NCBI RefSeq assembly: GCF_000217995.1
Contig: NC_015676.1
Location: forward strand, 1,156,103-1,220,102
Direction of reading: 5' to 3'
Length of the DNA stretch: 64,000 nucleotides
Source of the DNA: Methanosalsum zhilinae DSM 4017
Lineage (GTDB): Archaea; Halobacteriota; Methanosarcinia; Methanosarcinales; Methanosarcinaceae
Below the pieces are notes generated by a model. That model was not told the DNA's origin. It saw only the letters and a program-made list of their open reading frames with translations, and ran no database searches. Positions 1-64,000 of the stretch are shown here, piece by piece (the first letter of the stretch is position 1; each line of letters starts with the position of its first letter). The position numbers and the translations under genes were made by a program.

Positions 1-741
1 CCGGCTGGAGAAAAGGTTGCACAAGCTGCAGGAGGCAGCATAAAAAAGTTCATTCTTGAACTTGGTGGTAGTGATCCCTTTATTGTAATGGATGATGCAG
101 ATATCCCGGAAGCAGCAAAAGCAGCTGTTACTGGTCGATTCCAGAACTGCGGCCAGAGCTGTATCGCAGCCAAGCGCCTGTTAATCAATGAAAATGTTAT
201 GGATGATTTTACAGAACTTTTCCTGAAAAATATTGATGACATGAAAATAGGCGATCCAATGGATTCAGATACCGATATTGGACCAATGTCAAGTGAAAAA
301 CAGAGGCAGATCCTGGATAAACAGGTAACTGAGAGTCTTAGAAAGGGAGCTAATGTTTTGCTGGAAGGAGGTATGACAGATGAAGATGGCTTCTTTTACC
401 TCCCTACAGTACTCAATAAAATCAACAGAGAAGCTCCTGTTGTTACTGAAGAGACATTCGGACCTGTAGCTCCGATTATAACCTTCAAAGACGATAATGA
501 AGCCATAAAAATTGCCAACAATACCGAGTTTGGGCTGGGAGCCAGTATTTGGAGTAGAGATCAGAATAGAAGCATGCGGGTAGCAAAACAGGTAGAAGCT
601 GGTGTTATTGCCATCAACAGCATAGTGTCATCTGATCCAAGACTTCCCTTTGGAGGCATGAAAAAAAGCGGTGTTGGCAGGGAACTGTCTCGTATTGGAA
701 TGCTGGAATTTATGGAAGTAAAATCAATGAAAATATATTGA
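1..741 (+). CDS. Aldehyde dehydrogenase, 3' part (5' end outside window)
   Basis: The frame is open from the first base, so the start lies upstream of the window; 246 codons are visible. They form the C-terminal half of an NAD(P)-dependent aldehyde dehydrogenase, which oxidises an aldehyde to a carboxylate through a thiohemiacetal on cysteine. Visible motifs are ELGGSDPFIV with the general-base glutamate, FQNCGQSC with the nucleophilic cysteine, EETFGPVAP, and LPFGGMKKSGVGRE near the end. The pattern is closest to the succinate-semialdehyde/lactaldehyde branch, but the substrate cannot be told. The next gene is convergent, so no operon partner is visible downstream. Confidence 0.9.
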   Translation, partial: PAGEKVAQAAGGSIKKFILELGGSDPFIVMDDADIPEAAKAAVTGRFQNCGQSCIAAKRLLINENVMDDFTELFLKNIDDMKIGDPMDSDTDIGPMSSEKQRQILDKQVTESLRKGANVLLEGGMTDEDGFFYLPTVLNKINREAPVVTEETFGPVAPIITFKDDNEAIKIANNTEFGLGASIWSRDQNRSMRVAKQVEAGVIAINSIVSSDPRLPFGGMKKSGVGRELSRIGMLEFMEVKSMKIY

Positions 742-850
742 AGAATAAAAAATAACTGTTCTGTACAATAAATACAGGAGTTGTACAGGATTCAAGTATT
801 ATCCAATAACTCCCTTTCATTATTGATGGGTATCTAATACTGCACTGCAT

Positions 851-1537
851 TTAGCTATCGATGTCACCAGCTCTTTCCTGATATCTTAGCTTTTTAGCGA
901 TATTTCGACCCATCTCTTTTGCAGCTTCTACAGCTTGAGGCTGTTCTTCAAAATCATTGATTCCCACGGATTCAACTGTAGCCTCTGGACCAAATATCAT
1001 GGAAAGGCCACTCGTCTCACAATCATCCCCATAACCGCATCTTACACATGGAACATTGCCCTGGACTTTCACTCCGCCAGCAGGTTCCATCCCTTCTTCC
1101 ATCATATAATAATATATAGAATTCAAGCCACAATCTCCTGCAGGCGGGAGCATCTCTGATCCATCAGGTATCGCATGTGTGACTATGGCCCCTCCCGGTT
1201 TACCGCGCATGAATCCGTACTTGTGGCGAAGTGGATAGAGCCTTTCAATAAAAGCCTTGGTACGCGAATCCAGTGAAGAGTATGGGGTATAGCCTGCAAT
1301 TATTAAAGCATCTGCATTCTTTGCCTTTTCAGTCAGTTCTATTCCATCATCTTTGATTACACAGACATTCGTATCCACACACCTCAGGCATGCAAGGCAT
1401 GGAGCAACCTTATAATCTCTTAGGCTAATCATTTCATAATCCAGACCTGTTGCCTCCAGAGCCGTTTTTAGAGCACGATCTGTATTGCTGTTCTTTAGAG
1501 GGGACCCTGAAACTCCCATAATTTTTTTTGAAGACAC
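851..1537 (-). CDS. Iron-sulfur flavoprotein (Isf-like), flavodoxin fold
   Basis: The protein has 228 residues. GVSGSPLKNSNTD near the N-terminus is the FMN phosphate loop of the NADPH-dependent FMN reductase/flavodoxin fold. It is followed by the compact cluster motif CLACLRCVDTNVC (CX2CX2CX5C), which is diagnostic of archaeal Isf proteins, where it binds [4Fe-4S] beside FMN. Isf passes electrons, in methanogens probably from ferredoxin to O2 or peroxide. A second cysteine group, CVRCGYGDDC, lies in the C-terminal half and is not part of the classical Isf motif. I chose the GTG at 1537 because GGTGG sits 5 nt before it; an ATG at 1549 in the same frame has no ribosome binding site. It is probably monocistronic. 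Confidence 0.8.
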   Translation of the reverse strand: MSSKKIMGVSGSPLKNSNTDRALKTALEATGLDYEMISLRDYKVAPCLACLRCVDTNVCVIKDDGIELTEKAKNADALIIAGYTPYSSLDSRTKAFIERLYPLRHKYGFMRGKPGGAIVTHAIPDGSEMLPPAGDCGLNSIYYYMMEEGMEPAGGVKVQGNVPCVRCGYGDDCETSGLSMIFGPEATVESVGINDFEEQPQAVEAAKEMGRNIAKKLRYQERAGDIDS

Positions 1538-1748
1538 ATTTACCACCATTAATGAGATGAAAATATAGCAATATATAGTTAATTATTATAACATAATGTA
1601 AAAATTTGAATCAAAAACAAACTTACAAAGGTAGTTATTGGAATTGTTTCTTAAAAAATTAGCAATTACAAAATAGGAACTTATATATATTATTTAGTCA
1701 GATTTTTAAATACTATTCGTTATTATATTAATTTTAAGGAGAGACAAA

Positions 1749-2105
1749 ATGATATTTAGTGCAATTATATATCTCATTATTCTATTTGCTGTGATAGTGG
1801 GTATGTTTTTATATACCGGGGAACTCTCTACAGCTCTTGGAGTAGCAGCAATATTTGTTATTGTATGGATTGCCGGAGTCTATTATCAACGCAAACTCAA
1901 AAACGAAGAGTGGATTGGCCAAATTGTTGATATTAAGAACGAAGATAACTATGATGATGAAGGACATGTTGTCGGTACTCACACATATGCTCATTTAAGG
2001 CTAAGTAATGGTAAGAAGAAAAAATTAGTCTCCCAGAACGGCTGGCAAATTGGAGATACCATTCAAAAAGTAAAAGGAGAGACGTTTTACAGGAAAATAG
2101 ATTAA
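1749..2105 (+). CDS. Small membrane-anchored protein of unknown function
   Basis: The protein has 118 residues. Two hydrophobic helices cover about residues 3-22 and 27-45. They are followed by a soluble, charged domain with a short beta-rich pattern (EEWIGQIVDIKNEDNYDDEG, then THTYAHLRLSNGKKKKLV). I do not recognise the family. The tail looks like a small beta-barrel or OB-like module held at the membrane. The start is firm, because GGAG lies 9 nt upstream. It stands alone between the flavoprotein gene and the next membrane protein gene, with about 100 nt to the latter. Confidence 0.65.
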   Translation: MIFSAIIYLIILFAVIVGMFLYTGELSTALGVAAIFVIVWIAGVYYQRKLKNEEWIGQIVDIKNEDNYDDEGHVVGTHTYAHLRLSNGKKKKLVSQNGWQIGDTIQKVKGETFYRKID

Positions 2106-2182
2106 TATCTATCAGATAAAATAGCAGATTAGAATTTTAATTGTCAAAGTAACTGAAGTTTGTTAATATTCACAAACTTTAC

Positions 2183-2192
2183 TTTATTATAG
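2183..2192 (+). promoter_or_regulatory. TATA box of the 2209 gene, leaderless start
   Basis: TTTATTATAG is centred about 22 nt before the ATG at 2209, the spacing expected between an archaeal TATA box and the transcription start. No ribosome binding site lies between them, so the message is probably leaderless. Confidence 0.45.
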
Positions 2193-2208
2193 TAAAAACT
2201 AACATCCA

Positions 2209-2802
2209 ATGTCAAAGACCGATGAAAGTATCTTTGAGTGGACTGAAAAAGTGCCACTGTCAGATTCAATTGTACTAAAACAGCTATTTTTAATAATCCT
2301 GATAGCTGTAACATTCACATTTATAGTAGTTTTAGTGATTGAACGAGGTGCTTTTGGAGAACTATTACTTATCTTCTCTGGAATCCTTATCTTTTTATTC
2401 TTGTTCTTACTGTTTGTTGTCTATTTCCTCAATTTTATATTAAAAGGCGGCTTTGAAACTGAATTCAGGATCGGTGGAAAAGGAATATCTACTCAATCGG
2501 GAACTGCTTCTAAAAGAGTTAACAATATGACCATATTAGGCGGAATATTTGGTTTTTTATCCGGATCAAAATCTGCTGGTGCTACAGCTACAGGTGCAGG
2601 TCTAATAAGCAAAACCCGCGAATCTGAAATGATCAGATGGTCTGAGATCAGAAAGATCAGTGTCTACAGCAATAAAAAAATGATCATGGTTCATAGAAAA
2701 TCTTTTTTTGGTCCAATACTGGTAGTCTGTACAGAGCACAACTTTTCAGATGTATTGCAGTACATTAAATCCAAACAGCAATATGAGATCTATTACAATT
2801 GA
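2209..2802 (+). CDS. Two-helix membrane protein of unknown function
   Basis: The protein has 197 residues. It begins with a hydrophilic stretch and then has two strong transmembrane helices at about residues 25-45 and 50-77. A cytoplasmic or exported domain with a Gly/Ala/Ser-rich insert (about residues 115-132) follows. The last 60 residues (IRWSEIRKISVYSNKKMIMV and on) have the beta-strand rhythm of a PH-like/DUF304-type fold, but I would not name the family. There is no Shine-Dalgarno sequence; the TATA box 22 nt upstream points to leaderless translation. Codon use matches its neighbours. Confidence 0.6.
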   Translation: MSKTDESIFEWTEKVPLSDSIVLKQLFLIILIAVTFTFIVVLVIERGAFGELLLIFSGILIFLFLFLLFVVYFLNFILKGGFETEFRIGGKGISTQSGTASKRVNNMTILGGIFGFLSGSKSAGATATGAGLISKTRESEMIRWSEIRKISVYSNKKMIMVHRKSFFGPILVVCTEHNFSDVLQYIKSKQQYEIYYN

Positions 2803-2829
2803 AATGGCGTTCAATTAGCCAGCTATGTA

Positions 2830-2848
2830 AATCAATCAATCAATCAAT
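2830..2848. repeat. AATC tetranucleotide repeat, four copies plus AAT
   Basis: Four full AATC units and a partial fifth overlap the stop codon of the zinc finger gene and run into its 3' flank. Slippage here would leave the coding part before the stop unchanged. Confidence 0.8.
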
Positions 2849-2969
2849 GTCTGTGCTCTTTTGCCATATGTTTTTCATATTCTTCCTTTGTAGGGAACGT
2901 CATTTTGCACACTTCACACTCAAATTCACCATGGTTTTTATTTTTTTTAGAAAGGCTTTCTTCACTCAT
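2844..2969 (-). CDS. Single C2H2 zinc finger miniprotein, 41 aa
   Basis: This short gene reads MSEESLSKKN, a basic linker, then FECEVCKMTFPTKEEYEKHM and AKEHRH. Cys18, Cys21, His34 and His39 give CX2CX12HX4H, a textbook C2H2 finger with the expected hydrophobic Phe25 and Tyr31. Small single-finger proteins occur in archaea and are thought to bind nucleic acid or protein, but the role here is unknown. A weak CGTGAT lies just before the ATG. The gene is convergent with the membrane protein gene and lies downstream of, and co-directional with, nothing close (the GH15 gene ends at 3001, 31 nt before its start), so it may be read from the GH15 transcript. Confidence 0.7.
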   Translation of the reverse strand: MSEESLSKKNKNHGEFECEVCKMTFPTKEEYEKHMAKEHRH

Positions 2970-3000
2970 TTAATATCACGTCCATATTTTTATTGTTGCT

Positions 3001-4977
3001 TTACTTCAATGATAATAACTGTCTTTTTTCAATATATTTTGTAACGGTATCCACAAATTCTGCATGGCTCCATGTAAGTGGAGCCACTGACAGGGATTCA
3101 TATGTGAAGGGATGAACCTGCTCCGGCATAATACCTGTTTCAAGGGAACAATTCACAACCCAGTTAATAAGTTCAAGTGGCTTTTCAAGTTCATCTCCAC
3201 TTTTAGCTTTTGCAATATACCATTTTGCAAGCCAGAGAGTACATATGATCCATGGATTGCCGGGGTATTGATCGCTCTGCCGGTGATAATTGTCATTTTC
3301 ATAGCGTGCTATGCCACCGTTTGTACCCACTCGGAGTTTATTCTCCACTCGTCTCATCGTATTTTCGACTCTTATATCATCAGCCGGAAGGACACCAAAA
3401 TCAAATATTGCATACACACTGCTATCTACAGTCCTGTCAACAACCTTCTGATCAAGATCACCACATCTAAAATTGATACCCCTGAAAAATACCTCATTAT
3501 CACGATCAAATAGTTCATCAACTATGGACCTTTTCAGTTCCTGGTAAGTAGTCCTGCACAATGAACAAACTTCTTCATCATCGAGAAGGTCACCCAGCTT
3601 CTCGCCGGCTATAAGGCCTGCATAAACTGCAGCGCAGGTAAAAGTAAAAATACCTCTTCTCTCCTCCCATAGATCATAACTTTCACGAGGCATTTCGTTT
3701 GGGTAGCGATAACTATTGAGAAAAAAAGCTGCCTTTTTTATCAATGGTTCATAAAGTTCTATTATAAATTCCCTATCACCTGTGTTTTCATAATATTTCC
3801 AGAGAGCATAAAGTACCAGTGCAGTTTCATCTTCCTGTACCGGGAGTGAAGGTCTTCCAAATTCCACCCACGGATGCCAGCTGCTTCCAAGAGTCCCGTC
3901 TGGATTGTACTTATGAAGCATGCAGCCTGCCCACCATAGCACATCTTTACAAAATGTAAAAAATGGGCGGCCAAACTCTGGAAAGCCTGCATTTATCATG
4001 CCAGCTGCCGTAAGTGCTCCATCTCTTGCCCACATATAACTATATGTATCCCTGTTATATTGAAGATTATCAGAATCATTTGCTGCAATTATAGCTCCTT
4101 CTCTGTCAGTCTGTGTTTTGATCACAAAAAGAGATCTTCTGTACATCTCAGCTATCCGGGTATCAATGCCTGACAGATCCACTGATACATTACTTATCCA
4201 TAGTTTGTTATTCCTTTCCGTTTCTTCAATAATTGTCTCAGGTCCATTTTCTATCACTTGATCATTTAGCTTATATATCTCCTGAAAATTTTTTCCTGCA
4301 GTTATGTAATAGTATACAACTTTCTCTGATCTGCCGGGTATTTCTATATGTAATCCTATAGTAGAATCAACAGTACCCTGAGCTACAGGATTTTTGGACA
4401 GAATTCCATCCTCAGCGTCTTTAAATGTCCCTTCAAAAAATTCTCCTTCAGCCTGTCCAACAGAAAAATCATCAATATCAGTGGTCATCTTTTCAGTTAT
4501 ATTTGATTTCAGCGCACCTATCAGAAAATATCTTGAATTTTTGTAATGAACTATAACATTATGATCCATCTGATAAATTGCAGTATCACCAATTCCTGTT
4601 CCATAAATATGAAAATCCTGATTGAAAAAAAGCCGTATATTCCTTGTGTAAGAATGAAGATTCCTGATAGTTATCTTTCTTAAAAAGATATTCATGTCAC
4701 CATGCACACATTCATCCAGAAGTAACTCTATACCTATTCTGTGGTTAATGGCCTGGTTATCTGAAATAAGAGTATCCTTTCGATATCCATGACTTCTTTC
4801 CCACTCCGACTCATTGATCCAGGATATATTTCCGTCAGCATATACCCCTATTCTCTGAGCATGCCCTGACAGGTGATTCTCCTGCCCAACCTGAGGAAAA
4901 TAGATATCCCTTACCTGTAGCCACCGATCTATATTTATCAGTAATGATTGATTGCCAAGAACTATATGCCGGGTCAT
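3001..4977 (-). CDS. Glycoside hydrolase family 15 glucoamylase-like enzyme
   Basis: The protein has 658 residues and no signal peptide, so it is probably cytoplasmic. It has an N-terminal beta-sandwich of about 270 residues followed by an (alpha/alpha)6 barrel. The barrel starts near YNRDTYSYMWARDGA, a GH15 substrate-pocket motif. DLWEERRG carries the likely general acid, and LTWSHAEFV near the C-terminus carries the likely base. The family releases glucose from alpha-1,4 glucans, and some members are trehalases. Length is normal for archaeal glucoamylases. The start at 4977 is set by GGAGGT 5 nt upstream; the in-frame TTG at 4983 lies inside that site. With the glycogen phosphorylase at 23.9 kb it suggests use of a storage glucan. 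Confidence 0.9.
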   Translation of the reverse strand: MTRHIVLGNQSLLINIDRWLQVRDIYFPQVGQENHLSGHAQRIGVYADGNISWINESEWERSHGYRKDTLISDNQAINHRIGIELLLDECVHGDMNIFLRKITIRNLHSYTRNIRLFFNQDFHIYGTGIGDTAIYQMDHNVIVHYKNSRYFLIGALKSNITEKMTTDIDDFSVGQAEGEFFEGTFKDAEDGILSKNPVAQGTVDSTIGLHIEIPGRSEKVVYYYITAGKNFQEIYKLNDQVIENGPETIIEETERNNKLWISNVSVDLSGIDTRIAEMYRRSLFVIKTQTDREGAIIAANDSDNLQYNRDTYSYMWARDGALTAAGMINAGFPEFGRPFFTFCKDVLWWAGCMLHKYNPDGTLGSSWHPWVEFGRPSLPVQEDETALVLYALWKYYENTGDREFIIELYEPLIKKAAFFLNSYRYPNEMPRESYDLWEERRGIFTFTCAAVYAGLIAGEKLGDLLDDEEVCSLCRTTYQELKRSIVDELFDRDNEVFFRGINFRCGDLDQKVVDRTVDSSVYAIFDFGVLPADDIRVENTMRRVENKLRVGTNGGIARYENDNYHRQSDQYPGNPWIICTLWLAKWYIAKAKSGDELEKPLELINWVVNCSLETGIMPEQVHPFTYESLSVAPLTWSHAEFVDTVTKYIEKRQLLSLK

Positions 4978-5078
4978 GTTCAACCTCCACTGGAATAGTC
5001 CAGGAATTTTATGTTACCTTTTCATGATTTTAAAATCTGCACCTATATTTGTTAGAAGCTTTGCAGGAGTGATCATGA

Positions 5079-5145
5079 TTTCATGAACAATTATAAATTA
5101 CCTTCAGGCCTGGATTTTGCTATTGCGTTCAAAATTTCATGAACA
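5079..5145. promoter_or_regulatory. Two copies of TTTCATGAACA upstream of the GH15 gene
   Basis: The 455-nt gap between the GH15 start and the lipoprotein gene holds TTTCATGAACA at 5079-5089 and again at 5135-5145. Both have the self-complementary core TTCATGAA and lie 56 nt apart, about 100-170 nt upstream of the GH15 start. They could be operator half-sites for that gene. The rest of the gap shows no convincing gene; a TATA-like ATATAAAT stretch is near 5273. Confidence 0.3.
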
Positions 5146-5432
5146 TAATTAAAGGGTCACTATTCTGATTATTTTCCTTTTCATTTCAAAATGGAAATTT
5201 CTGTTAGTTGCAAATATCATAGATTTAATTGCACCTGACCACCACTCAATCTATAATTAAAATCTACCATTATATAAATAGAAAGGGTAGTAAATAATAA
5301 TTAGAAAAATAAATGAGCATGCATCAGAAAAGATCTTAAATAAATCAGAGGTATGGGTAAACCATATTTATCCCAAACCCTGAAGATAAAACCTGATACT
5401 AGACTTAAAATATGCCTCAAACAGCCATCAGG

Positions 5433-5936
5433 TTATTCACTTTCATCTGAGATTTCAATCCAGAAGTTCTTCTCCAACTCCAGGACCTCATCAGTTTCAA
5501 CACATGTTATCTGCTTGTTAATGCGATATTCTCCACCTTTTACCTCATCGACAAAGTTATCTGCCGGATTAAAGCTCTGAGTAAAGCTCTCTCCTGGATT
5601 AAGGAAAATCATATCCATAGGCCATACCAGATCAAGTTCTACCGACTCCCATTCCTCAGCATCTTCGTTATAGTAGTCTACATCAAATACTCTACTGAAA
5701 GTTAACTGAGTATCACCGGTATTCTGTATTTCAAACTCTATATTTTCATATTGGTCAAAGCTCTTTTTTGGTAGATTAATGACTGCTTCAGGAGATAGCT
5801 CCTCATCCGGGATTATATCGTCTATTTCATTGTCCAGACATCCTGCAAATAGGACAAGGAGTGAAATAACTGCAATTGCAATTAATGGAATCCATATTTT
5901 TTCTCGACTCTTGCTGCTATATTTGCTATTTTCCAT
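5433..5936 (-). CDS. Lipoprotein with an Ig-like (BsuPI/Big_14-type) domain
   Basis: The protein has 167 residues. A basic N-terminus (KYSSKSREK) is followed by a hydrophobic segment ending in LLVLFAGC, a lipobox-like cleavage and anchoring site, then a short acidic linker. The remainder has the immunoglobulin-like pattern of intracellular-proteinase-inhibitor/Big_14 domains: IEFEIQNTGDTQLTF, a central W, LNPGESFTQ, GGEYRINKQI. It is probably anchored on the outer face of the membrane; the ligand is unknown. I start it at 5936 because GGTGA lies 5 nt before that ATG. A longer frame would run back towards the pyrophosphatase gene, which ends at 5977 and may be co-transcribed. Confidence 0.7.
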   Translation of the reverse strand: MENSKYSSKSREKIWIPLIAIAVISLLVLFAGCLDNEIDDIIPDEELSPEAVINLPKKSFDQYENIEFEIQNTGDTQLTFSRVFDVDYYNEDAEEWESVELDLVWPMDMIFLNPGESFTQSFNPADNFVDEVKGGEYRINKQITCVETDEVLELEKNFWIEISDESE

Positions 5937-5976
5937 AATGTTCACCATATTAATTATTGCAATCCAGAGTAATAAA

Positions 5977-6549
5977 TTATTCTTTAGGTTCAGGAGCATT
6001 CGCAGCTATTGCATCTCTGAAATTTTCGTTATAGAGTTGTACAGAGTGGTCAATTGCCTCAACCGCTGCATCCTTTGTATCCCATCCTTTCACAGAAACG
6101 TGTTTTCCGATTTCAAGGTCCTTATATCTTCTGAAGAAGTGCTGGATCTCATTTAATATGGGCTCCGGCACATCGGATAGCTCTCTTATATGATTGTAAC
6201 GGTGATTCCTGGCAGGCACTGCCAAGATTTTATCATCCTTTTCATTGGAATCCGTCATCATCAACAGACCCACGGGTCGTGCTTCTATGACACAGCCAGT
6301 AAATGTCCTCTCATCCATGAGCACAATTATGTCCATGGGATCGCCATCATCATACATTGTTCGAGGAATAAATCCATATTCTCCGGGATAGTGCATTGGA
6401 CTGTAGAGAACTCTATTGAGTATATATGTGCCATACTCTTTTGAATACTCTATTTTATTCCTGCTTCCCATTGGAATTTCTACTACAGCATATACAATTT
6501 CCGGGACTTCCGGGCCTGCCGGAAGATCTCTCCAGTGATCATTAATCAT
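5977..6549 (-). CDS. ppa: Inorganic pyrophosphatase, soluble family I
   Basis: The protein has 190 residues, the usual size for this enzyme, which hydrolyses PPi from biosynthetic reactions in the cytoplasm with Mg2+. It shows the family I signature DDGDPMDIIVL with the metal-binding aspartates, YPGEYGFIP upstream of it, and the later HFFRRYKDLE and VKGWDTKDAA segments. The ATG at 6549 has GGTGG 8 nt upstream; a GTG at 6564 is possible but less likely. A membrane pyrophosphatase gene is also present at the right edge of the window, so the cell has both PPi-wasting and PPi-conserving enzymes. Confidence 0.95.
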   Translation of the reverse strand: MINDHWRDLPAGPEVPEIVYAVVEIPMGSRNKIEYSKEYGTYILNRVLYSPMHYPGEYGFIPRTMYDDGDPMDIIVLMDERTFTGCVIEARPVGLLMMTDSNEKDDKILAVPARNHRYNHIRELSDVPEPILNEIQHFFRRYKDLEIGKHVSVKGWDTKDAAVEAIDHSVQLYNENFRDAIAANAPEPKE

Positions 6550-6793
6550 ATTTATGTCCACCACTCATTTTCCAGACTCAAAAAGCTGGTTTCAATATAT
6601 TATAACAGGGTGCTACAATACTATAAATGTGATGCATTTGATAATTTGATAATCCAACCAAAATTCTAAAATCCCGATACGAATAAATATACCAGCTGAT
6701 TATTTTATTATACTATTGATAGTTAGACATACTTTTTTTGATATTAAATAAAAAGGACCTATTTTTGATCAGTTGTTATCATGTTATTCTGAT

Positions 6794-7247
6794 ATGATTA
6801 GTCCAGGTGAAGACGTGAAGAGTTTTAATTATAATGTTGAGAGTTCAGCTAATAAGTAAATCTCTTTCACCAAGAAAGAAATCAAAAAAAGCTCACCACG
6901 AGCATATATGAAATGGGACGAAAACGAAGAAACTAAATTTGTAAATTTATTTAATTCAGGAAAAAGTATAGAAGAAATTGGGTACATTCTTGGAAGAAAT
7001 AAAGAATCCACTTATAGAGTTGATAGAAGCCGAGCCAGTGGTAGAAGAACTTGGACCTGAAACAAACTCACCTTTAAAGAGAAAAATGGTAGAACAAGAG
7101 AATCTTGTTAATATGTATACAAAACAGGGTCATTTCAGGCACACACTTGAATCATTGGTACTATTGGCTCAATTGAAAGAGTTGGAGAATGGCGGGAATC
7201 CTAATTGTCTATTCTGTGACTATAAAGAAATATGTGAGTTGGTATAA
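6794..7247 (+). pseudogene. Broken gene: HTH/SANT-like segment plus a Cys-rich tail
   Basis: One frame opens at ATG 6794, meets an in-frame TAA at 6857, and continues as KKEIKKSSPRAYMKWDENEE followed by TKFVNLFNSGKSIEEIGYIL and GRNKES to a stop at 7060. That segment has the 'W..eEe..l..lf..GksieeIa..lgR' pattern often attached to helicases and other DNA enzymes. A second frame overlaps it and ends at 7247 with GGNPNCLFCDYKEICELV, a CX2CX6C tail. Reading the two as one product needs loss of the stop and one frameshift near 7000, so I call a relic. A short independent protein from ATG 7087 (53 residues) is the alternative. Confidence 0.4.
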
Positions 7248-7282
7248 TACGAAAATTAGGTAAAGACATATGCAGAATATTT

Positions 7283-7690
7283 CTAATTAATTTCCGTTTC
7301 TGCCACTTCACGTATTCTCTTGATGATGGAAGCCAGCCCATCAGCCCTTGCTGGGGATAGGTTCGATTTCAGCCCGGTTTCTTCGATAAAGTATAGGTCA
7401 AGGTCTACAATTTCCTGAGGAGATCGGTTATTCATAACTTTCATTAATAGATAGATTATACCTTTTGTAATCATAGCCTCACTATCAAGATGAATTATGA
7501 GTTTACCATTTTCTATATAGGTTCGTATCCAAACCTTGGACTGGCAACCACTGATTGCGTATTCTTCTGTCCTGAACTGCTCATCCATTGGTTCAAGTTC
7601 TCTGGCAAAGGAGATGAGTAACTCATATTTTTCAAGCCATTCAAGTCCATGGAACTGCTCGATGATCTCATCCTGGATATGGTCGCTCAT
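7283..7690 (-). CDS. sufE: SufE-like sulfur acceptor protein
   Basis: The protein has 135 residues and matches SufE from end to end. The persulfide-carrying cysteine is Cys49 in ISGCQSKVW, preceded by a helix and followed by the LDSEAMITKGI segment. SufE takes sulfane sulfur from the SufS cysteine desulfurase and hands it on. Its ATG overlaps the stop of sufS by 4 nt (ATGA). It is the last gene of a four-gene chain with the methyltransferase and rhodanese genes, so its recipient may be the rhodanese protein rather than, or as well as, an Fe-S scaffold; no SufBC genes are next to it. Confidence 0.9.
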   Translation of the reverse strand: MSDHIQDEIIEQFHGLEWLEKYELLISFARELEPMDEQFRTEEYAISGCQSKVWIRTYIENGKLIIHLDSEAMITKGIIYLLMKVMNNRSPQEIVDLDLYFIEETGLKSNLSPARADGLASIIKRIREVAETEIN

Positions 7691-8868
7691 GAAAACATCA
7701 TCCTTGCTTTTTCTATACTATCCATGAGAATATCGACATCATCCTTTGTGTTATACAATGCAAAACTTGCTCTCACGGTACCTTCAGTGCCAAGGAATTT
7801 CATCAATGGCTGTGCACAATGATGACCTGTTCTGACAGCAACTCCCATCTTATCCAGTATAAGGCCTAAGTCATAATGGTGGATATTTTCAATGTTGAAT
7901 GATATTGAACCACACATATCTTCGTTATTCCCGTAAACAGTAATGCCATCGGTATCAAGCAATCTTTCCTTTGCATAGGAATATACATCATGTTCGTGTT
8001 TCCTGATCTTATCAAGACCAATATCCTGCATATAATCAATTGCTGAATTAACACTTATGGCACCCGAAATATTAGGTGTTCCTGCCTCGTACCTTAAAGG
8101 AGGAGAAAGGTACGTTGACCCCTCAAAGGTCACTTTATCGACCATACCACCACCACCTCTTGCAGGCATAATATCACTGTACCTATTGTTGGTATAAAGA
8201 ACCCCAATACCTGATGATGCGTACATCTTATGTCCAGAAGCAGCCAGAAAATCACATCCAATTTTTTCAACGTCAATAGGTAAATGTTGTATCGATTGGG
8301 CTGCATCTACCAGGACAGGAATGTCGTGTTCTTTTGCAATTTCAGTTATTCTCTTAATATCGTTCACGGTTCCAAGTACATTGGAGACATGAGAGATGGC
8401 TATTAGCTTGGTTTTATCCGTGATCTCTATGGAGTCCAGTAACAAATTACAATCTTCATCCATAGGTATGGTTTTGATCTTAGCCTCTGCTAGCTGCCAT
8501 GGAACAATATTTGAATGGTGTTCCATTCCACTTATGAGTACCTCATTCCCCATCAAAGTTGATTTCAGTGAAAATGCGACCTGATTGATCGAATCGGTTG
8601 TACCTGCAGTAAATCTAATTTCACTTGGATCACTGCTGCCAATGAATGTACTTATCTTCTTCCTTGCCTCTTCATACCGATCACTTGATAGCTCACTAAG
8701 GTAGTGTACACCTCTGTGAATATTACTGTTATCATATTTGTAAAAGTCAGAAATGGCATCGATCACAGAACTGGGTTTTTGGCTTGTAGCTGCATTATCA
8801 AGGTATACTAATCTCTGACCATATATCTTATTTTTAAGTATAGGAAAATCATCTCTAAGATCAATCAT
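7687..8868 (-). CDS. sufS: Cysteine desulfurase, class II (SufS type)
   Basis: The 393-residue PLP enzyme converts L-cysteine to L-alanine and a protein persulfide. Lys214 in ASGHKMYASSG binds PLP, and Cys351 in RTGHHCAQP is the catalytic cysteine in the class II setting that needs SufE for turnover. YLDNAATSQKP at the N-terminus, and GTPNISG further on, are family marks. The start overlaps the upstream methyltransferase stop by 4 nt and has GGTGA just before it. Position between the EgtD-like methyltransferase and sufE suggests a dedicated sulfur source for that pathway. Confidence 0.95.
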   Translation of the reverse strand: MIDLRDDFPILKNKIYGQRLVYLDNAATSQKPSSVIDAISDFYKYDNSNIHRGVHYLSELSSDRYEEARKKISTFIGSSDPSEIRFTAGTTDSINQVAFSLKSTLMGNEVLISGMEHHSNIVPWQLAEAKIKTIPMDEDCNLLLDSIEITDKTKLIAISHVSNVLGTVNDIKRITEIAKEHDIPVLVDAAQSIQHLPIDVEKIGCDFLAASGHKMYASSGIGVLYTNNRYSDIMPARGGGGMVDKVTFEGSTYLSPPLRYEAGTPNISGAISVNSAIDYMQDIGLDKIRKHEHDVYSYAKERLLDTDGITVYGNNEDMCGSISFNIENIHHYDLGLILDKMGVAVRTGHHCAQPLMKFLGTEGTVRASFALYNTKDDVDILMDSIEKARMMFS

Positions 8869-9827
8869 TCTTTCACCATTTCAACAAGTGAGAACCATTT
8901 TTTATCATCAGAATAAATATCAGATACAAAAAGACCAGCAGTATCTGCCATATCATAGATGTGCTGTACAGTATACTTATGTGAATTTTCTGTATGAATG
9001 GTATCCCCTTTCTTGAAGATAATACGTTCCTTAAACAAATCACTTTTAACTACTAGATCCCTTTTTGCTTTCAAGTGCATCTCGATTCGTGAAAATTCTT
9101 TGTTGAAAAAAGCAACATGTTCAAAATCATCTGGATCAAAGTCAGTTCCTATATGATTGTTTGCGACCTTTAAAATATTCTTATTAAACTCCGCAGTAAT
9201 ACCCAGACTATCATTATATGCTCTCTCAAGTACATTGATATCTTTCACCATATCAACTCCGAGAAGAAGCCTATCATTTTCATTCATGACTTGTCCAAGC
9301 CGTTTCATGAATTCAGTAGTCTTAGCACGAGTAAGATTACCTATTGTACTCCCGAAAAAACAGAAGAACCTGTTCCTATCTCCAGGTATTAAATCCATAC
9401 TTTCAAGGAAATCGGCATTAATTCCATGAATACCTATCTCAGGGAATCTGTTCTGTAGAATATGACCAGATTTTTCCATAGCATCCTTGGAAACATCTAT
9501 TGGATAATAAATGATGGTTTCACGAATGTCTTTTGGAACTGCATCAAGGAACACTGAAATCTTAGAACAGTCACCACTCCCGAGTTCTACAAGGTTACAG
9601 TTCTTCAGTTCAGAATTAACTTTTTTAGCAGTCGATCTTAAAAGTGGGATCTCAATGTCAGGTAAATAATATTCTTCAAGTTTTGTTATTTGTTCGAACA
9701 GTTCCGAACCTTTCTGGTCATAGAAGAACACAGATGGTAATGTCTTTGGCTCAGACCTTAAACAAGTTAAAAGTCTTTCTTGAACTGAACGTTCTCCAAT
9801 CTCAGGCATAAAATTCTGTATGATCAT
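8865..9827 (-). CDS. eanA: L-histidine N-alpha-methyltransferase (EgtD/EanA-like)
   Basis: The 320-residue SAM enzyme belongs to the EgtD family, which trimethylates histidine to hercynine (N-alpha-trimethylhistidine). Marks in order: FFYDQKGSELFEQIT with the substrate-site tyrosine region, LEEYYLPDIE, the SAM loop LVELGSGDCSK, PIDVSKDAM, FFGSTIGNL, LLGVDMVKD, and FDPDDFEHVAFFN near residues 230-243. All are EgtD hallmarks. In aerobes EgtD works with the oxygenase EgtB; no EgtB is here. The upstream partner is a triple-rhodanese protein like EanB of green sulfur bacteria, so this gene corresponds to EanA. It overlaps both neighbours by 4 nt. Confidence 0.88.
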   Translation of the reverse strand: MIIQNFMPEIGERSVQERLLTCLRSEPKTLPSVFFYDQKGSELFEQITKLEEYYLPDIEIPLLRSTAKKVNSELKNCNLVELGSGDCSKISVFLDAVPKDIRETIIYYPIDVSKDAMEKSGHILQNRFPEIGIHGINADFLESMDLIPGDRNRFFCFFGSTIGNLTRAKTTEFMKRLGQVMNENDRLLLGVDMVKDINVLERAYNDSLGITAEFNKNILKVANNHIGTDFDPDDFEHVAFFNKEFSRIEMHLKAKRDLVVKSDLFKERIIFKKGDTIHTENSHKYTVQHIYDMADTAGLFVSDIYSDDKKWFSLVEMVKE

Positions 9828-11086
9828 TTTTCTGGCACACCTGTTTCAAAAGGAAGATCATTATTACTCCACTCAAACCATCCACCGTCAAAGACCGCTG
9901 CATTGTCCCAGCCCATGAGCCAAGCGTTAAGGAATGCTTCACTTCCTCTCCATCCAGTACCACAATAGAAGGCATTGCGTTTTTCGGGAGTTATACCTAA
10001 TTCTTTCCATTTATCTTCAATTTCATGGTATTCTCGCATAGTGTGGTCCAGGTTCCTGTAGTTCTCCATGTGATAAGCATCAGTTCCGCAATCCCCGAAC
10101 ACAGATCCCGGGATACGACCTTTTTTCTCAATATAGTTATAACCACTTACTTCACCAATATATTCTCTCCAACTCCTGACACTTACCAGTTTTTTGCCAG
10201 GGTCTGAAAGTATCTCCTTTGCTTCCTCAAGATCAACAGCAATTTTAGGGTTTAAAGGAATATTGGCACCAAAAGATACTTTACTTATTTTAGCAGGTTC
10301 TGTTGTGACATTATAACCTGCATCAAGCCAGGACTGGAGTCCACCATTAAGGATCCTTACATCCTTGACTCCAGCATAAAGCATTATGAATGCACATCGC
10401 ATTGCACCAAGGTGACCCGCGCTACTGCCTGGAAATGGGTCATCGTTCTTTGGGTAGGAGAACCTTCCATATACAATAACTGTTGTTTCACTGGAAATAC
10501 CTGCATTTTCAAGTGCATCTTTTAGTTCTTCTGGTGAACGACGGTTCCATGTATCCTCGGATTCGAGTGAATTGGTATCAAGTGGGATCGAGCCTGGAAT
10601 ATGACCTTTTTCATAATCCACTGGATTTCTGTAATGGCAATGGCATATGACATACTTATCATTATCATATTCAGGTGCATTGTCGGTAGTTATCAATTGG
10701 TTCAGCCAATCAGGAGATACTAAGTGTCGGTACCTCTCAAGTCGGTCCATTGGCAGATTCCTTTCTACCCACTCGAAAAAAGAAGGGTATATGTTCAGGT
10801 CAGTATAACCAGCCTTTTCAAACATTCTGGCAACCTCTTCTGCTTTCTCTGAGTCATAACCGTAAATTACAAGTTTGTCTTGTGGGAGAATATCCTTGCT
10901 CCTAACGATCTCGATCCAGTCAATGTAGTTTACCCACTTGTAAGGTAGTGATTTTGCACTTCTTATATGCCCACCTCTGTTTTCCCCATTCTCCTTCCAT
11001 CCATTATAAGCATCTACAGATCTAATATCAATGACTTTGTATCTATGCAAGTTTTCTAATAATTCATCAGTTGAAATGGATTTCAT
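9824..11086 (-). CDS. eanB: EanB-like rhodanese sulfurtransferase (hercynine sulfurtransferase)
   Basis: The 420-residue protein has three rhodanese-type domains (about residues 1-115, 130-262, 285-415). Only the last has an intact active loop, YCGTGWRG, with Cys375 preceded by Tyr374. In EanB of Chlorobium limicola the persulfide on the equivalent Cys, also preceded by Tyr, delivers sulfur to the C-2 carbon of hercynine's imidazole without oxygen, giving ergothioneine. DAYHMENY in domain 3 offers another candidate active-site tyrosine. The next gene, 4 nt overlapped, is the histidine methyltransferase. Generic thiosulfate or mercaptopyruvate sulfurtransferases have two domains, which supports the EanB call. 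No Shine-Dalgarno is seen; a TATA box lies 24 nt upstream. Confidence 0.82.
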   Translation of the reverse strand: MKSISTDELLENLHRYKVIDIRSVDAYNGWKENGENRGGHIRSAKSLPYKWVNYIDWIEIVRSKDILPQDKLVIYGYDSEKAEEVARMFEKAGYTDLNIYPSFFEWVERNLPMDRLERYRHLVSPDWLNQLITTDNAPEYDNDKYVICHCHYRNPVDYEKGHIPGSIPLDTNSLESEDTWNRRSPEELKDALENAGISSETTVIVYGRFSYPKNDDPFPGSSAGHLGAMRCAFIMLYAGVKDVRILNGGLQSWLDAGYNVTTEPAKISKVSFGANIPLNPKIAVDLEEAKEILSDPGKKLVSVRSWREYIGEVSGYNYIEKKGRIPGSVFGDCGTDAYHMENYRNLDHTMREYHEIEDKWKELGITPEKRNAFYCGTGWRGSEAFLNAWLMGWDNAAVFDGGWFEWSNNDLPFETGVPEK

Positions 11087-11105
11087 GAACTTAAATTGGT
11101 TAAGA

Positions 11106-11115
11106 TAATATATGT
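11106..11115 (-). promoter_or_regulatory. TATA box of the ean-suf operon
   Basis: On the minus strand CATATATTAT is centred about 24 nt before the ATG at 11086, with no ribosome binding site between. This is the layout of a leaderless archaeal transcript and is the only promoter-like signal found for the four-gene chain. Confidence 0.45.
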
Positions 11116-11284
11116 AATTTAGGAAATATTGAGATTAGATTGATGTCTAAAAGCCCTAAAATTTAACTAACAATGATATAGATTCTATATTATGTTAATG
11201 AAAATATAGTAAAATCCCTACAATTATCATGTCATCAAATTTAATCGCGCTAAAGTAAGCATTGTCTTGTATTAAAATTGTGGC

Positions 11285-11999
11285 ATTGGTATCTAAACAT
11301 AGTTATACATGAATTGTCCAAGATGCAAGAGTGCTGATCACAAAAAGAACGGTAGAATAGGTGGACGTCAACATTACAAATGCAATGATTGCGGGTATAA
11401 CTATTCAGTGGAAATTAAATCGACTACTAATCCAATGTCTGTTAAACGGCAGGCTTTACAACTATACCTGGAAGGGTTAGGGTTTCGTTCAATAGGACGT
11501 TTTTTAGGAGTAAATCATGTTTCTGTTCAAAAATGGATAAAGAAATTTGGCCAGGATATAGAGAATATAAAAAGTGAAAATGAAATCTCTATCGTGGAAC
11601 TGGATGAGATGCACACTTATATCGGGAACAAAAAAATATTGCTGGATCTGGATTGCTTTTGATAGAGTTGGGAAAAAATTCATCGACTGCTCTTTTGGTA
11701 GCAGAGGAACAGAAACAGGACAAAAACTCGGAGAATATTTAAAAGAAAAGGAGATTGAAGAAGTAATGACTGATTACTGGAGGGCATATGCAGAGTTTGT
11801 TCCAGAAAATTTTCATACTCAATCCAAAACTGAAACATATACCGTCGAAGGATATAACAGCATATTAAGGCACTTTCTGGCAAGATTGCGAAGAAAAAAA
11901 AGTGTTATACTAAGAGTCTTGAAATGCTGAAGTACTCTGTTCTTATGTTAATGAAATATAGAAATAAGGAATTAACTATATTTAATTAACAATACCAAT
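11285..11999 (+). mobile_element. IS1-family-like insertion sequence, decayed
   Basis: The short element of about 715 bp is bounded by ATTGGTAT at 11285-11292 and its inverted copy ATACCAAT at 11992-11999. It holds one transposase region that is now split by two frame changes. I see no target duplication next to the ends, which fits an old insertion. Confidence 0.65.
11309..11989 (+). pseudogene. IS1-like transposase, frame broken twice
   Basis: The N-terminal part has a zinc ribbon (CPRC...CNDC), a helix-turn-helix (FRSIGRFLGVNHVSVQKWIKK) and the first catalytic aspartate in ELDEMHTYIGNKK. The reading frame then shifts by +1 at an A7 run near 11632 and continues as YCWIWIAFDRVGKK with a second aspartate in TDYWRAYAEF and the glutamate in TVEGYNSILRHFLARLRRK. 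It returns by -1 at an A8 run near 11894-11901 and ends KCYTKSLEMLKYSVL...NKELTIFN at 11989. Many archaeal relatives are single frame. The two shifts restore the original frame, so this is either two mutations in poly-A tracts or recoding; decay is more likely. Confidence 0.7.
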
Positions 12000-12223
12000 A
12001 AAAAATATTTATTGTACTGCTAGATTCTTTTTTTAGTTAACCGTGTTAAGCATACACTTAAATGTAGCAATCAATAAAGTAATTATTATTCACGGCCTTG
12101 ATATAATCAATTGTGATTATTAAATTGAAGTAATTGAAAAAAGTAATGTTATTGATAATATTGATGATGTATTCAGCGTTAACAACATTGATCTATGAGA
12201 TTCGAACAGGAGAAGGAAATAAA

Positions 12224-13090
12224 ATGACGGTAATAAATATAACTGGCTGTCAAATGTTTGAGGATGAAATTGTAGAAATTATATACAGCGATCCAAAAAT
12301 TGACGACGTGATCATCATTGAGAATAGTGACTGCAATGGTATAGCAAAAAAATTAAATGATGTTGGGATATCATACCAGATTATACCTTTTGAGAAAATG
12401 CCACTTATTCTAAAAGATACTGATCGTAACTATATAGTTACCATCAACATTCTCAGTATTTCTTTACACGGAGATCCAGCTTCCCTCAGAGATCATGTAT
12501 ATTCTAACGTCAAAGATATTTCACAATATTCTAACGGAATCCTTTTGTTTTATGGATTATGCGGAAACGTACTAAAACAGATCGAAAACGACCTAAATAG
12601 CTTATCATGTCCAGTCTCAATTTTGAAAGATAATGATGGAAAGACAGTAGATGATTGTATTGGTGCAGTTGTAGGAGGAAGAAAATCGTTTCTCAAAATG
12701 GTCTCAAGCTTTAATCGAAAAAATACACTTGTAATGACACCAATGTGGATCAACAACTGGAAAAAAATGTTTAAATATAGTGGATTTATAGAACATATCG
12801 ATGATATTGAAACAGCAAAATTTGTATTAGATACAATGGGCTACGAAAACGTGGTAAAAATTAACAACAGATCTCCGCATATAAAGAACTATAAGGATAA
12901 AGTTGAAGAGTTTGCGGATCTGTTCGGATTGAATGTTCTGGAAATTGAAGGAAATAGAAAAATAATTCATGATTCATACAAAAACTTTAGGGATACAGTT
13001 ATGACAAATAATTGTGTAACTTCAATAAATGCCTCCAATACCACCAGGGTATATCCCCAATCCAGAACTGAATTGCAGTATTCTCAATGA
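12224..13090 (+). CDS. DUF1638 family protein
   Basis: The 288-residue cytoplasmic protein has ITGCQMFEDEIVEI at the start, SLHGDPASLRDHVY, then LLFYGLCGNVL, DGKTVDDCIGAVVGGRKS and a TPMWINNWKKMF segment. These are the marks of DUF1638, common in methylotrophic methanogens and acetogens and often placed near corrinoid methyltransferase genes. Its conserved Cys/His residues suggest a metal or cofactor site, but the reaction is unknown. The ATG at 12224 has GGAGAAGG 9 nt or so upstream; an in-frame upstream extension would add a spurious hydrophobic stretch. No methyltransferase genes lie nearby; it sits between an IS relic and an MFS gene. Confidence 0.8.
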   Translation: MTVINITGCQMFEDEIVEIIYSDPKIDDVIIIENSDCNGIAKKLNDVGISYQIIPFEKMPLILKDTDRNYIVTINILSISLHGDPASLRDHVYSNVKDISQYSNGILLFYGLCGNVLKQIENDLNSLSCPVSILKDNDGKTVDDCIGAVVGGRKSFLKMVSSFNRKNTLVMTPMWINNWKKMFKYSGFIEHIDDIETAKFVLDTMGYENVVKINNRSPHIKNYKDKVEEFADLFGLNVLEIEGNRKIIHDSYKNFRDTVMTNNCVTSINASNTTRVYPQSRTELQYSQ

Positions 13091-13396
13091 TGTCTGATCC
13101 GGTTTTGCAATGAAATGAAGAAACAGTATTTCACCCAGTTATTAATATATACTATACCTGATATTTTTTAGAGTAAAAAAAGCACCTCTCATGGATGATA
13201 GCTTAAGGTTATTTTAAGAAATTGATAGGTAGATATAAATCGGAATAATTTAATTTTCTGTTCTGAATTCAGAGTGTAATTTCAGTATAGATACTGAGTC
13301 TGTATTCAACAAAAAATTTTTACAGTTTAAGCTTTATCAGTATAAGCTATAGCTGATTAAACTATTGTGAATCTATAAATTTGGGTTCTAACTATC
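13091..13396. other. 306-nt gap before the MFS gene, one imperfect palindrome
   Basis: No gene is visible. ATCAG-TATAAGCTATAG-CTGAT at 13336-13357 is an imperfect inverted repeat about 40 nt before the MFS start. It could be an operator. CTATAAATTT just after it may be the TATA box. Confidence 0.3.
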
Positions 13397-14569
13397 ATGA
13401 AATTGATTAATGATCCTTTGATTCCGATCTTTAGTATAATAGCTTTTTTTGGAATGGCTGGCGGTGCATTATTGGGACCTGCTCTTCCACTGATGGTAGA
13501 GCCGCTTGAGACCACCACAAAAACAGTGGGCTGGATTATGGGAATATACACATTGTCTACAGCTATCTCAATGTTAGTTTTTGGCATGGTTACTGATCAG
13601 ATCGGACGTAAAAGAATATTGGTGCCCTGTCTGCTCATAAATGGCATAGCTGGATTTGCCTGCTATTTTGCTCCAAATATTACAATTCTTCTGATACTTC
13701 GATTTATTCAGGGAATTGGAATAGCTGGTATGATACCAATTGCAATGACTATGATCGGAGAACTTTATGAAGGACTTGACCGGGTCCATGCAATGGGAAG
13801 GATCAGTATCACTACTTCTTTGGGTGCCATTTCTGCACCTCTGATCGGTGGTTCAATGGCTGTTGTATCATGGAACTACCCGTTTCTATTTTATGCCTTA
13901 ACAATTCCGCTTGCTATCTTTGTTATGTTCATTTTGCCAGAAACAAATCTTGCACCGATAAAAAAGAAACGAATGTTTAGCAAGATGTTTTCAATAATTA
14001 AGGATATTAAAATATTTTCTATAATGTTCCTGTGTTTTGTTACATTCTTTTTACTTTTTACTATAGTTATCTATATACCTTTCATTTTGATCAATATATA
14101 TGGTTTTACAGCTCAAAAAGCAGGTCTTGTAATTGGTATCCAGGGGATATCAATGGTCATGGCTGCTTCACAGGCAAAAATGCTATCAGCAAGATTTCAA
14201 TTTAGTACTCTTGTTTTTGTGGGGTTTTTATTCATGGGGCTCGCAATATTAGGCATGGGAGTATCCGATTCATTGAATTTAATCTACCTGCTTCTGTTAA
14301 TATTTGGTATTGGCTTTGGAATTACCCAACCGATGTTAAGTGCCTGGATCACTTATGCATCTCCAAAAAATATGATGGGAAGCACTGTTCTTATATTTAA
14401 TACAATGAAATATATAGGGCAAACTGCAGCTCCTGCAATCCTTGGTCCAATACTGATGAGAACCGACTTCAGCACTATTTTTATACTTTCAAGTGTATTG
14501 GGATTCTTTGTTGTAGTTTCTACACTTTATGCCAGAAAAAAATCGGATTTATTTGAAAGTCTAAACTAG
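13397..14569 (+). CDS. Major facilitator superfamily transporter
   Basis: The 390-residue protein has about 12 hydrophobic helices in two halves. The loop after helix 2 reads GMVTDQIGRKRILVP, the MFS motif A of drug:H+ antiporters, and GRISITTSLGAISAPLIGG resembles motif C of exporters. It is likely to export a small hydrophobic compound, but the substrate cannot be told. No Shine-Dalgarno is present. A TATA-like CTATAAATT about 20 nt upstream suggests a leaderless message. Its neighbour across the gap is convergent. Confidence 0.85.
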   Translation: MKLINDPLIPIFSIIAFFGMAGGALLGPALPLMVEPLETTTKTVGWIMGIYTLSTAISMLVFGMVTDQIGRKRILVPCLLINGIAGFACYFAPNITILLILRFIQGIGIAGMIPIAMTMIGELYEGLDRVHAMGRISITTSLGAISAPLIGGSMAVVSWNYPFLFYALTIPLAIFVMFILPETNLAPIKKKRMFSKMFSIIKDIKIFSIMFLCFVTFFLLFTIVIYIPFILINIYGFTAQKAGLVIGIQGISMVMAASQAKMLSARFQFSTLVFVGFLFMGLAILGMGVSDSLNLIYLLLLIFGIGFGITQPMLSAWITYASPKNMMGSTVLIFNTMKYIGQTAAPAILGPILMRTDFSTIFILSSVLGFFVVVSTLYARKKSDLFESLN

Positions 14570-14659
14570 ATTTTAAAAAATTTGAGTTTCTATAATTGAA
14601 GTCTATTCTGAATCTGATGCTGTAGCTATTTTTACAGTCAATCCTTTTTTAAAATTAGT

Positions 14660-15061
14660 TCAACTACTGTTTGTAGTCGGTACCAGAGATATACTGATAT
14701 TTCTTTTTCTTGGACCATCCAGTTCTACAAAAAAAATACTTTGCCATGTTCCAAGAGATAGATTGCTGCTTTTAAAAGGAACAATCGCAGAGTTTCCGAG
14801 AAGAACGGCTCTCATATGTGAATCTGCATTGTTATCGATAGTGTCATGTCTGTAACCTGCATTTGGAGGAATGAGCTTTTTTAACATATCCATAATATCT
14901 GAAACTAGACCAGATTCATTTTCATTGACAAATACAGCTGAAGTTGTGTGAGATGTATATATTATACATATTCCTTCATTAATGCTGCTTTGTTTTACGA
15001 TTTCAGAGATTTTACCTGTGATATCGATCACTTCAATACGTTTATTTGTAGATATTTGCAT
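14660..15061 (-). CDS. YjbQ/UPF0047 family protein
   Basis: The 133-residue protein covers the whole family. It has IIYTSHTTSAVFVNENES, then PNAGYRHDTIDNNADSHMRA with the conserved His/Asp residues, and GTWQSIFFVELDGPRKR at the end. Members form trimers with a metal-like site and have a weak thiamine-phosphate synthase activity in E. coli; the physiological role is open. GAGG lies 8 nt before the ATG. It reads toward the MFS gene and has its own short upstream region of about 245 nt. Confidence 0.9.
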   Translation of the reverse strand: MQISTNKRIEVIDITGKISEIVKQSSINEGICIIYTSHTTSAVFVNENESGLVSDIMDMLKKLIPPNAGYRHDTIDNNADSHMRAVLLGNSAIVPFKSSNLSLGTWQSIFFVELDGPRKRNISISLVPTTNSS

Positions 15062-15433
15062 AATTGAGCCTCTTTTTATTCCTCTGACGGATGATTATAA
15101 TCCATATCTCGCATTAATCCATTATCATATCTGTGTCTCAGTTTCGTCCAAATCATTATTGATTCACACCATGCCTTAAAAAGGTGATTTGCATTGCTAA
15201 TATAACTATTGACAGAACTATCCTCTGAATCAAAATTTCTTATCACATAATAAATAGTAGATACAATATTTCTATCTGAAGTTTAAAAATTATTGGAGTG
15301 GTTGAAAATGAATTTAAAAATTGGTAAAAGTTTCCTACCAAGGGCGAGCATAGTGCTTGTTTTCTTGACAGCATTCATGCTGATGGTAACAGGTTTTGCT
15401 TCTGCCCAGACATGGGATGAAAGTGATTTTTCC

Positions 15434-15439
15434 CAGCAA
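15434..15439 (+). repeat. Left target-site duplication CAGCAA
   Basis: CAGCAA directly precedes the left end of the IS1634-family element and is repeated at 17044-17049 directly after its right end. Confidence 0.85.
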
Positions 15440-15470
15440 CCCAACTTTGACAGTCAAAAGTAATAAAAGT

Positions 15471-15518
15471 GTTCTTAGCTTTGTTGTATTCGATCAAAAT
15501 GCAAACAAAACTAAGAAC
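15471..15518 (+). promoter_or_regulatory. Hairpin enclosing the transposase start codon
   Basis: GTTCTTAGCTTTGTT (15471-15485) pairs with AACAAAACTAAGAAC (15504-15518) with one mismatch. The 18-nt loop contains the ATG at 15499. In RNA reading in from the host gene this would hide the start codon. Confidence 0.55.
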
Positions 15519-16926
15519 ATATGATATTGTTCCCAATGAGAATATATGCTTTCCCATCGGAACTATTCTGACTGTAAATCAACTTTATGATATCCTTGAC
15601 TTTTCTACTGTTTTTGGCAAACACAAAAAGAACGGTATCGATATCAACAACCTGCTGAAAGCTCTTGTAAGCTACAAGCTTACAGATAATTTCAGCATAA
15701 GTAAAGCCCATGAATGGATTAATCGAGATGAAGTTCTTGATATCTTCAATCTTCCTGAATTCAGTGAAAGAACTCTCTACAGGGTTCTTGAAACCCTAGG
15801 AAATAATCGTGAAACGATTATTTCTGATATCCAGGACAGACTGTTTACGAGATATGACTTCGAACATACTAATATCAACATGGACTGGTCTAGTCTTGTG
15901 TTGTATGGCGATAAATCGCCACTAGGTAAGTATGGCTATAGTCGTGACCACAGGCCAGATAAAAAACAGATTACATTGGGAATAAGTGAACTTGCAGATC
16001 CTATTAATGTCCCTATAGGTATCACAGTTGAACAGGGTAACCTGTCGGACCAGACACATTTCAAGAGAACTTATCAGCAAGTTAATAGAAGATTGAAACA
16101 AGGATCACTTGTTGTTTTTGATAAAGGAGCTCATAGTGTAGATAATACTGCCATGATAAGGGCAGATGAGATGCATTATTTGACTGCAAGGAAACTCAAT
16201 AGAAGCGATGATAAGAAAATAGCAACGTTCTGGGAATCTTCTCCTGAACTGATAGATCCAGAAAATGGAATCTATGGTCTTAAGATCGTTAAAACAAGTA
16301 GTGTAAACTACTTCTATTTTTCAAAGAAACTTCAGAAAGAACAACTTGATTCAAAAGCAAGAAAAGTTATGAGACAAATAAAGGAAGCAAAGGTAATACA
16401 GGAATCTATTGACAAGAACAAAAAAATTCCTAAAAGATTCAGGATCAACAATGTCCTTGTTGATGTGACTTATTCTCTGCAGACAAAACTGATGGAGCTT
16501 GATGAACAGGAAGCTACAAAACTTCTTGAAGAACATCTTATTACAGGCAGAGAAGGATTTTTCTGCCTGAAATCAAGCGAGAATTTGACACTAATAGAAG
16601 CTCTTCAAACATACAGAAAAAAGGATAGTATCGAGAAAATTATTAATTCGCTGAAAAATGAGATAGAGATTAAACCACTACGAGTATGGACGGATGCTAG
16701 CATTTATGGTGCTGTGATCATTGGGTTCATTGCACAACTGTTCATATCGTTGATGCGATATGAGTTCAACGAACTCAAGCACAAGTCAACAAAATTCATC
16801 AAAAATAGCCTATTGAATTTGACAGTAACCGTTGATTGCACGAAAAGTCGAGCAAAAAGGTACATTTACGCAAACTTTGATACCATGAACACGCTGATTT
16901 TAAGGCAAAAATGGACAAAATCGTAG
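15499..16926 (+). CDS. IS1634-family transposase
   Basis: The 475-residue DDE transposase cuts and joins the element ends. A helical N-terminal DNA-binding region (KHKKNGIDINNLLKALVSYK) precedes a catalytic core with MDWSSLVLYG (first aspartate), SLVVFDKGAHS (second aspartate), and a late helical region (LRVWTDASIYGAVIIGFIAQL) like the IS4/IS1634 group. The gene is intact and spans nearly the whole element, so the copy may still be active. ATG at 15499 is chosen over GTG at 15469, because the family starts with a short basic stretch like MQTKLRTY. The ATG is inside a hairpin loop. Confidence 0.9.
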   Translation: MQTKLRTYDIVPNENICFPIGTILTVNQLYDILDFSTVFGKHKKNGIDINNLLKALVSYKLTDNFSISKAHEWINRDEVLDIFNLPEFSERTLYRVLETLGNNRETIISDIQDRLFTRYDFEHTNINMDWSSLVLYGDKSPLGKYGYSRDHRPDKKQITLGISELADPINVPIGITVEQGNLSDQTHFKRTYQQVNRRLKQGSLVVFDKGAHSVDNTAMIRADEMHYLTARKLNRSDDKKIATFWESSPELIDPENGIYGLKIVKTSSVNYFYFSKKLQKEQLDSKARKVMRQIKEAKVIQESIDKNKKIPKRFRINNVLVDVTYSLQTKLMELDEQEATKLLEEHLITGREGFFCLKSSENLTLIEALQTYRKKDSIEKIINSLKNEIEIKPLRVWTDASIYGAVIIGFIAQLFISLMRYEFNELKHKSTKFIKNSLLNLTVTVDCTKSRAKRYIYANFDTMNTLILRQKWTKS

Positions 16927-17638
16927 TACTTAGCATGAAATAATTTGAACTGTCAAATAGCTTTTCCTGACAAAAAAACGAGAATTTTGGGTTGAAAGAG
17001 AATACATTATCTTCTCCAAGGAGTCAAAACTGTCAAACTTGGGCAGCAAGAGTTTGGGATAAATATGACAAAAGAAAATGTTGGAGACGATTTCAAATGG
17101 ATAGTCCAGATGAGTGGTATTGATGGACATACCTCAACCGGTGTCCAGCTGGTCATTGGAGATTGTGATGAAAATCCAATGTTCCTGATAGGATGGAGCC
17201 CGGGTGACAGTACAGAATCTCCAATATATAAAGAATACAATGGTGGCTGGGGAGAAGCTACTACTGATCTTCCTGCTGGAATGAGTGTTAGCGGTAACTA
17301 CAACGAAGATTACTATGAAATCGTGATCCCAAAAGATGCCGTTAGTGAGGGTGATAAATATTGCTGGGCAATTAATGTAGAGGCAACTGCACCGGGTGTT
17401 ATTGGAGAAGAAACCGAAAGTGTACAGCAGCATTTCCCTGCAGATTGGGGAAGATGGAATGCTCCCACTGAAAACTGTTACTGCGAAACAATTGAGAGAA
17501 CAGATGAGAAACCGTACCGTGGTGGCATGGGCATGGATACAGATGTTCCGACTGCCAGCTCGATATTCACAGTAGCTTTTATTGGAATGTCTCTACTGGT
17601 ATTCATGAGATTCAGAAAAGATGAATAAGCATTAAAAT

Positions 17639-17665
17639 ATGGCCTTTCGGCCATTTTTATTTTTC
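17639..17665 (+). terminator. Hairpin and T-run after the secreted-protein gene
   Basis: ATGGCC-TTTC-GGCCAT at 17639-17654 is followed by TTTTATTTTT. This is an intrinsic-type terminator for plus-strand transcription just after the stop at 17628. Confidence 0.7.
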
Positions 17666-17729
17666 TTAATCCTTTGCTGCAGAAAATTCATCCTTAATTC
17701 AAAGCTGCTTTTAATGGATTATCCTTTTT

Positions 17730-19763
17730 TTACTCAATATTTTTTTTAAAATTTATAGTGAACTTTGTACCACGGGTTCTATTGATGTGTAAATTGCCGT
17801 GCAGCTGCTGTGTCAGCATTGATATTAACTTTAAACCAAGAGAATTACTTTTTTTTGGGTCTATATTTTCAGGCAATCCAATGCCGTCATCACTTACAGT
17901 GAAAACATATGAATCATCAACTGACCTGAATCCAATATATATATTTCCAGATTTCTGAGAAGGATAGGCATGTTTTAGTGAATTGGTGATCATCTCATTA
18001 AGTAAAAGACCAACCGGAGTAGCAGTATCAATTCCCAGATTTACATTTTCCACATTAACATGAACCATTACGTTTTCATTTTGCTTGTATAATTGGATCA
18101 GGTAGTCAGAAATCTGTTTCACATAATCGGGCATATTTATGTTAGCATAGTCATCTGCTTCATACAGTTTTTCGTGGGCAATTGACATAGACCTTATTCG
18201 GGTCTGTGATCTGGTAAGTACAGCTTCAAGCAGCTCGTCATTCAGGTTTCTTTTCTCCAAATTAATTAAGCTTGAGATAACCTGAAGATTATTCTTTACA
18301 CGGTGGTGAATTTCCTTTAATAGAATTTCGTTTTTCTGGACATTTCTTACCTTAACCTTATCTGTAATATCAAAGATGGTACCATCTATCATATTTTTTG
18401 GGTTGACCTTTCCCCTTTCACCAACCCATTTTATAGAACCATCTGATGTAATTACCCTGTATTCGATATCATAAAATATGTTAGCATCTATTGCTTTTTG
18501 AATTGACTGTTTTACAAATTCCTTATCATCAGGATGAATAATGCTGGAATATGGCCTGGTAGTGCTATTGATAAAATCCACAGATCTGTATCCAGTAAGT
18601 TCTTCTATCTTATCATCCAGGAATTCCATTGTCCAGTCAGGATCATTGCAACATCTGAATATGACAGCAGGTACATTTTTTAAAATCAACCTGAGCCACA
18701 GCTCATTGTCATGAAGCTTTTGTTCTATTGTTTTCTTTTCCGTGATATCCCTGAAAATGAACAGTTTCCCGGTATGTTCTCCATTTTTACTTTTAATGCA
18801 AGAAGAGCGAATATCGATCCATTTTTTATGCCCTTCTGTCTCAGAGAAACATTCAATGTGCTCAACATCTCCTACATTTTTTCCATTTAAAATTTGAAAA
18901 GGTTTGAAAAGATTACCGAGGGGCTGCCCTTTTATACACACCTCATTGCCAAATAGATCAACAGCGGTACGATTTATATCTGTAATCCTATTCTGACCAT
19001 CTACTAATACAATCCCATCTGTCATCTCATTAAATATCTGGCTTCTGACTACAGGTAAAGGATCAAATATTTTATAATAAAAAATTCCATATCCAAAAAA
19101 CATACTTGCTATAAATATCCCAAATGGACCCATGTCAATGCTGTATGGATTTTTGTTTAAAAGATTTATAATTAGTGCAATCCATGGAAAAAAAGCACCA
19201 ACTAACAGAATCATATAATTTTTTTTATAGTAACCTGTAGATTTTCTGTACTCATTAAACAATAATAAGGTCCCTGCAAGTAAAAATAAATTCAGATATA
19301 TAATGTGAAAATATCCCCATGTGCCTCTCTGAAAATCGATTATATATAGTCCATTTAAACTTTTTATTGTAAGATCATAATAAAACATATAATGTATATG
19401 GTTAGTAGAAAGCATTACCATACTTATAACGGGTACTAGGAAAATTGCAATTACCACAGGTGCTTTTAGTGAATTTGATTTGCCAGTATACTGCAACACA
19501 AAAATAAGCCATATTGCAGGCAACAAATAAATGACCGAAAGCTGAAAATTTAGCCACATTGTGGCACTAAAAACATCACTGCTTTGTAGTTCGAAAAAGT
19601 AAGCTATAGAATAAGCTGCCCCTGCTAACATAAGAGTTGCAATCGAGTTTGTTCCCTGTTTATTGTGATTTTTAAAGCACAGAGCAGAAACCAGTATAAG
19701 GATAACCGTGCAAAATAGCAGCGCATTCAGCACAAATAACTGTAGTGAAATTTCTGAAATCAA
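17730..19763 (-). CDS. Sensor histidine kinase: 7TM, two PAS domains, HisKA_2, HATPase
   Basis: The 677-residue protein starts with about seven transmembrane helices (to residue 230), an input domain of the HisKA_7TM kind. PAS domains follow at about 245-350 (MTDGIVLVDGQNRITDINR) and 360-475 (VPAVIFRC, then FLDDKIEELTGY). Next comes a HisKA_2 dimerisation domain with EIHHRVKNNLQ (phosphoacceptor His486/487) and an ATPase domain with NEMITNSLKHA and SDDGIGLP. It autophosphorylates in response to an unknown signal. No response regulator gene is adjacent. The TTG start at 19763 has GGAGAT about 8 nt upstream. Confidence 0.92.
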   Translation of the reverse strand: MISEISLQLFVLNALLFCTVILILVSALCFKNHNKQGTNSIATLMLAGAAYSIAYFFELQSSDVFSATMWLNFQLSVIYLLPAIWLIFVLQYTGKSNSLKAPVVIAIFLVPVISMVMLSTNHIHYMFYYDLTIKSLNGLYIIDFQRGTWGYFHIIYLNLFLLAGTLLLFNEYRKSTGYYKKNYMILLVGAFFPWIALIINLLNKNPYSIDMGPFGIFIASMFFGYGIFYYKIFDPLPVVRSQIFNEMTDGIVLVDGQNRITDINRTAVDLFGNEVCIKGQPLGNLFKPFQILNGKNVGDVEHIECFSETEGHKKWIDIRSSCIKSKNGEHTGKLFIFRDITEKKTIEQKLHDNELWLRLILKNVPAVIFRCCNDPDWTMEFLDDKIEELTGYRSVDFINSTTRPYSSIIHPDDKEFVKQSIQKAIDANIFYDIEYRVITSDGSIKWVGERGKVNPKNMIDGTIFDITDKVKVRNVQKNEILLKEIHHRVKNNLQVISSLINLEKRNLNDELLEAVLTRSQTRIRSMSIAHEKLYEADDYANINMPDYVKQISDYLIQLYKQNENVMVHVNVENVNLGIDTATPVGLLLNEMITNSLKHAYPSQKSGNIYIGFRSVDDSYVFTVSDDGIGLPENIDPKKSNSLGLKLISMLTQQLHGNLHINRTRGTKFTINFKKNIE

Positions 19764-19964
19764 ATCGTTTTATCTCCAATAAAAGAATCACATTTAGAAA
19801 TTCTGGCCTGGCATGAAACAATTATAACTACCATTATTTACTTGTTTTGTAATGACTTGTCGGTTGACAAAAAGAGTAAATACTAATCATGCATATTTTA
19901 TTTTAGTACTTATTTCAGGTCTAAATTCTGAAAGGTACATCTCAAATTAACAATGGTGGGGCCA

Positions 19965-20246
19965 ATGGGACTTGTAAAAAGAACAAAAGAAAATCTGAAG
20001 AAATGTCTCTGTATAAAATGTCCAAGCTATGCTGCAGTATGTAAAGTGAAATCAATACCAGATAATCTGGTGCATATGCTAAAAAAAGATATTGAGACTG
20101 TTGAACACATGGAAGGTTTATTTTGTGCTTTCGGTAAAAGTAAGTGCATAACCAGAGAAAAGGGATGTATATGCCCGGAATGTGAAGTTTACAGCGAAAA
20201 TAATCTTTCTAAAATGTACTTTTGCCTTGAAGAGCGAGGTAAATAA
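19965..20246 (+). CDS. DUF2769 cysteine-rich protein
   Basis: The 93-residue soluble protein has CLCIKCPSYAAVCK near the N-terminus, then GLFCAFGKSKC and GCICPECEVY, nine or so cysteines in all. This is the DUF2769 pattern, frequent in methanogens; an Fe-S or zinc site is likely and its role is unknown. The ATG at 19965 is preceded by GGTGG with 5 nt spacing and is preferred over the ATG at 19953, which overlaps that site. It is divergent from the histidine kinase gene, sharing a 200-nt intergenic region. Confidence 0.8.
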   Translation: MGLVKRTKENLKKCLCIKCPSYAAVCKVKSIPDNLVHMLKKDIETVEHMEGLFCAFGKSKCITREKGCICPECEVYSENNLSKMYFCLEERGK

Positions 20247-20249
20247 TCA

Positions 20250-20520
20250 GGGTAGTTGCATATTTTTTATTCTTTTTGGATACACCATAAATAGTGCTAT
20301 GCAACATTTCTGAAAATCCCATATCAATGGCAAAGAAGTTATGGCTGAATTCTCGAAGATCATTTCATAAAAAATAGACCAATTCAAAGCATTTTTGGAT
20401 AATATCCTTCTGCAGTGATATCTTAACCCATTTAGAAAAAATACTCTGGGTTGTTTCCGGATGACGTATATTACGGAACCTAGACAGCAAGGGCACTGAA
20501 TAATTACAGGGTGAGTGAGG
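20250..20520 (-). pseudogene. Possible vestige of a zinc-ribbon transposase
   Basis: The 479-nt gap before hcp has no intact gene. On the minus strand, short pieces in different frames resemble a transposase N-terminus: CPCCLGS, TTQSIFSKWVK, RYHCRR, GYYPKML. Read together they recall the CPxCGS...RYxCxxC zinc ribbon of several IS families. The pieces need multiple frameshifts and no ends are visible, so the call is weak. Confidence 0.22.
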
Positions 20521-20649
20521 ATAGGTTCCCAGAATTCTTGATCCTTTAAAATTAACAGGGCTGAGAGATTAAAAACAATCAATGATGTTCTTTTACATTT
20601 AATTCGCACTGCCTGTAATACAAATTTTTATCTAGCCAGTATCACATTG

Positions 20650-20677
20650 GAAACTTTCTAATTTATATGTAAGTTTC
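20650..20677 (+). promoter_or_regulatory. hcp promoter: inverted repeat around the TATA box
   Basis: GAAACTT (20650-20656) and AAGTTTC (20671-20677) are perfect inverted copies separated by 14 nt. The spacer contains ATTTATATG, the probable TATA box. A protein bound here would block or steer TBP access. Transcription would start near 20692, followed by the strong AGGAGG ribosome site before the ATG. Confidence 0.5.
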
Positions 20678-20725
20678 ATTATAATACTAAGTATCCAAAA
20701 GATATCAAAACTTAGGAGGAAAAAT

Positions 20726-22417
20726 ATGTATTGTTACCAATGTGAAGAAACAGTTAAAGGAGAGGCATGCACCAAAACAGGCGTATGTGGTAAATCTGAT
20801 GAAGTGGCAGATTTGCAGGACCAGCTCATATACATGCTTAAAGGGCTTGCTGTTGTCAATCAGAAAGCAAGAGAAAAGATTCCTGAAGATTCTGGATTGA
20901 AAGCTCAGATACTTAAATTCATAAAGGGAAATCAGAAAACCAAAGATGAAGATTTAGAGGAACACATCAATTCACGGTTTATGGAAGAATCAATTTTCTC
21001 AACAGTAACCAACGTCAATTTCAGTAATTCCTATTTCAAAAACCAAATTCAGGAAACATACAGACTTCGTGAAGGACTAAAATCCATACTCAAAGAGAGT
21101 GGTGTAGATCTGAGCAATCTTCCTTCTGCAGTCAATGTTAAACCTGAGGATCTTACCAGTACCCCAGAAGTTAGTATACTTTCAACCGAGAACGAAGATA
21201 TCAGGTCCCTTAGAGAATTGCTTACCTATGGAATAAAAGGCATGGCAGCATATGCATATCATGCAAGGATGCTTGGATGTACTGATAATGAAATTTCAAC
21301 ATTTATGGAAAAAGGCCTTGCAGCAACACTTGATGATTCACTTTCCTCAGATGATCTGACAGGTCTTGTGCTTGAATGCGGTAGTGTTGGCGTTAAAACA
21401 ATGGCTCTTCTTGATGAAGCAAATACTGCTGCCTATGGTCACCCTGAACCAACAAACATCAATATTGGAGTTCGTGACAATCCAGGAATCCTGATCAGTG
21501 GACATGACCTCAAGGATATGGAACAGCTGCTGAAACAGACCGAAGGTACTGGAGTGGATGTCTATACCCATGGAGAAATGCTTCCTGCAAATACATATCC
21601 TGCATTCAAGAAATATTCCCACCTTGTAGGCAATTATGGAGGTTCCTGGTGGAAGCAGAAAGAAGAGTTTGAAAAATTCAATGGTCCGGTACTGATGACT
21701 ACAAACTGTCTTGTACCGCCGGCAGATTCCTATTCGAACAGAATCTTCACCACTGCAATGGTTGGATTCGAGGGACTAAAGCACATTGATGAAATGGAAA
21801 ATGGTACTAAAGATTTCTCAAGAATCATTGAAATAGCAAAAAATTCCAGACCACCTGAAAAGCTTGAGGATGGTGAAATAACCGCAGGTTTTGCTCACAA
21901 TGCAGCCCTTTCAGTTGCCGATAAGATAGTTGATGCCGTCAAAGGTGGCCAGATATCCCGATTTGTTGTAATGGCAGGATGCGATGGAAGACATAAAGAA
22001 AGAGAATACTACACCGATTTTGCAAAACAGTTACCTGAAGACGCTGTGATCCTGACAGCCGGTTGTGCAAAATACAGATATAATAAACTTGACCTGGGCG
22101 ACATAGGTGGTATACCAAGAATTCTGGATGCGGGACAGTGTAATGATTCCTATTCACTGGTAGTTGTTGCACAGAAACTGGCACAAGCTTTTGATCTTAA
22201 AGATATAAATGAACTGCCGGTATCATACAACATTGCATGGTATGAGCAAAAGGCAGTTCTGGTACTTCTTGCACTTCTCAGCCTCGGGGTCAAAAATATT
22301 GTGCTGGGTCCAAAACTGCCGGCATTTGTATCACCCAATGTACTCAATGTACTGGTTGAAAACTTCAATATCAGTGCCAATACCACTGTCGAGAATGACA
22401 TGAAGAGGCTCATTTAA
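20726..22417 (+). CDS. hcp: Hybrid cluster protein (hydroxylamine reductase)
   Basis: The 563-residue protein starts [20 protein letters not shown] with Cys3, Cys6, Cys15 and Cys21 for the first Fe-S cluster. Later segments carry the hybrid-cluster ligands: YTHGEMLP (His/Glu), the cysteine in [34 protein letters not shown] and DAGQCND. Family members reduce hydroxylamine in vitro and act as NO reductases or protein S-nitrosylases in the nitrosative stress response. Full length places it with the long (class I-size) forms. The strong AGGAGG site and the palindromic promoter suggest tight regulation. It appears monocistronic. Confidence 0.95.
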
Positions 22418-22424
22418 GCCTCTT
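22403..22424 (+). terminator. Terminator at the end of hcp
   Basis: AAGAGGCT (22403-22410) pairs with AGCCTCTT (22417-22424). The hairpin overlaps the hcp stop codon and is followed by T-rich sequence. Confidence 0.65.
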
Positions 22425-22625
22425 TTCACCCCTCTTTTTAACTATAATTTCCTTCTTATTTCGCGGATTTTATCGCCACTGTCCAGTACTCATAACTGAT
22501 TTTCTGAGCTGTTTTCCGGTTAATTAAAAGTACATTGTCTGCTATATCTAAAAATATATATTGGATCATCCTTTATGGAGTCGATTTTCATTTTTTTGAT
22601 AAAATCGTTGAGCAAAAAATAATGA

Positions 22626-23258
22626 ATGTATCCAGAGGATAAAATCAATAGAGGTACTTTTAATTTGACAAAAGAATGTGCAATTTCAAGGTATACCAGT
22701 TTTGGTCGAAAAAGAAGCATGCAGATATTTTTCATTATTGCTTTATTTGTAGTATTGTGGTCGATTTTTCTGCATTTCTATCCTCCTGCACAGATAGTGG
22801 CAATGCTTGGAGTACGAAATGTTTACATTTTTGTATTTTTGTTGGCAATGATTGGAGGAGTTTCTATTTTCACCACTACTCTATTTTACACTTCATTGAT
22901 CACGATCGCTTTTGGCGGGGTTAACCTTATCTGGCTCTCTTTATTTGCAAGTACTGGTCTTCTTTTTGGAGACCTTATATTTTATTATATGGCTAAAACC
23001 GGAAGCCAGTGTGTACCTCAAAAATATGAAAATATTGTTAGTCGTTTGAAAGAATTCATGTACAGATACAGTGACAGAACAATCATCTTTATAATTTTTG
23101 CCTACTCTCTTACTCCACTTCCAAGTGATGCTATTTCAATTGTTCTTGGAGTATCAGCGTTTCCAATTAGAAAAATGATTCTGCCACTGATTTTAGGTAA
23201 ATTTTTACTGATACTGCTCTTTATTGAAATTGTATTTCTTGGGTACAGCTTCTTTTAA
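22626..23258 (+). CDS. DedA/VTT (SNARE-associated) family membrane protein
   Basis: The 210-residue protein has a basic N-terminal segment followed by five or so transmembrane helices. SLTPLPSDAISIVLGVS in the fourth has the 'F....P.PsD.i....G' pattern of the VTT domain, and a re-entrant GGVNLIWLSL region precedes it. Relatives are lipid scramblases or undecaprenyl/lipid carriers flippases; the archaeal substrate is unknown. No clear ribosome site is seen at the ATG used, and an internal start (ATG at codon 31, just before the first helix) is possible. Convergent with the next gene. Confidence 0.7.
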   Translation: MYPEDKINRGTFNLTKECAISRYTSFGRKRSMQIFFIIALFVVLWSIFLHFYPPAQIVAMLGVRNVYIFVFLLAMIGGVSIFTTTLFYTSLITIAFGGVNLIWLSLFASTGLLFGDLIFYYMAKTGSQCVPQKYENIVSRLKEFMYRYSDRTIIFIIFAYSLTPLPSDAISIVLGVSAFPIRKMILPLILGKFLLILLFIEIVFLGYSFF

Positions 23259-23290
23259 CAGATCTAAATAACCAGATTTATCCATATATA

Positions 23291-23884
23291 TCAACGATTT
23301 TTTAGTCTCTTACTTATGAAAACATATACAACAACCAGTCCCATCAGGATGAAAATAACTCCCAGAGGATTTGTGAATGTCAGGTCAGTTCCTATAAGCA
23401 GACCATGAATCAGGGCAAATAAAAACGCAACATAATTCACCAGGTGAATGTATCTCCATCCAGATTTTATTTTACTTCTATATATTCCAGCGAGTGCACC
23501 AATAATAAATAGGTATAAAGCAGGTCTGCCAGCTAATTCAAGAAATGTTTCCAATGGGCTCAGAACAACACTAAAAGGGGATAAGCTGCCAACATTTATG
23601 GCAAAAGATGTTGCATGAGTCAATATAAGAGCCAGTCCTATTGCACCAAATAAATGATGTATTCTCAGAAATGGTTTTCCAAAAATCTTCCTAACTTCCA
23701 TCATATATTCAGAAGAAATAATTGCCACAAATAGACTGATAAACCCAAACAGAGCTGCTCCACGAATCAGCATCTCCAGGGCAGAGGCTGGAGTTTGAAA
23801 TATTGTATACAAAGTACCAATTACAAGTAATAACAAAACAGCATAAACGGCTGCTTTTATTCTGAAAATAGTTTCATCTTTCAT
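23291..23884 (-). CDS. Heme-b membrane protein, ferric-reductase-like
   Basis: The 197-residue protein has six hydrophobic helices. Histidines at about 77/90 and 147/160 are each 13 residues apart, in RIHHLFGAIG...THATSF and YIHLVNYV...LIHGLL. That is the two-heme ligand layout of the ferric reductase/MsrQ-type domain. It likely carries electrons across the membrane. No NAD(P)H or FAD domain is fused, so a separate partner is needed. The ATG at 23884 has GGAAGGG upstream. It lies 26 nt after the glycogen phosphorylase gene and is probably co-transcribed with it, although the pairing makes no obvious metabolic sense. Confidence 0.7.
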   Translation of the reverse strand: MKDETIFRIKAAVYAVLLLLVIGTLYTIFQTPASALEMLIRGAALFGFISLFVAIISSEYMMEVRKIFGKPFLRIHHLFGAIGLALILTHATSFAINVGSLSPFSVVLSPLETFLELAGRPALYLFIIGALAGIYRSKIKSGWRYIHLVNYVAFLFALIHGLLIGTDLTFTNPLGVIFILMGLVVVYVFISKRLKNR

Positions 23885-23913
23885 CAAATTACCCTTCCTG
23901 ATAAATTATATGA

Positions 23914-25605
23914 TTAAAGGTATGCATTTGTAACATAGTGGTGAACCATCCGATGACTGTTGAAATAATATGCGATCATTCCAATTGAATTGTTCATTAT
24001 CCGTATCCATCTATTCCTTGCCTGATAATATGTTGGAATAATGACATACTCAAGCTTATTGTAAAAATCATCTTTTTCAAGAGTTTCTGTCTCTTCAGGA
24101 CTCCAGTCTTCACTTGGATGGGGGCCTATAGACCATCCTGTAACACCTTCTATACACCCTTCAATCCACCATCCAGCAAGGACACTGAAATTTACCACAC
24201 CGTTGTGAGCTGCTTTCATACCACTTGTACCTGAAGCTTCCAATGGCCTTTGAGGAGTGTTCAACCATACATCTACTCCAGAAGTTATCTTTGAAGCAAG
24301 TTCCATATCATAGTTTTCCAGGTAAACAATCTTAATTTCATTCTCCAGTTCCTTTATATGTTTGAATATTTCTTCGATCAATTTTTTTCCTTCATGATCT
24401 CTTGGATGAGCCTTTCCGGCAAAAATGATCTGAATCCTGCCTTTAGAATTAATCCTCTTAAGTCTTTTTATATCCTGAAAAATAAACTTTGGCCGCTTAT
24501 AGCCTGTTGATCTTCTGGCAAATCCAAGCGTGAGGGAATCATAATCCAGATCTGTGTTTTTAAGCCTGTTAACATAATCTATAAGTTGTTTTTTTGCCTT
24601 CATGTGAGTATTCCATATCTCACTGTCAGTGATTCCATGAACCCTGACAAGAAGTTCTGGTTCATTTGCCCATCCAGGAATATATCTGTCATACAGTTCC
24701 CTGAAGCATTGACATGTCCATGTATAAGAATGAACTCCGTTTGTTATTGCTTCAATTTTATATCCCGGGAACATTTCTGCTGAAATATCCCTGTGTCTTT
24801 TAGCAACCCCATTTATAAAATTGGATAAGTTCAGGCCAAGAAGAGTCATATTAAGTTTCCAGTCCTTCCCTCCGTATTTACGCAATAGCCTTTGAATTTC
24901 CTCATCTGTGATTAACTGGTCAACAATATCAAAACTAAATTTGTCATGGCCTGCTTCAACTGGAGTGTGAGTGGTGAACACGCATAATTGTTTCACCTTT
25001 TTAGAGTTCATTCCATCCCGGTTCAGTAATTCAATAGTAAGAAGACTGGAATGTCCTTCATTCATATGATATTTCCTTATATTGAAACCGAGTGCATCAA
25101 GCATTCTAACTCCACCCATCCCAAGAACGATTTCCTGCTTCAACCTGTATACCTGGTCCCCTCCATAAAGATGATGAGTGATTTCTCTATCCTGTGGATC
25201 ATTTACCTCAAGGTCTGTATCAAGAAGTATAACAGGCACCTTCAAACCTGTAGGGCTTTTATTTTCATACAGCCAGGCTCCTATTTTTACTTCCCTGCCT
25301 CCAATGTTGACGCTCACGTGGGTGGAAAGCATCTTCATATATCTATTGGGATCCCAGTCTTCAGGATGTTCTGTCTGCCGACCTGCTTCATCGAGTTTCT
25401 GTCGAAAATATCCTTTCTTACTGATCAGGGTTACTCCAACCAGTGGAACATTCAAATCAGTACTTGACCTGATCGTATCTCCAGCCAGCACACCCAGACC
25501 CCCATTATAGGTTGGAATTTCGTTATTCAAACCTATTTCCATTGAAAAATAAGCTATTTTTTGTCCGTCTAAAACTCCTTCAAGTTGATCCATTAAATCC
25601 CCCAT
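23914..25605 (-). CDS. glgP: Alpha-glucan (glycogen/maltodextrin) phosphorylase, GT35
   Basis: The 563-residue PLP enzyme releases glucose-1-phosphate from alpha-1,4 glucans. It is of the shorter archaeal/thermophile type. It has AYFSMEIGLNNEIPTYNGGLGVLAGD at the start (motif positions about 19-45), HMNEGHSS and FTTHTPVEAGHD in the middle, and EASGTSGMKAAHNG with PLP Lys464 near the C-terminus. An ATG four codons inside (25593), with GGGGGAT in front of it, is an equally possible start. A TATA-like TTATTTATAA lies about 20 nt upstream. Together with the GH15 enzyme it indicates a stored glucan. Confidence 0.93.
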   Translation of the reverse strand: MGDLMDQLEGVLDGQKIAYFSMEIGLNNEIPTYNGGLGVLAGDTIRSSTDLNVPLVGVTLISKKGYFRQKLDEAGRQTEHPEDWDPNRYMKMLSTHVSVNIGGREVKIGAWLYENKSPTGLKVPVILLDTDLEVNDPQDREITHHLYGGDQVYRLKQEIVLGMGGVRMLDALGFNIRKYHMNEGHSSLLTIELLNRDGMNSKKVKQLCVFTTHTPVEAGHDKFSFDIVDQLITDEEIQRLLRKYGGKDWKLNMTLLGLNLSNFINGVAKRHRDISAEMFPGYKIEAITNGVHSYTWTCQCFRELYDRYIPGWANEPELLVRVHGITDSEIWNTHMKAKKQLIDYVNRLKNTDLDYDSLTLGFARRSTGYKRPKFIFQDIKRLKRINSKGRIQIIFAGKAHPRDHEGKKLIEEIFKHIKELENEIKIVYLENYDMELASKITSGVDVWLNTPQRPLEASGTSGMKAAHNGVVNFSVLAGWWIEGCIEGVTGWSIGPHPSEDWSPEETETLEKDDFYNKLEYVIIPTYYQARNRWIRIMNNSIGMIAYYFNSHRMVHHYVTNAYL

Positions 25606-25743
25606 TTTTGTATCACGTTATAAATAACTGGAAGCAATTCCAGGATATATATTATAGTTTTTAGCATTGAATTCTATATTCAATTAATTGTATTATATTT
25701 CTATTTGAAGGTAATTAAATCATTGGGTATGCAGCCTAGTGAA

Positions 25744-25824
25744 CTACTCCACGCCTACACATGGAGTTCCTGCTTCACCTCTCTTCCCAAAAAAAGCAAA
25801 TTCACAGACTCTTCCATAATCACA
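25744..25824 (-). pseudogene. C-terminal remnant of a TnpB (IS200/IS605-family) gene
   Basis: Within the 337-nt gap between glgP and the deoxyhypusine synthase gene, the minus strand reads CDYGRVCEFAFFGKRG then EAGTPCVGVE and a stop at 25744. An ending in EAGTPCVG is a familiar tail of archaeal TnpB proteins, and the sequence beyond it would be the element's right end, where TnpB guide RNAs originate. Only about 27 codons remain before a stop upstream; no TnpA or left end is visible. The rest of the gap is AT-rich and shows nothing else. Confidence 0.5.
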
Positions 25825-25942
25825 TCAAATTAATGTAGATAATTTTAAAAATAATGTTGCCCTTACGGGAAATACTGAACAGAAATATCTGTTTACTCCA
25901 ACATAAAAAAACACTCTAACATAATCAGGATATGAGAATTAA

Positions 25943-26989
25943 ATGCATCAAAATACATTCACACAAAACCCTACCAAACCTGTTGATGTAAAAGATCGTT
26001 CTATTGGCGAACTTATTGATGCCATGACACACACTGGCTTCCAGGGAAGAAAACTGGCGGAGTCAGTTCATGCATGGAATAATATGCTGCATGAAAAAAA
26101 CCTAACAATATTTATGGGACTTACAGGAGCAATGGTACCTGCAGGGATGCGAAAAATAATACTGTACTTAATTGAAAACAGACTTATTGATTGTCTTGTC
26201 AGCACAGGAGCAAATATATTCCATGATTGCCACGAAGCTCTTGGAATGAAACATTATGTTGGTTCTCATAAAGCAGATGACAGAGTACTTTTCGAAAACG
26301 GAATAGATCGGATATATGATGTGTTTGCTATTGAAAAAGAATTTAGAGATACGGATAACCTGATTGCGGATTTTGTCCAAAAACTTGATGACAGGCCATA
26401 TTCTTCTAGAGAATTTATCTATCTTCTTGGAAAAGAAATAGAACAACTTGGAGGAAATGAGGATTCGATTATCGTCAGTGCTTATAGGAATAATATCCCG
26501 ATTTTTATTCCAGCATTGTGTGACAGTTCAATTGGTATAGGTCTTGCAATTGCAAGAAGGGAAAATTGCAATTTAAAAATCATAGATCAGATTAAGGATG
26601 TAGACGAAATTACACAGATTGTAGAAAAATCAGAGAAGACAGGAGTTATCTATATAGGAGGTGGTGTACCGAAAAATTTCATCCAGCAAACTGAAATCGT
26701 GTCATCGATTATGGGAATAGAAGGTGGCGGACATGATTATGCAATTCAGTATACAACAGATGTTCCACACTGGGGCGGATTATCAGGGTGTACATTTGAT
26801 GAGGCGGTATCATGGGGCAAAATCTCAACCAGTGCAAAAAAGGTACAGGTCTTTGTTGATGCCACCATAGCACTACCCATTGTCTCACATGCATTGTTTG
26901 AAAAGACAAAATATCTCAAAAGAACATATCCGATATTCAATTGGACAAACGGCTCTGGCAATTCCGGTCTGGAGATAAATTATATTTAA
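25943..26989 (+). CDS. dys: Deoxyhypusine synthase
   Basis: The 348-residue NAD-dependent enzyme transfers the butylamine group of spermidine to a lysine of aIF5A, the first step of hypusine formation. It shows TGAMVPAGMRK near residue 62, STGANIFHDCHE, the active-site DVPHWGGLSGC and DEAVSWGKIS with the catalytic Lys293. The length fits the family. No strong ribosome site is visible at the ATG. It stands alone on the plus strand between glgP and a regulator operon. The aIF5A gene is not in this window. Confidence 0.95.
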   Translation: MHQNTFTQNPTKPVDVKDRSIGELIDAMTHTGFQGRKLAESVHAWNNMLHEKNLTIFMGLTGAMVPAGMRKIILYLIENRLIDCLVSTGANIFHDCHEALGMKHYVGSHKADDRVLFENGIDRIYDVFAIEKEFRDTDNLIADFVQKLDDRPYSSREFIYLLGKEIEQLGGNEDSIIVSAYRNNIPIFIPALCDSSIGIGLAIARRENCNLKIIDQIKDVDEITQIVEKSEKTGVIYIGGGVPKNFIQQTEIVSSIMGIEGGGHDYAIQYTTDVPHWGGLSGCTFDEAVSWGKISTSAKKVQVFVDATIALPIVSHALFEKTKYLKRTYPIFNWTNGSGNSGLEINYI

Positions 26990-27111
26990 TTAAGGTATCT
27001 TAATACTAAGTGACCCGTGCTTTCTGTCCTACAATAGAATATGTGAGATCACAATAGCTTTATTAAGTTTAAACAATATATTAGTGATAGTTTGTTATAT
27101 GAGGTTTATCA

Positions 27112-27621
27112 ATGGGAAAAAGAACTCGAATCATAAATGACCCATCTGAATTAGTTCCACTGCTCAGGATATTTGGTTCCAGAACAAATAAAAGTGTATT
27201 TGATGTGCTGTCCACCAGATGGATGACAAAAAAAGAAATGGACGAATATCTTGGAAAGGATTCGAGCAACAGTATACTATTATTAAAAAAAAGCGGTCTT
27301 GTTGAAAGTCAGTGGAAGATACCAGAACCGGGTAAAAAACCTTCCATGGAATATCATACATCATATTCAAAAGTTCAAGCAAACTTCCAGTGCTCTTTTG
27401 AAGATTTAAGTGACATTATCATGTTAGCTTTTAAACCTTATGATGAAGTTTGTGATGCAATAGAAGAACTTGAAAGATTGGTCAAAGAAGGAAATCAATC
27501 AATGAGTAGTCTTACTAGAATACTTAACAAAAGTCCGCTGTATATACGTGCTGTTGCCCGTCGTTCACAAAATATATCGGTGATGGGTCAAAGACTTAAA
27601 ATCAGTGAGGAAATCGAATGA
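27112..27621 (+). CDS. Winged-helix (ArsR-like) regulator
   Basis: The 169-residue protein starts with LRIFGSRTNKSVFDVLSTRW, then MTKKEMDEYLGKDSSNSILLLKKSGLVESQW, the helices of an archaeal ArsR-like winged helix. A wing-like PGKKPSMEYHTSYSKVQANF follows and the C-terminal half is helical, with regular hydrophobic spacing that suggests dimerisation. Its targets are unknown. GAGGT lies 6 nt before the ATG. Its stop overlaps the start of the next regulator by 4 nt, so the two are translated together. Confidence 0.75.
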   Translation: MGKRTRIINDPSELVPLLRIFGSRTNKSVFDVLSTRWMTKKEMDEYLGKDSSNSILLLKKSGLVESQWKIPEPGKKPSMEYHTSYSKVQANFQCSFEDLSDIIMLAFKPYDEVCDAIEELERLVKEGNQSMSSLTRILNKSPLYIRAVARRSQNISVMGQRLKISEEIE

Positions 27622-28406
27622 TAAAGCTCTTGCACAGCAAGAGTGGAATAACAAAGTTCCAGATCCTGATAGAAATCGCTGCTCATCAACCAAATGTTCG
27701 GCAGAAAGAAATAGCTGAAAAAATTGGAATCACTCCTCAGGCTGTATCTGAATATATCAAAGAGCTGGTAAATGAAGGATTTATTGAATCGAAAGGAAGA
27801 GTCAGATACAGGATCACCAAAACCGGTGTGGAATGGGTTCTGGAAAATGCAGCAGAAATGAAAAAATATGCCCAGTTTGTGATGGGAGATATTATCAGTC
27901 ATGTATCTACATGGACAGCTATTGCTGAAAAGGATCTTTCTAAGGGAGAAACGGTATATCTGAATATGAAAAATGGACTTCTCTATGTCAGTCCTAATGG
28001 AAACACAGACGCCAGGGGGGTCACAATTTCTGATGCTAAAGCAGGGGAAGATGTTGGAGTAACAGAACTGGTAGGACTTATTAATCTTGAAACCGCGAGT
28101 ATTTCTATATGTAAAGTTCCACGTGTTGAAAGAGGGGGTTCAAGAAATACAGACCTCAAAAGACTTAAAATGCTGTCTGAATCAAAACCTTACATTGCTT
28201 CTGTAGGAGTGGAAGCACTCATATCTCTTAAAAAAATTGGGATCAAACCTGATGTGATGTTTGGAGCTCGTGAGGCCGTTATAGAAGCAGCTTATCATGG
28301 GCTTTCTTCAGTAGTTGTATCGATTGATGAAGAAGTTCCAGCTATTTTAAGTCGTCTGGAATCTGAAAATCTGGAATATGAGCTCGTGGATTTAACTCTG
28401 CAGTGA
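27618..28406 (+). CDS. Winged-helix regulator with a conserved archaeal C-terminal domain
   Basis: The 262-residue protein opens with a MarR/Lrp-like helix-turn-helix (VRQKEIAEKIGITPQAVSEYIKELVNEGF, wing RVRYRITKTG). From about residue 80 a second domain follows, with ETVYLNMKNGLLYVSP, VSPNGNTDARGVTISDAKAGED, IGIKPDVMFGAREAVIEAAYHG and a final beta-alpha unit ELVDLTLQ. That domain resembles a small-molecule sensing module found mostly in methanogens (DUF7839-like, as I recall); the ligand is unknown. It sits 4 nt overlapped behind the ArsR-like gene and 12 nt ahead of the phosphoesterase. Confidence 0.75.
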   Translation: MIKLLHSKSGITKFQILIEIAAHQPNVRQKEIAEKIGITPQAVSEYIKELVNEGFIESKGRVRYRITKTGVEWVLENAAEMKKYAQFVMGDIISHVSTWTAIAEKDLSKGETVYLNMKNGLLYVSPNGNTDARGVTISDAKAGEDVGVTELVGLINLETASISICKVPRVERGGSRNTDLKRLKMLSESKPYIASVGVEALISLKKIGIKPDVMFGAREAVIEAAYHGLSSVVVSIDEEVPAILSRLESENLEYELVDLTLQ

Positions 28407-28418
28407 GGTGATTGAACC

Positions 28419-28952
28419 ATGAAAATTATGGTAATCTCTGACACACATATCAAGCCCGGTAAGCCAGTTCCACAGTTTCTCATGGATATCGATAAATATG
28501 ATACCATTGTCCATGCCGGTGATTTTACATCTTTTGAATTCTATAATCTACTGGAATCGACAGGTAGGCTCAAAGCAGTCCATGGTAATGCAGATGAACA
28601 AAAGATTAAAGATCTGCTCCCGGAAAGATTAATCTTTGAAGCCGATGGCGTGAAAATCGGAATAGTTCATGAAGGAGCCCTATCAATTAATGACACAACA
28701 GCCCTTAGGTATCTTGCACTTGAAATGGAAGTGGATATACTAATTTTTGGGCATTTTCATCGCCCTCTGATCGAAGAAAGCGACATTATCCTTATATGTC
28801 CCGGATCTCCAACAGCTCCAAGAATGGCAGATCCTTCATTTGTAGAGATAAATGTTGATAAAGGATCTGTTTCAATCAATATACTGCAAGCTGAAGGTCA
28901 CTGCTGTAATTATCTTGAATTTTTGAAAAAACTGGATTCTAATGAGAAATAG
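28419..28952 (+). CDS. YfcE/MJ0936-type metallophosphoesterase
   Basis: The 177-residue enzyme has the calcineurin-like metal motifs in order: SDTHI (D-x-H), HAGDFTS (GD), GNADE (GN), HEGA and GHFHRPL (GH-x-H). This group hydrolyses phosphodiesters, including nonspecific and cyclic-nucleotide substrates, with two metals such as Mn or Ni. GAGGTGATT lies 5 nt before the ATG, close to a perfect ribosome site. It is the third gene of an operon with two winged-helix regulators, so it may act on a signal these regulators sense. Confidence 0.88.
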   Translation: MKIMVISDTHIKPGKPVPQFLMDIDKYDTIVHAGDFTSFEFYNLLESTGRLKAVHGNADEQKIKDLLPERLIFEADGVKIGIVHEGALSINDTTALRYLALEMEVDILIFGHFHRPLIEESDIILICPGSPTAPRMADPSFVEINVDKGSVSINILQAEGHCCNYLEFLKKLDSNEK

Positions 28953-28975
28953 CTTTACTGTGATTATAAAAAAGT

Positions 28976-29209
28976 TCAGGTTCTGTTCTCAATTGTCTCT
29001 ATTTTGAACATAACACCCATTCCTTCAAGACTAAGGTGAACTTTATCTCCAAACTCCAGAATTTCATTTACATCCACATTATCATCCCAGTCATATACAT
29101 AATCATAAGATCCCTGCATTGGCTGGAAGCCGAGGGACATAAGGGCTCGATTTACCTCCGACGGTCTGGTTCCATCACTACTGAACCATACTAAGAGATA
29201 TGTTTTCAT
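28976..29209 (-). CDS. Small conserved protein, unknown function
   Basis: The 77-residue protein begins MKTYLLVWFSSDGTRPSEVN and ends VHLSLEGMGVMFKIETIENR. The predicted order strand-helix-strand-strand-helix-strand looks like a ferredoxin-like fold, the shape of Cas2/VapD proteins, but no catalytic residue pattern confirms this and I do not assign it. The second ATG (29209) is chosen because AAGGTGATT lies just before it; an ATG directly adjacent at 29212 is equally close. It is convergent with the phosphoesterase gene. Confidence 0.6.
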   Translation of the reverse strand: MKTYLLVWFSSDGTRPSEVNRALMSLGFQPMQGSYDYVYDWDDNVDVNEILEFGDKVHLSLEGMGVMFKIETIENRT

Positions 29210-29313
29210 CATAATCACCTTGTAAGATATTATGAGACTAATGTTTATGTCACTTGTGGTCAGTTGGATTGCCAAAAATCTCTGAATTATCTACTCTTAA
29301 ATCTTAAAAAATA

Positions 29314-29334
29314 TGCACCCTCTGACAGGGTGCA
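29314..29334 (-). terminator. Terminator downstream of the RPA operon
   Basis: TGCACCCT and AGGGTGCA form an 8-bp stem with a 5-nt loop. On the minus strand it is followed by ATATTTTTT, so it should end transcription coming from the RPA genes. Confidence 0.7.
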
Positions 29335-29419
29335 GGCAGAGTTAACAGATTTACTCTCTATGATCATTAGAAGAAAGCAATTATTGACCTTCTTAAATAA
29401 ATAGAGAGTCAGTGTTTGT

Positions 29420-29989
29420 TCATAAAGAATCTTCTTTAAGAGATCTTAAAGCTTTCAATACCATTTCAGCATAATGTGTTTTACTGGTATTGTAATGTTC
29501 TATTGCTTTAATTATATTATTCTGAGATCCGTCAAGTGCATCTATTCTGTCAAGAGTATTTCTGGCTGCATCAAGTACCCACATATCCCTTGTATCAGCA
29601 TCAACAACGTTTATTGACTCAGGCCTTACTGATGTAAGGATATCTCCTTCTGCAGTAGTAAAAGTACTGGGTTTACCTACAACAGCGACAAAAGCAGGAG
29701 TTTCACATTCGGATAGCATCTGAGCTGCTTCTGGCTGATATTGTCCTGCATACACAAGGAAAGAACCTGTGGGATCTGAAACTCTTCCTCTCCAGTATTC
29801 AGAATCGGTCCCAATATCTTCGGTCTCCGTAAGAGTTCCAATAATAAAGAGGCGGTTTACTTTTGCTCCAGTCGGTGTTAAGAGATATTGAGGAGCATAA
29901 AGATCATTCTCATCTTTGAAGCTTAGGTTGGAATCTCTGAATTCCTGAGCAAAAACCCTCTGGGCAACTTCTCTAACATATCCTTTCAT
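29420..29989 (-). CDS. RPA-associated OB-fold protein
   Basis: The 189-residue protein is the partner commonly encoded next to archaeal RPA (COG3390-like). It begins MKGYVREVAQRVFAQEFRDS, then has an OB-fold core (RLFIIGTLTETEDIG, WRGRVSDPTGSFLVYAGQY). It probably binds RPA and single-stranded DNA, as the second or third subunit of the complex. The ATG at 29989 follows the RPA stop by 1 nt and uses GGTGG inside the RPA reading frame as its ribosome site. It is the last gene before a terminator. Confidence 0.85.
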   Translation of the reverse strand: MKGYVREVAQRVFAQEFRDSNLSFKDENDLYAPQYLLTPTGAKVNRLFIIGTLTETEDIGTDSEYWRGRVSDPTGSFLVYAGQYQPEAAQMLSECETPAFVAVVGKPSTFTTAEGDILTSVRPESINVVDADTRDMWVLDAARNTLDRIDALDGSQNNIIKAIEHYNTSKTHYAEMVLKALRSLKEDSL

Positions 29990-29990
29990 C

Positions 29991-30929
29991 TTATACCACC
30001 GCCTCTGCTCTTGCAACCAATTCATCGATCATTCCTATATCAGGTTTTGATCCCTTTGTTATCTCATCTACCAGAATATATCGATCCATCTTTGAACCTG
30101 ATATTGAGTAATAACGACCATTCAGCTTACCCTTAATGTGCTCCATGACAACTCCCTGATCAAGAGCATCAGCAGCCATCGCGATGGCATTATCGAGTGT
30201 GATATCTGCAAGTTGTTCTGTAAGTTTACGTCCGATAATGGCTTCCTGTACTGTAGACCCGTTATCAAAAACTGCCTTGATTCTTAGATCATAGACACCT
30301 TCCACTTTTCCATGTTCGGTACATGCTCCTTTTGTAAGGGCCCTATTACATTCAGGACATCTTTTGATCAGGCCAGAGCCTACCTGTATATCAACCATTG
30401 CACCTGTGAAACTAACCGTGGAAGTTCCAATCTCAATTTCATCCTCAATTTCTTCTATAGAACTTGTACGATTGAGATTTATCTGAAACTTATCGTTCCA
30501 TTCATTCACAACAACATTCTTGAACAGGTAGTTTTTTCCCTCTTCAACATCAGGAAGATCTGCATTTTTCCACTTTGTAAATTTGATCACACCTGTTTCG
30601 TCACCGATCAGTCCAACCTGAGAAATTGATTCATGCGAATTTTCCCATAATTGTGCAATTTTTCCTTTGACTGTGACCCATTTCCCATCTTCATTCAGTT
30701 CATCTATGCTCATCTGCTGCACTTCAAACTGCCCTGAATAGAACTTATTCTTACTGATGTTATGCTCTTTAAGAAAATAATTAACAACACTGCGCTGAGC
30801 TTCATCCTCAGGTACTTTAAATTTAGTTACCAGTTTATTCAATCTTTCTTCGATTTCTTCTAAAGGTATATCTACATCAAGTTCAATGAATTTATTTCTG
30901 ATATTTTCTGCAGTTGCTTTTATGTTCAT
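29991..30929 (-). CDS. rpa: Replication protein A, single-strand DNA binding, zinc finger type
   Basis: The 312-residue protein has a helical N-terminal region (1-70) like those in methanogen RPAs. It is followed by an OB fold (WVTVKGKIAQLWE...VGLIGDETGVIKFTKW) and a second one with a zinc finger, CPECNRALTKGACTEHG: Cys191, Cys194, Cys203, His206. It protects single-stranded DNA in replication and repair. GAGGT lies 9 nt before the ATG. Translation is coupled to the RPA-associated protein gene behind it. Methanosarcina has several RPA forms; this corresponds to the single-OB, zinc-finger kind. Confidence 0.93.
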   Translation of the reverse strand: MNIKATAENIRNKFIELDVDIPLEEIEERLNKLVTKFKVPEDEAQRSVVNYFLKEHNISKNKFYSGQFEVQQMSIDELNEDGKWVTVKGKIAQLWENSHESISQVGLIGDETGVIKFTKWKNADLPDVEEGKNYLFKNVVVNEWNDKFQINLNRTSSIEEIEDEIEIGTSTVSFTGAMVDIQVGSGLIKRCPECNRALTKGACTEHGKVEGVYDLRIKAVFDNGSTVQEAIIGRKLTEQLADITLDNAIAMAADALDQGVVMEHIKGKLNGRYYSISGSKMDRYILVDEITKGSKPDIGMIDELVARAEAVV

Positions 30930-31171
30930 ACGAATCTACCTCAAGCCTCTTGTCTGTTAGTTTTGAGAGGCATACAATAGTACGCAATAGTCCTATATAT
31001 ATCTGCACTGAGCACAGTGAAAGTTTTTTTTACAAATGGATGTGTCCATAACAGACCATATAAATTACAAAATAAATTCAAAATTGTAATCTGAATAGCA
31101 GATTCTGATACCAAGTTCTTAATTATATATAAGGTTCCAAATTAATATTGAATTAGTTATAGGAGTCACTG

Positions 31172-31195
31172 ATCAATTTCAATTTTAGAATTGAT
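31172..31195 (+). promoter_or_regulatory. Inverted repeat in the rpa / 31248 intergenic region
   Basis: ATCAATT and AATTGAT are inverted copies 10 nt apart, about 55 nt before the next plus-strand ATG and inside the 318-nt divergent gap. It may be an operator or part of the leader RNA. I see no other feature in the gap, except TATA-like AT-rich stretches. Confidence 0.3.
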
Positions 31196-31247
31196 TAATG
31201 TGGAGCCATGTTATAAATTTAATTGACTAAAAGGAGTTGGGTTAAAT

Positions 31248-32159
31248 ATGACTGTAATGGATAGCTTAATGCTTGCTGTAGATCAGATGATAGCAGCCAT
31301 TCCTATAGTGGTTGCTGTTATTGTATTACTTATTGTAGGGTGGATTGCAGGAAGATCTCTGGGCAAGATCGGGTCAAAAATTCTGGACAAAATAGGTCTT
31401 GACAATCTCATTGATAAAACATCCCTTGGAGATATTATAAATAAAGCAGGAATGACCACGGTTGCGTTTTTTGATGGCGTTATTCGCTGGTTTGTCTACA
31501 TAGTATTTGCTGCAATAATCATAGATTATCTAAATATAGAAGTGGTTGCAGACTTTATAACATTGATACTTGCATATATTCCACTTATAGTTGCAGCTCT
31601 GGTAGTACTGATTGTAGGTCTGATTGTGGTTGATTTTATTGCTAATACAGGACACAAACTTCTAGTAGCTACAGGAGTAAATGAAAGAATTGAAAGCAGT
31701 GCTATAGGAGGGCCTATCAAAGCTACAAACACAACTGCAGCAGGAATTATAACCGGACTAATAAAATTGTTTGGTTATCTGATATTTATAATTGCAGCAC
31801 TGAACATTCTGCAGCTTCCAATGATCACAGACTTTTTGATCATGATTGCAGCATACCTTCCACGTGTTATTCTTGGTGTTCTGATACTTGTTCTGGGTAT
31901 TGTTTCTGTTGATTTCTTCATGAGATATATCCAAAACACTATCACAGAAATGAAGGTTGAAGGTGCTAATTTTATAGTTCCGCTTGTTAGAGGATTCCTA
32001 TTCCTGGTAGTGATTCTAATTGCATTGGATACAATGTTAATCGATACGGGAATTCTGTATGCATTCTTGATGCCTCTTGGTTGGGGTATTGCTATTGTTG
32101 TGGCATTCAGATGGGGAGTAAAAGACGCACTCGTCGCATATGCACAGAACAGAAAATGA
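31248..32159 (+). CDS. Mechanosensitive-channel-like conserved TM-helix protein
   Basis: The 303-residue membrane protein has about eight hydrophobic helices built from repeats of the 'conserved TM helix' unit (PF05552 type). Examples are IPIVVAVIVLLIVGWIAGR, YIPLIVAALVVLIVGLIVVDF and YLPRVILGVLILVLGIVSVDF. Each is followed by an amphipathic segment. It lacks the soluble beta domain of MscS, so it is probably a relative rather than a true MscS gate. GGAG lies 10 nt before the ATG. It stands alone. Confidence 0.8.
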   Translation: MTVMDSLMLAVDQMIAAIPIVVAVIVLLIVGWIAGRSLGKIGSKILDKIGLDNLIDKTSLGDIINKAGMTTVAFFDGVIRWFVYIVFAAIIIDYLNIEVVADFITLILAYIPLIVAALVVLIVGLIVVDFIANTGHKLLVATGVNERIESSAIGGPIKATNTTAAGIITGLIKLFGYLIFIIAALNILQLPMITDFLIMIAAYLPRVILGVLILVLGIVSVDFFMRYIQNTITEMKVEGANFIVPLVRGFLFLVVILIALDTMLIDTGILYAFLMPLGWGIAIVVAFRWGVKDALVAYAQNRK

Positions 32160-32183
32160 GGGAAGCATTCCATCCCTCATTTT
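32153..32183 (+). terminator. Terminator after the TM-helix protein gene
   Basis: AAAATGAGGGA (32153-32163) pairs perfectly with TCCCTCATTTT (32173-32183) around a 9-nt loop. The stem overlaps the stop codon and is followed by T residues. Confidence 0.75.
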
Positions 32184-32245
32184 TACTTCCATTTAATTAT
32201 ATCAAAAGTGAACTATTTTAGCAATTAGCGTCTATATACTAATTG

Positions 32246-32986
32246 ATGGATGAGCTTGTTTTTCTTCTTGTTGCTTTTCTTGCTGAAATAATTGGAACAA
32301 TGGCAGGTTTTGGGTCGTCAACTATCCTGATGACATTTGCACTTTTTTTGTTCGATTTTAGAACGACATTAACACTGGTAGCATTCTTTCACCTTTCTGG
32401 CAGTGCTGGAAGAATAATATTCTTCCATAAAAGCATAAACAAAAGATTGCTGATCCTCTTTGGAATTCCTGGAGTTATTTTTACATTTATTGGAGCAATA
32501 CTTGTCAGATACATTTCTTCAGAATTTCTGGAGTTTTTTCTTGGAGCTTTTCTTCTTACATATGTACTTATATCCGTCCTGAATCCCGAATTCTCTGTTA
32601 AAGCAAGTAAAGTTAACAGTACAGCAGGAGGCATACTTTCAGGTTTTATCTCAGGTATAATAGGTACTGGAGGTATCATAAAAAGCGCATTTCTTACATC
32701 TTTCAAACTTGAAAAATCAGTTTATATTGCAACTGCTGCTTCAATTTCATTTATAATAGATATCATAAGAATTTCTATCTACCTTTCAGAAGGATATCTT
32801 TCATCACAATATTACATCTACATTCCTGTACTGTTCACTATAGCTCTGATAGGTTCTTTCATTGGAAAGAATATAGTCAATATGATTTCAGAAAAGAGGT
32901 TCAGAGTATTTGTACTGGTAGTCATAGCATTAATGAGTCTGAAGTTCATATTTGATGGAATATCAAAAATTTTTGGCTTCATCTAA
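32246..32986 (+). CDS. TauE/SafE family anion permease
   Basis: The 246-residue protein has seven or eight transmembrane helices. It starts LVAFLAEIIGTMAGFGSSTI and has an internal repeat GGILSGFISGIIGTGGIIKSA, the paired motif of the TauE/SafE (sulfite, sulfoacetate or other organic anion export) family. Substrate is not determinable. The ATG at 32246 follows directly on a TTG at 32243. It reads in the same direction as the preceding membrane protein, but a terminator separates them. Confidence 0.85.
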   Translation: MDELVFLLVAFLAEIIGTMAGFGSSTILMTFALFLFDFRTTLTLVAFFHLSGSAGRIIFFHKSINKRLLILFGIPGVIFTFIGAILVRYISSEFLEFFLGAFLLTYVLISVLNPEFSVKASKVNSTAGGILSGFISGIIGTGGIIKSAFLTSFKLEKSVYIATAASISFIIDIIRISIYLSEGYLSSQYYIYIPVLFTIALIGSFIGKNIVNMISEKRFRVFVLVVIALMSLKFIFDGISKIFGFI

Positions 32987-33063
32987 TCATACTGAAAAGT
33001 AGTAGCTTCTGACCAAAAAATATATTTTACTATTTAATTGAAAAATTGCCTTATCTTTTAATC

Positions 33064-33651
33064 CTAAATCTTTTCAATATCCTCAATTGTCTTTCCACTC
33101 AGGACAGACTCAGGACGAATATCTAAAATATCTCCATTATGATCTGTACTGATATCTTCACCTTTCATTTTAAGAAGCAGCCATTGGCCTTTATTTCTAC
33201 CAGATGACTTTATAAGTGCAAATTTTCCCTGTACCTTCTCACCACTGAGAATGACTTTAACATGACCTTTTTTGATAGAATCCTTCATTGAGATCAATTT
33301 ATCGTCTTTCTCATTTATGTTCTCATAGGTTCCCTTATCCCACACAATAACAGTTCCACCTCCATATTCATCTTCAGGAATGACACCTTCAAAGTTAGCA
33401 TATTCAATGGGATGATCTTCAGTTTCGATTGCAAGACGTTTCTTAGAAGGATCCATAGAAGGTCCTTTTGGAACAGCCCATGACTTCAATACACCATCAA
33501 CTTCAAGTCTGAGATCATAATGAAGATTACGTGCATTATGTTTTTGAATAACAAATACTGGATACTTATGTTCCTCAGTGCGATTTCCGGATGGTTCTGA
33601 AGTTTTATTAAAATCTCTTTTCTTTTTGTATTCAGCTAAATTCTCTGACAT
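33064..33651 (-). CDS. Stand-alone LigD-type DNA 3'-phosphoesterase
   Basis: The 195-residue protein is the PE domain of bacterial ligase D, without ligase or polymerase. It contains QKHNARNLHYDLRLE with the metal-site residues His38, Asp46 and Arg48, VPKGPSMDPSKKRLA, TEDHPIEYANFEG with His80 and Glu83, and GGGTVIVWDKGTYE. The enzyme removes 3'-phosphate or 3'-ribonucleoside from DNA ends so that they can be sealed. GAGGT is 7 nt before the ATG. No Ku or ATP-dependent ligase gene is beside it. Confidence 0.92.
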   Translation of the reverse strand: MSENLAEYKKKRDFNKTSEPSGNRTEEHKYPVFVIQKHNARNLHYDLRLEVDGVLKSWAVPKGPSMDPSKKRLAIETEDHPIEYANFEGVIPEDEYGGGTVIVWDKGTYENINEKDDKLISMKDSIKKGHVKVILSGEKVQGKFALIKSSGRNKGQWLLLKMKGEDISTDHNGDILDIRPESVLSGKTIEDIEKI

Positions 33652-33789
33652 AGAATTTACCTCAAATTAATAATTAATTTAAAATATTAATAAGATTTTG
33701 ATAGGTGACATATTTATCCGAATATTTTAAAGAAAGCTCTCAAAAAAGGAATAAATACACAGATCCTTATACAGATGAAGGAAGCAGCA

Positions 33790-34515
33790 ATGAGCAAACT
33801 GAAAAAAATACCAGTTATAGATATATCATGGGATGCTGAAGGAATACTTATAGAACGTAATAACAGATTTCTTGGAACAGTTGACATTCCAGATTGTGAT
33901 TTAAAAAATGTAATGGTCCATATAAGGGATCCTGGAAGACTTGAAAACATTTTATATCCTGGAAATAAGCTATTACTGAAAAAAAGAAACGGGAAAAATA
34001 GAAAAACAAATTGGGAGCTCATTGCAGCCAGAGTGAAAAATGAGTGGATACTGGTAAATTCAGGATATCATCACATGATAGCCCGATACATTATAGAAAA
34101 TGACATGATACCATCAATAGGTAAAATTGAAAAAGTGATGTCTGAGAAAAGATTTGGAGATAGCAGGCTGGACTTCCTTATATTAAATCATGATGGTTCA
34201 AAGATATGGACAGAAGTAAAGGGATGCACAATGGCAGAAAAAAATACTGCTCTGTTTCCTGATGCAGTGACATCCAGAGGAAAAAGGCATATAGAAGAAC
34301 TGATCAGGATAGTTGAAATGGGGGATAGAGCACTTCTTCTGATACTTATCTTTAGACCAGAGTCAAAATGCTTTGCCCCAAATAACATAATTGATCCGGA
34401 ATTTTCCAGATCGTTTGAACTTGCCACAAACAAAGGAGTTTTGGTACATCCGGTCATATTGAAATATGAGAATGGAACAATATATTACCTATCAGAGATT
34501 CCCCTCTGCAAATAA
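33790..34515 (+). CDS. sfsA: SfsA family DNA-binding/nuclease protein
   Basis: The 241-residue protein has an N-terminal OB-like part (ERNNRFLGTVDIP...MVHIRDPGRLENILYPGNKLLL) and a PD-(D/E)XK-like C-terminal half. The latter reads RFGDSRLDFLILNHDG, WTEVKGCTM and FPDAVTSRGKRHIEELI. The family was named for sugar fermentation stimulation; archaeal members bind or cut nucleic acid. I prefer the ATG at 33790 (AGGAAG upstream) over that at 33775. It is convergent with nothing and lies about 50 nt ahead of the methyltransferase gene, perhaps co-transcribed. Confidence 0.9.
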   Translation: MSKLKKIPVIDISWDAEGILIERNNRFLGTVDIPDCDLKNVMVHIRDPGRLENILYPGNKLLLKKRNGKNRKTNWELIAARVKNEWILVNSGYHHMIARYIIENDMIPSIGKIEKVMSEKRFGDSRLDFLILNHDGSKIWTEVKGCTMAEKNTALFPDAVTSRGKRHIEELIRIVEMGDRALLLILIFRPESKCFAPNNIIDPEFSRSFELATNKGVLVHPVILKYENGTIYYLSEIPLCK

Positions 34516-34563
34516 ATAAAAAACAAACATCTTTTTATTCATTGAAATGATTTGCATATATAT

Positions 34564-35436
34564 ATGAAATTTGAAGCAATTGGAACCGTTTTCAATCATG
34601 CGTATGAAGATTCACTGAAAATACTGGCATTCTGGAAGGATTGTGTCAGCGCCATTGAAATGAAAAATGATATATATGTCAAATCTTTGTTTTCAGATGA
34701 ATATTCACATTATATTATAATCCATGATCCACTGACAATCTGCTATTCTGAAGAAAAGGATGAGTGGAACAGAAGATTTTCACAGAATGCAGGAATTTCT
34801 ATTGTCAAATTTTTGAAATCTGAAGAAAATATAGTATATGTAAAGGGCCTATTTGCAGAAAATTCATCTAGCGTATATACAATTTTACCATACACGATGT
34901 TTGATGAAAAGGAAGCACAATTTCCAATATCAGACATTGAAAATACAAGAAAAAAGTTAATGAAGGAGCTAATACCCCATATCCACGGCACAAATATCCT
35001 TGACATTGGATGCGGAATTGGCTCCATAACAATGGAGATCGCTCAACATAACCCAAAAGCATCCGTTTATGGTGTTGAAATATCCGATAATATGGTAAGA
35101 CAATCTAAAATGAATTCCATGATCCTTAAAATAGAAAATTCCCAGTTTCAAACAGCAAATGTATATAATTTACCCTTCAAAAGTAAATCAATCGATGTTG
35201 CCACATGTTTTTTTATGCTTCATCACTTAACTGACATTCCTGCTGCAATATCTGAAATAAAAAGAATACTTACAGATGATGGGATACTTATTGCAGCTGA
35301 TCCAATGGGCCATCATCATGGACCACAATTTATGGAAGATGATTGGAAAATGCTTTTTGAAGAAGCAGGATTCAATTCCTCGGTCAAAAAAATCGGGAAA
35401 GCAGCAGTATCTTTTTCACAGCCCATTGATAAATAA
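34564..35436 (+). CDS. Class I SAM-dependent methyltransferase
   Basis: The 290-residue protein has an N-terminal domain of about 130 residues that I do not recognise, then a Rossmann methyltransferase: ILDIGCGIGSITMEIAQ (SAM loop), VYGVEISDNMV, FQTANVYNLPFKSKSIDVAT and RILTDDGILIAADPMG. The substrate is unknown. There is no convincing ribosome site; ATG 34564 is preferred over an upstream TTG. The gene ends 37 nt before the DUF92 gene and may share a transcript with it and with sfsA. Confidence 0.8.
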   Translation: MKFEAIGTVFNHAYEDSLKILAFWKDCVSAIEMKNDIYVKSLFSDEYSHYIIIHDPLTICYSEEKDEWNRRFSQNAGISIVKFLKSEENIVYVKGLFAENSSSVYTILPYTMFDEKEAQFPISDIENTRKKLMKELIPHIHGTNILDIGCGIGSITMEIAQHNPKASVYGVEISDNMVRQSKMNSMILKIENSQFQTANVYNLPFKSKSIDVATCFFMLHHLTDIPAAISEIKRILTDDGILIAADPMGHHHGPQFMEDDWKMLFEEAGFNSSVKKIGKAAVSFSQPIDK

Positions 35437-35472
35437 GCCTTAGAGTGTATAGTGATTTACAGGTGTCCAGAA

Positions 35473-36894
35473 ATGTATAAACGATCAAAGCGATATATAT
35501 TGCAGATATTTTCTGGTCTACTTGTACTGCTGACATTTCCATTTATAGGTCTACATGGCCTGATAATATTATTTACCTTAATATTTTTAGCTGTCAAGCT
35601 GGTTTCAGGAAATCAAAAACTCTATTTTACTGTAAGCAATGAACTGTTCGATGATCATGAACGCACTCCCTCCAGGGTCAACAGTATTATTTCAAATATT
35701 CATCACCTGTTCCTTTCAGTACTGATTTTACTTATCATCTCTTTAGTGCTGGAACTTACTCCATACTCTCTTCCTTTATTTATAATTGGATCTGCATTTG
35801 GATTATCTATAATTGGAGATTGTGCTGCTTCTATTATAAACGATCACAAAGAATCAAAACACAGATCAATGGATAATATTGACCACTCTATACAAAATAT
35901 CTATTCGAAGAATTGCAGATACTGCAATCTACCTTCAACCACTGGATTCCTTGCAGCAGCAATCATAGCAGCTTTTCTAGCAGGTTCATGGATAATATAT
36001 AATGAAAGCGGTTCAGTACCATATAATATAATAATTTTTGTTTCAGTAATTGGAGCTATGACCGGTGCCCTGTTTGAATCAATCCCTTCAAATGTTGACG
36101 ATATGTTTTCAGTACCTCTAAGTTCAAGCATGGTAATGTGGATGTTCTTTGATTTTGGATATACTGTTTCACCATATGAAATTGCAGGAGCACTCCTCTT
36201 TTCATTGTTCCTTGCATATATGGCATACAGAGTCAGAATTGCAGACATATCTGCACTCATCAGTGCAACACTTTTGGGAGTATTGATCATTGTTTTTAGC
36301 AATATATTATGGTTTGTGCTTCTTCTTACTTTCTTCATACTTGGTGGTGCGTTCACAAAATACAGATACAGGTACAAAGAGTCAATTGGTATTGCACAGT
36401 CAAAAGGAGGAGTCAGAACATATGACAATGTATTTAGTAACAGTATAGCTGCTCTTGCACTTGCAATATCTTATGGTATTTTTCCACAGCACAGTGAACT
36501 TATTGTTTATGCGTATCTGGGAGCTGTCGCTACTGCTACCGGAGATACACTAGCAAGTGAAATTGGGACAACATCAAGTAGCAAGCCACGTATGATTACA
36601 AATTTCAAAGTTACAGAACCTGGTGCTGATGGTGCCGTTTCATTTCTGGGAGAAATGGCAGCTTTAGCCGGAAGTGCGATCATTGCTATATTGGCTGTTG
36701 CTTTTGGATTAACAGAAAGCATTCTTCTTGCAATAATGGTAACATCACTGAGTGGATTGCTGGGTACAAATGTTGACAGCTTACTGGGTGCCACATTACA
36801 AAAATACAATATTCTCTCAAATAGTGGAGTTAATCTTGTATCTACCATTGCAGGAGCAATAATAGCCGGAGTGATATTTTTATTGATCACATGA
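35473..36894 (+). CDS. DUF92 family polytopic membrane protein
   Basis: The 473-residue protein has some 11-13 hydrophobic helices. The C-terminal half carries the DUF92 marks: SKGGVRTYDNVFSNSI, AATGDTLASEIG-like ATATGDTLASEIGTTS, and LLGTNVDSLLGATLQ. The family is distantly related to phytol/dolichol kinases and CDP-archaeol-type membrane enzymes. A role in prenyl lipid phosphorylation has been shown for plant relatives only. The N-terminal half is an extra membrane domain usual for archaeal forms. The ATG at 35473 has GGTG 8 nt upstream. Confidence 0.85.
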   Translation: MYKRSKRYILQIFSGLLVLLTFPFIGLHGLIILFTLIFLAVKLVSGNQKLYFTVSNELFDDHERTPSRVNSIISNIHHLFLSVLILLIISLVLELTPYSLPLFIIGSAFGLSIIGDCAASIINDHKESKHRSMDNIDHSIQNIYSKNCRYCNLPSTTGFLAAAIIAAFLAGSWIIYNESGSVPYNIIIFVSVIGAMTGALFESIPSNVDDMFSVPLSSSMVMWMFFDFGYTVSPYEIAGALLFSLFLAYMAYRVRIADISALISATLLGVLIIVFSNILWFVLLLTFFILGGAFTKYRYRYKESIGIAQSKGGVRTYDNVFSNSIAALALAISYGIFPQHSELIVYAYLGAVATATGDTLASEIGTTSSSKPRMITNFKVTEPGADGAVSFLGEMAALAGSAIIAILAVAFGLTESILLAIMVTSLSGLLGTNVDSLLGATLQKYNILSNSGVNLVSTIAGAIIAGVIFLLIT

Positions 36895-36982
36895 TCTTGA
36901 TCATTGGAATAAATACAGAAAATGATATTTCGACCAATTATTTCCTAAATACTTAATAGTTAGCTCGATAATTATTAGAATA

Positions 36983-37378
36983 ATGAAAATACAGGGAATT
37001 GCAAAAGATACTCTCGAATTTATCCTGAAGGTCAGTGAATCTGCGCATCCATATGAGTTTGCAGGTCTTCTTCAGGCGCGTGATGAGATCATATCTGAAG
37101 TATTGATACTTCCGGGAACAGAATCAACTGATAGAAGTGCTGTCATGAAGCTTTTCATGATGCCAAATGTAAAATCTGCAGGCTCGGTACATAGTCATCC
37201 TGGGCCAAACATAAATCCTTCAAATGCAGACCTGCAGATGTTTGCAAGAACCGGGAAATATCACATAATTGTAGGCTATCCTTATGATGAAAACAGCTGG
37301 AGATGCTATGATTCCGGGGGAAAGGTTCAGAAACTGGAAGTTCTTGACGTGGAACTTGAGGATGAAGAAATACTTTGA
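36983..37378 (+). CDS. JAMM (MPN+) metallopeptidase, desampylase-like
   Basis: The 131-residue protein is a bare JAB domain with the full EXnHXHX10D zinc motif: Glu25 in HPYEFAGLL, His70 and His72 in SVHSHPG, Ser80, Asp83. Stand-alone archaeal enzymes of this size, such as HvJAMM1, cleave ubiquitin-like SAMP proteins from targets and process their C-termini. No ribosome site is visible; an AT-rich promoter about 25 nt upstream suggests a leaderless start. It is convergent with the methanogenesis marker gene, with a shared terminator. Confidence 0.85.
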   Translation: MKIQGIAKDTLEFILKVSESAHPYEFAGLLQARDEIISEVLILPGTESTDRSAVMKLFMMPNVKSAGSVHSHPGPNINPSNADLQMFARTGKYHIIVGYPYDENSWRCYDSGGKVQKLEVLDVELEDEEIL

Positions 37379-37397
37379 TCAGATAACCTGATCAAAG
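37373..37397. terminator. Bidirectional terminator hairpin
   Basis: CTTTGATCAG (37373-37382) and CTGATCAAAG (37388-37397) form a perfect 10-bp stem with a 5-nt loop. It contains the JAMM gene stop codon and lies 10 nt from the end of the convergent gene. Confidence 0.7.
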
Positions 37398-37406
37398 GTT
37401 TCAGTT

Positions 37407-38255
37407 TCAAACTGGAGTTCGGGGCTTTTTTTGTTCAGGGAAGAATGGAAGGGGCATTGTATTAAGCAGGATAGGAGAATCAATATCTTTCGCCCGCTCC
37501 AGCAGGAGTTCCTTTCCTTTCTTCGTAATAGCAAACAGTGGTATTGAGGTTCCTACCTGGACAAGAGGTTTTACAATATCACGAATTGACCTTGATGCGC
37601 ATGCTGTGACTATATCCAGATGTTTAACCAGTTCTCTGGCATCCTCCATATCAATTCCAGTAAGGTGTGCACCGATAACAGTTAAATCAATTTCATTTTC
37701 AGATTCTACCTCATGCAGTTTGATAGCTGTATCTAAATCTATAACAGAAACTGCAATTCTCTTATAGCCCAATAATGCTGCTTTTTTGACGCCTTCAACA
37801 GGATCAATCTTTGCAGTCGAAGGATCAAGTACTATTCCCCCCAGGCTCTCAATTCTATTTATAACTTCATCGATTGGTTCGGTCTCTACAAGACCTGATA
37901 TCCTTCCTCCCATTCCCTGCACCAGAGAGGGATTGCTGGTGATAACAGTACCCGCACCATCACATACTGTCACTGTAGTATCGAGCATGTCCCTTTCAAG
38001 CCCGGTCATCATTACTTCAGTTACACCAAAGCCGACAAAAACAGGCTGATCAAGTTTTCTTTCTTTGGTAAATAAACCAAAATCCTTCATCCTCAGTTCA
38101 ACATTCTTTTTAACTTCTTCCGGCGTGAACTGTCTGATTCCGCGAACCTTGTCAAATATAGGACACCATTCAATCATAGGTTCGCCGATCTCAATGACTT
38201 TTCCATCTTCTACAACAACACGTGTCTTCCCCAGCATTTCCATAATATGTGCCAT
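37407..38255 (-). CDS. mmp8: Methanogenesis marker protein 8 (DUF2099)
   Basis: The 282-residue soluble protein matches the methanogenesis marker 8 family, restricted to methanogens. Marks are VVVEDGKVIEIGEPMIEWCPIF, RGIRQFTPEEVKKN, FVGFGVTEVMMTGLE, CDGAGTVITSNPSLVQGMGGRISG and IGAHLTGIDMEDAREL. Its biochemical role is not settled; it is thought to support methyl-coenzyme M reductase function or activation. AGGAGGATT lies 2-3 nt from the ATG, one of the strongest ribosome sites in the window. The gene is monocistronic and is the best single indicator that the host is a methanogen. Confidence 0.9.
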   Translation of the reverse strand: MAHIMEMLGKTRVVVEDGKVIEIGEPMIEWCPIFDKVRGIRQFTPEEVKKNVELRMKDFGLFTKERKLDQPVFVGFGVTEVMMTGLERDMLDTTVTVCDGAGTVITSNPSLVQGMGGRISGLVETEPIDEVINRIESLGGIVLDPSTAKIDPVEGVKKAALLGYKRIAVSVIDLDTAIKLHEVESENEIDLTVIGAHLTGIDMEDARELVKHLDIVTACASRSIRDIVKPLVQVGTSIPLFAITKKGKELLLERAKDIDSPILLNTMPLPFFPEQKKPRTPV

Positions 38256-38354
38256 GTAATCCTCCTGAGATATTAATTTGTTCTAATGGTTTAAGTATCT
38301 GTCACAAAAAGATCTGAAAACATATACCAGGTATAATTCATACTGACTAAAAGA

Positions 38355-38585
38355 TCATCCTATACAGGGATATTTTTTCCAGTGTTCTATAATTAGCTCG
38401 TTTTTGGGAATCGGATCATCTTCTCTTTCACGGGAAGACATTTCATCCTCAAAAGCTTCAAATGAGCGATAGAGATACCATACACCGTCCTGATGATATG
38501 AATCCAGAACATGAGGATCACCTTCTTTTTCAATACTTTTTTCAAAATATTCAACATATCCCCTTAGTATACTGTACTTTTTCAT
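38355..38585 (-). CDS. Small hypothetical protein
   Basis: The 76-residue soluble, mixed-charge protein (MKKYSILRGYVEYF and on, ending ELIIEHWKKYPCIG) has no motif I recognise. The ATG at 38585 has TGTGGTGAT directly in front of it. It follows the CoA-ligase gene by 24 nt on the same strand, so it is likely co-transcribed with it. Confidence 0.55.
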   Translation of the reverse strand: MKKYSILRGYVEYFEKSIEKEGDPHVLDSYHQDGVWYLYRSFEAFEDEMSSREREDDPIPKNELIIEHWKKYPCIG

Positions 38586-38609
38586 TATCACCACATCCAG
38601 GAAATCAAT

Positions 38610-39911
38610 TCATAAAGCGTTCCTTCGATCAACTATCTTTTGAGATTTACCACTTGTTCGTGGAATAGTTCCTTTTTCAACAAGTTCCACATTTGTTCTT
38701 ATGCTGAGAATGTTCTTCAATTCATTCTCAACATGTCTGCGTACAGCTGCAAGATCTTTTAATTCCCCTGTAAATGCATCGTCTTCAAGTTCAACACGCA
38801 CCATTATTTCATCCAGATGATGTCTGCCTCTGTCAAGTATTACCTGAAATTGATCAGTTATCTGAGGAATCTGAACAATAACTTCTTCTATCTGGGAAGG
38901 AAATACATTGATACCTCTGACAATCAGCATATCATCAGCCCTTCCAAGCATTCTTGATATTCTATGGGTTGTACGTCCACAGGCACATTCGCTCTCAAGG
39001 AGTCGTGTAATATCTCCTGTTCTGTATCTGATAAGCGGAAGAGCTTCCTTTGTGAGTGAGGTGAGAACAAGTTCACCTTTTTCTCCTTCAGAAACTGGTT
39101 CACCCTCTGAATCCAGAACCTCTGCAAGAAAATGATCACTCCATATATGAAGACCATCCTGCTCCTCGCATTCAAAAGCAACTCCGGGACCATACATTTC
39201 AGATAGACCATAGGAATCAAAAGCTTTCAGGTTCAGAGTACTTTCAAGTTCCTTTCTGGTATTGGATGACCAGGGTTCTGCTCCAAAACAACCAATTCTT
39301 AATGACAGGTCATCAAGAATATCCATTTCCTGTGCGGTTTCAGCAAGATAGAGAGCATATGATGGAGTACAGTGAAGTCCTGTGACCCCATAATCAAGCA
39401 TCATTTCCAGCTGTTTTGCAGTTTTACCTGTACCACTTGGGACCACCATCGCACCAAGTTTTTCAATACCATAATGAAATCCAAGCCCACCTGTAAAAAG
39501 TCCGTAATTTACTGAATTCTGAAATACATCATCCTTCGTAAGACCGATCATCACCATATTTCTGGCCATAATGTCGGACCAATTCGCGATATCCTGGGAT
39601 GTATATCCAACAACAGTGGGCTTTCCGCTTGTACCTGATGATGAGTGTATCCGCACAATTTCTTTTTTTGGTACTGCAAACAGATCAAATGGATAATTGT
39701 CCCGAAGATCAGATTTTTTTGTTTGCGCAAGCTTTGAAATATCATCTAGTGATCTGATATCAGAAGGCGTAACTTTTGCCTGATCAAATTTATTTCTATA
39801 GAACAAAACATTATTATATACCTTGGCAACCGTTTTCTTTAGTCGGTCAAGTTGCAATTTATCAAGCTCATTATGATTCATTGTTTCATATTCTGGCTGC
39901 CAGTATTTCAT
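38610..39911 (-). CDS. Phenylacetate-CoA ligase / F390 synthetase family protein
   Basis: The 433-residue adenylating enzyme has HSSSGTSGKPTVVGYT (P-loop, A3), FGAEPWS, DSYGLSEMYGPG (A5), LIRYRTGDITRLL (A7) and GRADDMLIVRGINVFPSQIEEV (A8), and the catalytic lysine in GKSQKIVDRR at the end. In methanogens this family includes coenzyme F390 synthetase, which adenylylates F420 under oxidative stress, and aryl-CoA ligases such as IorA-linked enzymes. The sequence alone does not separate them. GGAG lies 9 nt before the ATG. No iorAB genes are next to it. Confidence 0.85.
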   Translation of the reverse strand: MKYWQPEYETMNHNELDKLQLDRLKKTVAKVYNNVLFYRNKFDQAKVTPSDIRSLDDISKLAQTKKSDLRDNYPFDLFAVPKKEIVRIHSSSGTSGKPTVVGYTSQDIANWSDIMARNMVMIGLTKDDVFQNSVNYGLFTGGLGFHYGIEKLGAMVVPSGTGKTAKQLEMMLDYGVTGLHCTPSYALYLAETAQEMDILDDLSLRIGCFGAEPWSSNTRKELESTLNLKAFDSYGLSEMYGPGVAFECEEQDGLHIWSDHFLAEVLDSEGEPVSEGEKGELVLTSLTKEALPLIRYRTGDITRLLESECACGRTTHRISRMLGRADDMLIVRGINVFPSQIEEVIVQIPQITDQFQVILDRGRHHLDEIMVRVELEDDAFTGELKDLAAVRRHVENELKNILSIRTNVELVEKGTIPRTSGKSQKIVDRRNAL

Positions 39912-40045
39912 TAAATATTCTCCCGGTTTTCAAATGTCGTTATATCAATACAATAAATTCAGATCAGATTTGTCATTGTTACATAAATGGTTTACTGTTT
40001 ATTGCAGTTAAACAGAATAGTAAACATTTAATTGATTCCTAGCGT

Positions 40046-40351
40046 TTAATATACAATAAGTGGAGTACCGGTTGAAACAGTATTCAAACAAACTGCACTA
40101 CCAGAATATTCTGTGAGCATCAAGCCGCATTTCTCAATCCAGTCATTTTCTACTTTTGTAAGTTCAAAATAGAGAATTTTCACCATATTATTTAGATCAG
40201 CGACTCCAGAAATTGAATTGGTGACACTGGCTGTAAAGCCACAAGTTCTTTGTGAACACCGATTTGAATTATTTTTTATTATATTTGACTGAAAAATATT
40301 CTTTAGTGCCAAATATGTGGATATATTGTCTCTTACAATTAAGTATAGCAA
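40046..40351 (-). CDS. Uncertain small ORF at the end of the ABC operon
   Basis: The frame overlaps the last 83 nt of the preceding ATPase gene in another frame. Its second half (SQRTCGFTASVTNSI, then KILYFELTKVENDWIEKCGL) looks protein-like, and CGFT followed by a later cysteine recalls small Cys-rich archaeal proteins. The first 30 residues look like an out-of-frame shadow. No start with a good ribosome site is visible, so it may be a decayed gene or a frameshifted tail. Confidence 0.25.
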   Translation of the reverse strand: MLYLIVRDNISTYLALKNIFQSNIIKNNSNRCSQRTCGFTASVTNSISGVADLNNMVKILYFELTKVENDWIEKCGLMLTEYSGSAVCLNTVSTGTPLIVY

Positions 40352-41177
40352 ATCCTATTTTTTTAAATTCCGGTGAACTGGATAAATTATCTGATTCTGG
40401 TAATTTCATTGACAGTTTTTCCATATCATTTACCAGTTTCTGTGTATATTGATGCTGTGGTTTGTGAAAAATTTGATCCTTGGTATTGATTTCAACTATC
40501 TTTCCTTCCTGCATAACTGCTACACGATCTGCTATTCTCTTAACAAGTATTAGATCATGACAAATAAATATAAGCGTCATCCCCATCTCTTTTTTTAATT
40601 TTATTAACAGATGAATAATCTGTGCCTGAATAGATACATCAAGTGCAGATGTGACTTCATCTGCAATCAATAGAGTGGGGCGAAGAATAATTGCACGGGC
40701 TATTGCTATTCTTTGATTCTGTCCACCACTAAGCTGATGAGGATAGCTCATCAAATGTTTCTCTGAAAGTCCAACATGGTCGAGAACTTCAAGTATTATT
40801 TTCCTGAAATTTTTTTTTGGCCTTTTCTGCAAAATCAGTGGTTCAGCCATAATATCATATATGCGCTTTTTAGGGTTGAGTGATGTATCTGGATTCTGAA
40901 AAACCATCTGAATATTTGATGAAACAAAGGAATTAAGATTTCTATCTGGAAAAGTAATATCTGTATCTTCCAAAATAACTTTTCCAGAATCTGGTTTTTC
41001 AAGATTTACAAGACACTTTGCCAGTGTAGTCTTTCCACAGCCACTTTCTCCTACAATACATAAAGTTTCATGCTTACTAATACTAAATGAAATATCTTCT
41101 AGCACTTTTACTTTCTTTTTTCTGGAAAAAATATTACCAGATGAGTAACTTTTATTTAATTCACTTACCTCAAGCAA
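40269..41177 (-). CDS. ABC transporter ATPase, nickel/peptide type (second)
   Basis: The 302-residue ATPase has Walker A GESGCGKTTLAKC, the Q-loop region MVFQNPDTSLNPKK, signature LSGGQNQRIAIARAI, Walker B LLIADEVTSAL and a switch His. It pairs with the upstream ATPase to power an oligopeptide/nickel-class importer. The last 25 or so residues (CKRQYIHIFGTKEYF) depart from the family and lack the usual cysteine-rich end. The TTG start overlaps the preceding gene by 8 nt. It is the sixth gene of the operon. Confidence 0.9.
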   Translation of the reverse strand: MLEVSELNKSYSSGNIFSRKKKVKVLEDISFSISKHETLCIVGESGCGKTTLAKCLVNLEKPDSGKVILEDTDITFPDRNLNSFVSSNIQMVFQNPDTSLNPKKRIYDIMAEPLILQKRPKKNFRKIILEVLDHVGLSEKHLMSYPHQLSGGQNQRIAIARAIILRPTLLIADEVTSALDVSIQAQIIHLLIKLKKEMGMTLIFICHDLILVKRIADRVAVMQEGKIVEINTKDQIFHKPQHQYTQKLVNDMEKLSMKLPESDNLSSSPEFKKIGFAILNCKRQYIHIFGTKEYFSVKYNKK

Positions 41178-42090
41178 ATGCCAGACACCTCACATATCTA
41201 TCTTTATCTATTTGCTTCATTTCAGGATGATGCTGAGAACATAGTGAAGAGGAGCATGCACAACGGAGGTTGAATCTGCAGCCTTTTATTCTCTGTCCAA
41301 TATGTGGTGCATTTCCAGGTATTGGTTTCATTTTTCTTGATGGATGGGAATCGAGCAGATGTTTTGAATATGGATGCAGGGGTTCATTAAAAAACTTATC
41401 AGCTGCCGAGATCTCTACCAATTCACCTGCATACATTACGGCAATGCGATCTGATAATTTATAAGCCACATCCAGATCATGGGTTATCAGCAAGATCGAG
41501 CGTTCTGAATGAAGAGTGGACAGCATTTCAACCAGTTGCATTTTTACAGTAATATCAAGTCCCGTAGTTGGTTCATCTGCAATCAATATATCAGGATCTG
41601 TGGCAATTCCAAAAGCAACCGTAAATCGCTGTTTCAGTCCTCCGCTAAGCTGGTGTGGATACTGTGCAAGCCTGTGTAAGGGATCACGAATTCCAGCTTT
41701 ACCTGTAAGATAGATCAGATTATTTATAGATGATGGCTTTCCGGAATATTTCAGAATCTCATATAGTTGAGAGCGCATAGTAAATACAGGATTCAGGGAA
41801 GTGGAAGGATTTTGAAATACCATACCTATTTTCTTTCCTCTGATTTTTTTCAACGAGCTTTCAGGAAGTGATAGGAGATCCCTTCCTTCAAGATATACAT
41901 TCCCTGATATTTGAGCATCTTTTGGAAGAAGACCAAGAATAGAATTCGCAAGAAGTGACTTACCACATCCAGATTCGCCAATTATTGTAAAAGTTTCTTT
42001 TCTGTATATTTCCAGATCAACAGAATCAACAGGTATCAGCAATCCTTCCTTTGAAGGAAAGCTAATCTTTAAATCCTTCATGTTTAACAC
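41170..42090 (-). CDS. ABC transporter ATPase, nickel/peptide type (first)
   Basis: The 306-residue OppD/NikD-like ATPase has Walker A GESGCGKSLLANS, MVFQNPSTSLNPVF, signature LSGGLKQRFTVAFG and Walker B ILIADEPTTGLD. The C-terminal oligopeptide-transporter segment has the cysteine cluster CRFNLRCACSSSLCSQHHPE. In related proteins this binds an Fe-S cluster. The GTG at 42090 has GGAGG 9 nt upstream, inside the end of the permease gene that stops at 42091. Substrate class: di/oligopeptide, nickel or metallophore. Confidence 0.92.
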   Translation of the reverse strand: MLNMKDLKISFPSKEGLLIPVDSVDLEIYRKETFTIIGESGCGKSLLANSILGLLPKDAQISGNVYLEGRDLLSLPESSLKKIRGKKIGMVFQNPSTSLNPVFTMRSQLYEILKYSGKPSSINNLIYLTGKAGIRDPLHRLAQYPHQLSGGLKQRFTVAFGIATDPDILIADEPTTGLDITVKMQLVEMLSTLHSERSILLITHDLDVAYKLSDRIAVMYAGELVEISAADKFFNEPLHPYSKHLLDSHPSRKMKPIPGNAPHIGQRIKGCRFNLRCACSSSLCSQHHPEMKQIDKDRYVRCLAFA

Positions 42091-42933
42091 TTAAAATAAC
42101 CTCCATCTCTCTTTTGAATCTCTGGGATCAAATATATCCCTCAGACCATCTCCAAGGAAATTAAAGCCAAGGACTATAATCACAATAAACATACCAGGAA
42201 AGAACATAATATGTGGTGCTGCCTGTAAGAAATGTCTTCCGTCACTGACCATCATACCAAGTTCAGGATATGATGACACACCAAACCCCAGAAAACTTAA
42301 ACTCGCAGCTGCAAGTATTGCATATCCCATACCTAAAGTGGAAATTACTAAGAGCGGAGAGGTAATGTGAGGCAATATATGGTGCCTGAAAATATGAGAT
42401 GGGCCTGCACCCATCAATCTTGATGCTGATACATATTCCATGTGTTTCACAGATATTACAGAGCCACGGCTAATTCGGGCATATAGTGTCCATTCCACAA
42501 TAGATAAAGCTATAACAAGGCCTACAATACTTTCACCAAATATTCCTGCTACAGCAAGAGCAACAAACAACCCTGGAAATGAAAGGAAAGCGTCAACAAC
42601 TCTCATTATCATCTCATCTATAATTCCTCCTGTATAACCTGCTATAGAGCCCATTATTGTTCCAGCTACAAGAGATACTGCTATTACTGAAATTCCAATT
42701 ATTAGACTGAGTCGGGTTGCAAACAAAGTTCTGCTGAATATACATCTTCCATGGTGATCTGTACCAAATGGATATTCGGTGGATAGTGTTAAAACAGGAG
42801 ATAATAATCTCTCATCAAGATTTGCTTTATTTGGATCATGGGGGGCTAGCCATGGAGCAAAAACAGCAAGAAGAACCATAGCTCCAGTAAGTATGATTCC
42901 AATGATCATGCTTCTGTTAACTATTATTTTCAT
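42091..42933 (-). CDS. ABC transporter permease, OppC/NikC type
   Basis: The 280-residue inner membrane permease has an N-terminal helix, LDERLLSPV and YPFGTDHHGRCIFSRTLFATRLSL (the OppC-type entry motif), about six transmembrane helices and the ATPase-coupling loop EYVSASRLMGAGPSHIFRHHILPH. The start (ATG 42933) sits just after GGAGGT and lies within the end of the partner permease gene, overlapping it by 17 nt. A longer frame beginning 26 codons earlier would only repeat the overlap. Confidence 0.92.
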   Translation of the reverse strand: MKIIVNRSMIIGIILTGAMVLLAVFAPWLAPHDPNKANLDERLLSPVLTLSTEYPFGTDHHGRCIFSRTLFATRLSLIIGISVIAVSLVAGTIMGSIAGYTGGIIDEMIMRVVDAFLSFPGLFVALAVAGIFGESIVGLVIALSIVEWTLYARISRGSVISVKHMEYVSASRLMGAGPSHIFRHHILPHITSPLLVISTLGMGYAILAAASLSFLGFGVSSYPELGMMVSDGRHFLQAAPHIMFFPGMFIVIIVLGFNFLGDGLRDIFDPRDSKERWRLF

Positions 42934-43867
42934 CATACCTCCACCTTGGATCAAGATAAGCATAGGACAGATCAACCAGCAAATTAATAGTAACAAATAT
43001 TGTTGCAACAAATAGAAGGGTGCCCTGAATCATAGGATAGTCTCTGTGAAGAATAGAACTTACCATTAAATTACCTATACCTGGCCAGGCAAATACAGTT
43101 TCAACTACTACTGATCCATTTAGGAGGTAGCCAAAACTTAACCCCAACATAGTCACTACCGGTATAAAAGCGTTTTTCAATCCATGTTTTCCAATAACAA
43201 TATGCTCTGGAAGACCGCGGGCTCTGGCAGCCCGGATATAATCCTGATCAAGTACTTCAAGAAGACTTGACCTGATCAACCGCATTAATATAGCAGCAGA
43301 GGATGTACCAAGGGTCAATGCTGGTAATATCATGTGCTTTAGATCTCCATTTTCACCATATCCACCTATCGGAAAGAGATTTAGCATCAATCCAAATACA
43401 AGTATCATCAAATATCCCTGCCAGAAATTTGGAATTGACACGCCAATCAAAGAAATCATTCGGCTCAGGTCATCTTTCCATGTGCCGTTTGAAAGAGCTG
43501 CAATAATCCCGCCAGGAATGGCGATCATAAGTGCAAAAAACATACTCAGAATAGCTAATTTGAAAGTTGCTCCAAACTTATGAACAATGGCCTCCGCTAC
43601 AGGCTGACCAGTCATATAAGAATATCCAAGATTGCCGGAAAGTACCTCTTTTAGCCAGATTCCATATTGAACATGAAATGGTCTATCAAATCCCATTTTC
43701 TCACTAAACTGTTTTACTACTTCAGGATCTGCAGCTCCGTCAGGTCCTGTGAGCAATAGTTCAGCAGGATCTCCTGGAGCAAGGTGAATTATTGAAAAGC
43801 TTATCAATGAAACTAAAAAGAGGGTTGGAATAAGAAAAATGACCCTTCGTAGTAAATAATTCAGCAT
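42917..43867 (-). CDS. ABC transporter permease, OppB/NikB type
   Basis: The 316-residue permease has the N-terminal helix and ISFSIIHLAPGDPAELLL motif of OppB proteins, followed by about six helices and the coupling loop DYIRAARARGLPEHIVIGKHGLKNAFIPVV. It forms the membrane channel with the OppC-type protein. GAGGA lies 9 nt before the ATG, inside the end of the methyltransferase gene, which stops 2 nt upstream. Confidence 0.92.
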   Translation of the reverse strand: MLNYLLRRVIFLIPTLFLVSLISFSIIHLAPGDPAELLLTGPDGAADPEVVKQFSEKMGFDRPFHVQYGIWLKEVLSGNLGYSYMTGQPVAEAIVHKFGATFKLAILSMFFALMIAIPGGIIAALSNGTWKDDLSRMISLIGVSIPNFWQGYLMILVFGLMLNLFPIGGYGENGDLKHMILPALTLGTSSAAILMRLIRSSLLEVLDQDYIRAARARGLPEHIVIGKHGLKNAFIPVVTMLGLSFGYLLNGSVVVETVFAWPGIGNLMVSSILHRDYPMIQGTLLFVATIFVTINLLVDLSYAYLDPRWRYDENNS

Positions 43868-43869
43868 AT

Positions 43870-44646
43870 TTATTTTTCCTCGGATGAAGATATAGCACTG
43901 ACCAGAAATGCTACATCTGTTTGGAGTGGTCTGATAATTGGATTAAGCTGTTTTAAATTATAATCACGTATTTCTGATAGAGGATTTATACTTATATTTG
44001 AAAATCCCGCTTTTTCAAAAAATGGCTGAACACTTTCAGGGCGAACATTCGAGTACAGAGGCAAGGAATCATTGAAGGCTGAATAATGTTTTTTAAATTT
44101 ACCTTGCCTTATAACACCAGAAGTGGGATCTTTAAACATTACTTTCTGGATTAGCCTGTTTAGATTGCGTTTGACTTTTTTAGTAAATGATGGATCAAAC
44201 CAGTTACCGTCAATGGCTAATATTTTACCATTGGTAATTAAAACTCGATTCCACTCTTCCAGAGCTTTATCCGGGTTAGGAAGTGTCCATAGAAGATATT
44301 TACTGACCACCAGATCAAAACTATCGTTATCAAACGGAAGATCTTCAGCATCATTTTTAAAAAATCTGATATTCAAGTTCCTTGACTTTGATTCCTTTGT
44401 AGCCTCGTTGATCATAGCCTGTGAGATGTCAACAGCTGTTACATCATGTCCCATTTCCGCAAGAAGTAAAGCTAAGAAACCTCGACCTGTACCTACGTCC
44501 AGTACTCTTAGTGGCTCATTACCTATATATGGAGAAAGGCTCTGTTTCCAGAGCTCTCTTTCCTCATCTCCAAGATTTGTAGCGCCGTTGGCATAGCTTG
44601 TACTGCGCCAATCCCAGTACTCCTCAATATGTTTTTTTACATTCAA
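43870..44646 (-). CDS. SAM-dependent methyltransferase inside the importer operon
   Basis: The 258-residue class I methyltransferase has LRVLDVGTGRGFLALLLAEMG (SAM loop), VTAVDISQAMI, FFKNDAEDLPFDNDSFDLVV and a C-terminal substrate part of about 100 residues. The target is not determinable. It lies between the solute-binding protein gene and the permease genes with 2-6 nt spacing, so it is plainly part of the importer operon. The TTG at 44646 with GGTGATC before it is the likely start; GTG at 44655 overlaps the preceding stop. Possible roles are modification of a metallophore or of a cofactor tied to the imported metal. Confidence 0.82.
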   Translation of the reverse strand: MNVKKHIEEYWDWRSTSYANGATNLGDEERELWKQSLSPYIGNEPLRVLDVGTGRGFLALLLAEMGHDVTAVDISQAMINEATKESKSRNLNIRFFKNDAEDLPFDNDSFDLVVSKYLLWTLPNPDKALEEWNRVLITNGKILAIDGNWFDPSFTKKVKRNLNRLIQKVMFKDPTSGVIRQGKFKKHYSAFNDSLPLYSNVRPESVQPFFEKAGFSNISINPLSEIRDYNLKQLNPIIRPLQTDVAFLVSAISSSEEK

Positions 44647-44651
44647 GACGA

Positions 44652-46229
44652 TCACCTATTCTTCAAATAGATATTCTCGGTTAAGAAGGTGACATCATTT
44701 GGATAAATGACATAATCCTCAACATTATCAGATACACCATTTATTTTATTGTAATAAAATACAAATAACTCGGGGCAATCCTCGTGTATCTGTTTCTGAA
44801 CATTATAATAATATTCCATCCTTTGATCTTCATCTGATGTAGTTCTTCCAAGTTCCAGCCATTTATCCACATCTGAATTTGAATAACCGGTCCATCTTGT
44901 ATAGGTATTCCCAGAAGCAAAATGTTGATTCAGGAAATAATCAGGATCACCTGTTGGAGCTACACCCCATGATTGAAGGACAAGATCAAAGTCTCCATTA
45001 TTCAAATCAGCATTTACGGCCCCACTTTCAAGAATCACTGCCCTGCTTTTAATTCCAATATCATTCAACTGGATTGCCATAACCTCTGCAACAGGTCTTA
45101 GTTCCTCACGACCAGTATGGGTTGTTATCTTTATACTAAATGGTTCACCATTATATTCAAGTAAACCATCGCCACTCGTATCTTCAATTCCGGCCTGTTT
45201 GAGCAGTTCTAGGGCCTTTTCAGGATTGTGAGTATAGGGTTCAAGTTCATCATTGCCAGACCACTTGAAAATTGAGGGGAATAATCCGACTGCAGGAGTT
45301 CCTCCAACACCTTCAAGTGCAGTGTCTACAACCTGTTGTCTGTTAATAGCATAACTTATAGCCTGTCTTACACGAACATCATTAAGTGGTTCCCTATTGG
45401 TATTGACAAACATAAGTGCAGTTCGGGGAGTTTCCTCACTTAGTATATTTATACTATCTTTTGCATTCAGACGTGCAACTTCAGAACCAGGAATATTATC
45501 TGCAAGATGTACTTCACCTGCCTCCAGCTTCATAGATCGGGTCATAGGATCACGTACATATTCAATAATAGCTCTATCAATTTTAGGTTCTGCTCCCCAA
45601 TAATTTTCATTTTTAGTCACTACAAGTCGAGTATTGGGGATAAAAGACTCAAGCATAAAAGGACCTGTACCAGAAGCTTTTCTTGATATATCATCTATTT
45701 GAGGACTTATAATGGAAACAATTGGATCAGTAAGACTTGCAATGGTTGGAGCATATGGTTCATGTGTAATTAACATTACCTCACTGTCACCTATTGCATA
45801 CACATCTTCTATAAAATCATATTGACCACTACGCGAATTATCAGGATTCAAAACACGGTTGATAGAATAAACCACAGCATCAGCATTCATGGATGTTCCA
45901 TCATGGAACAATACTCCGTCCCTGAGTGTAATTTTCCAGGCAGTATCATTAACAGCTTCATATCCAACTGCAAGTTCAGGCACCATTTCCATGTTTTCAT
46001 CAAAACTGAACAGAGTTTGATAAATGCCAGCCTGTCTCATATACCATCCATACCAATTGTGGGCAGGGTCAAGTGTGTTTGAGGGTCCAAATGTCTGGGC
46101 TACGCGTAAAACGCTGTCTGAATCTGTTCCTCCAACATTTCCTTGCTGGCTCAGGCAGCCGGCAGTTAATATTGAAAAAATAAAAACAAAAATTATCATA
46201 CACATTATAGTTTTTCTGTAGTGTCTCAT
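44652..46229 (-). CDS. Solute-binding lipoprotein, nickel/peptide family 5
   Basis: The 525-residue protein begins MRHYRKTIMCMIIFVFIFSI then LTAGC, a lipobox with Cys25 as the membrane anchor. The family 5 solute-binding fold follows: WKITLRDGVLFHDGTSMNADAV (motif region), GTGPFMLESFIPNTRLVVTKNENYWG, and RQAISYAINRQQVV. Relatives bind peptides, nickel chelates or heme. It is the first gene of the six-gene operon, with the two permeases and two ATPases downstream, and with a methyltransferase between. ATG 46229 is preferred over ATG 46238. Confidence 0.92.
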   Translation of the reverse strand: MRHYRKTIMCMIIFVFIFSILTAGCLSQQGNVGGTDSDSVLRVAQTFGPSNTLDPAHNWYGWYMRQAGIYQTLFSFDENMEMVPELAVGYEAVNDTAWKITLRDGVLFHDGTSMNADAVVYSINRVLNPDNSRSGQYDFIEDVYAIGDSEVMLITHEPYAPTIASLTDPIVSIISPQIDDISRKASGTGPFMLESFIPNTRLVVTKNENYWGAEPKIDRAIIEYVRDPMTRSMKLEAGEVHLADNIPGSEVARLNAKDSINILSEETPRTALMFVNTNREPLNDVRVRQAISYAINRQQVVDTALEGVGGTPAVGLFPSIFKWSGNDELEPYTHNPEKALELLKQAGIEDTSGDGLLEYNGEPFSIKITTHTGREELRPVAEVMAIQLNDIGIKSRAVILESGAVNADLNNGDFDLVLQSWGVAPTGDPDYFLNQHFASGNTYTRWTGYSNSDVDKWLELGRTTSDEDQRMEYYYNVQKQIHEDCPELFVFYYNKINGVSDNVEDYVIYPNDVTFLTENIYLKNR

Positions 46230-46329
46230 GGTAATCATACCGTTTTAAAATAAAGTTGGTACAAATAACAAATTACTATATTTAGTCATACGTAACTGGC
46301 TAATATTCATTATCAAATTGGTTAACTGG

Positions 46330-46343
46330 TTTGCAGCTGCAAA
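46330..46343. promoter_or_regulatory. Palindrome TTTGCAGCTGCAAA upstream of the importer operon
   Basis: The perfect 14-bp palindrome lies about 100 nt before the solute-binding protein start, in the 244-nt region between it and the tRNA gene. It is a candidate operator, for example for a metal regulator; I cannot name the protein. A second inverted repeat, TTTTTAAC-TAG-GTTAAAAA, is at 46429-46447. Confidence 0.4.
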
Positions 46344-46473
46344 TAAAATATTAGTTCAGTATTTTTTAATTTTACAGACGTTTACCTCTTAAGTTAATTT
46401 AAGTGCAAAAAAAATGCCTTTACAAATTTTTTAACTAGGTTAAAAATAATTATATAAAAAATTCAAAAAACAG

Positions 46474-46547
46474 TGGGCCCGCTGCGATTCGAACGCAGGA
46501 TCCCCGCCGTGTAAAGGCGATGTCATAACCAGCTAGACCACGGGCCC
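46474..46547 (-). tRNA. tRNA-Val (anticodon UAC)
   Basis: The 74-nt gene folds as a full cloverleaf. The acceptor stem pairs GGGCCCG with CGGGCCC, and position 73 is A. The T arm carries GTTCGAATC, and the anticodon loop reads TTTACAC with TAC. The 3' CCA is not encoded, as usual in archaea. No intron is seen. Two T-runs just downstream on the minus strand (46473 and lower) should end transcription. Confidence 0.95.
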
Positions 46548-46759
46548 TTATTTGATTGATACTGCTATCTTTGCTATTTAACCGTTCCTGATCCCAGATA
46601 TATTTGGAATCACTCTGGTTTATTAGATGCAACTCCTAAATGTAATTAGTTATATATATCCTTTTTTAATCATTTCGAAAATTCGTTCATCCATTATAAA
46701 CAACTTTTATTCTCATAGATGCCACTCTATTTTTATACTTAAAAGTAATATTCTGCCCA

Positions 46760-47380
46760 TTGTCACATAAAGCAGATCCATCTGATGATGAAATGGCCGA
46801 GGTCATAGAAGAATACCTTGGAGAATATGCAAGCGTCAGTTCAATTGTAAGTGAGGCGTTGCCATTTGAAATTATTGCAACGTTTGGCGGAGTTGCTGCA
46901 GGAATAATACTTTCAGGAATGATTGAAGAGATTGAATTGATTCCAGGACTTATTGTTATTGCACCTGCTGTACTGGGTCTGCGAGGTAACATTTCATGCA
47001 CCCTGGGTTCAAGGCTTGGAAGTGCAATACACCTGGGTTTGATCACAAAACTTGATAGAAATCCTGAACTGTTGAACAATATCTCAGGATCACTTCTTTT
47101 AAGCTTCATGATGTCTGTGTTCCTGGGAATCGTAGGACATTACATTACCATAGCTCTGGGACTTGAAAGTGCAGGTGTTATCATTCTTACCACCATTGCC
47201 GTTATTGCAGGCGTGTTGTCAGGATTGGTTCTGGCACTTGTAGCTGCACTTCTTGCAGTTGGTATGTTCAAATTCGGATTTGATCCGGATAATATAGTTA
47301 CACCAGCAATAGCGACAATAGGAGACATTGTGTCCATGTTCATGCTTTTTGTAGCCGCAAAGGTGGTGCTCCTGTTATGA
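46760..47380 (+). CDS. MgtE-type divalent cation transporter, half 1
   Basis: The 206-residue membrane protein corresponds to one MgtE/SLC41 transmembrane unit, with about five helices. It shows PGLIVIAPAVLGLRGNISCTLGSRLGSAIHLG, the metal-path motif, and FDPDNIVTPAIATIGDIVSM. It has no N-domain or CBS domains. It pairs with the next gene, an equivalent half, so the two make one transporter. The TTG at 46760 lies 24 nt after a TATA-like TTTTATACTT, which fits a leaderless start; ATG 46793 is the alternative. The gene ends in a 4-nt overlap with half 2. Confidence 0.85.
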   Translation: MSHKADPSDDEMAEVIEEYLGEYASVSSIVSEALPFEIIATFGGVAAGIILSGMIEEIELIPGLIVIAPAVLGLRGNISCTLGSRLGSAIHLGLITKLDRNPELLNNISGSLLLSFMMSVFLGIVGHYITIALGLESAGVIILTTIAVIAGVLSGLVLALVAALLAVGMFKFGFDPDNIVTPAIATIGDIVSMFMLFVAAKVVLLL

Positions 47381-47934
47381 CATATTACACAATTACAGGA
47401 ATTATCAGAAGCAGCACACCTGTACTTCTTATAACAGCCCTGGCAGGAATAGCTGCCGGACAGATGCTTAATGCAGAGATCGATCGAATTGTATCAATGC
47501 CAGCATTACTCATACTGATCCCTGCACTGATCAAAATAGGAGGAGATACGGGAAGCATACTGGGAGCAAGACTTGCATCAGCCTTTCATTTAGGCTTTGA
47601 AAGAAGAATATTCAAAAATCCTGTTGTGCGCAACAGTGTTCTGGGAGTCAGTATCGTTGGCGTAATCGCCCTATTTTCTCTGAGTGTTACAGTCTGGTTG
47701 GTAAGTTTACTTTTAGGTCACCAGGTAGACTATCTGGTTTTGCTGAAGATATGCTATATAGCAGGCCTGATTGAACTTATAATAGTATTTTTTTTCACTG
47801 TGATAATTTCGTTTGCTTCGTACAAATATGGACTTGATCCGGATGATACAGTAATCCCGGTTATTGCTACACTTGGAGATATCGTGGGTGTTGCAGGAAT
47901 CCTTATGGCACTGAATATACTTCAGGTAGTATAA
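47377..47934 (+). CDS. MgtE-type divalent cation transporter, half 2
   Basis: The 185-residue protein is a second MgtE-like unit: PALLILIPALIKIGGDTGSILGARLASAFHLG and LDPDDTVIPVIATLGDIVGVAG, the same motifs as in half 1. Five helices are visible. Coupled by the ATGA overlap to the first gene, it probably forms a 1:1 complex. Magnesium, or another divalent metal, is the likely substrate. A 70-nt gap separates it from the PhoU/TrkA-C gene. Confidence 0.85.
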   Translation: MTYYTITGIIRSSTPVLLITALAGIAAGQMLNAEIDRIVSMPALLILIPALIKIGGDTGSILGARLASAFHLGFERRIFKNPVVRNSVLGVSIVGVIALFSLSVTVWLVSLLLGHQVDYLVLLKICYIAGLIELIIVFFFTVIISFASYKYGLDPDDTVIPVIATLGDIVGVAGILMALNILQVV

Positions 47935-48004
47935 GAAAATAATAGAGAATATAAAGAATACAAAGAAATAATGATAAAATAGGAAACAAAAGAAAACTAG
48001 GAAA

Positions 48005-49231
48005 ATGGCCATGTATCCAAAAGAAATTAAATACACTCCACACAACCTTAAAGACCTGCTTATCGAAATGAAAGACACTTCAGAGCTGATGGTTGATCTG
48101 GCATATTCTGCAATGATGTATGACGATGAAGAAATTGCAGAAGAAGTAATACGCCTGGAAGAGATCATGGATATTTTAGATTATCACATGAAGATTGTAG
48201 CTATGCTCAGTGCCCGCAGAGTTGAGGAAGCCGAAGCAATGGCAGGTGCCCTTACAGTCTCATCATCTGCAGAAGATATTTCAAATGCAGCAGTCGATAT
48301 TGCAAAAATTGTTACTCTTGATATGGGAATTCCATTTGAACTTAAACTCGCTCTTAGGGAAGCAGAAGAAACTATTATTCGCGTAACCGTGCATGAGGAT
48401 TCGATCATGAACGGCCAGACACTTGAGGAGATTGAACTGGATGTTGAAACTGGTATGTGGATCACTGCAATACGTCGAAACAATGAATGGATATATAGCC
48501 CCAGCCATGAGACCCGCATACGTCCTAATGATGTTCTTTTTGCAAGAGGCCATGATGAAGGAGTGCCACTTTTTATTGAGCTGGCCTCCAATAAAAAATA
48601 TACTTACAGAGAAGTAGATCATATTAAAACACTGGATGATCTTGAAATGGCTGTTGATATCATTGTTGAAATGAAAAATATGGCTGAGCTTTCCGTAGGA
48701 CTGGCGTATTCTGCACTGCTATTTGATAATGAAGATATTGCATATGAGGTCAGGTCACTTGAGTCTCAAATGGAGTCCATGAAAAATAATCTGGAACACT
48801 GGATTCTTGAAACTGCAAAGCATGTACCTGATGTAAATCAGCTCAGAGGACTGTTGCACCTTGGGAATGCATCACTCAAAATAGCCAGTGCAGCTTATGG
48901 AATTGCAGACAGTGTACTAAGAGATATAGAACTTCATCCTGTAATTGCACTGGCTGTGAGGGGATCAGATGAGATCATTACAAAAATTGAGGTTGAAAGC
49001 TGTTCACCAATTGTTGGAAAATCATTCAAAGAACTGAAGCTTGAAACTGAAACCGGAGTGTATATTATGGCAGTCAAAAGAAAGAATAGGTGGGTATATA
49101 GACCAAGTTCCAAGACAGTTGTCAATGCTGGTGATCTGCTGATTGCACGGGGGTCTCGCACAGGAGAAGAAGCACTTTTTGAACTGTGTGCATGCCCCTT
49201 TGATTCGGAAGATGAGATACAGAAAGATTGA
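48005..49231 (+). CDS. Tandem PhoU-TrkA_C regulatory protein
   Basis: The 408-residue soluble protein is an internal duplication. A PhoU-like helical bundle (about residues 12-105, KDTSELMVDLAYSAMMYDDEEIA) is followed by a TrkA_C/RCK_C domain (113-195, ending NDVLFARG). A second bundle follows (215-315, KNMAELSVGLAYSALLFDNEDIA), then a second TrkA_C (320-400, ending GDLLIARG). The repeats are clearly alike in sequence. Proteins of this design (COG3273) are known next to MgtE-like permeases (COG1824) and probably gate them in response to an ion or nucleotide. Confidence 0.88.
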   Translation: MAMYPKEIKYTPHNLKDLLIEMKDTSELMVDLAYSAMMYDDEEIAEEVIRLEEIMDILDYHMKIVAMLSARRVEEAEAMAGALTVSSSAEDISNAAVDIAKIVTLDMGIPFELKLALREAEETIIRVTVHEDSIMNGQTLEEIELDVETGMWITAIRRNNEWIYSPSHETRIRPNDVLFARGHDEGVPLFIELASNKKYTYREVDHIKTLDDLEMAVDIIVEMKNMAELSVGLAYSALLFDNEDIAYEVRSLESQMESMKNNLEHWILETAKHVPDVNQLRGLLHLGNASLKIASAAYGIADSVLRDIELHPVIALAVRGSDEIITKIEVESCSPIVGKSFKELKLETETGVYIMAVKRKNRWVYRPSSKTVVNAGDLLIARGSRTGEEALFELCACPFDSEDEIQKD

Positions 49232-49317
49232 ATGTGAACAGGTTCTGCCAGACATATTAACACAGAAAACGGGGCTTACAAAAATGCCACCATGTATTCC
49301 AAATGTATCTGATGGAT

Positions 49318-50013
49318 TCAGGAAATTATTTCAAATGATCCATCTTTTTTACCAATATAAACTTCACTTACATTGTGAAATATACCATGTTCCACAACTC
49401 CAGTGCATCCAGATAGTTCTTTTGAAAGGCTTAAAGGATCTTCTATCACACCAAAAGAAGCATCAATTATAAAGTTGCCATTATCGGTTATGACAGGACC
49501 GTCTTTACGGGTAGCCATACGAGTAGTCGGATTGCCGCCAAGCGTTTTTATCTGGTTGCACACAAGGTTTCTGCTATAGGAAAGAACTTCTACAGGTATA
49601 TAATGGTCAAGTCTGTCAGATATTTTCGATTCATCGACAACTACAATAAAATGATTTGCAGACATACTCACAACTTTTTCACGGGTATGTGCACCACCAC
49701 CACCCTTTACTGCATTAAGATCTGAATCTATCTGATCAGCACCATCTATAGCTATGTCAAGTACCGGATGTTGAGAGAGAGTTGTAAGTGGTATTCCCGC
49801 TTCAATTGAAAGCATCTCTGATTGATAGGATGTAGGAACCGCAAGAATCTCCAGATTCTCCTCAAAAACCCGTCTTCCAAGCTCTTTTATTGCATATGCT
49901 GTTGTAGAGCCAGTACCAAGACCTACGACCATTCCATCTTCAATAACATTGGCTGCTGCTTTACCCACAATTTCCTTTTCAGTGGTTGATGAACTTGCTG
50001 TTCGATCCTTCAT
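49318..50013 (-). CDS. rpiA: Ribose-5-phosphate isomerase A
   Basis: The 231-residue enzyme interconverts ribose-5-phosphate and ribulose-5-phosphate. It contains [17 protein letters not shown] (phosphate-binding loop), [28 protein letters not shown] with the catalytic glutamate/lysine region, and VDESKISD. Length is typical. The ATG at 50013 is preferred: GGGTGA precedes it. It is on the same strand as aspS, about 100 nt downstream of it. Confidence 0.95.
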
Positions 50014-50110
50014 TTTCATTCACCCATCTTAATAACTATCAATACATATTCAATTGATTCCATATAGCGCTGAGAATATCGAGATATCTGATGCAACAAT
50101 ATTTTTCAGA

Positions 50111-50131
50111 AGACTATCAGGGTGATAGTCT
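50111..50131 (-). other. Inverted repeat over the aspS stop codon
   Basis: AGACTATCA (50111-50119) and TGATAGTCT (50123-50131) form a 9-bp stem with a GGG loop that includes the aspS stop. No T-run follows, so it may be an RNA-stabilising hairpin rather than an intrinsic terminator. Confidence 0.4.
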
Positions 50132-51448
50132 CCTCCTATCTCTGGGAAACAGTACAACATCACGAATATTTTCTGCACCCAGCATTGTCATTAGCAACCT
50201 TTCACATCCAATGCCCCACCCTGCATGTGGAGGCATGCCAAATCTAAAGGCATCGAGATAAAAATCAAAGCTATCTGAATTTAGTCCCTGAGACTCGATT
50301 CTCTCCCTTAGTATAGTATGATGGTGTATTCGCTGAGCTCCAGATGCAAGCTCCATGGTACGATGCATAAGATCAAATGATTTACTGATCTCCGGATTAT
50401 TTTCATAAGGCATTGCATAAAATGGTTTGATTTCTGTAGGCCAGTCAATAATGAAATAATGAGACTGTCCTGTCCTTTCAAATACATCATTTCCAACGAT
50501 ATGTTCTGCAGAAGTACCTAGATCATCGCCCCAAACAAGATCTTCTTCACTGTTCTGATTTACAATATCGATAGCTTCCTCGTATTTGAGCTTTAAGAAT
50601 GGTTTTTCAGGTATTTCCAGATCTATACCCAGTTCATCAAGTTGTTTTTGGGAGTTCTGCTTTACACTGGAATACACATTTGATATCATGTTTTCCAGAA
50701 TTTCCATTACATCAAAATGATCACAGAAGCTAGATTCAATATCTATGGACGTAGCTTCATTCAGATGACGTCTTGTGTCATGTTCCTCTGCCCTGAAAAT
50801 TGGACCGATTTCAAATACCCGATCCATACCGCCACTCATCAATATCTGCTTGAAGAGCTGAGGACTCTGATTCAAAAAAGCTTCCGTTGTAAAGTATGTT
50901 ATAGGGAAAAGAGAAGTTCCCCCTTCTGTTGCAGTTGCCACTACCTTTGGAGTTGAAGTTTCTATAAAGTTGATCTCTGAGAGATATTTTCTTACATTCT
51001 TTAGGACTTCATGCCGTATCCTGAAAATCGCATTTGTTCCTGGTTTCCTAAGATCGATAAATCTAGAATCAAGTCTGGTATCAAGTTCTGCCTCAACTTT
51101 GCCTGTCGTATCCATTGGAAGTGGGGAATCAGCTTCATTTAGCAGATTTATCCTGGAAGGTATAATTTCAAAGCCGTTTGGTGCCTTATCAGATGCCTTT
51201 ACATTACCCGTCACAGAAACGACAGATTCTCTTACAAGTCTTCGTGCTGCATTAAACAGTTCTACATCAGTTTTTTTCTTAACTAGAGTGACCTGGGCTT
51301 TTCCTTCACGGTCACGGACAACAACAAAGCAAATACCTCCAAGGTCCCTTACTTCATATACCCAGCCAGCTATAGTGACTGTTTTACCTTCGAAATTGTC
51401 TGGATTAATCTGATCTGTGTAATGTGTTCTGAGTTCATTTAGTAGCAT
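50117..51448 (-). CDS. aspS: Aspartyl-tRNA synthetase, archaeal type
   Basis: The 443-residue class IIb synthetase has an N-terminal OB fold for the anticodon ([26 protein letters not shown]) and a catalytic domain with motif 2 [19 protein letters not shown] and motif 3 [14 protein letters not shown]. The length is that of archaeal AspRS. In methanogens lacking asparaginyl-tRNA synthetase it is often non-discriminating and feeds GatCAB. GGTGA lies 7 nt before the ATG. Next upstream on the same strand is gatD, the Glu-tRNA(Gln) amidotransferase subunit. Confidence 0.96.
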
Positions 51449-51537
51449 CTATATTCACCTTTAGAATCTTTGATCACTTAAAAGCCACAATTGAAATATG
51501 AATGTTTTTATTTTTCTTGGGAGATACTGACTGACGG

Positions 51538-52782
51538 TCAATGCAGGCTTCTAAGAGAAAACTCACCGGCTATATTTGTTTCCATTAGCTCCAGAACAGT
51601 GTCCATATCACTTGATTGTCCCAATGCCCACATAAGCTTCACAAGTGCGACTTCTGGTAGCATATCCTTTCCTTCAATAGCTCCAGCTTTGATGAGATCT
51701 CTGCCAGTATCATACACTCGGTCACACACTCTTCCGTACAAACACTGAGACGTAATAACCACGGCAATACCTGCCTTTGTAGCTTTCTCTATTTCAGGCA
51801 CCCATTCGGTGGAAACATGTCCAAGGCCAGTACCTTCAATAACAATCCCACGATAATTTTTTCGGGTATAATAGGATAGTATATCAGGTTTTGCACCTGG
51901 AACAAACTTAATCAATCCACATCTGGGATCAATATTTGTCTCTGATACTAGCTTAGATGAGTCCCTCGTAGCATAATCTGAAATTATCTCGATATCTTTT
52001 GTAGAATAGTCAACAAACCCGATTGGATCGCTGTTTATCGGCCAGAAAGCATCTCTTCGTGAAGTGTGCATTTTTCTGACGCGGGTACCGCGATATATCC
52101 CGCACCTGTCATCAGAAATACTATCATGCATGACTACACACACCTCTGCAATATCACTGGTGGCAACCTTTGCTGCACATATAACATTCATTACATTATC
52201 ACTACTTGGCCGATCAGCACTTCGCTGGGATCCAACCAGTACTATAGGAACTGGTGTATTTATCATAAAAGAAAGTGCTGCAGCAGTGTACATCATGGTA
52301 TCAGTTCCATGGGCTATAATTATTCCATCTGCTCCATTTTCGATTTCTTCGATAACGGCTCCTGCAAGTTCAGGCCAGTACTCAGGCTTCATATTTTCGG
52401 AAAGGACATTGTACACAACCCTTCCTTTAAATCGAGCCATTTTTTGCAATTCAGGTATAGATTCAAGTATATCGTCTGCTGAGAACTGGGCAGAAACCGC
52501 TCCAGTTCTATAATCTATTTTACTTGCTATTGTTCCGCCTGTTGAGATAATAGAAACTTCAGGGAGTTTGCTATCTGCTTGCTTGTTTTCAGGTTTTACT
52601 TTTAATGGAGAATATTCTTTTTTCTGTATAATTTCAATGTTGGTACCTTCGGGATTTACTCCAATATTATATCCGCTTTCTAACTTAAGAACAACACACT
52701 TTCCGGACTTTGGCATTGCAACTCCCTGATACTCAACACCATTTTTTTTGATCTTTATTTTGTCTCCAGTTTCAAATTCCAT
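51538..52782 (-). CDS. gatD: Glu-tRNA(Gln) amidotransferase subunit D
   Basis: The 414-residue protein is GatD of the archaeal GatDE complex, which makes Gln-tRNA(Gln) from Glu-tRNA(Gln). An N-terminal beta domain ([19 protein letters not shown]) precedes an asparaginase-like part: [20 protein letters not shown] with the catalytic threonine, [19 protein letters not shown] with the second Thr-Asp pair, and [11 protein letters not shown]. The extra N-terminal domain distinguishes it from plain L-asparaginase I. The partner gatE is not in the window. The gene lies 89 nt upstream of aspS. Confidence 0.95.
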
Positions 52783-52913
52783 AATTAATACCTTCAGATT
52801 CCAATAATTTGATGCATAGTAACAACATTCTTTTAGTTATTAGGCGCAGTTGATACCTTCTTTATTGTACTTTAAAGCATTTGGATCATTTATGAATTTA
52901 GACAATTTCCTGC

Positions 52914-54392
52914 TCAGGTATTGCCTATAAATTCATGAACAAGATCAAGAAGGTTCTTTACCGATCTTTCAGTATGGTCCCGAATCTGGTTAACCGTATT
53001 TATATCTGATACAAGGTCATCTTTTCCTGAACCAATACACCTAAGGACTTCATTCGAAGCAGGCCCCCCGGCAGCTTTTCTGCGATCTATATTAAGATGA
53101 GGATCCAGTGCTTCATGAACAATATCTTCGGTAAGGCCAAGGTCACTCATTTTTTTCTGCATTACAGAATAGGCAGCATCATCAATTATTTCAAGTGTTG
53201 GAACATGACCATCTTTTGCAATCATTCCAACGATCTGATGAGCGGTTCTGAATGGTATCCCTGAAACTCTGACCAGCGTATCAGCAAGCTCTGTTGCGGT
53301 TGTGAATCCATTTACCGACTGGAGCTCCATTGCTTCCTTATTGATCTTCATGGTGGAAATCATACCAGCCATTATTAATAGTGAAGTGGTTGTTGTTTCC
53401 ACACACTTCCAGATATTGGGTGTTGCTTCCTGAAGATCGCGATTGTAACTTAAGGGAAGTGATTTAGATATTGTGATAAGTGACATGAGTGAACCTGTTG
53501 CTACACCACACTTTCCCCTAATTAACTCCGCGGTATCAGGATTCTTTTTCTGAGGCATGATCGATGAAGTTGAAGCATACTGATCATCAAGTTCTATAAA
53601 ATTAAATTCTGAGGTTGACCAGAGAATAATCTCTTCAGCCATTTTGCTCAGATTAAGCATAATGTTGGTACATACGAAAGCGGCCTCGATCAAAAAATCC
53701 CGTGTACTTACAGCATCCATTGAATTTTCAACAATTCCCTCAAAACCCAGAAGTTCCCGAGTTCTGGACCGATCAATGTCGAATCCCGTTGATGCAAAAG
53801 CAGCCGCTCCCAGTGGGCACATATTAATTCTGGAGAATGCATCAAGTACACGTCCAAAATCTCTTTTCAGTGCTCCTGTATGAGCCAGAAGGTGATGAGC
53901 AAATGTAGTCGGCTGTGCATGCTGCAAATGAGTATATCCAGGCATGATAGTCTTCAGATTTTCAGATGCAGTAATCAACAGTGATTCTCTGAGTGTATTG
54001 ATTTCATCCATCAGGTCAAGGAGTTGATTTCTCAGGACCAGACGAATACATGTTGCTACCTCATCATTTCGGGATCTGCCTGAATGCATTCTTCCGCCAA
54101 TGTCTTCTCCAACCATATCTATTAACCTTGATTCCAGTGAGATATGGATATCTTCATAACTCCAGTCCAGCTTTTCAATTCCTTCATCCCTTATTTTTAA
54201 AAGAGACGAAAGTATAGACACACAATCCTCCTTTTTGATTATTTCCTGCTCATAGAGCATGATCGTGTGGGCCATATCCACCAGAATATCTGCGTCAAAT
54301 ATCCATGCATCATCTATCATTGATGAAGTAAATTTGTGAATCTTTTCATCCGGAGTTGATGAAAGTCTTCCTCGCCTTAAAATATCGCTCAT
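52914..54392 (-). CDS. argH: Argininosuccinate lyase
   Basis: The 492-residue enzyme splits argininosuccinate into arginine and fumarate, the last step of arginine synthesis. It has MHSGRSRNDEVAT, GYTHLQHAQPTTFAHHL and TSSIMPQKKNPDTAEL, the fumarase/lyase superfamily signature with the catalytic serine loop. Length is typical. GAGGT is 5 nt before the ATG. It appears monocistronic, with 131 nt to gatD downstream and a 300-nt AT-rich gap behind it. Confidence 0.96.
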   Translation of the reverse strand: MSDILRRGRLSSTPDEKIHKFTSSMIDDAWIFDADILVDMAHTIMLYEQEIIKKEDCVSILSSLLKIRDEGIEKLDWSYEDIHISLESRLIDMVGEDIGGRMHSGRSRNDEVATCIRLVLRNQLLDLMDEINTLRESLLITASENLKTIMPGYTHLQHAQPTTFAHHLLAHTGALKRDFGRVLDAFSRINMCPLGAAAFASTGFDIDRSRTRELLGFEGIVENSMDAVSTRDFLIEAAFVCTNIMLNLSKMAEEIILWSTSEFNFIELDDQYASTSSIMPQKKNPDTAELIRGKCGVATGSLMSLITISKSLPLSYNRDLQEATPNIWKCVETTTTSLLIMAGMISTMKINKEAMELQSVNGFTTATELADTLVRVSGIPFRTAHQIVGMIAKDGHVPTLEIIDDAAYSVMQKKMSDLGLTEDIVHEALDPHLNIDRRKAAGGPASNEVLRCIGSGKDDLVSDINTVNQIRDHTERSVKNLLDLVHEFIGNT

Positions 54393-54692
54393 TCAAAACC
54401 TCAATATAGTAAAATGAATATTATTGAATAACTTTACTGATTTTAAGATCTGATTTGTCAGTCATTGAAGAGTCAATCTGTAGTCATCACTGTACAAATC
54501 GATATTCACCGTATGTAAACAATACATTTAAAACTGTTGGAAAATAGAAACCATTAAATAGAAGCATCGATTCAAAAACGTTATGTATTCCATGCTTTGA
54601 AATATATCAGTAACAGTTATTCCAAATAACATAAATGCATTTTAAAAAAAGAAAAAGTGCAATTCTGATTGTGCATTAACATGCATTCTAGT
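54393..54692. other. 300-nt gap with no visible gene
   Basis: AT-rich intergenic DNA between argH and the rubrerythrin gene. I see only the argH promoter region and no conserved structure or ORF. Confidence 0.5.
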
Positions 54693-55241
54693 TCAGTTTA
54701 CATTTTTCAGCATATTAGAATGAAGGTCTAAGTGGTCGGTTTCGATCTCAATAAGTGCAGTAAAAAATTCTTTAATACGCGGTTCAACGGCTTCATCTGC
54801 AAATCTAGAATAGGAATCTATGGCCCTTCTTTCTCTTTCCCAGCCTTCTTTTGTATTTTCAATAGAATCCTTGCTGCATTCCAGTTTATCTATTTTTGGT
54901 ACTGCAATCTTGAGGAATTTGCATATTGCAGAAGCATGTTCAGCTTCAACTTTTTTCAAGGCCTTAAATTTAGCTAAATTGTATTCATCTTCCTTCGAAA
55001 CTGCCTCTTCCATTGCACAAATATAAAACCCGGCATTGCTAACTTCAAGTTCAAGTGCGGATTCCAGATTCTTCCTACTTGTTATACTAAGTTCTACCTC
55101 AAACTCTGCAGAGTCCCATCTATCAGCTTCTATAATATATTTTGTCATGGCTCCACAGAAAGGACATCTGTCTGGTTTATCTGTTCCTATATACGGGTCA
55201 CCGCATATTCTGCACCTGAATACCTGCACTTCATCGGTCAT
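54693..55241 (-). CDS. Reverse rubrerythrin (rubredoxin domain first)
   Basis: The 182-residue protein has an N-terminal rubredoxin-like zinc/iron knuckle, CRICGDPYIGTDKPDRCPFC, then a ferritin-like four-helix domain with iron ligands in ALELEVSNAG, KKVEAEHASA (E-x-x-H), RRAIDSYSRFADEA and EIETDHLDLH. This domain order is that of reverse rubrerythrins, which reduce peroxide in anaerobes with electrons from the Cys4 site. ATG 55241 is chosen because of GGGG 8 nt upstream; ATG 55283 in the same frame is possible. A (TATC)9 tract lies directly in front of 55283. Confidence 0.9.
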   Translation of the reverse strand: MTDEVQVFRCRICGDPYIGTDKPDRCPFCGAMTKYIIEADRWDSAEFEVELSITSRKNLESALELEVSNAGFYICAMEEAVSKEDEYNLAKFKALKKVEAEHASAICKFLKIAVPKIDKLECSKDSIENTKEGWERERRAIDSYSRFADEAVEPRIKEFFTALIEIETDHLDLHSNMLKNVN

Positions 55242-55283
55242 GTGTCCAGCCCCTTTATTGCTACGATCAATAAGTAAATCCAT

Positions 55284-55320
<37 letters not shown>

Positions 55321-55575
55321 CAAATTATCAATCTGTGTACATATCTAAATTATGACTTAATTTATTTATCCCAGATGGAATTTGTATTCTGTATATGGAA
55401 TTATCTCTTAATAAATAATGAGTTCCTTGGATTAACATGTTATCTTTTTCATACACAATCCACCAAATATCCAGCTTAAATACAATCTGAGCCGTCAATT
55501 GCTAATATAATAACAGTAATGTTTAAATCTGCGAAATATATCCATAAAACTTTTCTATAAAGGCATATGTGATAG

Positions 55576-55595
55576 ATCAAGATAAATATCTTGAT
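55576..55595. promoter_or_regulatory. 20-bp palindrome upstream of the dapL TATA box
   Basis: ATCAAGATA-AA-TATCTTGAT has two perfect 9-nt arms. It ends 3 nt before TTTTAAATA (55599-55607), the likely TATA box of the dapL gene, a position used by archaeal activators and repressors. The regulator is unknown. Confidence 0.5.
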
Positions 55596-55677
55596 AGATT
55601 TTAAATAATAAAAAAAAGATTCCTTAATCAAACTATCAACTTGCAATATATGTTATTTGTTAATTAATGGTGAAAAT

Positions 55678-56835
55678 ATGTACGCAGACAGAATAAACGC
55701 ATTACCAGCCTATCTATTTGCAACGATAGACGAAGCAAAATCAAAAATGGTCGAAAAAGGTGTGGATGTTATAGATCTGGGGGTAGGAGATCCGGATAAA
55801 CCAACACCCTCTCATATTGTAGAATCAATGTGTGAAGCAGTAAAAGATCCTCAAAATCACAAATACCCTTCCTACAGCGGCCTGATAGAGTTCAGGAAAG
55901 CTGCAGCAAAATGGCTTAAAGATACCAGAAATATCAATGTGGATCCTGCAACTGAAACCCTTACAATGATTGGATCAAAAGAAGGCGTGGCACATATTCC
56001 ACTTGCATTTATTAATCCAGGTGATGTTGCACTTGTTCCGGATCCTGCATATCCGGTATATAAGATCGGAACACAGTTTGCAGGTGGGAAACCACATATT
56101 ATGCCTCTGCTGGAAGAAAACGGCTTTTTGCCAGATCTTGATTCAATTCCTCAGGACATAATTGCAAAAAGCAAGCTCATGTTTCTGAATTATCCAAATA
56201 ATCCAACCTCTGCAACAGCAACCGTGGATTTCTTTAAAGAGGTCGTGGATTTTGCAGAAGATAACAATATTGTCATAGTTCATGATAATGCATATTCTGA
56301 TATTGTTTTTGATGGATATAAGTCTCCAAGCTTTCTGGAAATCGATGGAGCCATGGATGTAGGAATTGAACTATATTCCCTATCCAAAACATATAATATG
56401 ACAGGCTGGCGCCTCGCATTTGCCGCAGGAAACAGTGAAATAATCAATGGTCTTGGAAAGGTTAAATCCAATATTGATTCTGGTGCATTCGATGCCATAC
56501 AGAAAGCTGGGATAACTGCACTTGCCAGTTCACAGCAGTGTGTTGAAGATATGAACAAAACATATACAAGCAGGCGGGATACACTGTTGAAGGGCCTGAA
56601 AGAGATGGGTCTAGAAGTAAAACCACCAAAAGCAACATTCTATGTATGGGCACCGGTACCTGAAAAGTATAAATCAATTGAATTTTCAAAGCTACTGCTT
56701 GAGGAAGCAGGCATTGTAGCAACTCCTGGTGTTGGATTTGGAGAATATGGTGAAGGCTATATCAGATTCGCACTTACTCGCTCTGTTGATAGAATAAGTG
56801 AAGCTGTTGAAAGAATGGGAAAACTCGAGATCTAA
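55678..56835 (+). CDS. dapL: LL-diaminopimelate aminotransferase (DapL-like)
   Basis: The 385-residue PLP aminotransferase converts tetrahydrodipicolinate to LL-diaminopimelate, a short route to lysine in methanogens. Marks are [39 protein letters not shown] and [19 protein letters not shown] with the PLP lysine. The protein has the length and sequence character of the archaeal DapL2 branch; another class I aminotransferase such as an aspartate aminotransferase is the alternative. ATG 55678 has GGTGA 4 nt upstream. Divergent from the rubrerythrin gene over a 394-nt region. Confidence 0.85.
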
Positions 56836-56867
56836 GGATGAAGTCCATATAATGAGATCCCATCCTT
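56834..56867 (+). terminator. Possible terminator after dapL
   Basis: AAGGATG (56834-56840) pairs with CATCCTT (56861-56867) across a 20-nt loop, and TTTCTTATTTTATTTTT follows. It lies in the 60-nt space between the convergent dapL and aroC genes. Confidence 0.45.
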
Positions 56868-56894
56868 TGATATTTCTTATTTTATTTTTCTGGA

Positions 56895-57995
56895 CTATTT
56901 TTTAAGAAGACTGACACTACTTATTGAACCGTTCTGCATCATGTGATCCACCAGAACAAGAGCCATCATAGATTCTGCTACTGGTACCAGCCTTGGAGGA
57001 ATTGTAGGATCATGTCTTCCTTTTATTGATATGCCAGTATTCTTCATCGATTCCATATCAACCGTCTTCTGTTCTTTTGAGATTGAAGGAGTGGGTTTGA
57101 CCGCCATTTTACATGTAATTGGCATACCTGTGGAAATTCCACCTATAATTCCTCCTGCATTGTTAGTTTCCATAAAAACATTTTCATCCCGCAGGCTTAT
57201 TGCATCATTCATCTGACTTCCCTTCATTCGAGAACATTCAAAACCTGCTCCAAACTCAACACCTTTTACAGCTCCTATACTCATCATAGCCTTTGCAATA
57301 TCTGCATCCAGTTTATCGAAAACTGGTTCACCAATACCTGGTGGCACTCCACGAGCTATAACCTCTACTACTCCCCCGATGCTATCACCTTCTTTTCGGG
57401 CAGAATCTACAGCGGCCTGCATCCGGTCTGCCGCATCAATATCTGCACATCTTACAGGGGTTTTTTCAAGATTTTCAACTATTTCATCAAAATCCATGGC
57501 TTTTGCTCGAATTCCTCCAAGCTCAATTACATGGGCAACTATCTCTATATCATATCGCAACAACAGCTTTTTTGCAATCGCTCCGGCAGCCACCCTGCTC
57601 ACGGTTTCCCTTGCTGATGAGCGACCCCCTCCACGATAATCCCGGATTCCATATTTAGCCTGATACGGATAATCTGCATGCCCGGGTCTGGGTGTATTTT
57701 TCATATATTCATAAGAACTTGAATCCGCATCCTGGTTCCAGACAAGCATTGAAATCGGTGTTCCGGTTGTTATACCATTGAATATACCAGATAATATTTC
57801 TACTGAATCCTTTTCGGCCCTCGAAGTGGACATTCTGCTCTGACCCGGCTTTCTTCTGTTAAGTTCTTTTTGGATTTCATCCGGGACTATGGGAAATCCT
57901 GCAGGTACGCCATCCACAACAACACCTACCCCTCTTCCATGAGATTCTCCCCATGTAGTTATCCTAAATATTTTACCAAATGTACTTCCAGACAT
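56895..57995 (-). CDS. aroC: Chorismate synthase
   Basis: The 366-residue FMN-dependent enzyme makes chorismate from EPSP, the last shared step to aromatic amino acids. It has [21 protein letters not shown] at the start, [41 protein letters not shown], and a C-terminal [22 protein letters not shown]. The length is standard. AAGGAT precedes the ATG. An (ATT)8 tract lies 45 nt upstream. Convergent with dapL. Confidence 0.97.
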
Positions 57996-58039
57996 AATAT
58001 GAAAAATCCTTTTAATTGTATTTTACTATTTTCTTGATC

Positions 58040-58063
58040 ATTATTATTATTATTATTATTATT
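58040..58063. repeat. (ATT)8 repeat upstream of aroC
   Basis: Eight ATT units on the plus strand lie 45-68 nt before the aroC start, in the 286-nt region that also holds the cooC promoter. The tract could be part of the aroC TATA region. I see nothing else in the gap. Confidence 0.85.
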
Positions 58064-58281
58064 ATAACATTTAATGTAGTGCTTTAAAGTTGTCATTCTT
58101 TAATTGTTTTTCAGAATAGAATCTTAAATTTAGAGAGTAGGTATGTTTTTAGAGAATATAAGTATGATTAGTGATATAATCAATATATTAATCCAAAACA
58201 GGGTTGAACAATTACCAGATTGTGCAGATAAATAAGATATATAGTGTTTTGATACACATATTCAATTAACAGAGGACTAAA

Positions 58282-59043
58282 ATGTTCAAAATTGCAGTTA
58301 CAGGAAAAGGCGGGGTTGGAAAAACCACACTTGCAGGCACATTATCAAGGATGTTTGCTAGAGACAGCTACGATTCACTGGCAATCGATGCAGATTCAGA
58401 TATGAACCTTGCATCTTCAATCGGAATCAAGAATCCTCCAAAGCCTCTTACTGAATATAAAAACCTCATTGAAGAAAGAACGGGCGAGATTGGAGGTGTT
58501 TTTAAATACAATCCAAAAGTGGATGATGTTGTTGAAAGATTTGGTGTAATCGGACCAGATGGCGTTAAAATGCTTATTATGGGAACAGTTGAGCGTGGAG
58601 GAAGCGGATGTATGTGTCCTGCATCGTCTTTTTTGCGTGCTTTTCTCAGGCATGTAATCCTTAAAGAAAATACAGCTGTAATTCTGGATATGGAAGCAGG
58701 AATAGAGCATCTTGGAAGAGGAACCACACGTGGAATTGACCTTATGATAATTGTGGTTGAACCCGGAATGAGATCTATAGAAACTGCATCCAGAATTAAA
58801 AAATTATCTCAGGATATTGGAATAAAAAATATTGCAGCTGTTGTGAATAAAGGTCCATCGAAATCAGTTAAGCCCTATCTTGACAAGTTTGAAATACCGC
58901 TTCTTGGTGAAATCCCATATGACCCACAGATGGTTAATGCAGACCTTGAAGGGCTGGCACCTATAGACTACGGAGGAGAATCAGTTAATGCAATAGAAAA
59001 TATAAAAGACCAGGTCCTGAAAATGATCAAGCATTCCAAATGA
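58282..59043 (+). CDS. cooC: CooC-type nickel insertion ATPase
   Basis: The 253-residue ATPase belongs to the CooC/MinD group that inserts nickel into carbon monoxide dehydrogenase. GKGGVGKTTLAG (residues 8-19) is the deviant Walker A with its signature lysine. CMC (Cys110 and Cys112) in GGSGCMCPAS is the nickel- or zinc-binding CXC dimer-interface motif. LDMEAGIEHLGRG matches Walker B. GAGG lies 7 nt before the ATG. No CODH genes flank it, so it either serves an acs/cdh operon elsewhere or another nickel enzyme. The TctA-like gene behind it is convergent. Confidence 0.9.
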   Translation: MFKIAVTGKGGVGKTTLAGTLSRMFARDSYDSLAIDADSDMNLASSIGIKNPPKPLTEYKNLIEERTGEIGGVFKYNPKVDDVVERFGVIGPDGVKMLIMGTVERGGSGCMCPASSFLRAFLRHVILKENTAVILDMEAGIEHLGRGTTRGIDLMIIVVEPGMRSIETASRIKKLSQDIGIKNIAAVVNKGPSKSVKPYLDKFEIPLLGEIPYDPQMVNADLEGLAPIDYGGESVNAIENIKDQVLKMIKHSK

Positions 59044-59092
59044 TCCTTCTGTCATTATATGACCATATATGACCATTCAATATAATAATAAA

Positions 59093-60436
59093 TCAAATGA
59101 AATAAATGATTACTGGTACCATTATTACTCCCATTGAATGTGATCTTCTTATGTTCATAAAAGGTGCCAGCATACCAACTGAAGTTGAGATAAGAAATAT
59201 AACCAGTCCAAAAGTCCCCGTTGACAAAAAAACTATCATTAAGAGCGCTATGAGGACCCCCTGACATAACCTCAGATAATTAAGTTTACTCAGTAAGCTA
59301 TGAATGTTGTCCCCTATAATTATTGTTGAAATATAGGACAATATAGATGCAAATAGGATAACTCCGACAAAAAGTGTAATTGAGAATTTACCCAGCATAC
59401 TGATATCAAGAAGCTCATCAAAAGCCACCATTGCTCCGCTTCTTGCTCTTTCAATGATAATCAGAGCAAATAATCCAAATATTGAATTTGAGGTATTTAC
59501 ACCAGAAACAGAAACAAGGAATTCTTTTGAACTTTCACTTTCTTTTTCATCAAATTCACCGTATCTTTCAAAATTCTCCTTAATGCATAATCTTGCAATA
59601 ATCGCCGCAACCGATGATGAGATTCCAGGAATCCAGGCAACAAATGAACCTGCAGAACTTCCTGCAACAATTCCTCTTAATATTCTTTTTCTTGAAAGGG
59701 ATATACCTTTATTTATCTGTGAAGGAATACTGGAACCTGATAACATACTTACTATAAGCTGGGATGAGCCAAAAAGACCGCTCAAAAGAGGAAGAAGAAT
59801 TGAAGAATTAAAAACATCAAGCGCAGGATCTATAAAATGTTCAAGTTGAAATGAGAAATATCCAAGAAACCCTGAAAGTAAAAACAGCATCAATGCATAA
59901 AATTTAAACTTAAAGTGTGCAAATGATCCCTGACCGGATATATACTCTCCATTTTCTGAAGATATCATAAGACAAGCAATCAAAATTAAAAGCCATCCCA
60001 TATATTCCTGAATAAATGGATACATATTGTCAAACAGAATTATAAGCGGGAATAACAGAAACATGGAAAAAACAACTGCTCCTGCACTTCCCAGTGCAGA
60101 CAGCCTTACAGCTTCGGGACCGTTTCCTTCAAGTAACAGTTTGTGTCCTGGGAGAACAGCCAGTGCTGTGCTGGAATCTGGTGCTCCTAAGAACACCGAT
60201 GGAATGATGTCATGAAAAGAGTGTGACACTGAGTTTGAAAGGATCATTACAGCAATATAAAATGGGTAGAAACCGTATCCTTCCATCATTGATGCACCTG
60301 CAGCAAGAAGAAGGGCAAAGTTGTTGGTGTGAATTCCTGGTGTAAGACCTGAAAAAATTCCAAGTGTAAACCCGGCAAATATTGATAAAAAAAAGAGGAA
60401 GTATGAAAAATCTCCTGTCAGTACAAAATCATGCAT
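59093..60436 (-). CDS. DUF112/TctA-like membrane permease
   Basis: The 447-residue protein has about ten to twelve hydrophobic helices. LGIFSGLTPGIHTNNFALLL near the start and IVAGSSAGSFVAWIPGISSSVAAI in the middle are the repeated Gly/Pro motifs of the tripartite tricarboxylate transporter TctA family. Archaeal members stand alone without TctB or TctC, as here. The substrate is unknown, possibly an organic anion. A modest AGAAAGG ribosome site precedes the ATG. Convergent with cooC. Confidence 0.82.
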   Translation of the reverse strand: MHDFVLTGDFSYFLFFLSIFAGFTLGIFSGLTPGIHTNNFALLLAAGASMMEGYGFYPFYIAVMILSNSVSHSFHDIIPSVFLGAPDSSTALAVLPGHKLLLEGNGPEAVRLSALGSAGAVVFSMFLLFPLIILFDNMYPFIQEYMGWLLILIACLMISSENGEYISGQGSFAHFKFKFYALMLFLLSGFLGYFSFQLEHFIDPALDVFNSSILLPLLSGLFGSSQLIVSMLSGSSIPSQINKGISLSRKRILRGIVAGSSAGSFVAWIPGISSSVAAIIARLCIKENFERYGEFDEKESESSKEFLVSVSGVNTSNSIFGLFALIIIERARSGAMVAFDELLDISMLGKFSITLFVGVILFASILSYISTIIIGDNIHSLLSKLNYLRLCQGVLIALLMIVFLSTGTFGLVIFLISTSVGMLAPFMNIRRSHSMGVIMVPVIIYFI

Positions 60437-60693
60437 AACCTTTCTTTCCTTAAATTAATCATCACTCTTTTTAATTGGTGAAATCCACCTTCCTAGCCGT
60501 GCCGCACAATCTATTCATTTTTTGTATGATCAATAAATAATCTTATAGATAATTAAATTTAGATTATAGTAAATTATTTTTTATATGTGACATATAGATG
60601 CATTTTATTATTAATAAATATTTACAATGTTGGACTGCTTTTCAATAAATAATATATATCATAATACATTTCGATGTGTTAGAGATATCAGAT

Positions 60694-61614
60694 ATGAGCA
60701 GTAAATGCACAAAATGCAATCAGAGATCTGTAATTTTTCAAAAATATTCAGGAATGCGTCTCTGCAGGAAACACTTCATTGAAGATGTGGAAAGAAAAAT
60801 TAAGCTTACAATAAGAAAGGAAGCAAATATAGCAAAAAATGATACTATAGCTGTGGCTCTTAGTGGAGGAAAAGACAGCAGTGTTCTCCTTTATGTCCTT
60901 CATAAGACATTAAAAGAGAGGCCAGATATCAGAATCGTGGCAATTACAGTCGATGAAGGGATAGAAGGATATCGTTCCCATACAGTTCAAAGCGCAGCAA
61001 TACTTGCTCAAAATATGGGAATTGAGCATATTGTAGTTTCGTTTGAACAGGAATTTGGAAAAAGTCTTGATGAGCTGATATCAGGTGAACGGGTGCAGGG
61101 AGCATGTACATACTGTGGGGTTTTGCGAAAATCACTGCTAAATAGGATTGCACGTAATATAGGAGCAACAAAACTTGCTACAGGGCACAACCTTGATGAT
61201 GAAGCACAAACCATCTTTCTAAATCATATTCGTGGAGATGTAGAAAGGCTTGTAAGACTTGCACCAACAAGAGAACTTGATGGACTAATATTAAGATCCA
61301 AACCTTTAAGGAAAATCCCTGAAAAAGAGGTAGCTCTTTACGCGTTTTTGAACGACCTGCCTGTGGATTATAGTGAATGTCCATATGCTGGTGAAGCTAT
61401 GAGAGGAGAAGTAAGAGATGTTCTTAATGATCTTGAAGTGAATCATCCAGGCACTAAATACTCAATTCTTAGTGGTTTTGATAAAATGGTACAGATTCTT
61501 GCAAAAGAATATACTCAAACCAATATGTCTGGATGCCAGATATGCGGAGAGCCCTGTAATTCCAATACCTGTCAGGCCTGTAAAATACTTGGAAGAAATA
61601 TAATCGAATATTGA
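60694..61614 (+). CDS. ncsA: tRNA 2-thiouridine synthetase, TtuA/Ncs6 family
   Basis: The 306-residue enzyme activates and thiolates wobble (or T-loop) uridine in tRNA. It has an N-terminal zinc site CTKCNQRSV...LCRKH, the PP-loop ALSGGKDSSVLLY, a catalytic/Fe-S pair ACTYCGVLRK, TGHNLDDEAQT, a further cysteine in YSECPYAGE, and a second zinc site CQICGEPCNSNTCQAC at the C-terminus. This layout is that of archaeal NcsA/TtuA. The sulfur source is often a ubiquitin-like SAMP. The ATG at 60694 is chosen over an in-frame GTG at 60676. The gene stands alone. Confidence 0.92.
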   Translation: MSSKCTKCNQRSVIFQKYSGMRLCRKHFIEDVERKIKLTIRKEANIAKNDTIAVALSGGKDSSVLLYVLHKTLKERPDIRIVAITVDEGIEGYRSHTVQSAAILAQNMGIEHIVVSFEQEFGKSLDELISGERVQGACTYCGVLRKSLLNRIARNIGATKLATGHNLDDEAQTIFLNHIRGDVERLVRLAPTRELDGLILRSKPLRKIPEKEVALYAFLNDLPVDYSECPYAGEAMRGEVRDVLNDLEVNHPGTKYSILSGFDKMVQILAKEYTQTNMSGCQICGEPCNSNTCQACKILGRNIIEY

Positions 61615-61649
61615 AATATCAGGCCAAATATAATTTCAGGCAATCAAAT

Positions 61650-62582
61650 TCATTCATCATAATAGTTTCTGTCACTGTAACTTAGAAGATCACGGGGATC
61701 ATAGACCACTCTGCCATTTTTGATAAAATACAGAAACGTCCACCATATAGCAGTTAGTGGAGGAATTACAGCAATTGAGAGAACAAAACTGATAATACCC
61801 CATAACATTGCCAGTGGATCTATCTGTCCAAATACCTCACCAATAACACTCATTGATATTGATATCAAGACCAGTACTAACCAGATAACCATAACCGCGA
61901 TCTTATTAGTCATAAAGAATTTGAATGCAGCCTTCAAACTGCTAATAGGATCCATTCGATCAATAACAAGTATGTATTCTCCCATTACCAGAGTAACATT
62001 GATTATTATCGCATAAATGATCCAGATAAACAGACCACTGATTAAAAGGTATGCGTTTTCAATGAAAAATAAAGGATCGGCAATAAAAGCTGTAAGATCT
62101 CCAATGGCCCTCATTCCCGGTATGATAAAAATGATCCCGGCCAGCATAATCAGTGAAATGAGTACATTTAACAGAAAAAGATTAATCACATGTTCTCTTC
62201 CTGACCTTGACATTTCACCAAGACCTGTATTTCCGGTCTCGGCTACCTGCCTTATCATACCAATTGCACCAGCCGTAAAGTAAGCCTGAATAAAATAAAC
62301 TATTAAAATGGTAACTACAAGGCCTGCAATGAACAGAAGAAGATAATCCGATAAAAACGTAACAGCCATCTCAAGAAAACTTTCTGGAGACATTGTTGCA
62401 ATATATTCAGGACTAAGATGGGTTATAGATGGTATAATGACCAGTAAACTAAACAAAACAAGATAAGTAATTCCAATTACAGCACTTATGAAAGTCATCA
62501 GGATGAAAGGTATAGAAATCACTAAGTTTCTGGACCATGCTGAAAAACCTTTGTTGAGAACCGTCACAATATCGTCTGTCAT
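61650..62582 (-). CDS. Polytopic membrane protein (DUF7847-like)
   Basis: The 310-residue protein has six long hydrophobic segments. It starts MTDDIVTVLNKGFSAWSRNL, then has the loop RQVAETGNTGLGEMSRSGREH, and YILVIDRMDPISSLKAAFKFFMTN, features of the archaeal family related to glycerophosphodiester-phosphodiesterase membrane domains (DUF7847/DUF4013 group). A role in membrane organisation or export is possible, but the function is unknown. GGAT lies 4-5 nt before the ATG. It reads toward the tRNA thiolase, convergent. Confidence 0.75.
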   Translation of the reverse strand: MTDDIVTVLNKGFSAWSRNLVISIPFILMTFISAVIGITYLVLFSLLVIIPSITHLSPEYIATMSPESFLEMAVTFLSDYLLLFIAGLVVTILIVYFIQAYFTAGAIGMIRQVAETGNTGLGEMSRSGREHVINLFLLNVLISLIMLAGIIFIIPGMRAIGDLTAFIADPLFFIENAYLLISGLFIWIIYAIIINVTLVMGEYILVIDRMDPISSLKAAFKFFMTNKIAVMVIWLVLVLISISMSVIGEVFGQIDPLAMLWGIISFVLSIAVIPPLTAIWWTFLYFIKNGRVVYDPRDLLSYSDRNYYDE

Positions 62583-62728
62583 CCTAATCCCTTATAAGGT
62601 TATATTTATAAATAAATTGATAAAATCCATTATGTAGAAAAATTTTATGTTTTTCTTTCTTGAAATTTTTGTTTTTATTTAAAATATAAAAATAATCCGC
62701 CAAAAATAAAGGCGGATTAAAACTTAAT

Positions 62729-64000
62729 TTACAGCAGTCCTCCCCCTATGAATAGGGATGAGAACAACAATGCCACAACATTGACCACTTTTATAAGTGG
62801 ATTGATCGCAGGTCCGGATGTATCCTTGAAAGGGTCACCTACAGTGTCACCAACAACAGCAGCTTTATGAGCTTCAGAGCCTTTACCTCCGTGTGCACCA
62901 TCTTCGATCAATTTCTTAGCATTGTCCCATGCACCTCCGCCATTTGCCATTGTTAGAGCAAGCAGAAGACCGGAAGCTATGATACCAATCAGAAGTCCTC
63001 CAAGTGCCAGTGGTCCCAGTATAACTCCCACTAATATCGGAACGGCCACTGCAAGTATTCCTGGAATAGCCATCTCTTTAATTGCTGCAGCTGTAACAAT
63101 GTCTACACAGCGCCCATATTCCGGCTTTGCGGTTCCGTCCATTATTCCGGGAATTTCTCTGAACTGTCGACGTACTTCATTTACCACTTTAAAAGCGGCT
63201 CTGCCAACAGCACGCATTGTGACCGCGCTGAATATGAAAGGAAGCAGAGCACCAATGAAGAGTCCTACAAGCACCAGTGGATTGTCCAGGGCAAGAACTC
63301 CGATGTCAAGATCCACCTTATGTCTGTAATCTGCAAAAAGGGCCAGAGCACCCAGTGCAGCTGAACCTATAGCATATCCCTTTGTCACAGCTTTTGTAGT
63401 ATTGCCAACAGCATCAAGAGCATCGGTAATTTCCCGTACATCTGAGGGCAGACCTGCCATCTCAGCAATGCCTCCTGCATTATCTGTAACCGGACCATAT
63501 GAATCAAGTGCAACAATCATACCGGTTGTAGAAAGCATAGCAGCAGCAGCTATCGCAATACCATAAAGTCCTATTGCCGGAGCAGTTGCACCGCCAACAA
63601 CAAAGAAAGCTGCCAGAATTCCACCTGCAATAACTATCATTGGAAGAGCAGTACTTTCAAATCCAATAGCAAGACCTGAAATTACATTAGTACCGGCTCC
63701 AGTTTCAGAAGATTCGGCTATAGTTTTTACAGGTCTGTAGCTGGTGGATGTATAATATTCGGTAAAAACTACCATCAGAACCATTATCACAACACCAACA
63801 AGTGCAGCGAAATAGAATCTAACATCTCCAAAAAGCCAGACTGTTACAAAATAGAATGCAACCATACATAAGATCGCAGCAACTGCAACTCCTTTATAGA
63901 GAGCTTTCATGATCTTGCCGTCATCACCAACTTTTACAAAAAACATTGCTATGATCGAAGCAAATATGGCAACTGCACCAAGAATCAGTGGATACAGTAT
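62729..64000 (-). CDS. hppA: Membrane H+-translocating pyrophosphatase, C-terminal part
   Basis: The frame runs to the window edge without a start, so about the C-terminal 423 residues are present. It shows [18 protein letters not shown], a typical substrate/metal segment, [30 protein letters not shown]-like [10 protein letters not shown], and [14 protein letters not shown] near the end. Lysine in GNTTKA, in place of alanine, marks the K+-independent H+-pumping group (the A/K switch). The enzyme couples PPi hydrolysis to proton pumping. The gene lies 146 nt downstream of, and in the same direction as, nothing closer than the DUF7847 gene. Confidence 0.93.

Follow-up and report, generated by a model that had tools for sequence, protein, structure and literature searches.

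Oxygen-independent ergothioneine synthesis has been characterised in Chlorobium limicola, whose EanA-EanB pathway (Burn 2017; PDB 6ktv, 6h98) resembles the locus analysed here in both enzymes, in the catalytic residues and in the oxygen-independent chemistry. The in vivo sulfur donor of EanB is disputed between IscS and polysulfide; polysulfide is active in vitro with C. limicola EanB, and has been argued to be the true donor, with IscS as a stand-in, because the EanB cysteine lies deep in a tunnel (PMC9103826). Cysteine sulfur and a dedicated cysteine desulfurase also serve the oxygen-free ergothioneine synthesis of MES, the metallopterin-dependent synthase of Caldithrix abyssi, although there an IscS/NifS-type desulfurase is fused to the metallopterin domain, the sulfurising enzyme is unrelated and SufE is absent (PMC9516567). 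The presence of ean genes in methanogens was already published in a 2020 review of archaeal thiols, at which time detection of ergothioneine in an archaeon was still lacking (PMC7278568). Within the methanogen family of Methanosalsum, the ean genes of Methanohalophilus mahii (PMC11993508, citing Burn 2017) and the EanA-EanB synteny of Methanococcoides vulcani (PMC11993508, PMC7278568) have been noted; the two reviews are silent on the adjacent SufS and SufE genes.

The window, a stretch of 64,000 nucleotides from Methanosalsum zhilinae DSM 4017, carries eanB, eanA, sufS and sufE on the minus strand at positions 7283-11086, exactly to the base as an earlier note on this DNA had placed them, with every neighbouring pair sharing 4 nt. 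The same note had described the pathway as fused to its desulfurase relay, a wording that has to be dropped, since the four genes are separate ORFs linked in an operon. The gene order and short overlaps were repeated in 20 related methanogen loci, indicating that the layout is not due to chance, and no additional conserved neighbour (transporter, thioredoxin or regulator) was found around the operon in the 20 methanogen loci. We consider it likely that this operon encodes ergothioneine synthesis without oxygen together with a dedicated relay, from SufS through SufE to EanB, that supplies it with sulfur from cysteine, the relay and the product being inferred from sequence, with no biochemistry.

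The first gene, eanB (9824..11086, minus strand, 420 aa), encodes a triple-rhodanese ergothioneine synthase with three PF00581 domains and a single catalytic cysteine, located in the live loop YCGTGWR of domain 3. The protein matched C. limicola EanB (PDB 6ktv) with E = 1e-171 and 59% identity. E. coli YnjE, which likewise has three rhodanese domains, gave a much weaker match (4e-81), and identification of the window protein as YnjE or as an ordinary thiosulfate sulfurtransferase was discarded. The alignment equated Y316, Y374, C375, T377 and R380 with ClEanB Y353, Y411, C412, T414 and R417, and the codon for the sulfane-carrying Cys375, computed from the gene start, lies at 9962..9964 (minus strand). 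The comparison of Cys and Tyr positions among EanB proteins that the earlier note had suggested gave a clear outcome: Cys375, Tyr316 and the other active-site positions were invariant across 101 sequences, except Tyr374, present in 100/101.

The product of eanA (8865..9827, minus strand, 320 aa), a SAM-dependent L-histidine N-alpha-methyltransferase of the EgtD family, belongs to Methyltransf_33 (PF10017) and scored above the egtD_ergothio equivalog cut-off (TIGR03438; 346.5 vs 290.9 bits). The possibility that it was the distant Methyltransf_33 paralogue of Methanosarcina-type genomes was rejected (344 vs about 80 bits). Residues Y54, N164, Y204, E280 and S282, kept in 71/71 sequences, correspond to Tyr56, Asn166, Tyr206, Glu282 and Ser284 of the EgtD histidine pocket. 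A phylogeny placing the rhodanese protein with ordinary sulfurtransferases and the methyltransferase outside the EgtD/EanA clade, which would have refuted the proposal, was not obtained: the former sided with true EanB, and the latter was an EgtD/EanA equivalog. The four-gene operon very probably makes ergothioneine without oxygen, although the product in this cell is inferred. Other substrates have been proposed for some EanB-like enzymes by Beliaeva and Seebeck (PMC9516567), but the translational coupling of EanA to EanB, the retained EgtD histidine site and the exact match of the EanB active-site residues to those of the hercynine enzyme make it extremely unlikely that this EanB thiolates some heterocycle in place of hercynine.

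The third gene, sufS (7687..8868, minus strand, 393 aa), encodes a type II cysteine desulfurase of the Aminotran_5 family, above the sufS cut-off (502 vs 475 bits), with the PLP lysine Lys214 and the short-loop catalytic Cys351, which carries the persulfide. The X residue of the HxxD motif marks the partner, Tyr being SufE-type and His SufU-type (PMC11408855); this position is Tyr332 in the linked SufS and Tyr in 25/27 linked SufS sequences, whereas the SufS paralogue of the Methanosalsum genome itself has His. The ean-linked SufS formed one clade (support 99/98), separate from SUF-type (Fe-S) SufS, even those of the same genomes, and from E. coli SufS; their beta-latch residue was Gly in 27/27 sequences. 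The last gene, sufE (7283..7690, minus strand, 135 aa; PF02657, 134 bits), encodes a persulfide carrier whose Cys49 and Arg115 were present in 42/42 and 41/42 EanB-linked SufE sequences, respectively, and match the acceptor cysteine (C51) and release arginine (R119) of E. coli SufE. The catalytic residues named in the earlier note for EanB (Tyr374-Cys375-GTGWR), SufS (Lys214, Cys351) and SufE (Cys49) were all at the positions claimed. In the SufE tree, the split between ean-linked and other SufE was weak (60/99), a support too low to prove a dedicated SufE clade. The pair resembles E. coli SufS-SufE and CsdA-CsdE in combining a type II desulfurase with an E-type persulfide acceptor and in sharing key residues; those systems feed SufBCD, whereas the acceptor proposed here is the rhodanese EanB.

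A sample of 186 Methanosarcinales genomes was screened for co-occurrence, and full-length EanB, EanA, SufE and one SufS subfamily were confined to a common genome set. Full-length EanB was found in 29 genomes, full-length SufE in those 29 plus G126 and in no other, and close EanA matches (E<1e-60) in the identical 30, as was the ean-type SufS, of which G096 shows only the last 23 codons, at a contig start. In G126 the ean operon is broken up by contig ends. The ~42% SufS paralogue was present in most Methanosarcinales genomes, with or without ean genes. Methanosarcina-type genomes of the sample had neither SufE nor EanB. Three genera included some species with all four genes and others with none, and two losses left only stubs (~53 aa of EanB in G094 and 30 aa of SufE in G092).

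These distributions bear on the possibility that SufS and SufE simply serve Fe-S cluster assembly in the usual way and only happen to adjoin eanBA, as might be supposed from the known role of SufE as sulfur carrier for SufBC and from a 2021 survey that found SufE in 10/132 Methanosarcinales genomes and interpreted it as Fe-S machinery (PMC8351635). About 150 Methanosarcinales genomes nevertheless do without SufE, and the locus fails as a SUF Fe-S operon, which would have linked sufB, sufC or sufD: the absence of SufBC nearby, remarked on in the earlier note, is true for SufB, the sole SufB/D-core gene lying ~400 kb away (G000:C1:762837), while SufC was outside the separate search. With the linked SufS in a clade of its own and the adjacency to EanB kept across phyla, such a generic role was rejected on co-occurrence, SufB distance and the SufS tree, and we regard it as very unlikely.

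The coupling to sufSE is not restricted to methanogens: it was found in two phyla of archaea and in six or more of bacteria. A search of other archaeal ean loci, another check suggested beforehand, detected linked sufSE in the 20 related methanogen loci and in Thermoplasmatota; the gene order also occurs in Bacillota, Aminicenantes, Omnitrophota, Elusimicrobiota, Planctomycetota and Fibrobacterota, and, without EanA, in Ignavibacteriota. The linked SufE was the sole SufE in 10/11 non-methanogen genomes with this order that were searched. EanB-SufE pairs without SufS were detected at seven loci (Calditrichota, Gemmatimonadota, Ignavibacteriota, Bacteroidota and an unclassified MAG); EanA was located at another site in five of the seven genomes, and none was found in the other two, G218 and G219, which may reflect another substrate or incomplete MAGs. 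No SufE was found in the EanB-bearing Bacteroidales MAG G203. C. limicola EanB falls in a large Bacteroidota clade without linked sufS/sufE, unlike that of Methanosalsum. Coupled and uncoupled EanB differed at 18 positions, mostly in domain 2, including Asn371 vs Leu four residues ahead of the catalytic cysteine, a lead only, since they were not placed on the structure.

In the proposed mechanism, EanA would methylate histidine three times to hercynine, SufS would load sulfur from L-cysteine onto Cys351, and SufE, docking on SufS as its SufE-type Tyr332 suggests, would take it onto Cys49. The protected SufE persulfide would then pass to EanB Cys375, and EanB, with Tyr316 as acid/base, would thiolate the imidazole of hercynine at C2. 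The relay has strong comparative support in features seen directly in the sequences (gene order, recurrent across phyla, protein families, catalytic residues, co-occurrence, the separate SufS clade and the sole linked SufE); direct persulfide transfer from SufE to EanB, hercynine conversion, the ergothioneine product and any physiological role, including that of redox buffer, remain inferred. Against the relay, no SufE-linked EanB has been studied biochemically, and the characterised C. limicola enzyme belongs to the clade without linked sufSE; the weak SufE tree, the lack of SufE in G203 and that of EanA in G218 and G219 also count against it. SufSE might instead merely free polysulfide or sulfane sulfur for uptake by EanB without direct contact, given that C. 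limicola EanB takes polysulfide directly and that its Cys412, to which a 13 angstrom tunnel leads, was judged out of reach of IscS (PMC9103826). This appears unlikely to us, as the role of SufE is persulfide protection, SufE has a mobile loop (PMC11408855) and EanB-SufE pairs are kept even without SufS or EanA adjacent. For direct transfer by SufE, the mobile cysteine loop that reaches the buried SufS cysteine would be well suited to gaining access to the EanB cysteine at the tunnel end.

The EanA/EanB pathway, including its genes in methanogens, was already known, and the SufS-SufE coupling is the new part; the earlier note's impression that this link was undescribed stands insofar as no published account was found, although earlier mention in the primary EanB papers is not excluded. 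Encoded with EanB in many phyla, SufSE is a concrete candidate for the in vivo sulfur donor, a question testable with four purified proteins, and offers a second route, unrelated to the fused MES, for cysteine sulfur into oxygen-free ergothioneine synthesis. We somewhat favour a division of EanB into an uncoupled clade, which includes C. limicola, and a SufE-coupled group in which a dedicated SufS-SufE subfamily would deliver protein-bound persulfide directly. SufE in these methanogens would then be an ergothioneine factor rather than an Fe-S factor, a new explanation for its presence in the few methanogens where it had been taken for Fe-S assembly.

The ean operon lies on the minus strand of the window, in a genome that forms one 2.14 Mb contig, in the order eanB (9824-11086), eanA (8865-9827), sufS (7687-8868) and sufE (7283-7690), and every neighbouring pair of genes overlaps by 4 nt, reproducing the arrangement that the earlier note had described for 7283-11086. 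The rhodanese aligned with the solved EanB of Chlorobium limicola (ClEanB) at 59% identity (E = 1e-171), whereas YnjE, which was rejected as its identity, reached only E = 4e-81. Among the best 80 of the 421 relatives recovered in an EanB scan of 84,980 species genomes, the closest named one came from the same genus, Methanosalsum natronophilum (95%). The reported catalytic residues of ClEanB, Tyr353, Cys412, Thr414 and Arg417 (PMC10903977, PMC9103826), correspond to Tyr316, Cys375, Thr377 and Arg380 of the window protein, all invariant in an alignment of 101 EanB sequences, which answers the check on conserved Cys and Tyr proposed in the earlier note. EanA scored above the EgtD equivalog cut-off, and the histidine pocket was intact in all EanA sequences (n = 71/71). 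SufS and SufE exceeded their Pfam cut-offs, SufS also that of NCBIfam, and the residues initially assigned to them (Lys214 and Cys351; Cys49) were all present.

The sufE stop codon (7283-7285) is TAG, and occasional readthrough would add about 10 residues. Upstream of eanB, some 220 bp away from where the operon begins, two overlapping plus-strand ORFs one frame apart (11309-11930), one with an HTH part and the other with an IS1-type DDE transposase part (PF03400), make up an IS1-like element, either intact with frameshifting or broken.

Linkage of sufSE to ean genes in other archaea, which it had been proposed to examine, was found in all the methanogen loci read at length (n = 20/20), in the same gene order, and in Thermoplasmata. 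The EanA-SufS and SufS-SufE overlaps were 4 nt in all 20, and the EanB-EanA overlap was 4 nt in 16 of 19 measured loci and 1 nt in the other three; no additional neighbour was conserved in more than six of the 20. In a survey of 186 Methanosarcinales genomes, full-length EanB was detected in 29, from Methanosalsum, Methanococcoides, Methanohalophilus and Methanolobus. Full-length SufE occurred in the same 29 and in G126, a genome whose ean operon is split by contig ends, and in no others. Close EanA matches (E<1e-60) were found in these 30 genomes, as was SufS of at least 71% identity, except in G096, in which the ean-type gene is cut by a contig break and retains just its last 23 codons. A second SufS paralogue (~42%) was present in most Methanosarcinales genomes, with or without EanB. 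The four genes are lost together: three genera mix species carrying all with species carrying none, and only stubs remain in G094 (EanB, ~53 residues) and G092 (SufE, 30 residues).

In the region of the G094 stub (locus L279, 3375-7036), a large ATPase of RecF/AAA-like type and small ORFs were judged by eye to resemble a defence island. Many large-genome relatives without EanB carry a distant Methyltransf_33 protein (~80 bits vs 344 for EanA; e.g. G151:C1:2355392-2356318, in a Methanosarcina-type genome) that may be mistaken for EgtD. The eanA of one Methanococcoides is interrupted by one in-frame TAG, with homology continuing both before and after it (L047 ~9977-9979, genome G095; also L024 ~3132-3134); this methanogen family uses pyrrolysine, and the codon may encode it rather than a stop.

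Within the best 80 of the 421 relatives, the order eanB-eanA-sufS-sufE was also observed in Syntrophomonadaceae, Aminicenantes, Omnitrophota, Elusimicrobia, Phycisphaerae and Fibrobacter; the shorter eanB-sufS-sufE, which lacks eanA, in an Ignavibacterium relative, Chitinivibrionales and BMS3Abin03; and only eanB-sufE at seven loci (Calditrichota, Gemmatimonadota, Ignavibacteriales, one Bacteroidete and one unclassified MAG). EgtD/EanA was sought in 11 genomes, namely these seven, the three with eanB-sufSE and one Gemmatimonadete with eanA-eanB-sufE, and was found in nine, including five of the seven strict eanB-sufE genomes; EanB thus retains SufE even where EanA and SufS have relocated. In a Caldithrix genome that also has EanB-SufE (G214), a second rhodanese, very distant (24%), has directly behind it an equally remote SufE-like protein (21% identity), perhaps another SufE-rhodanese pair (L226, 559-1929).

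SufE was present in 25 of 27 EanB genomes searched, and in each of the 10 eanBA-sufSE genomes from outside the methanogens whose locus is intact, the linked copy was the only one. Bacteroidota lacking the linkage had a single SufE beside another SufS, presumably of the SUF type. Among 193 Omnitrophota genomes, full EanB occurred in one and SufE in three, the EanB genome among them; the other two SufE matched at only 34-35%. Given these counts, SufE accompanies EanB, and is linked to it where the genomes tested have no other SufE.

All 27 ean-linked SufS formed one clade (support 99/98) apart from SUF-type SufS; outside it fell the SUF-type copies of the same genomes (L182 and L185) and the methanogen paralogue. 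The SufE tree agreed, but its support was weak (60/99). In solved systems one position of the SufS HxxD motif differs according to the partner protein, being Tyr where this is SufE and His where it is SufU (PMC11408855). This residue was Tyr332 in the window SufS and Tyr in 25/27 linked SufS; it was His in the other SufS of the window genome (L133) and in the L182 and L185 copies, both from genomes that also carry ean-linked SufSE. A Gly was shared by all linked SufS (n = 27/27) and the methanogen paralogues, whereas SUF-type SufS had Glu or Asp (Gly in 0/13). In the EanB tree, 45 sequences without linked sufSE, from Bacteroidota, Ignavibacteriota and C. limicola, formed a clade (99/93) with no SufE-coupled members; the characterised enzyme therefore stands for the uncoupled clade. 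Eighteen positions (residues 128-264, 299 and 371 of the window EanB) distinguish coupled from uncoupled EanB; domain 2 holds the majority, and near the catalytic Cys there is in addition Asn371 (Leu in uncoupled EanB). They are a possible docking surface.

The eanAB genes of methanogens have been described (PMC7278568, PMC11993508), and SufE of Methanosarcinales was earlier counted as Fe-S machinery (10/132 genomes; PMC8351635). No paper linking ergothioneine with SufE was found among 5.39 million open papers; the primary EanB papers lie outside that scope, and priority is unproven. The link of sufSE to eanBA is apparently an undescribed variant of the known ergothioneine pathway.

In the proposed route, sulfur would pass from cysteine to SufS Cys351, SufE Cys49, EanB Cys375 and finally C2 of hercynine; the steps from cysteine to SufE are known for these families, whereas transfer from SufE to EanB is an inference. 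EanB accepted IscS plus cysteine as a sulfur source in vitro, but polysulfide was later argued to be the direct donor, because the cysteine sits at the far end of a 13 angstrom tunnel, out of reach of IscS (PMC9103826). That SufSE merely yields free sulfane sulfur is not excluded. Reaching into a protein to a buried cysteine is what the SufE loop is suited to, so direct donation by SufE is plausible and may resolve the conflict over the EanB donor.
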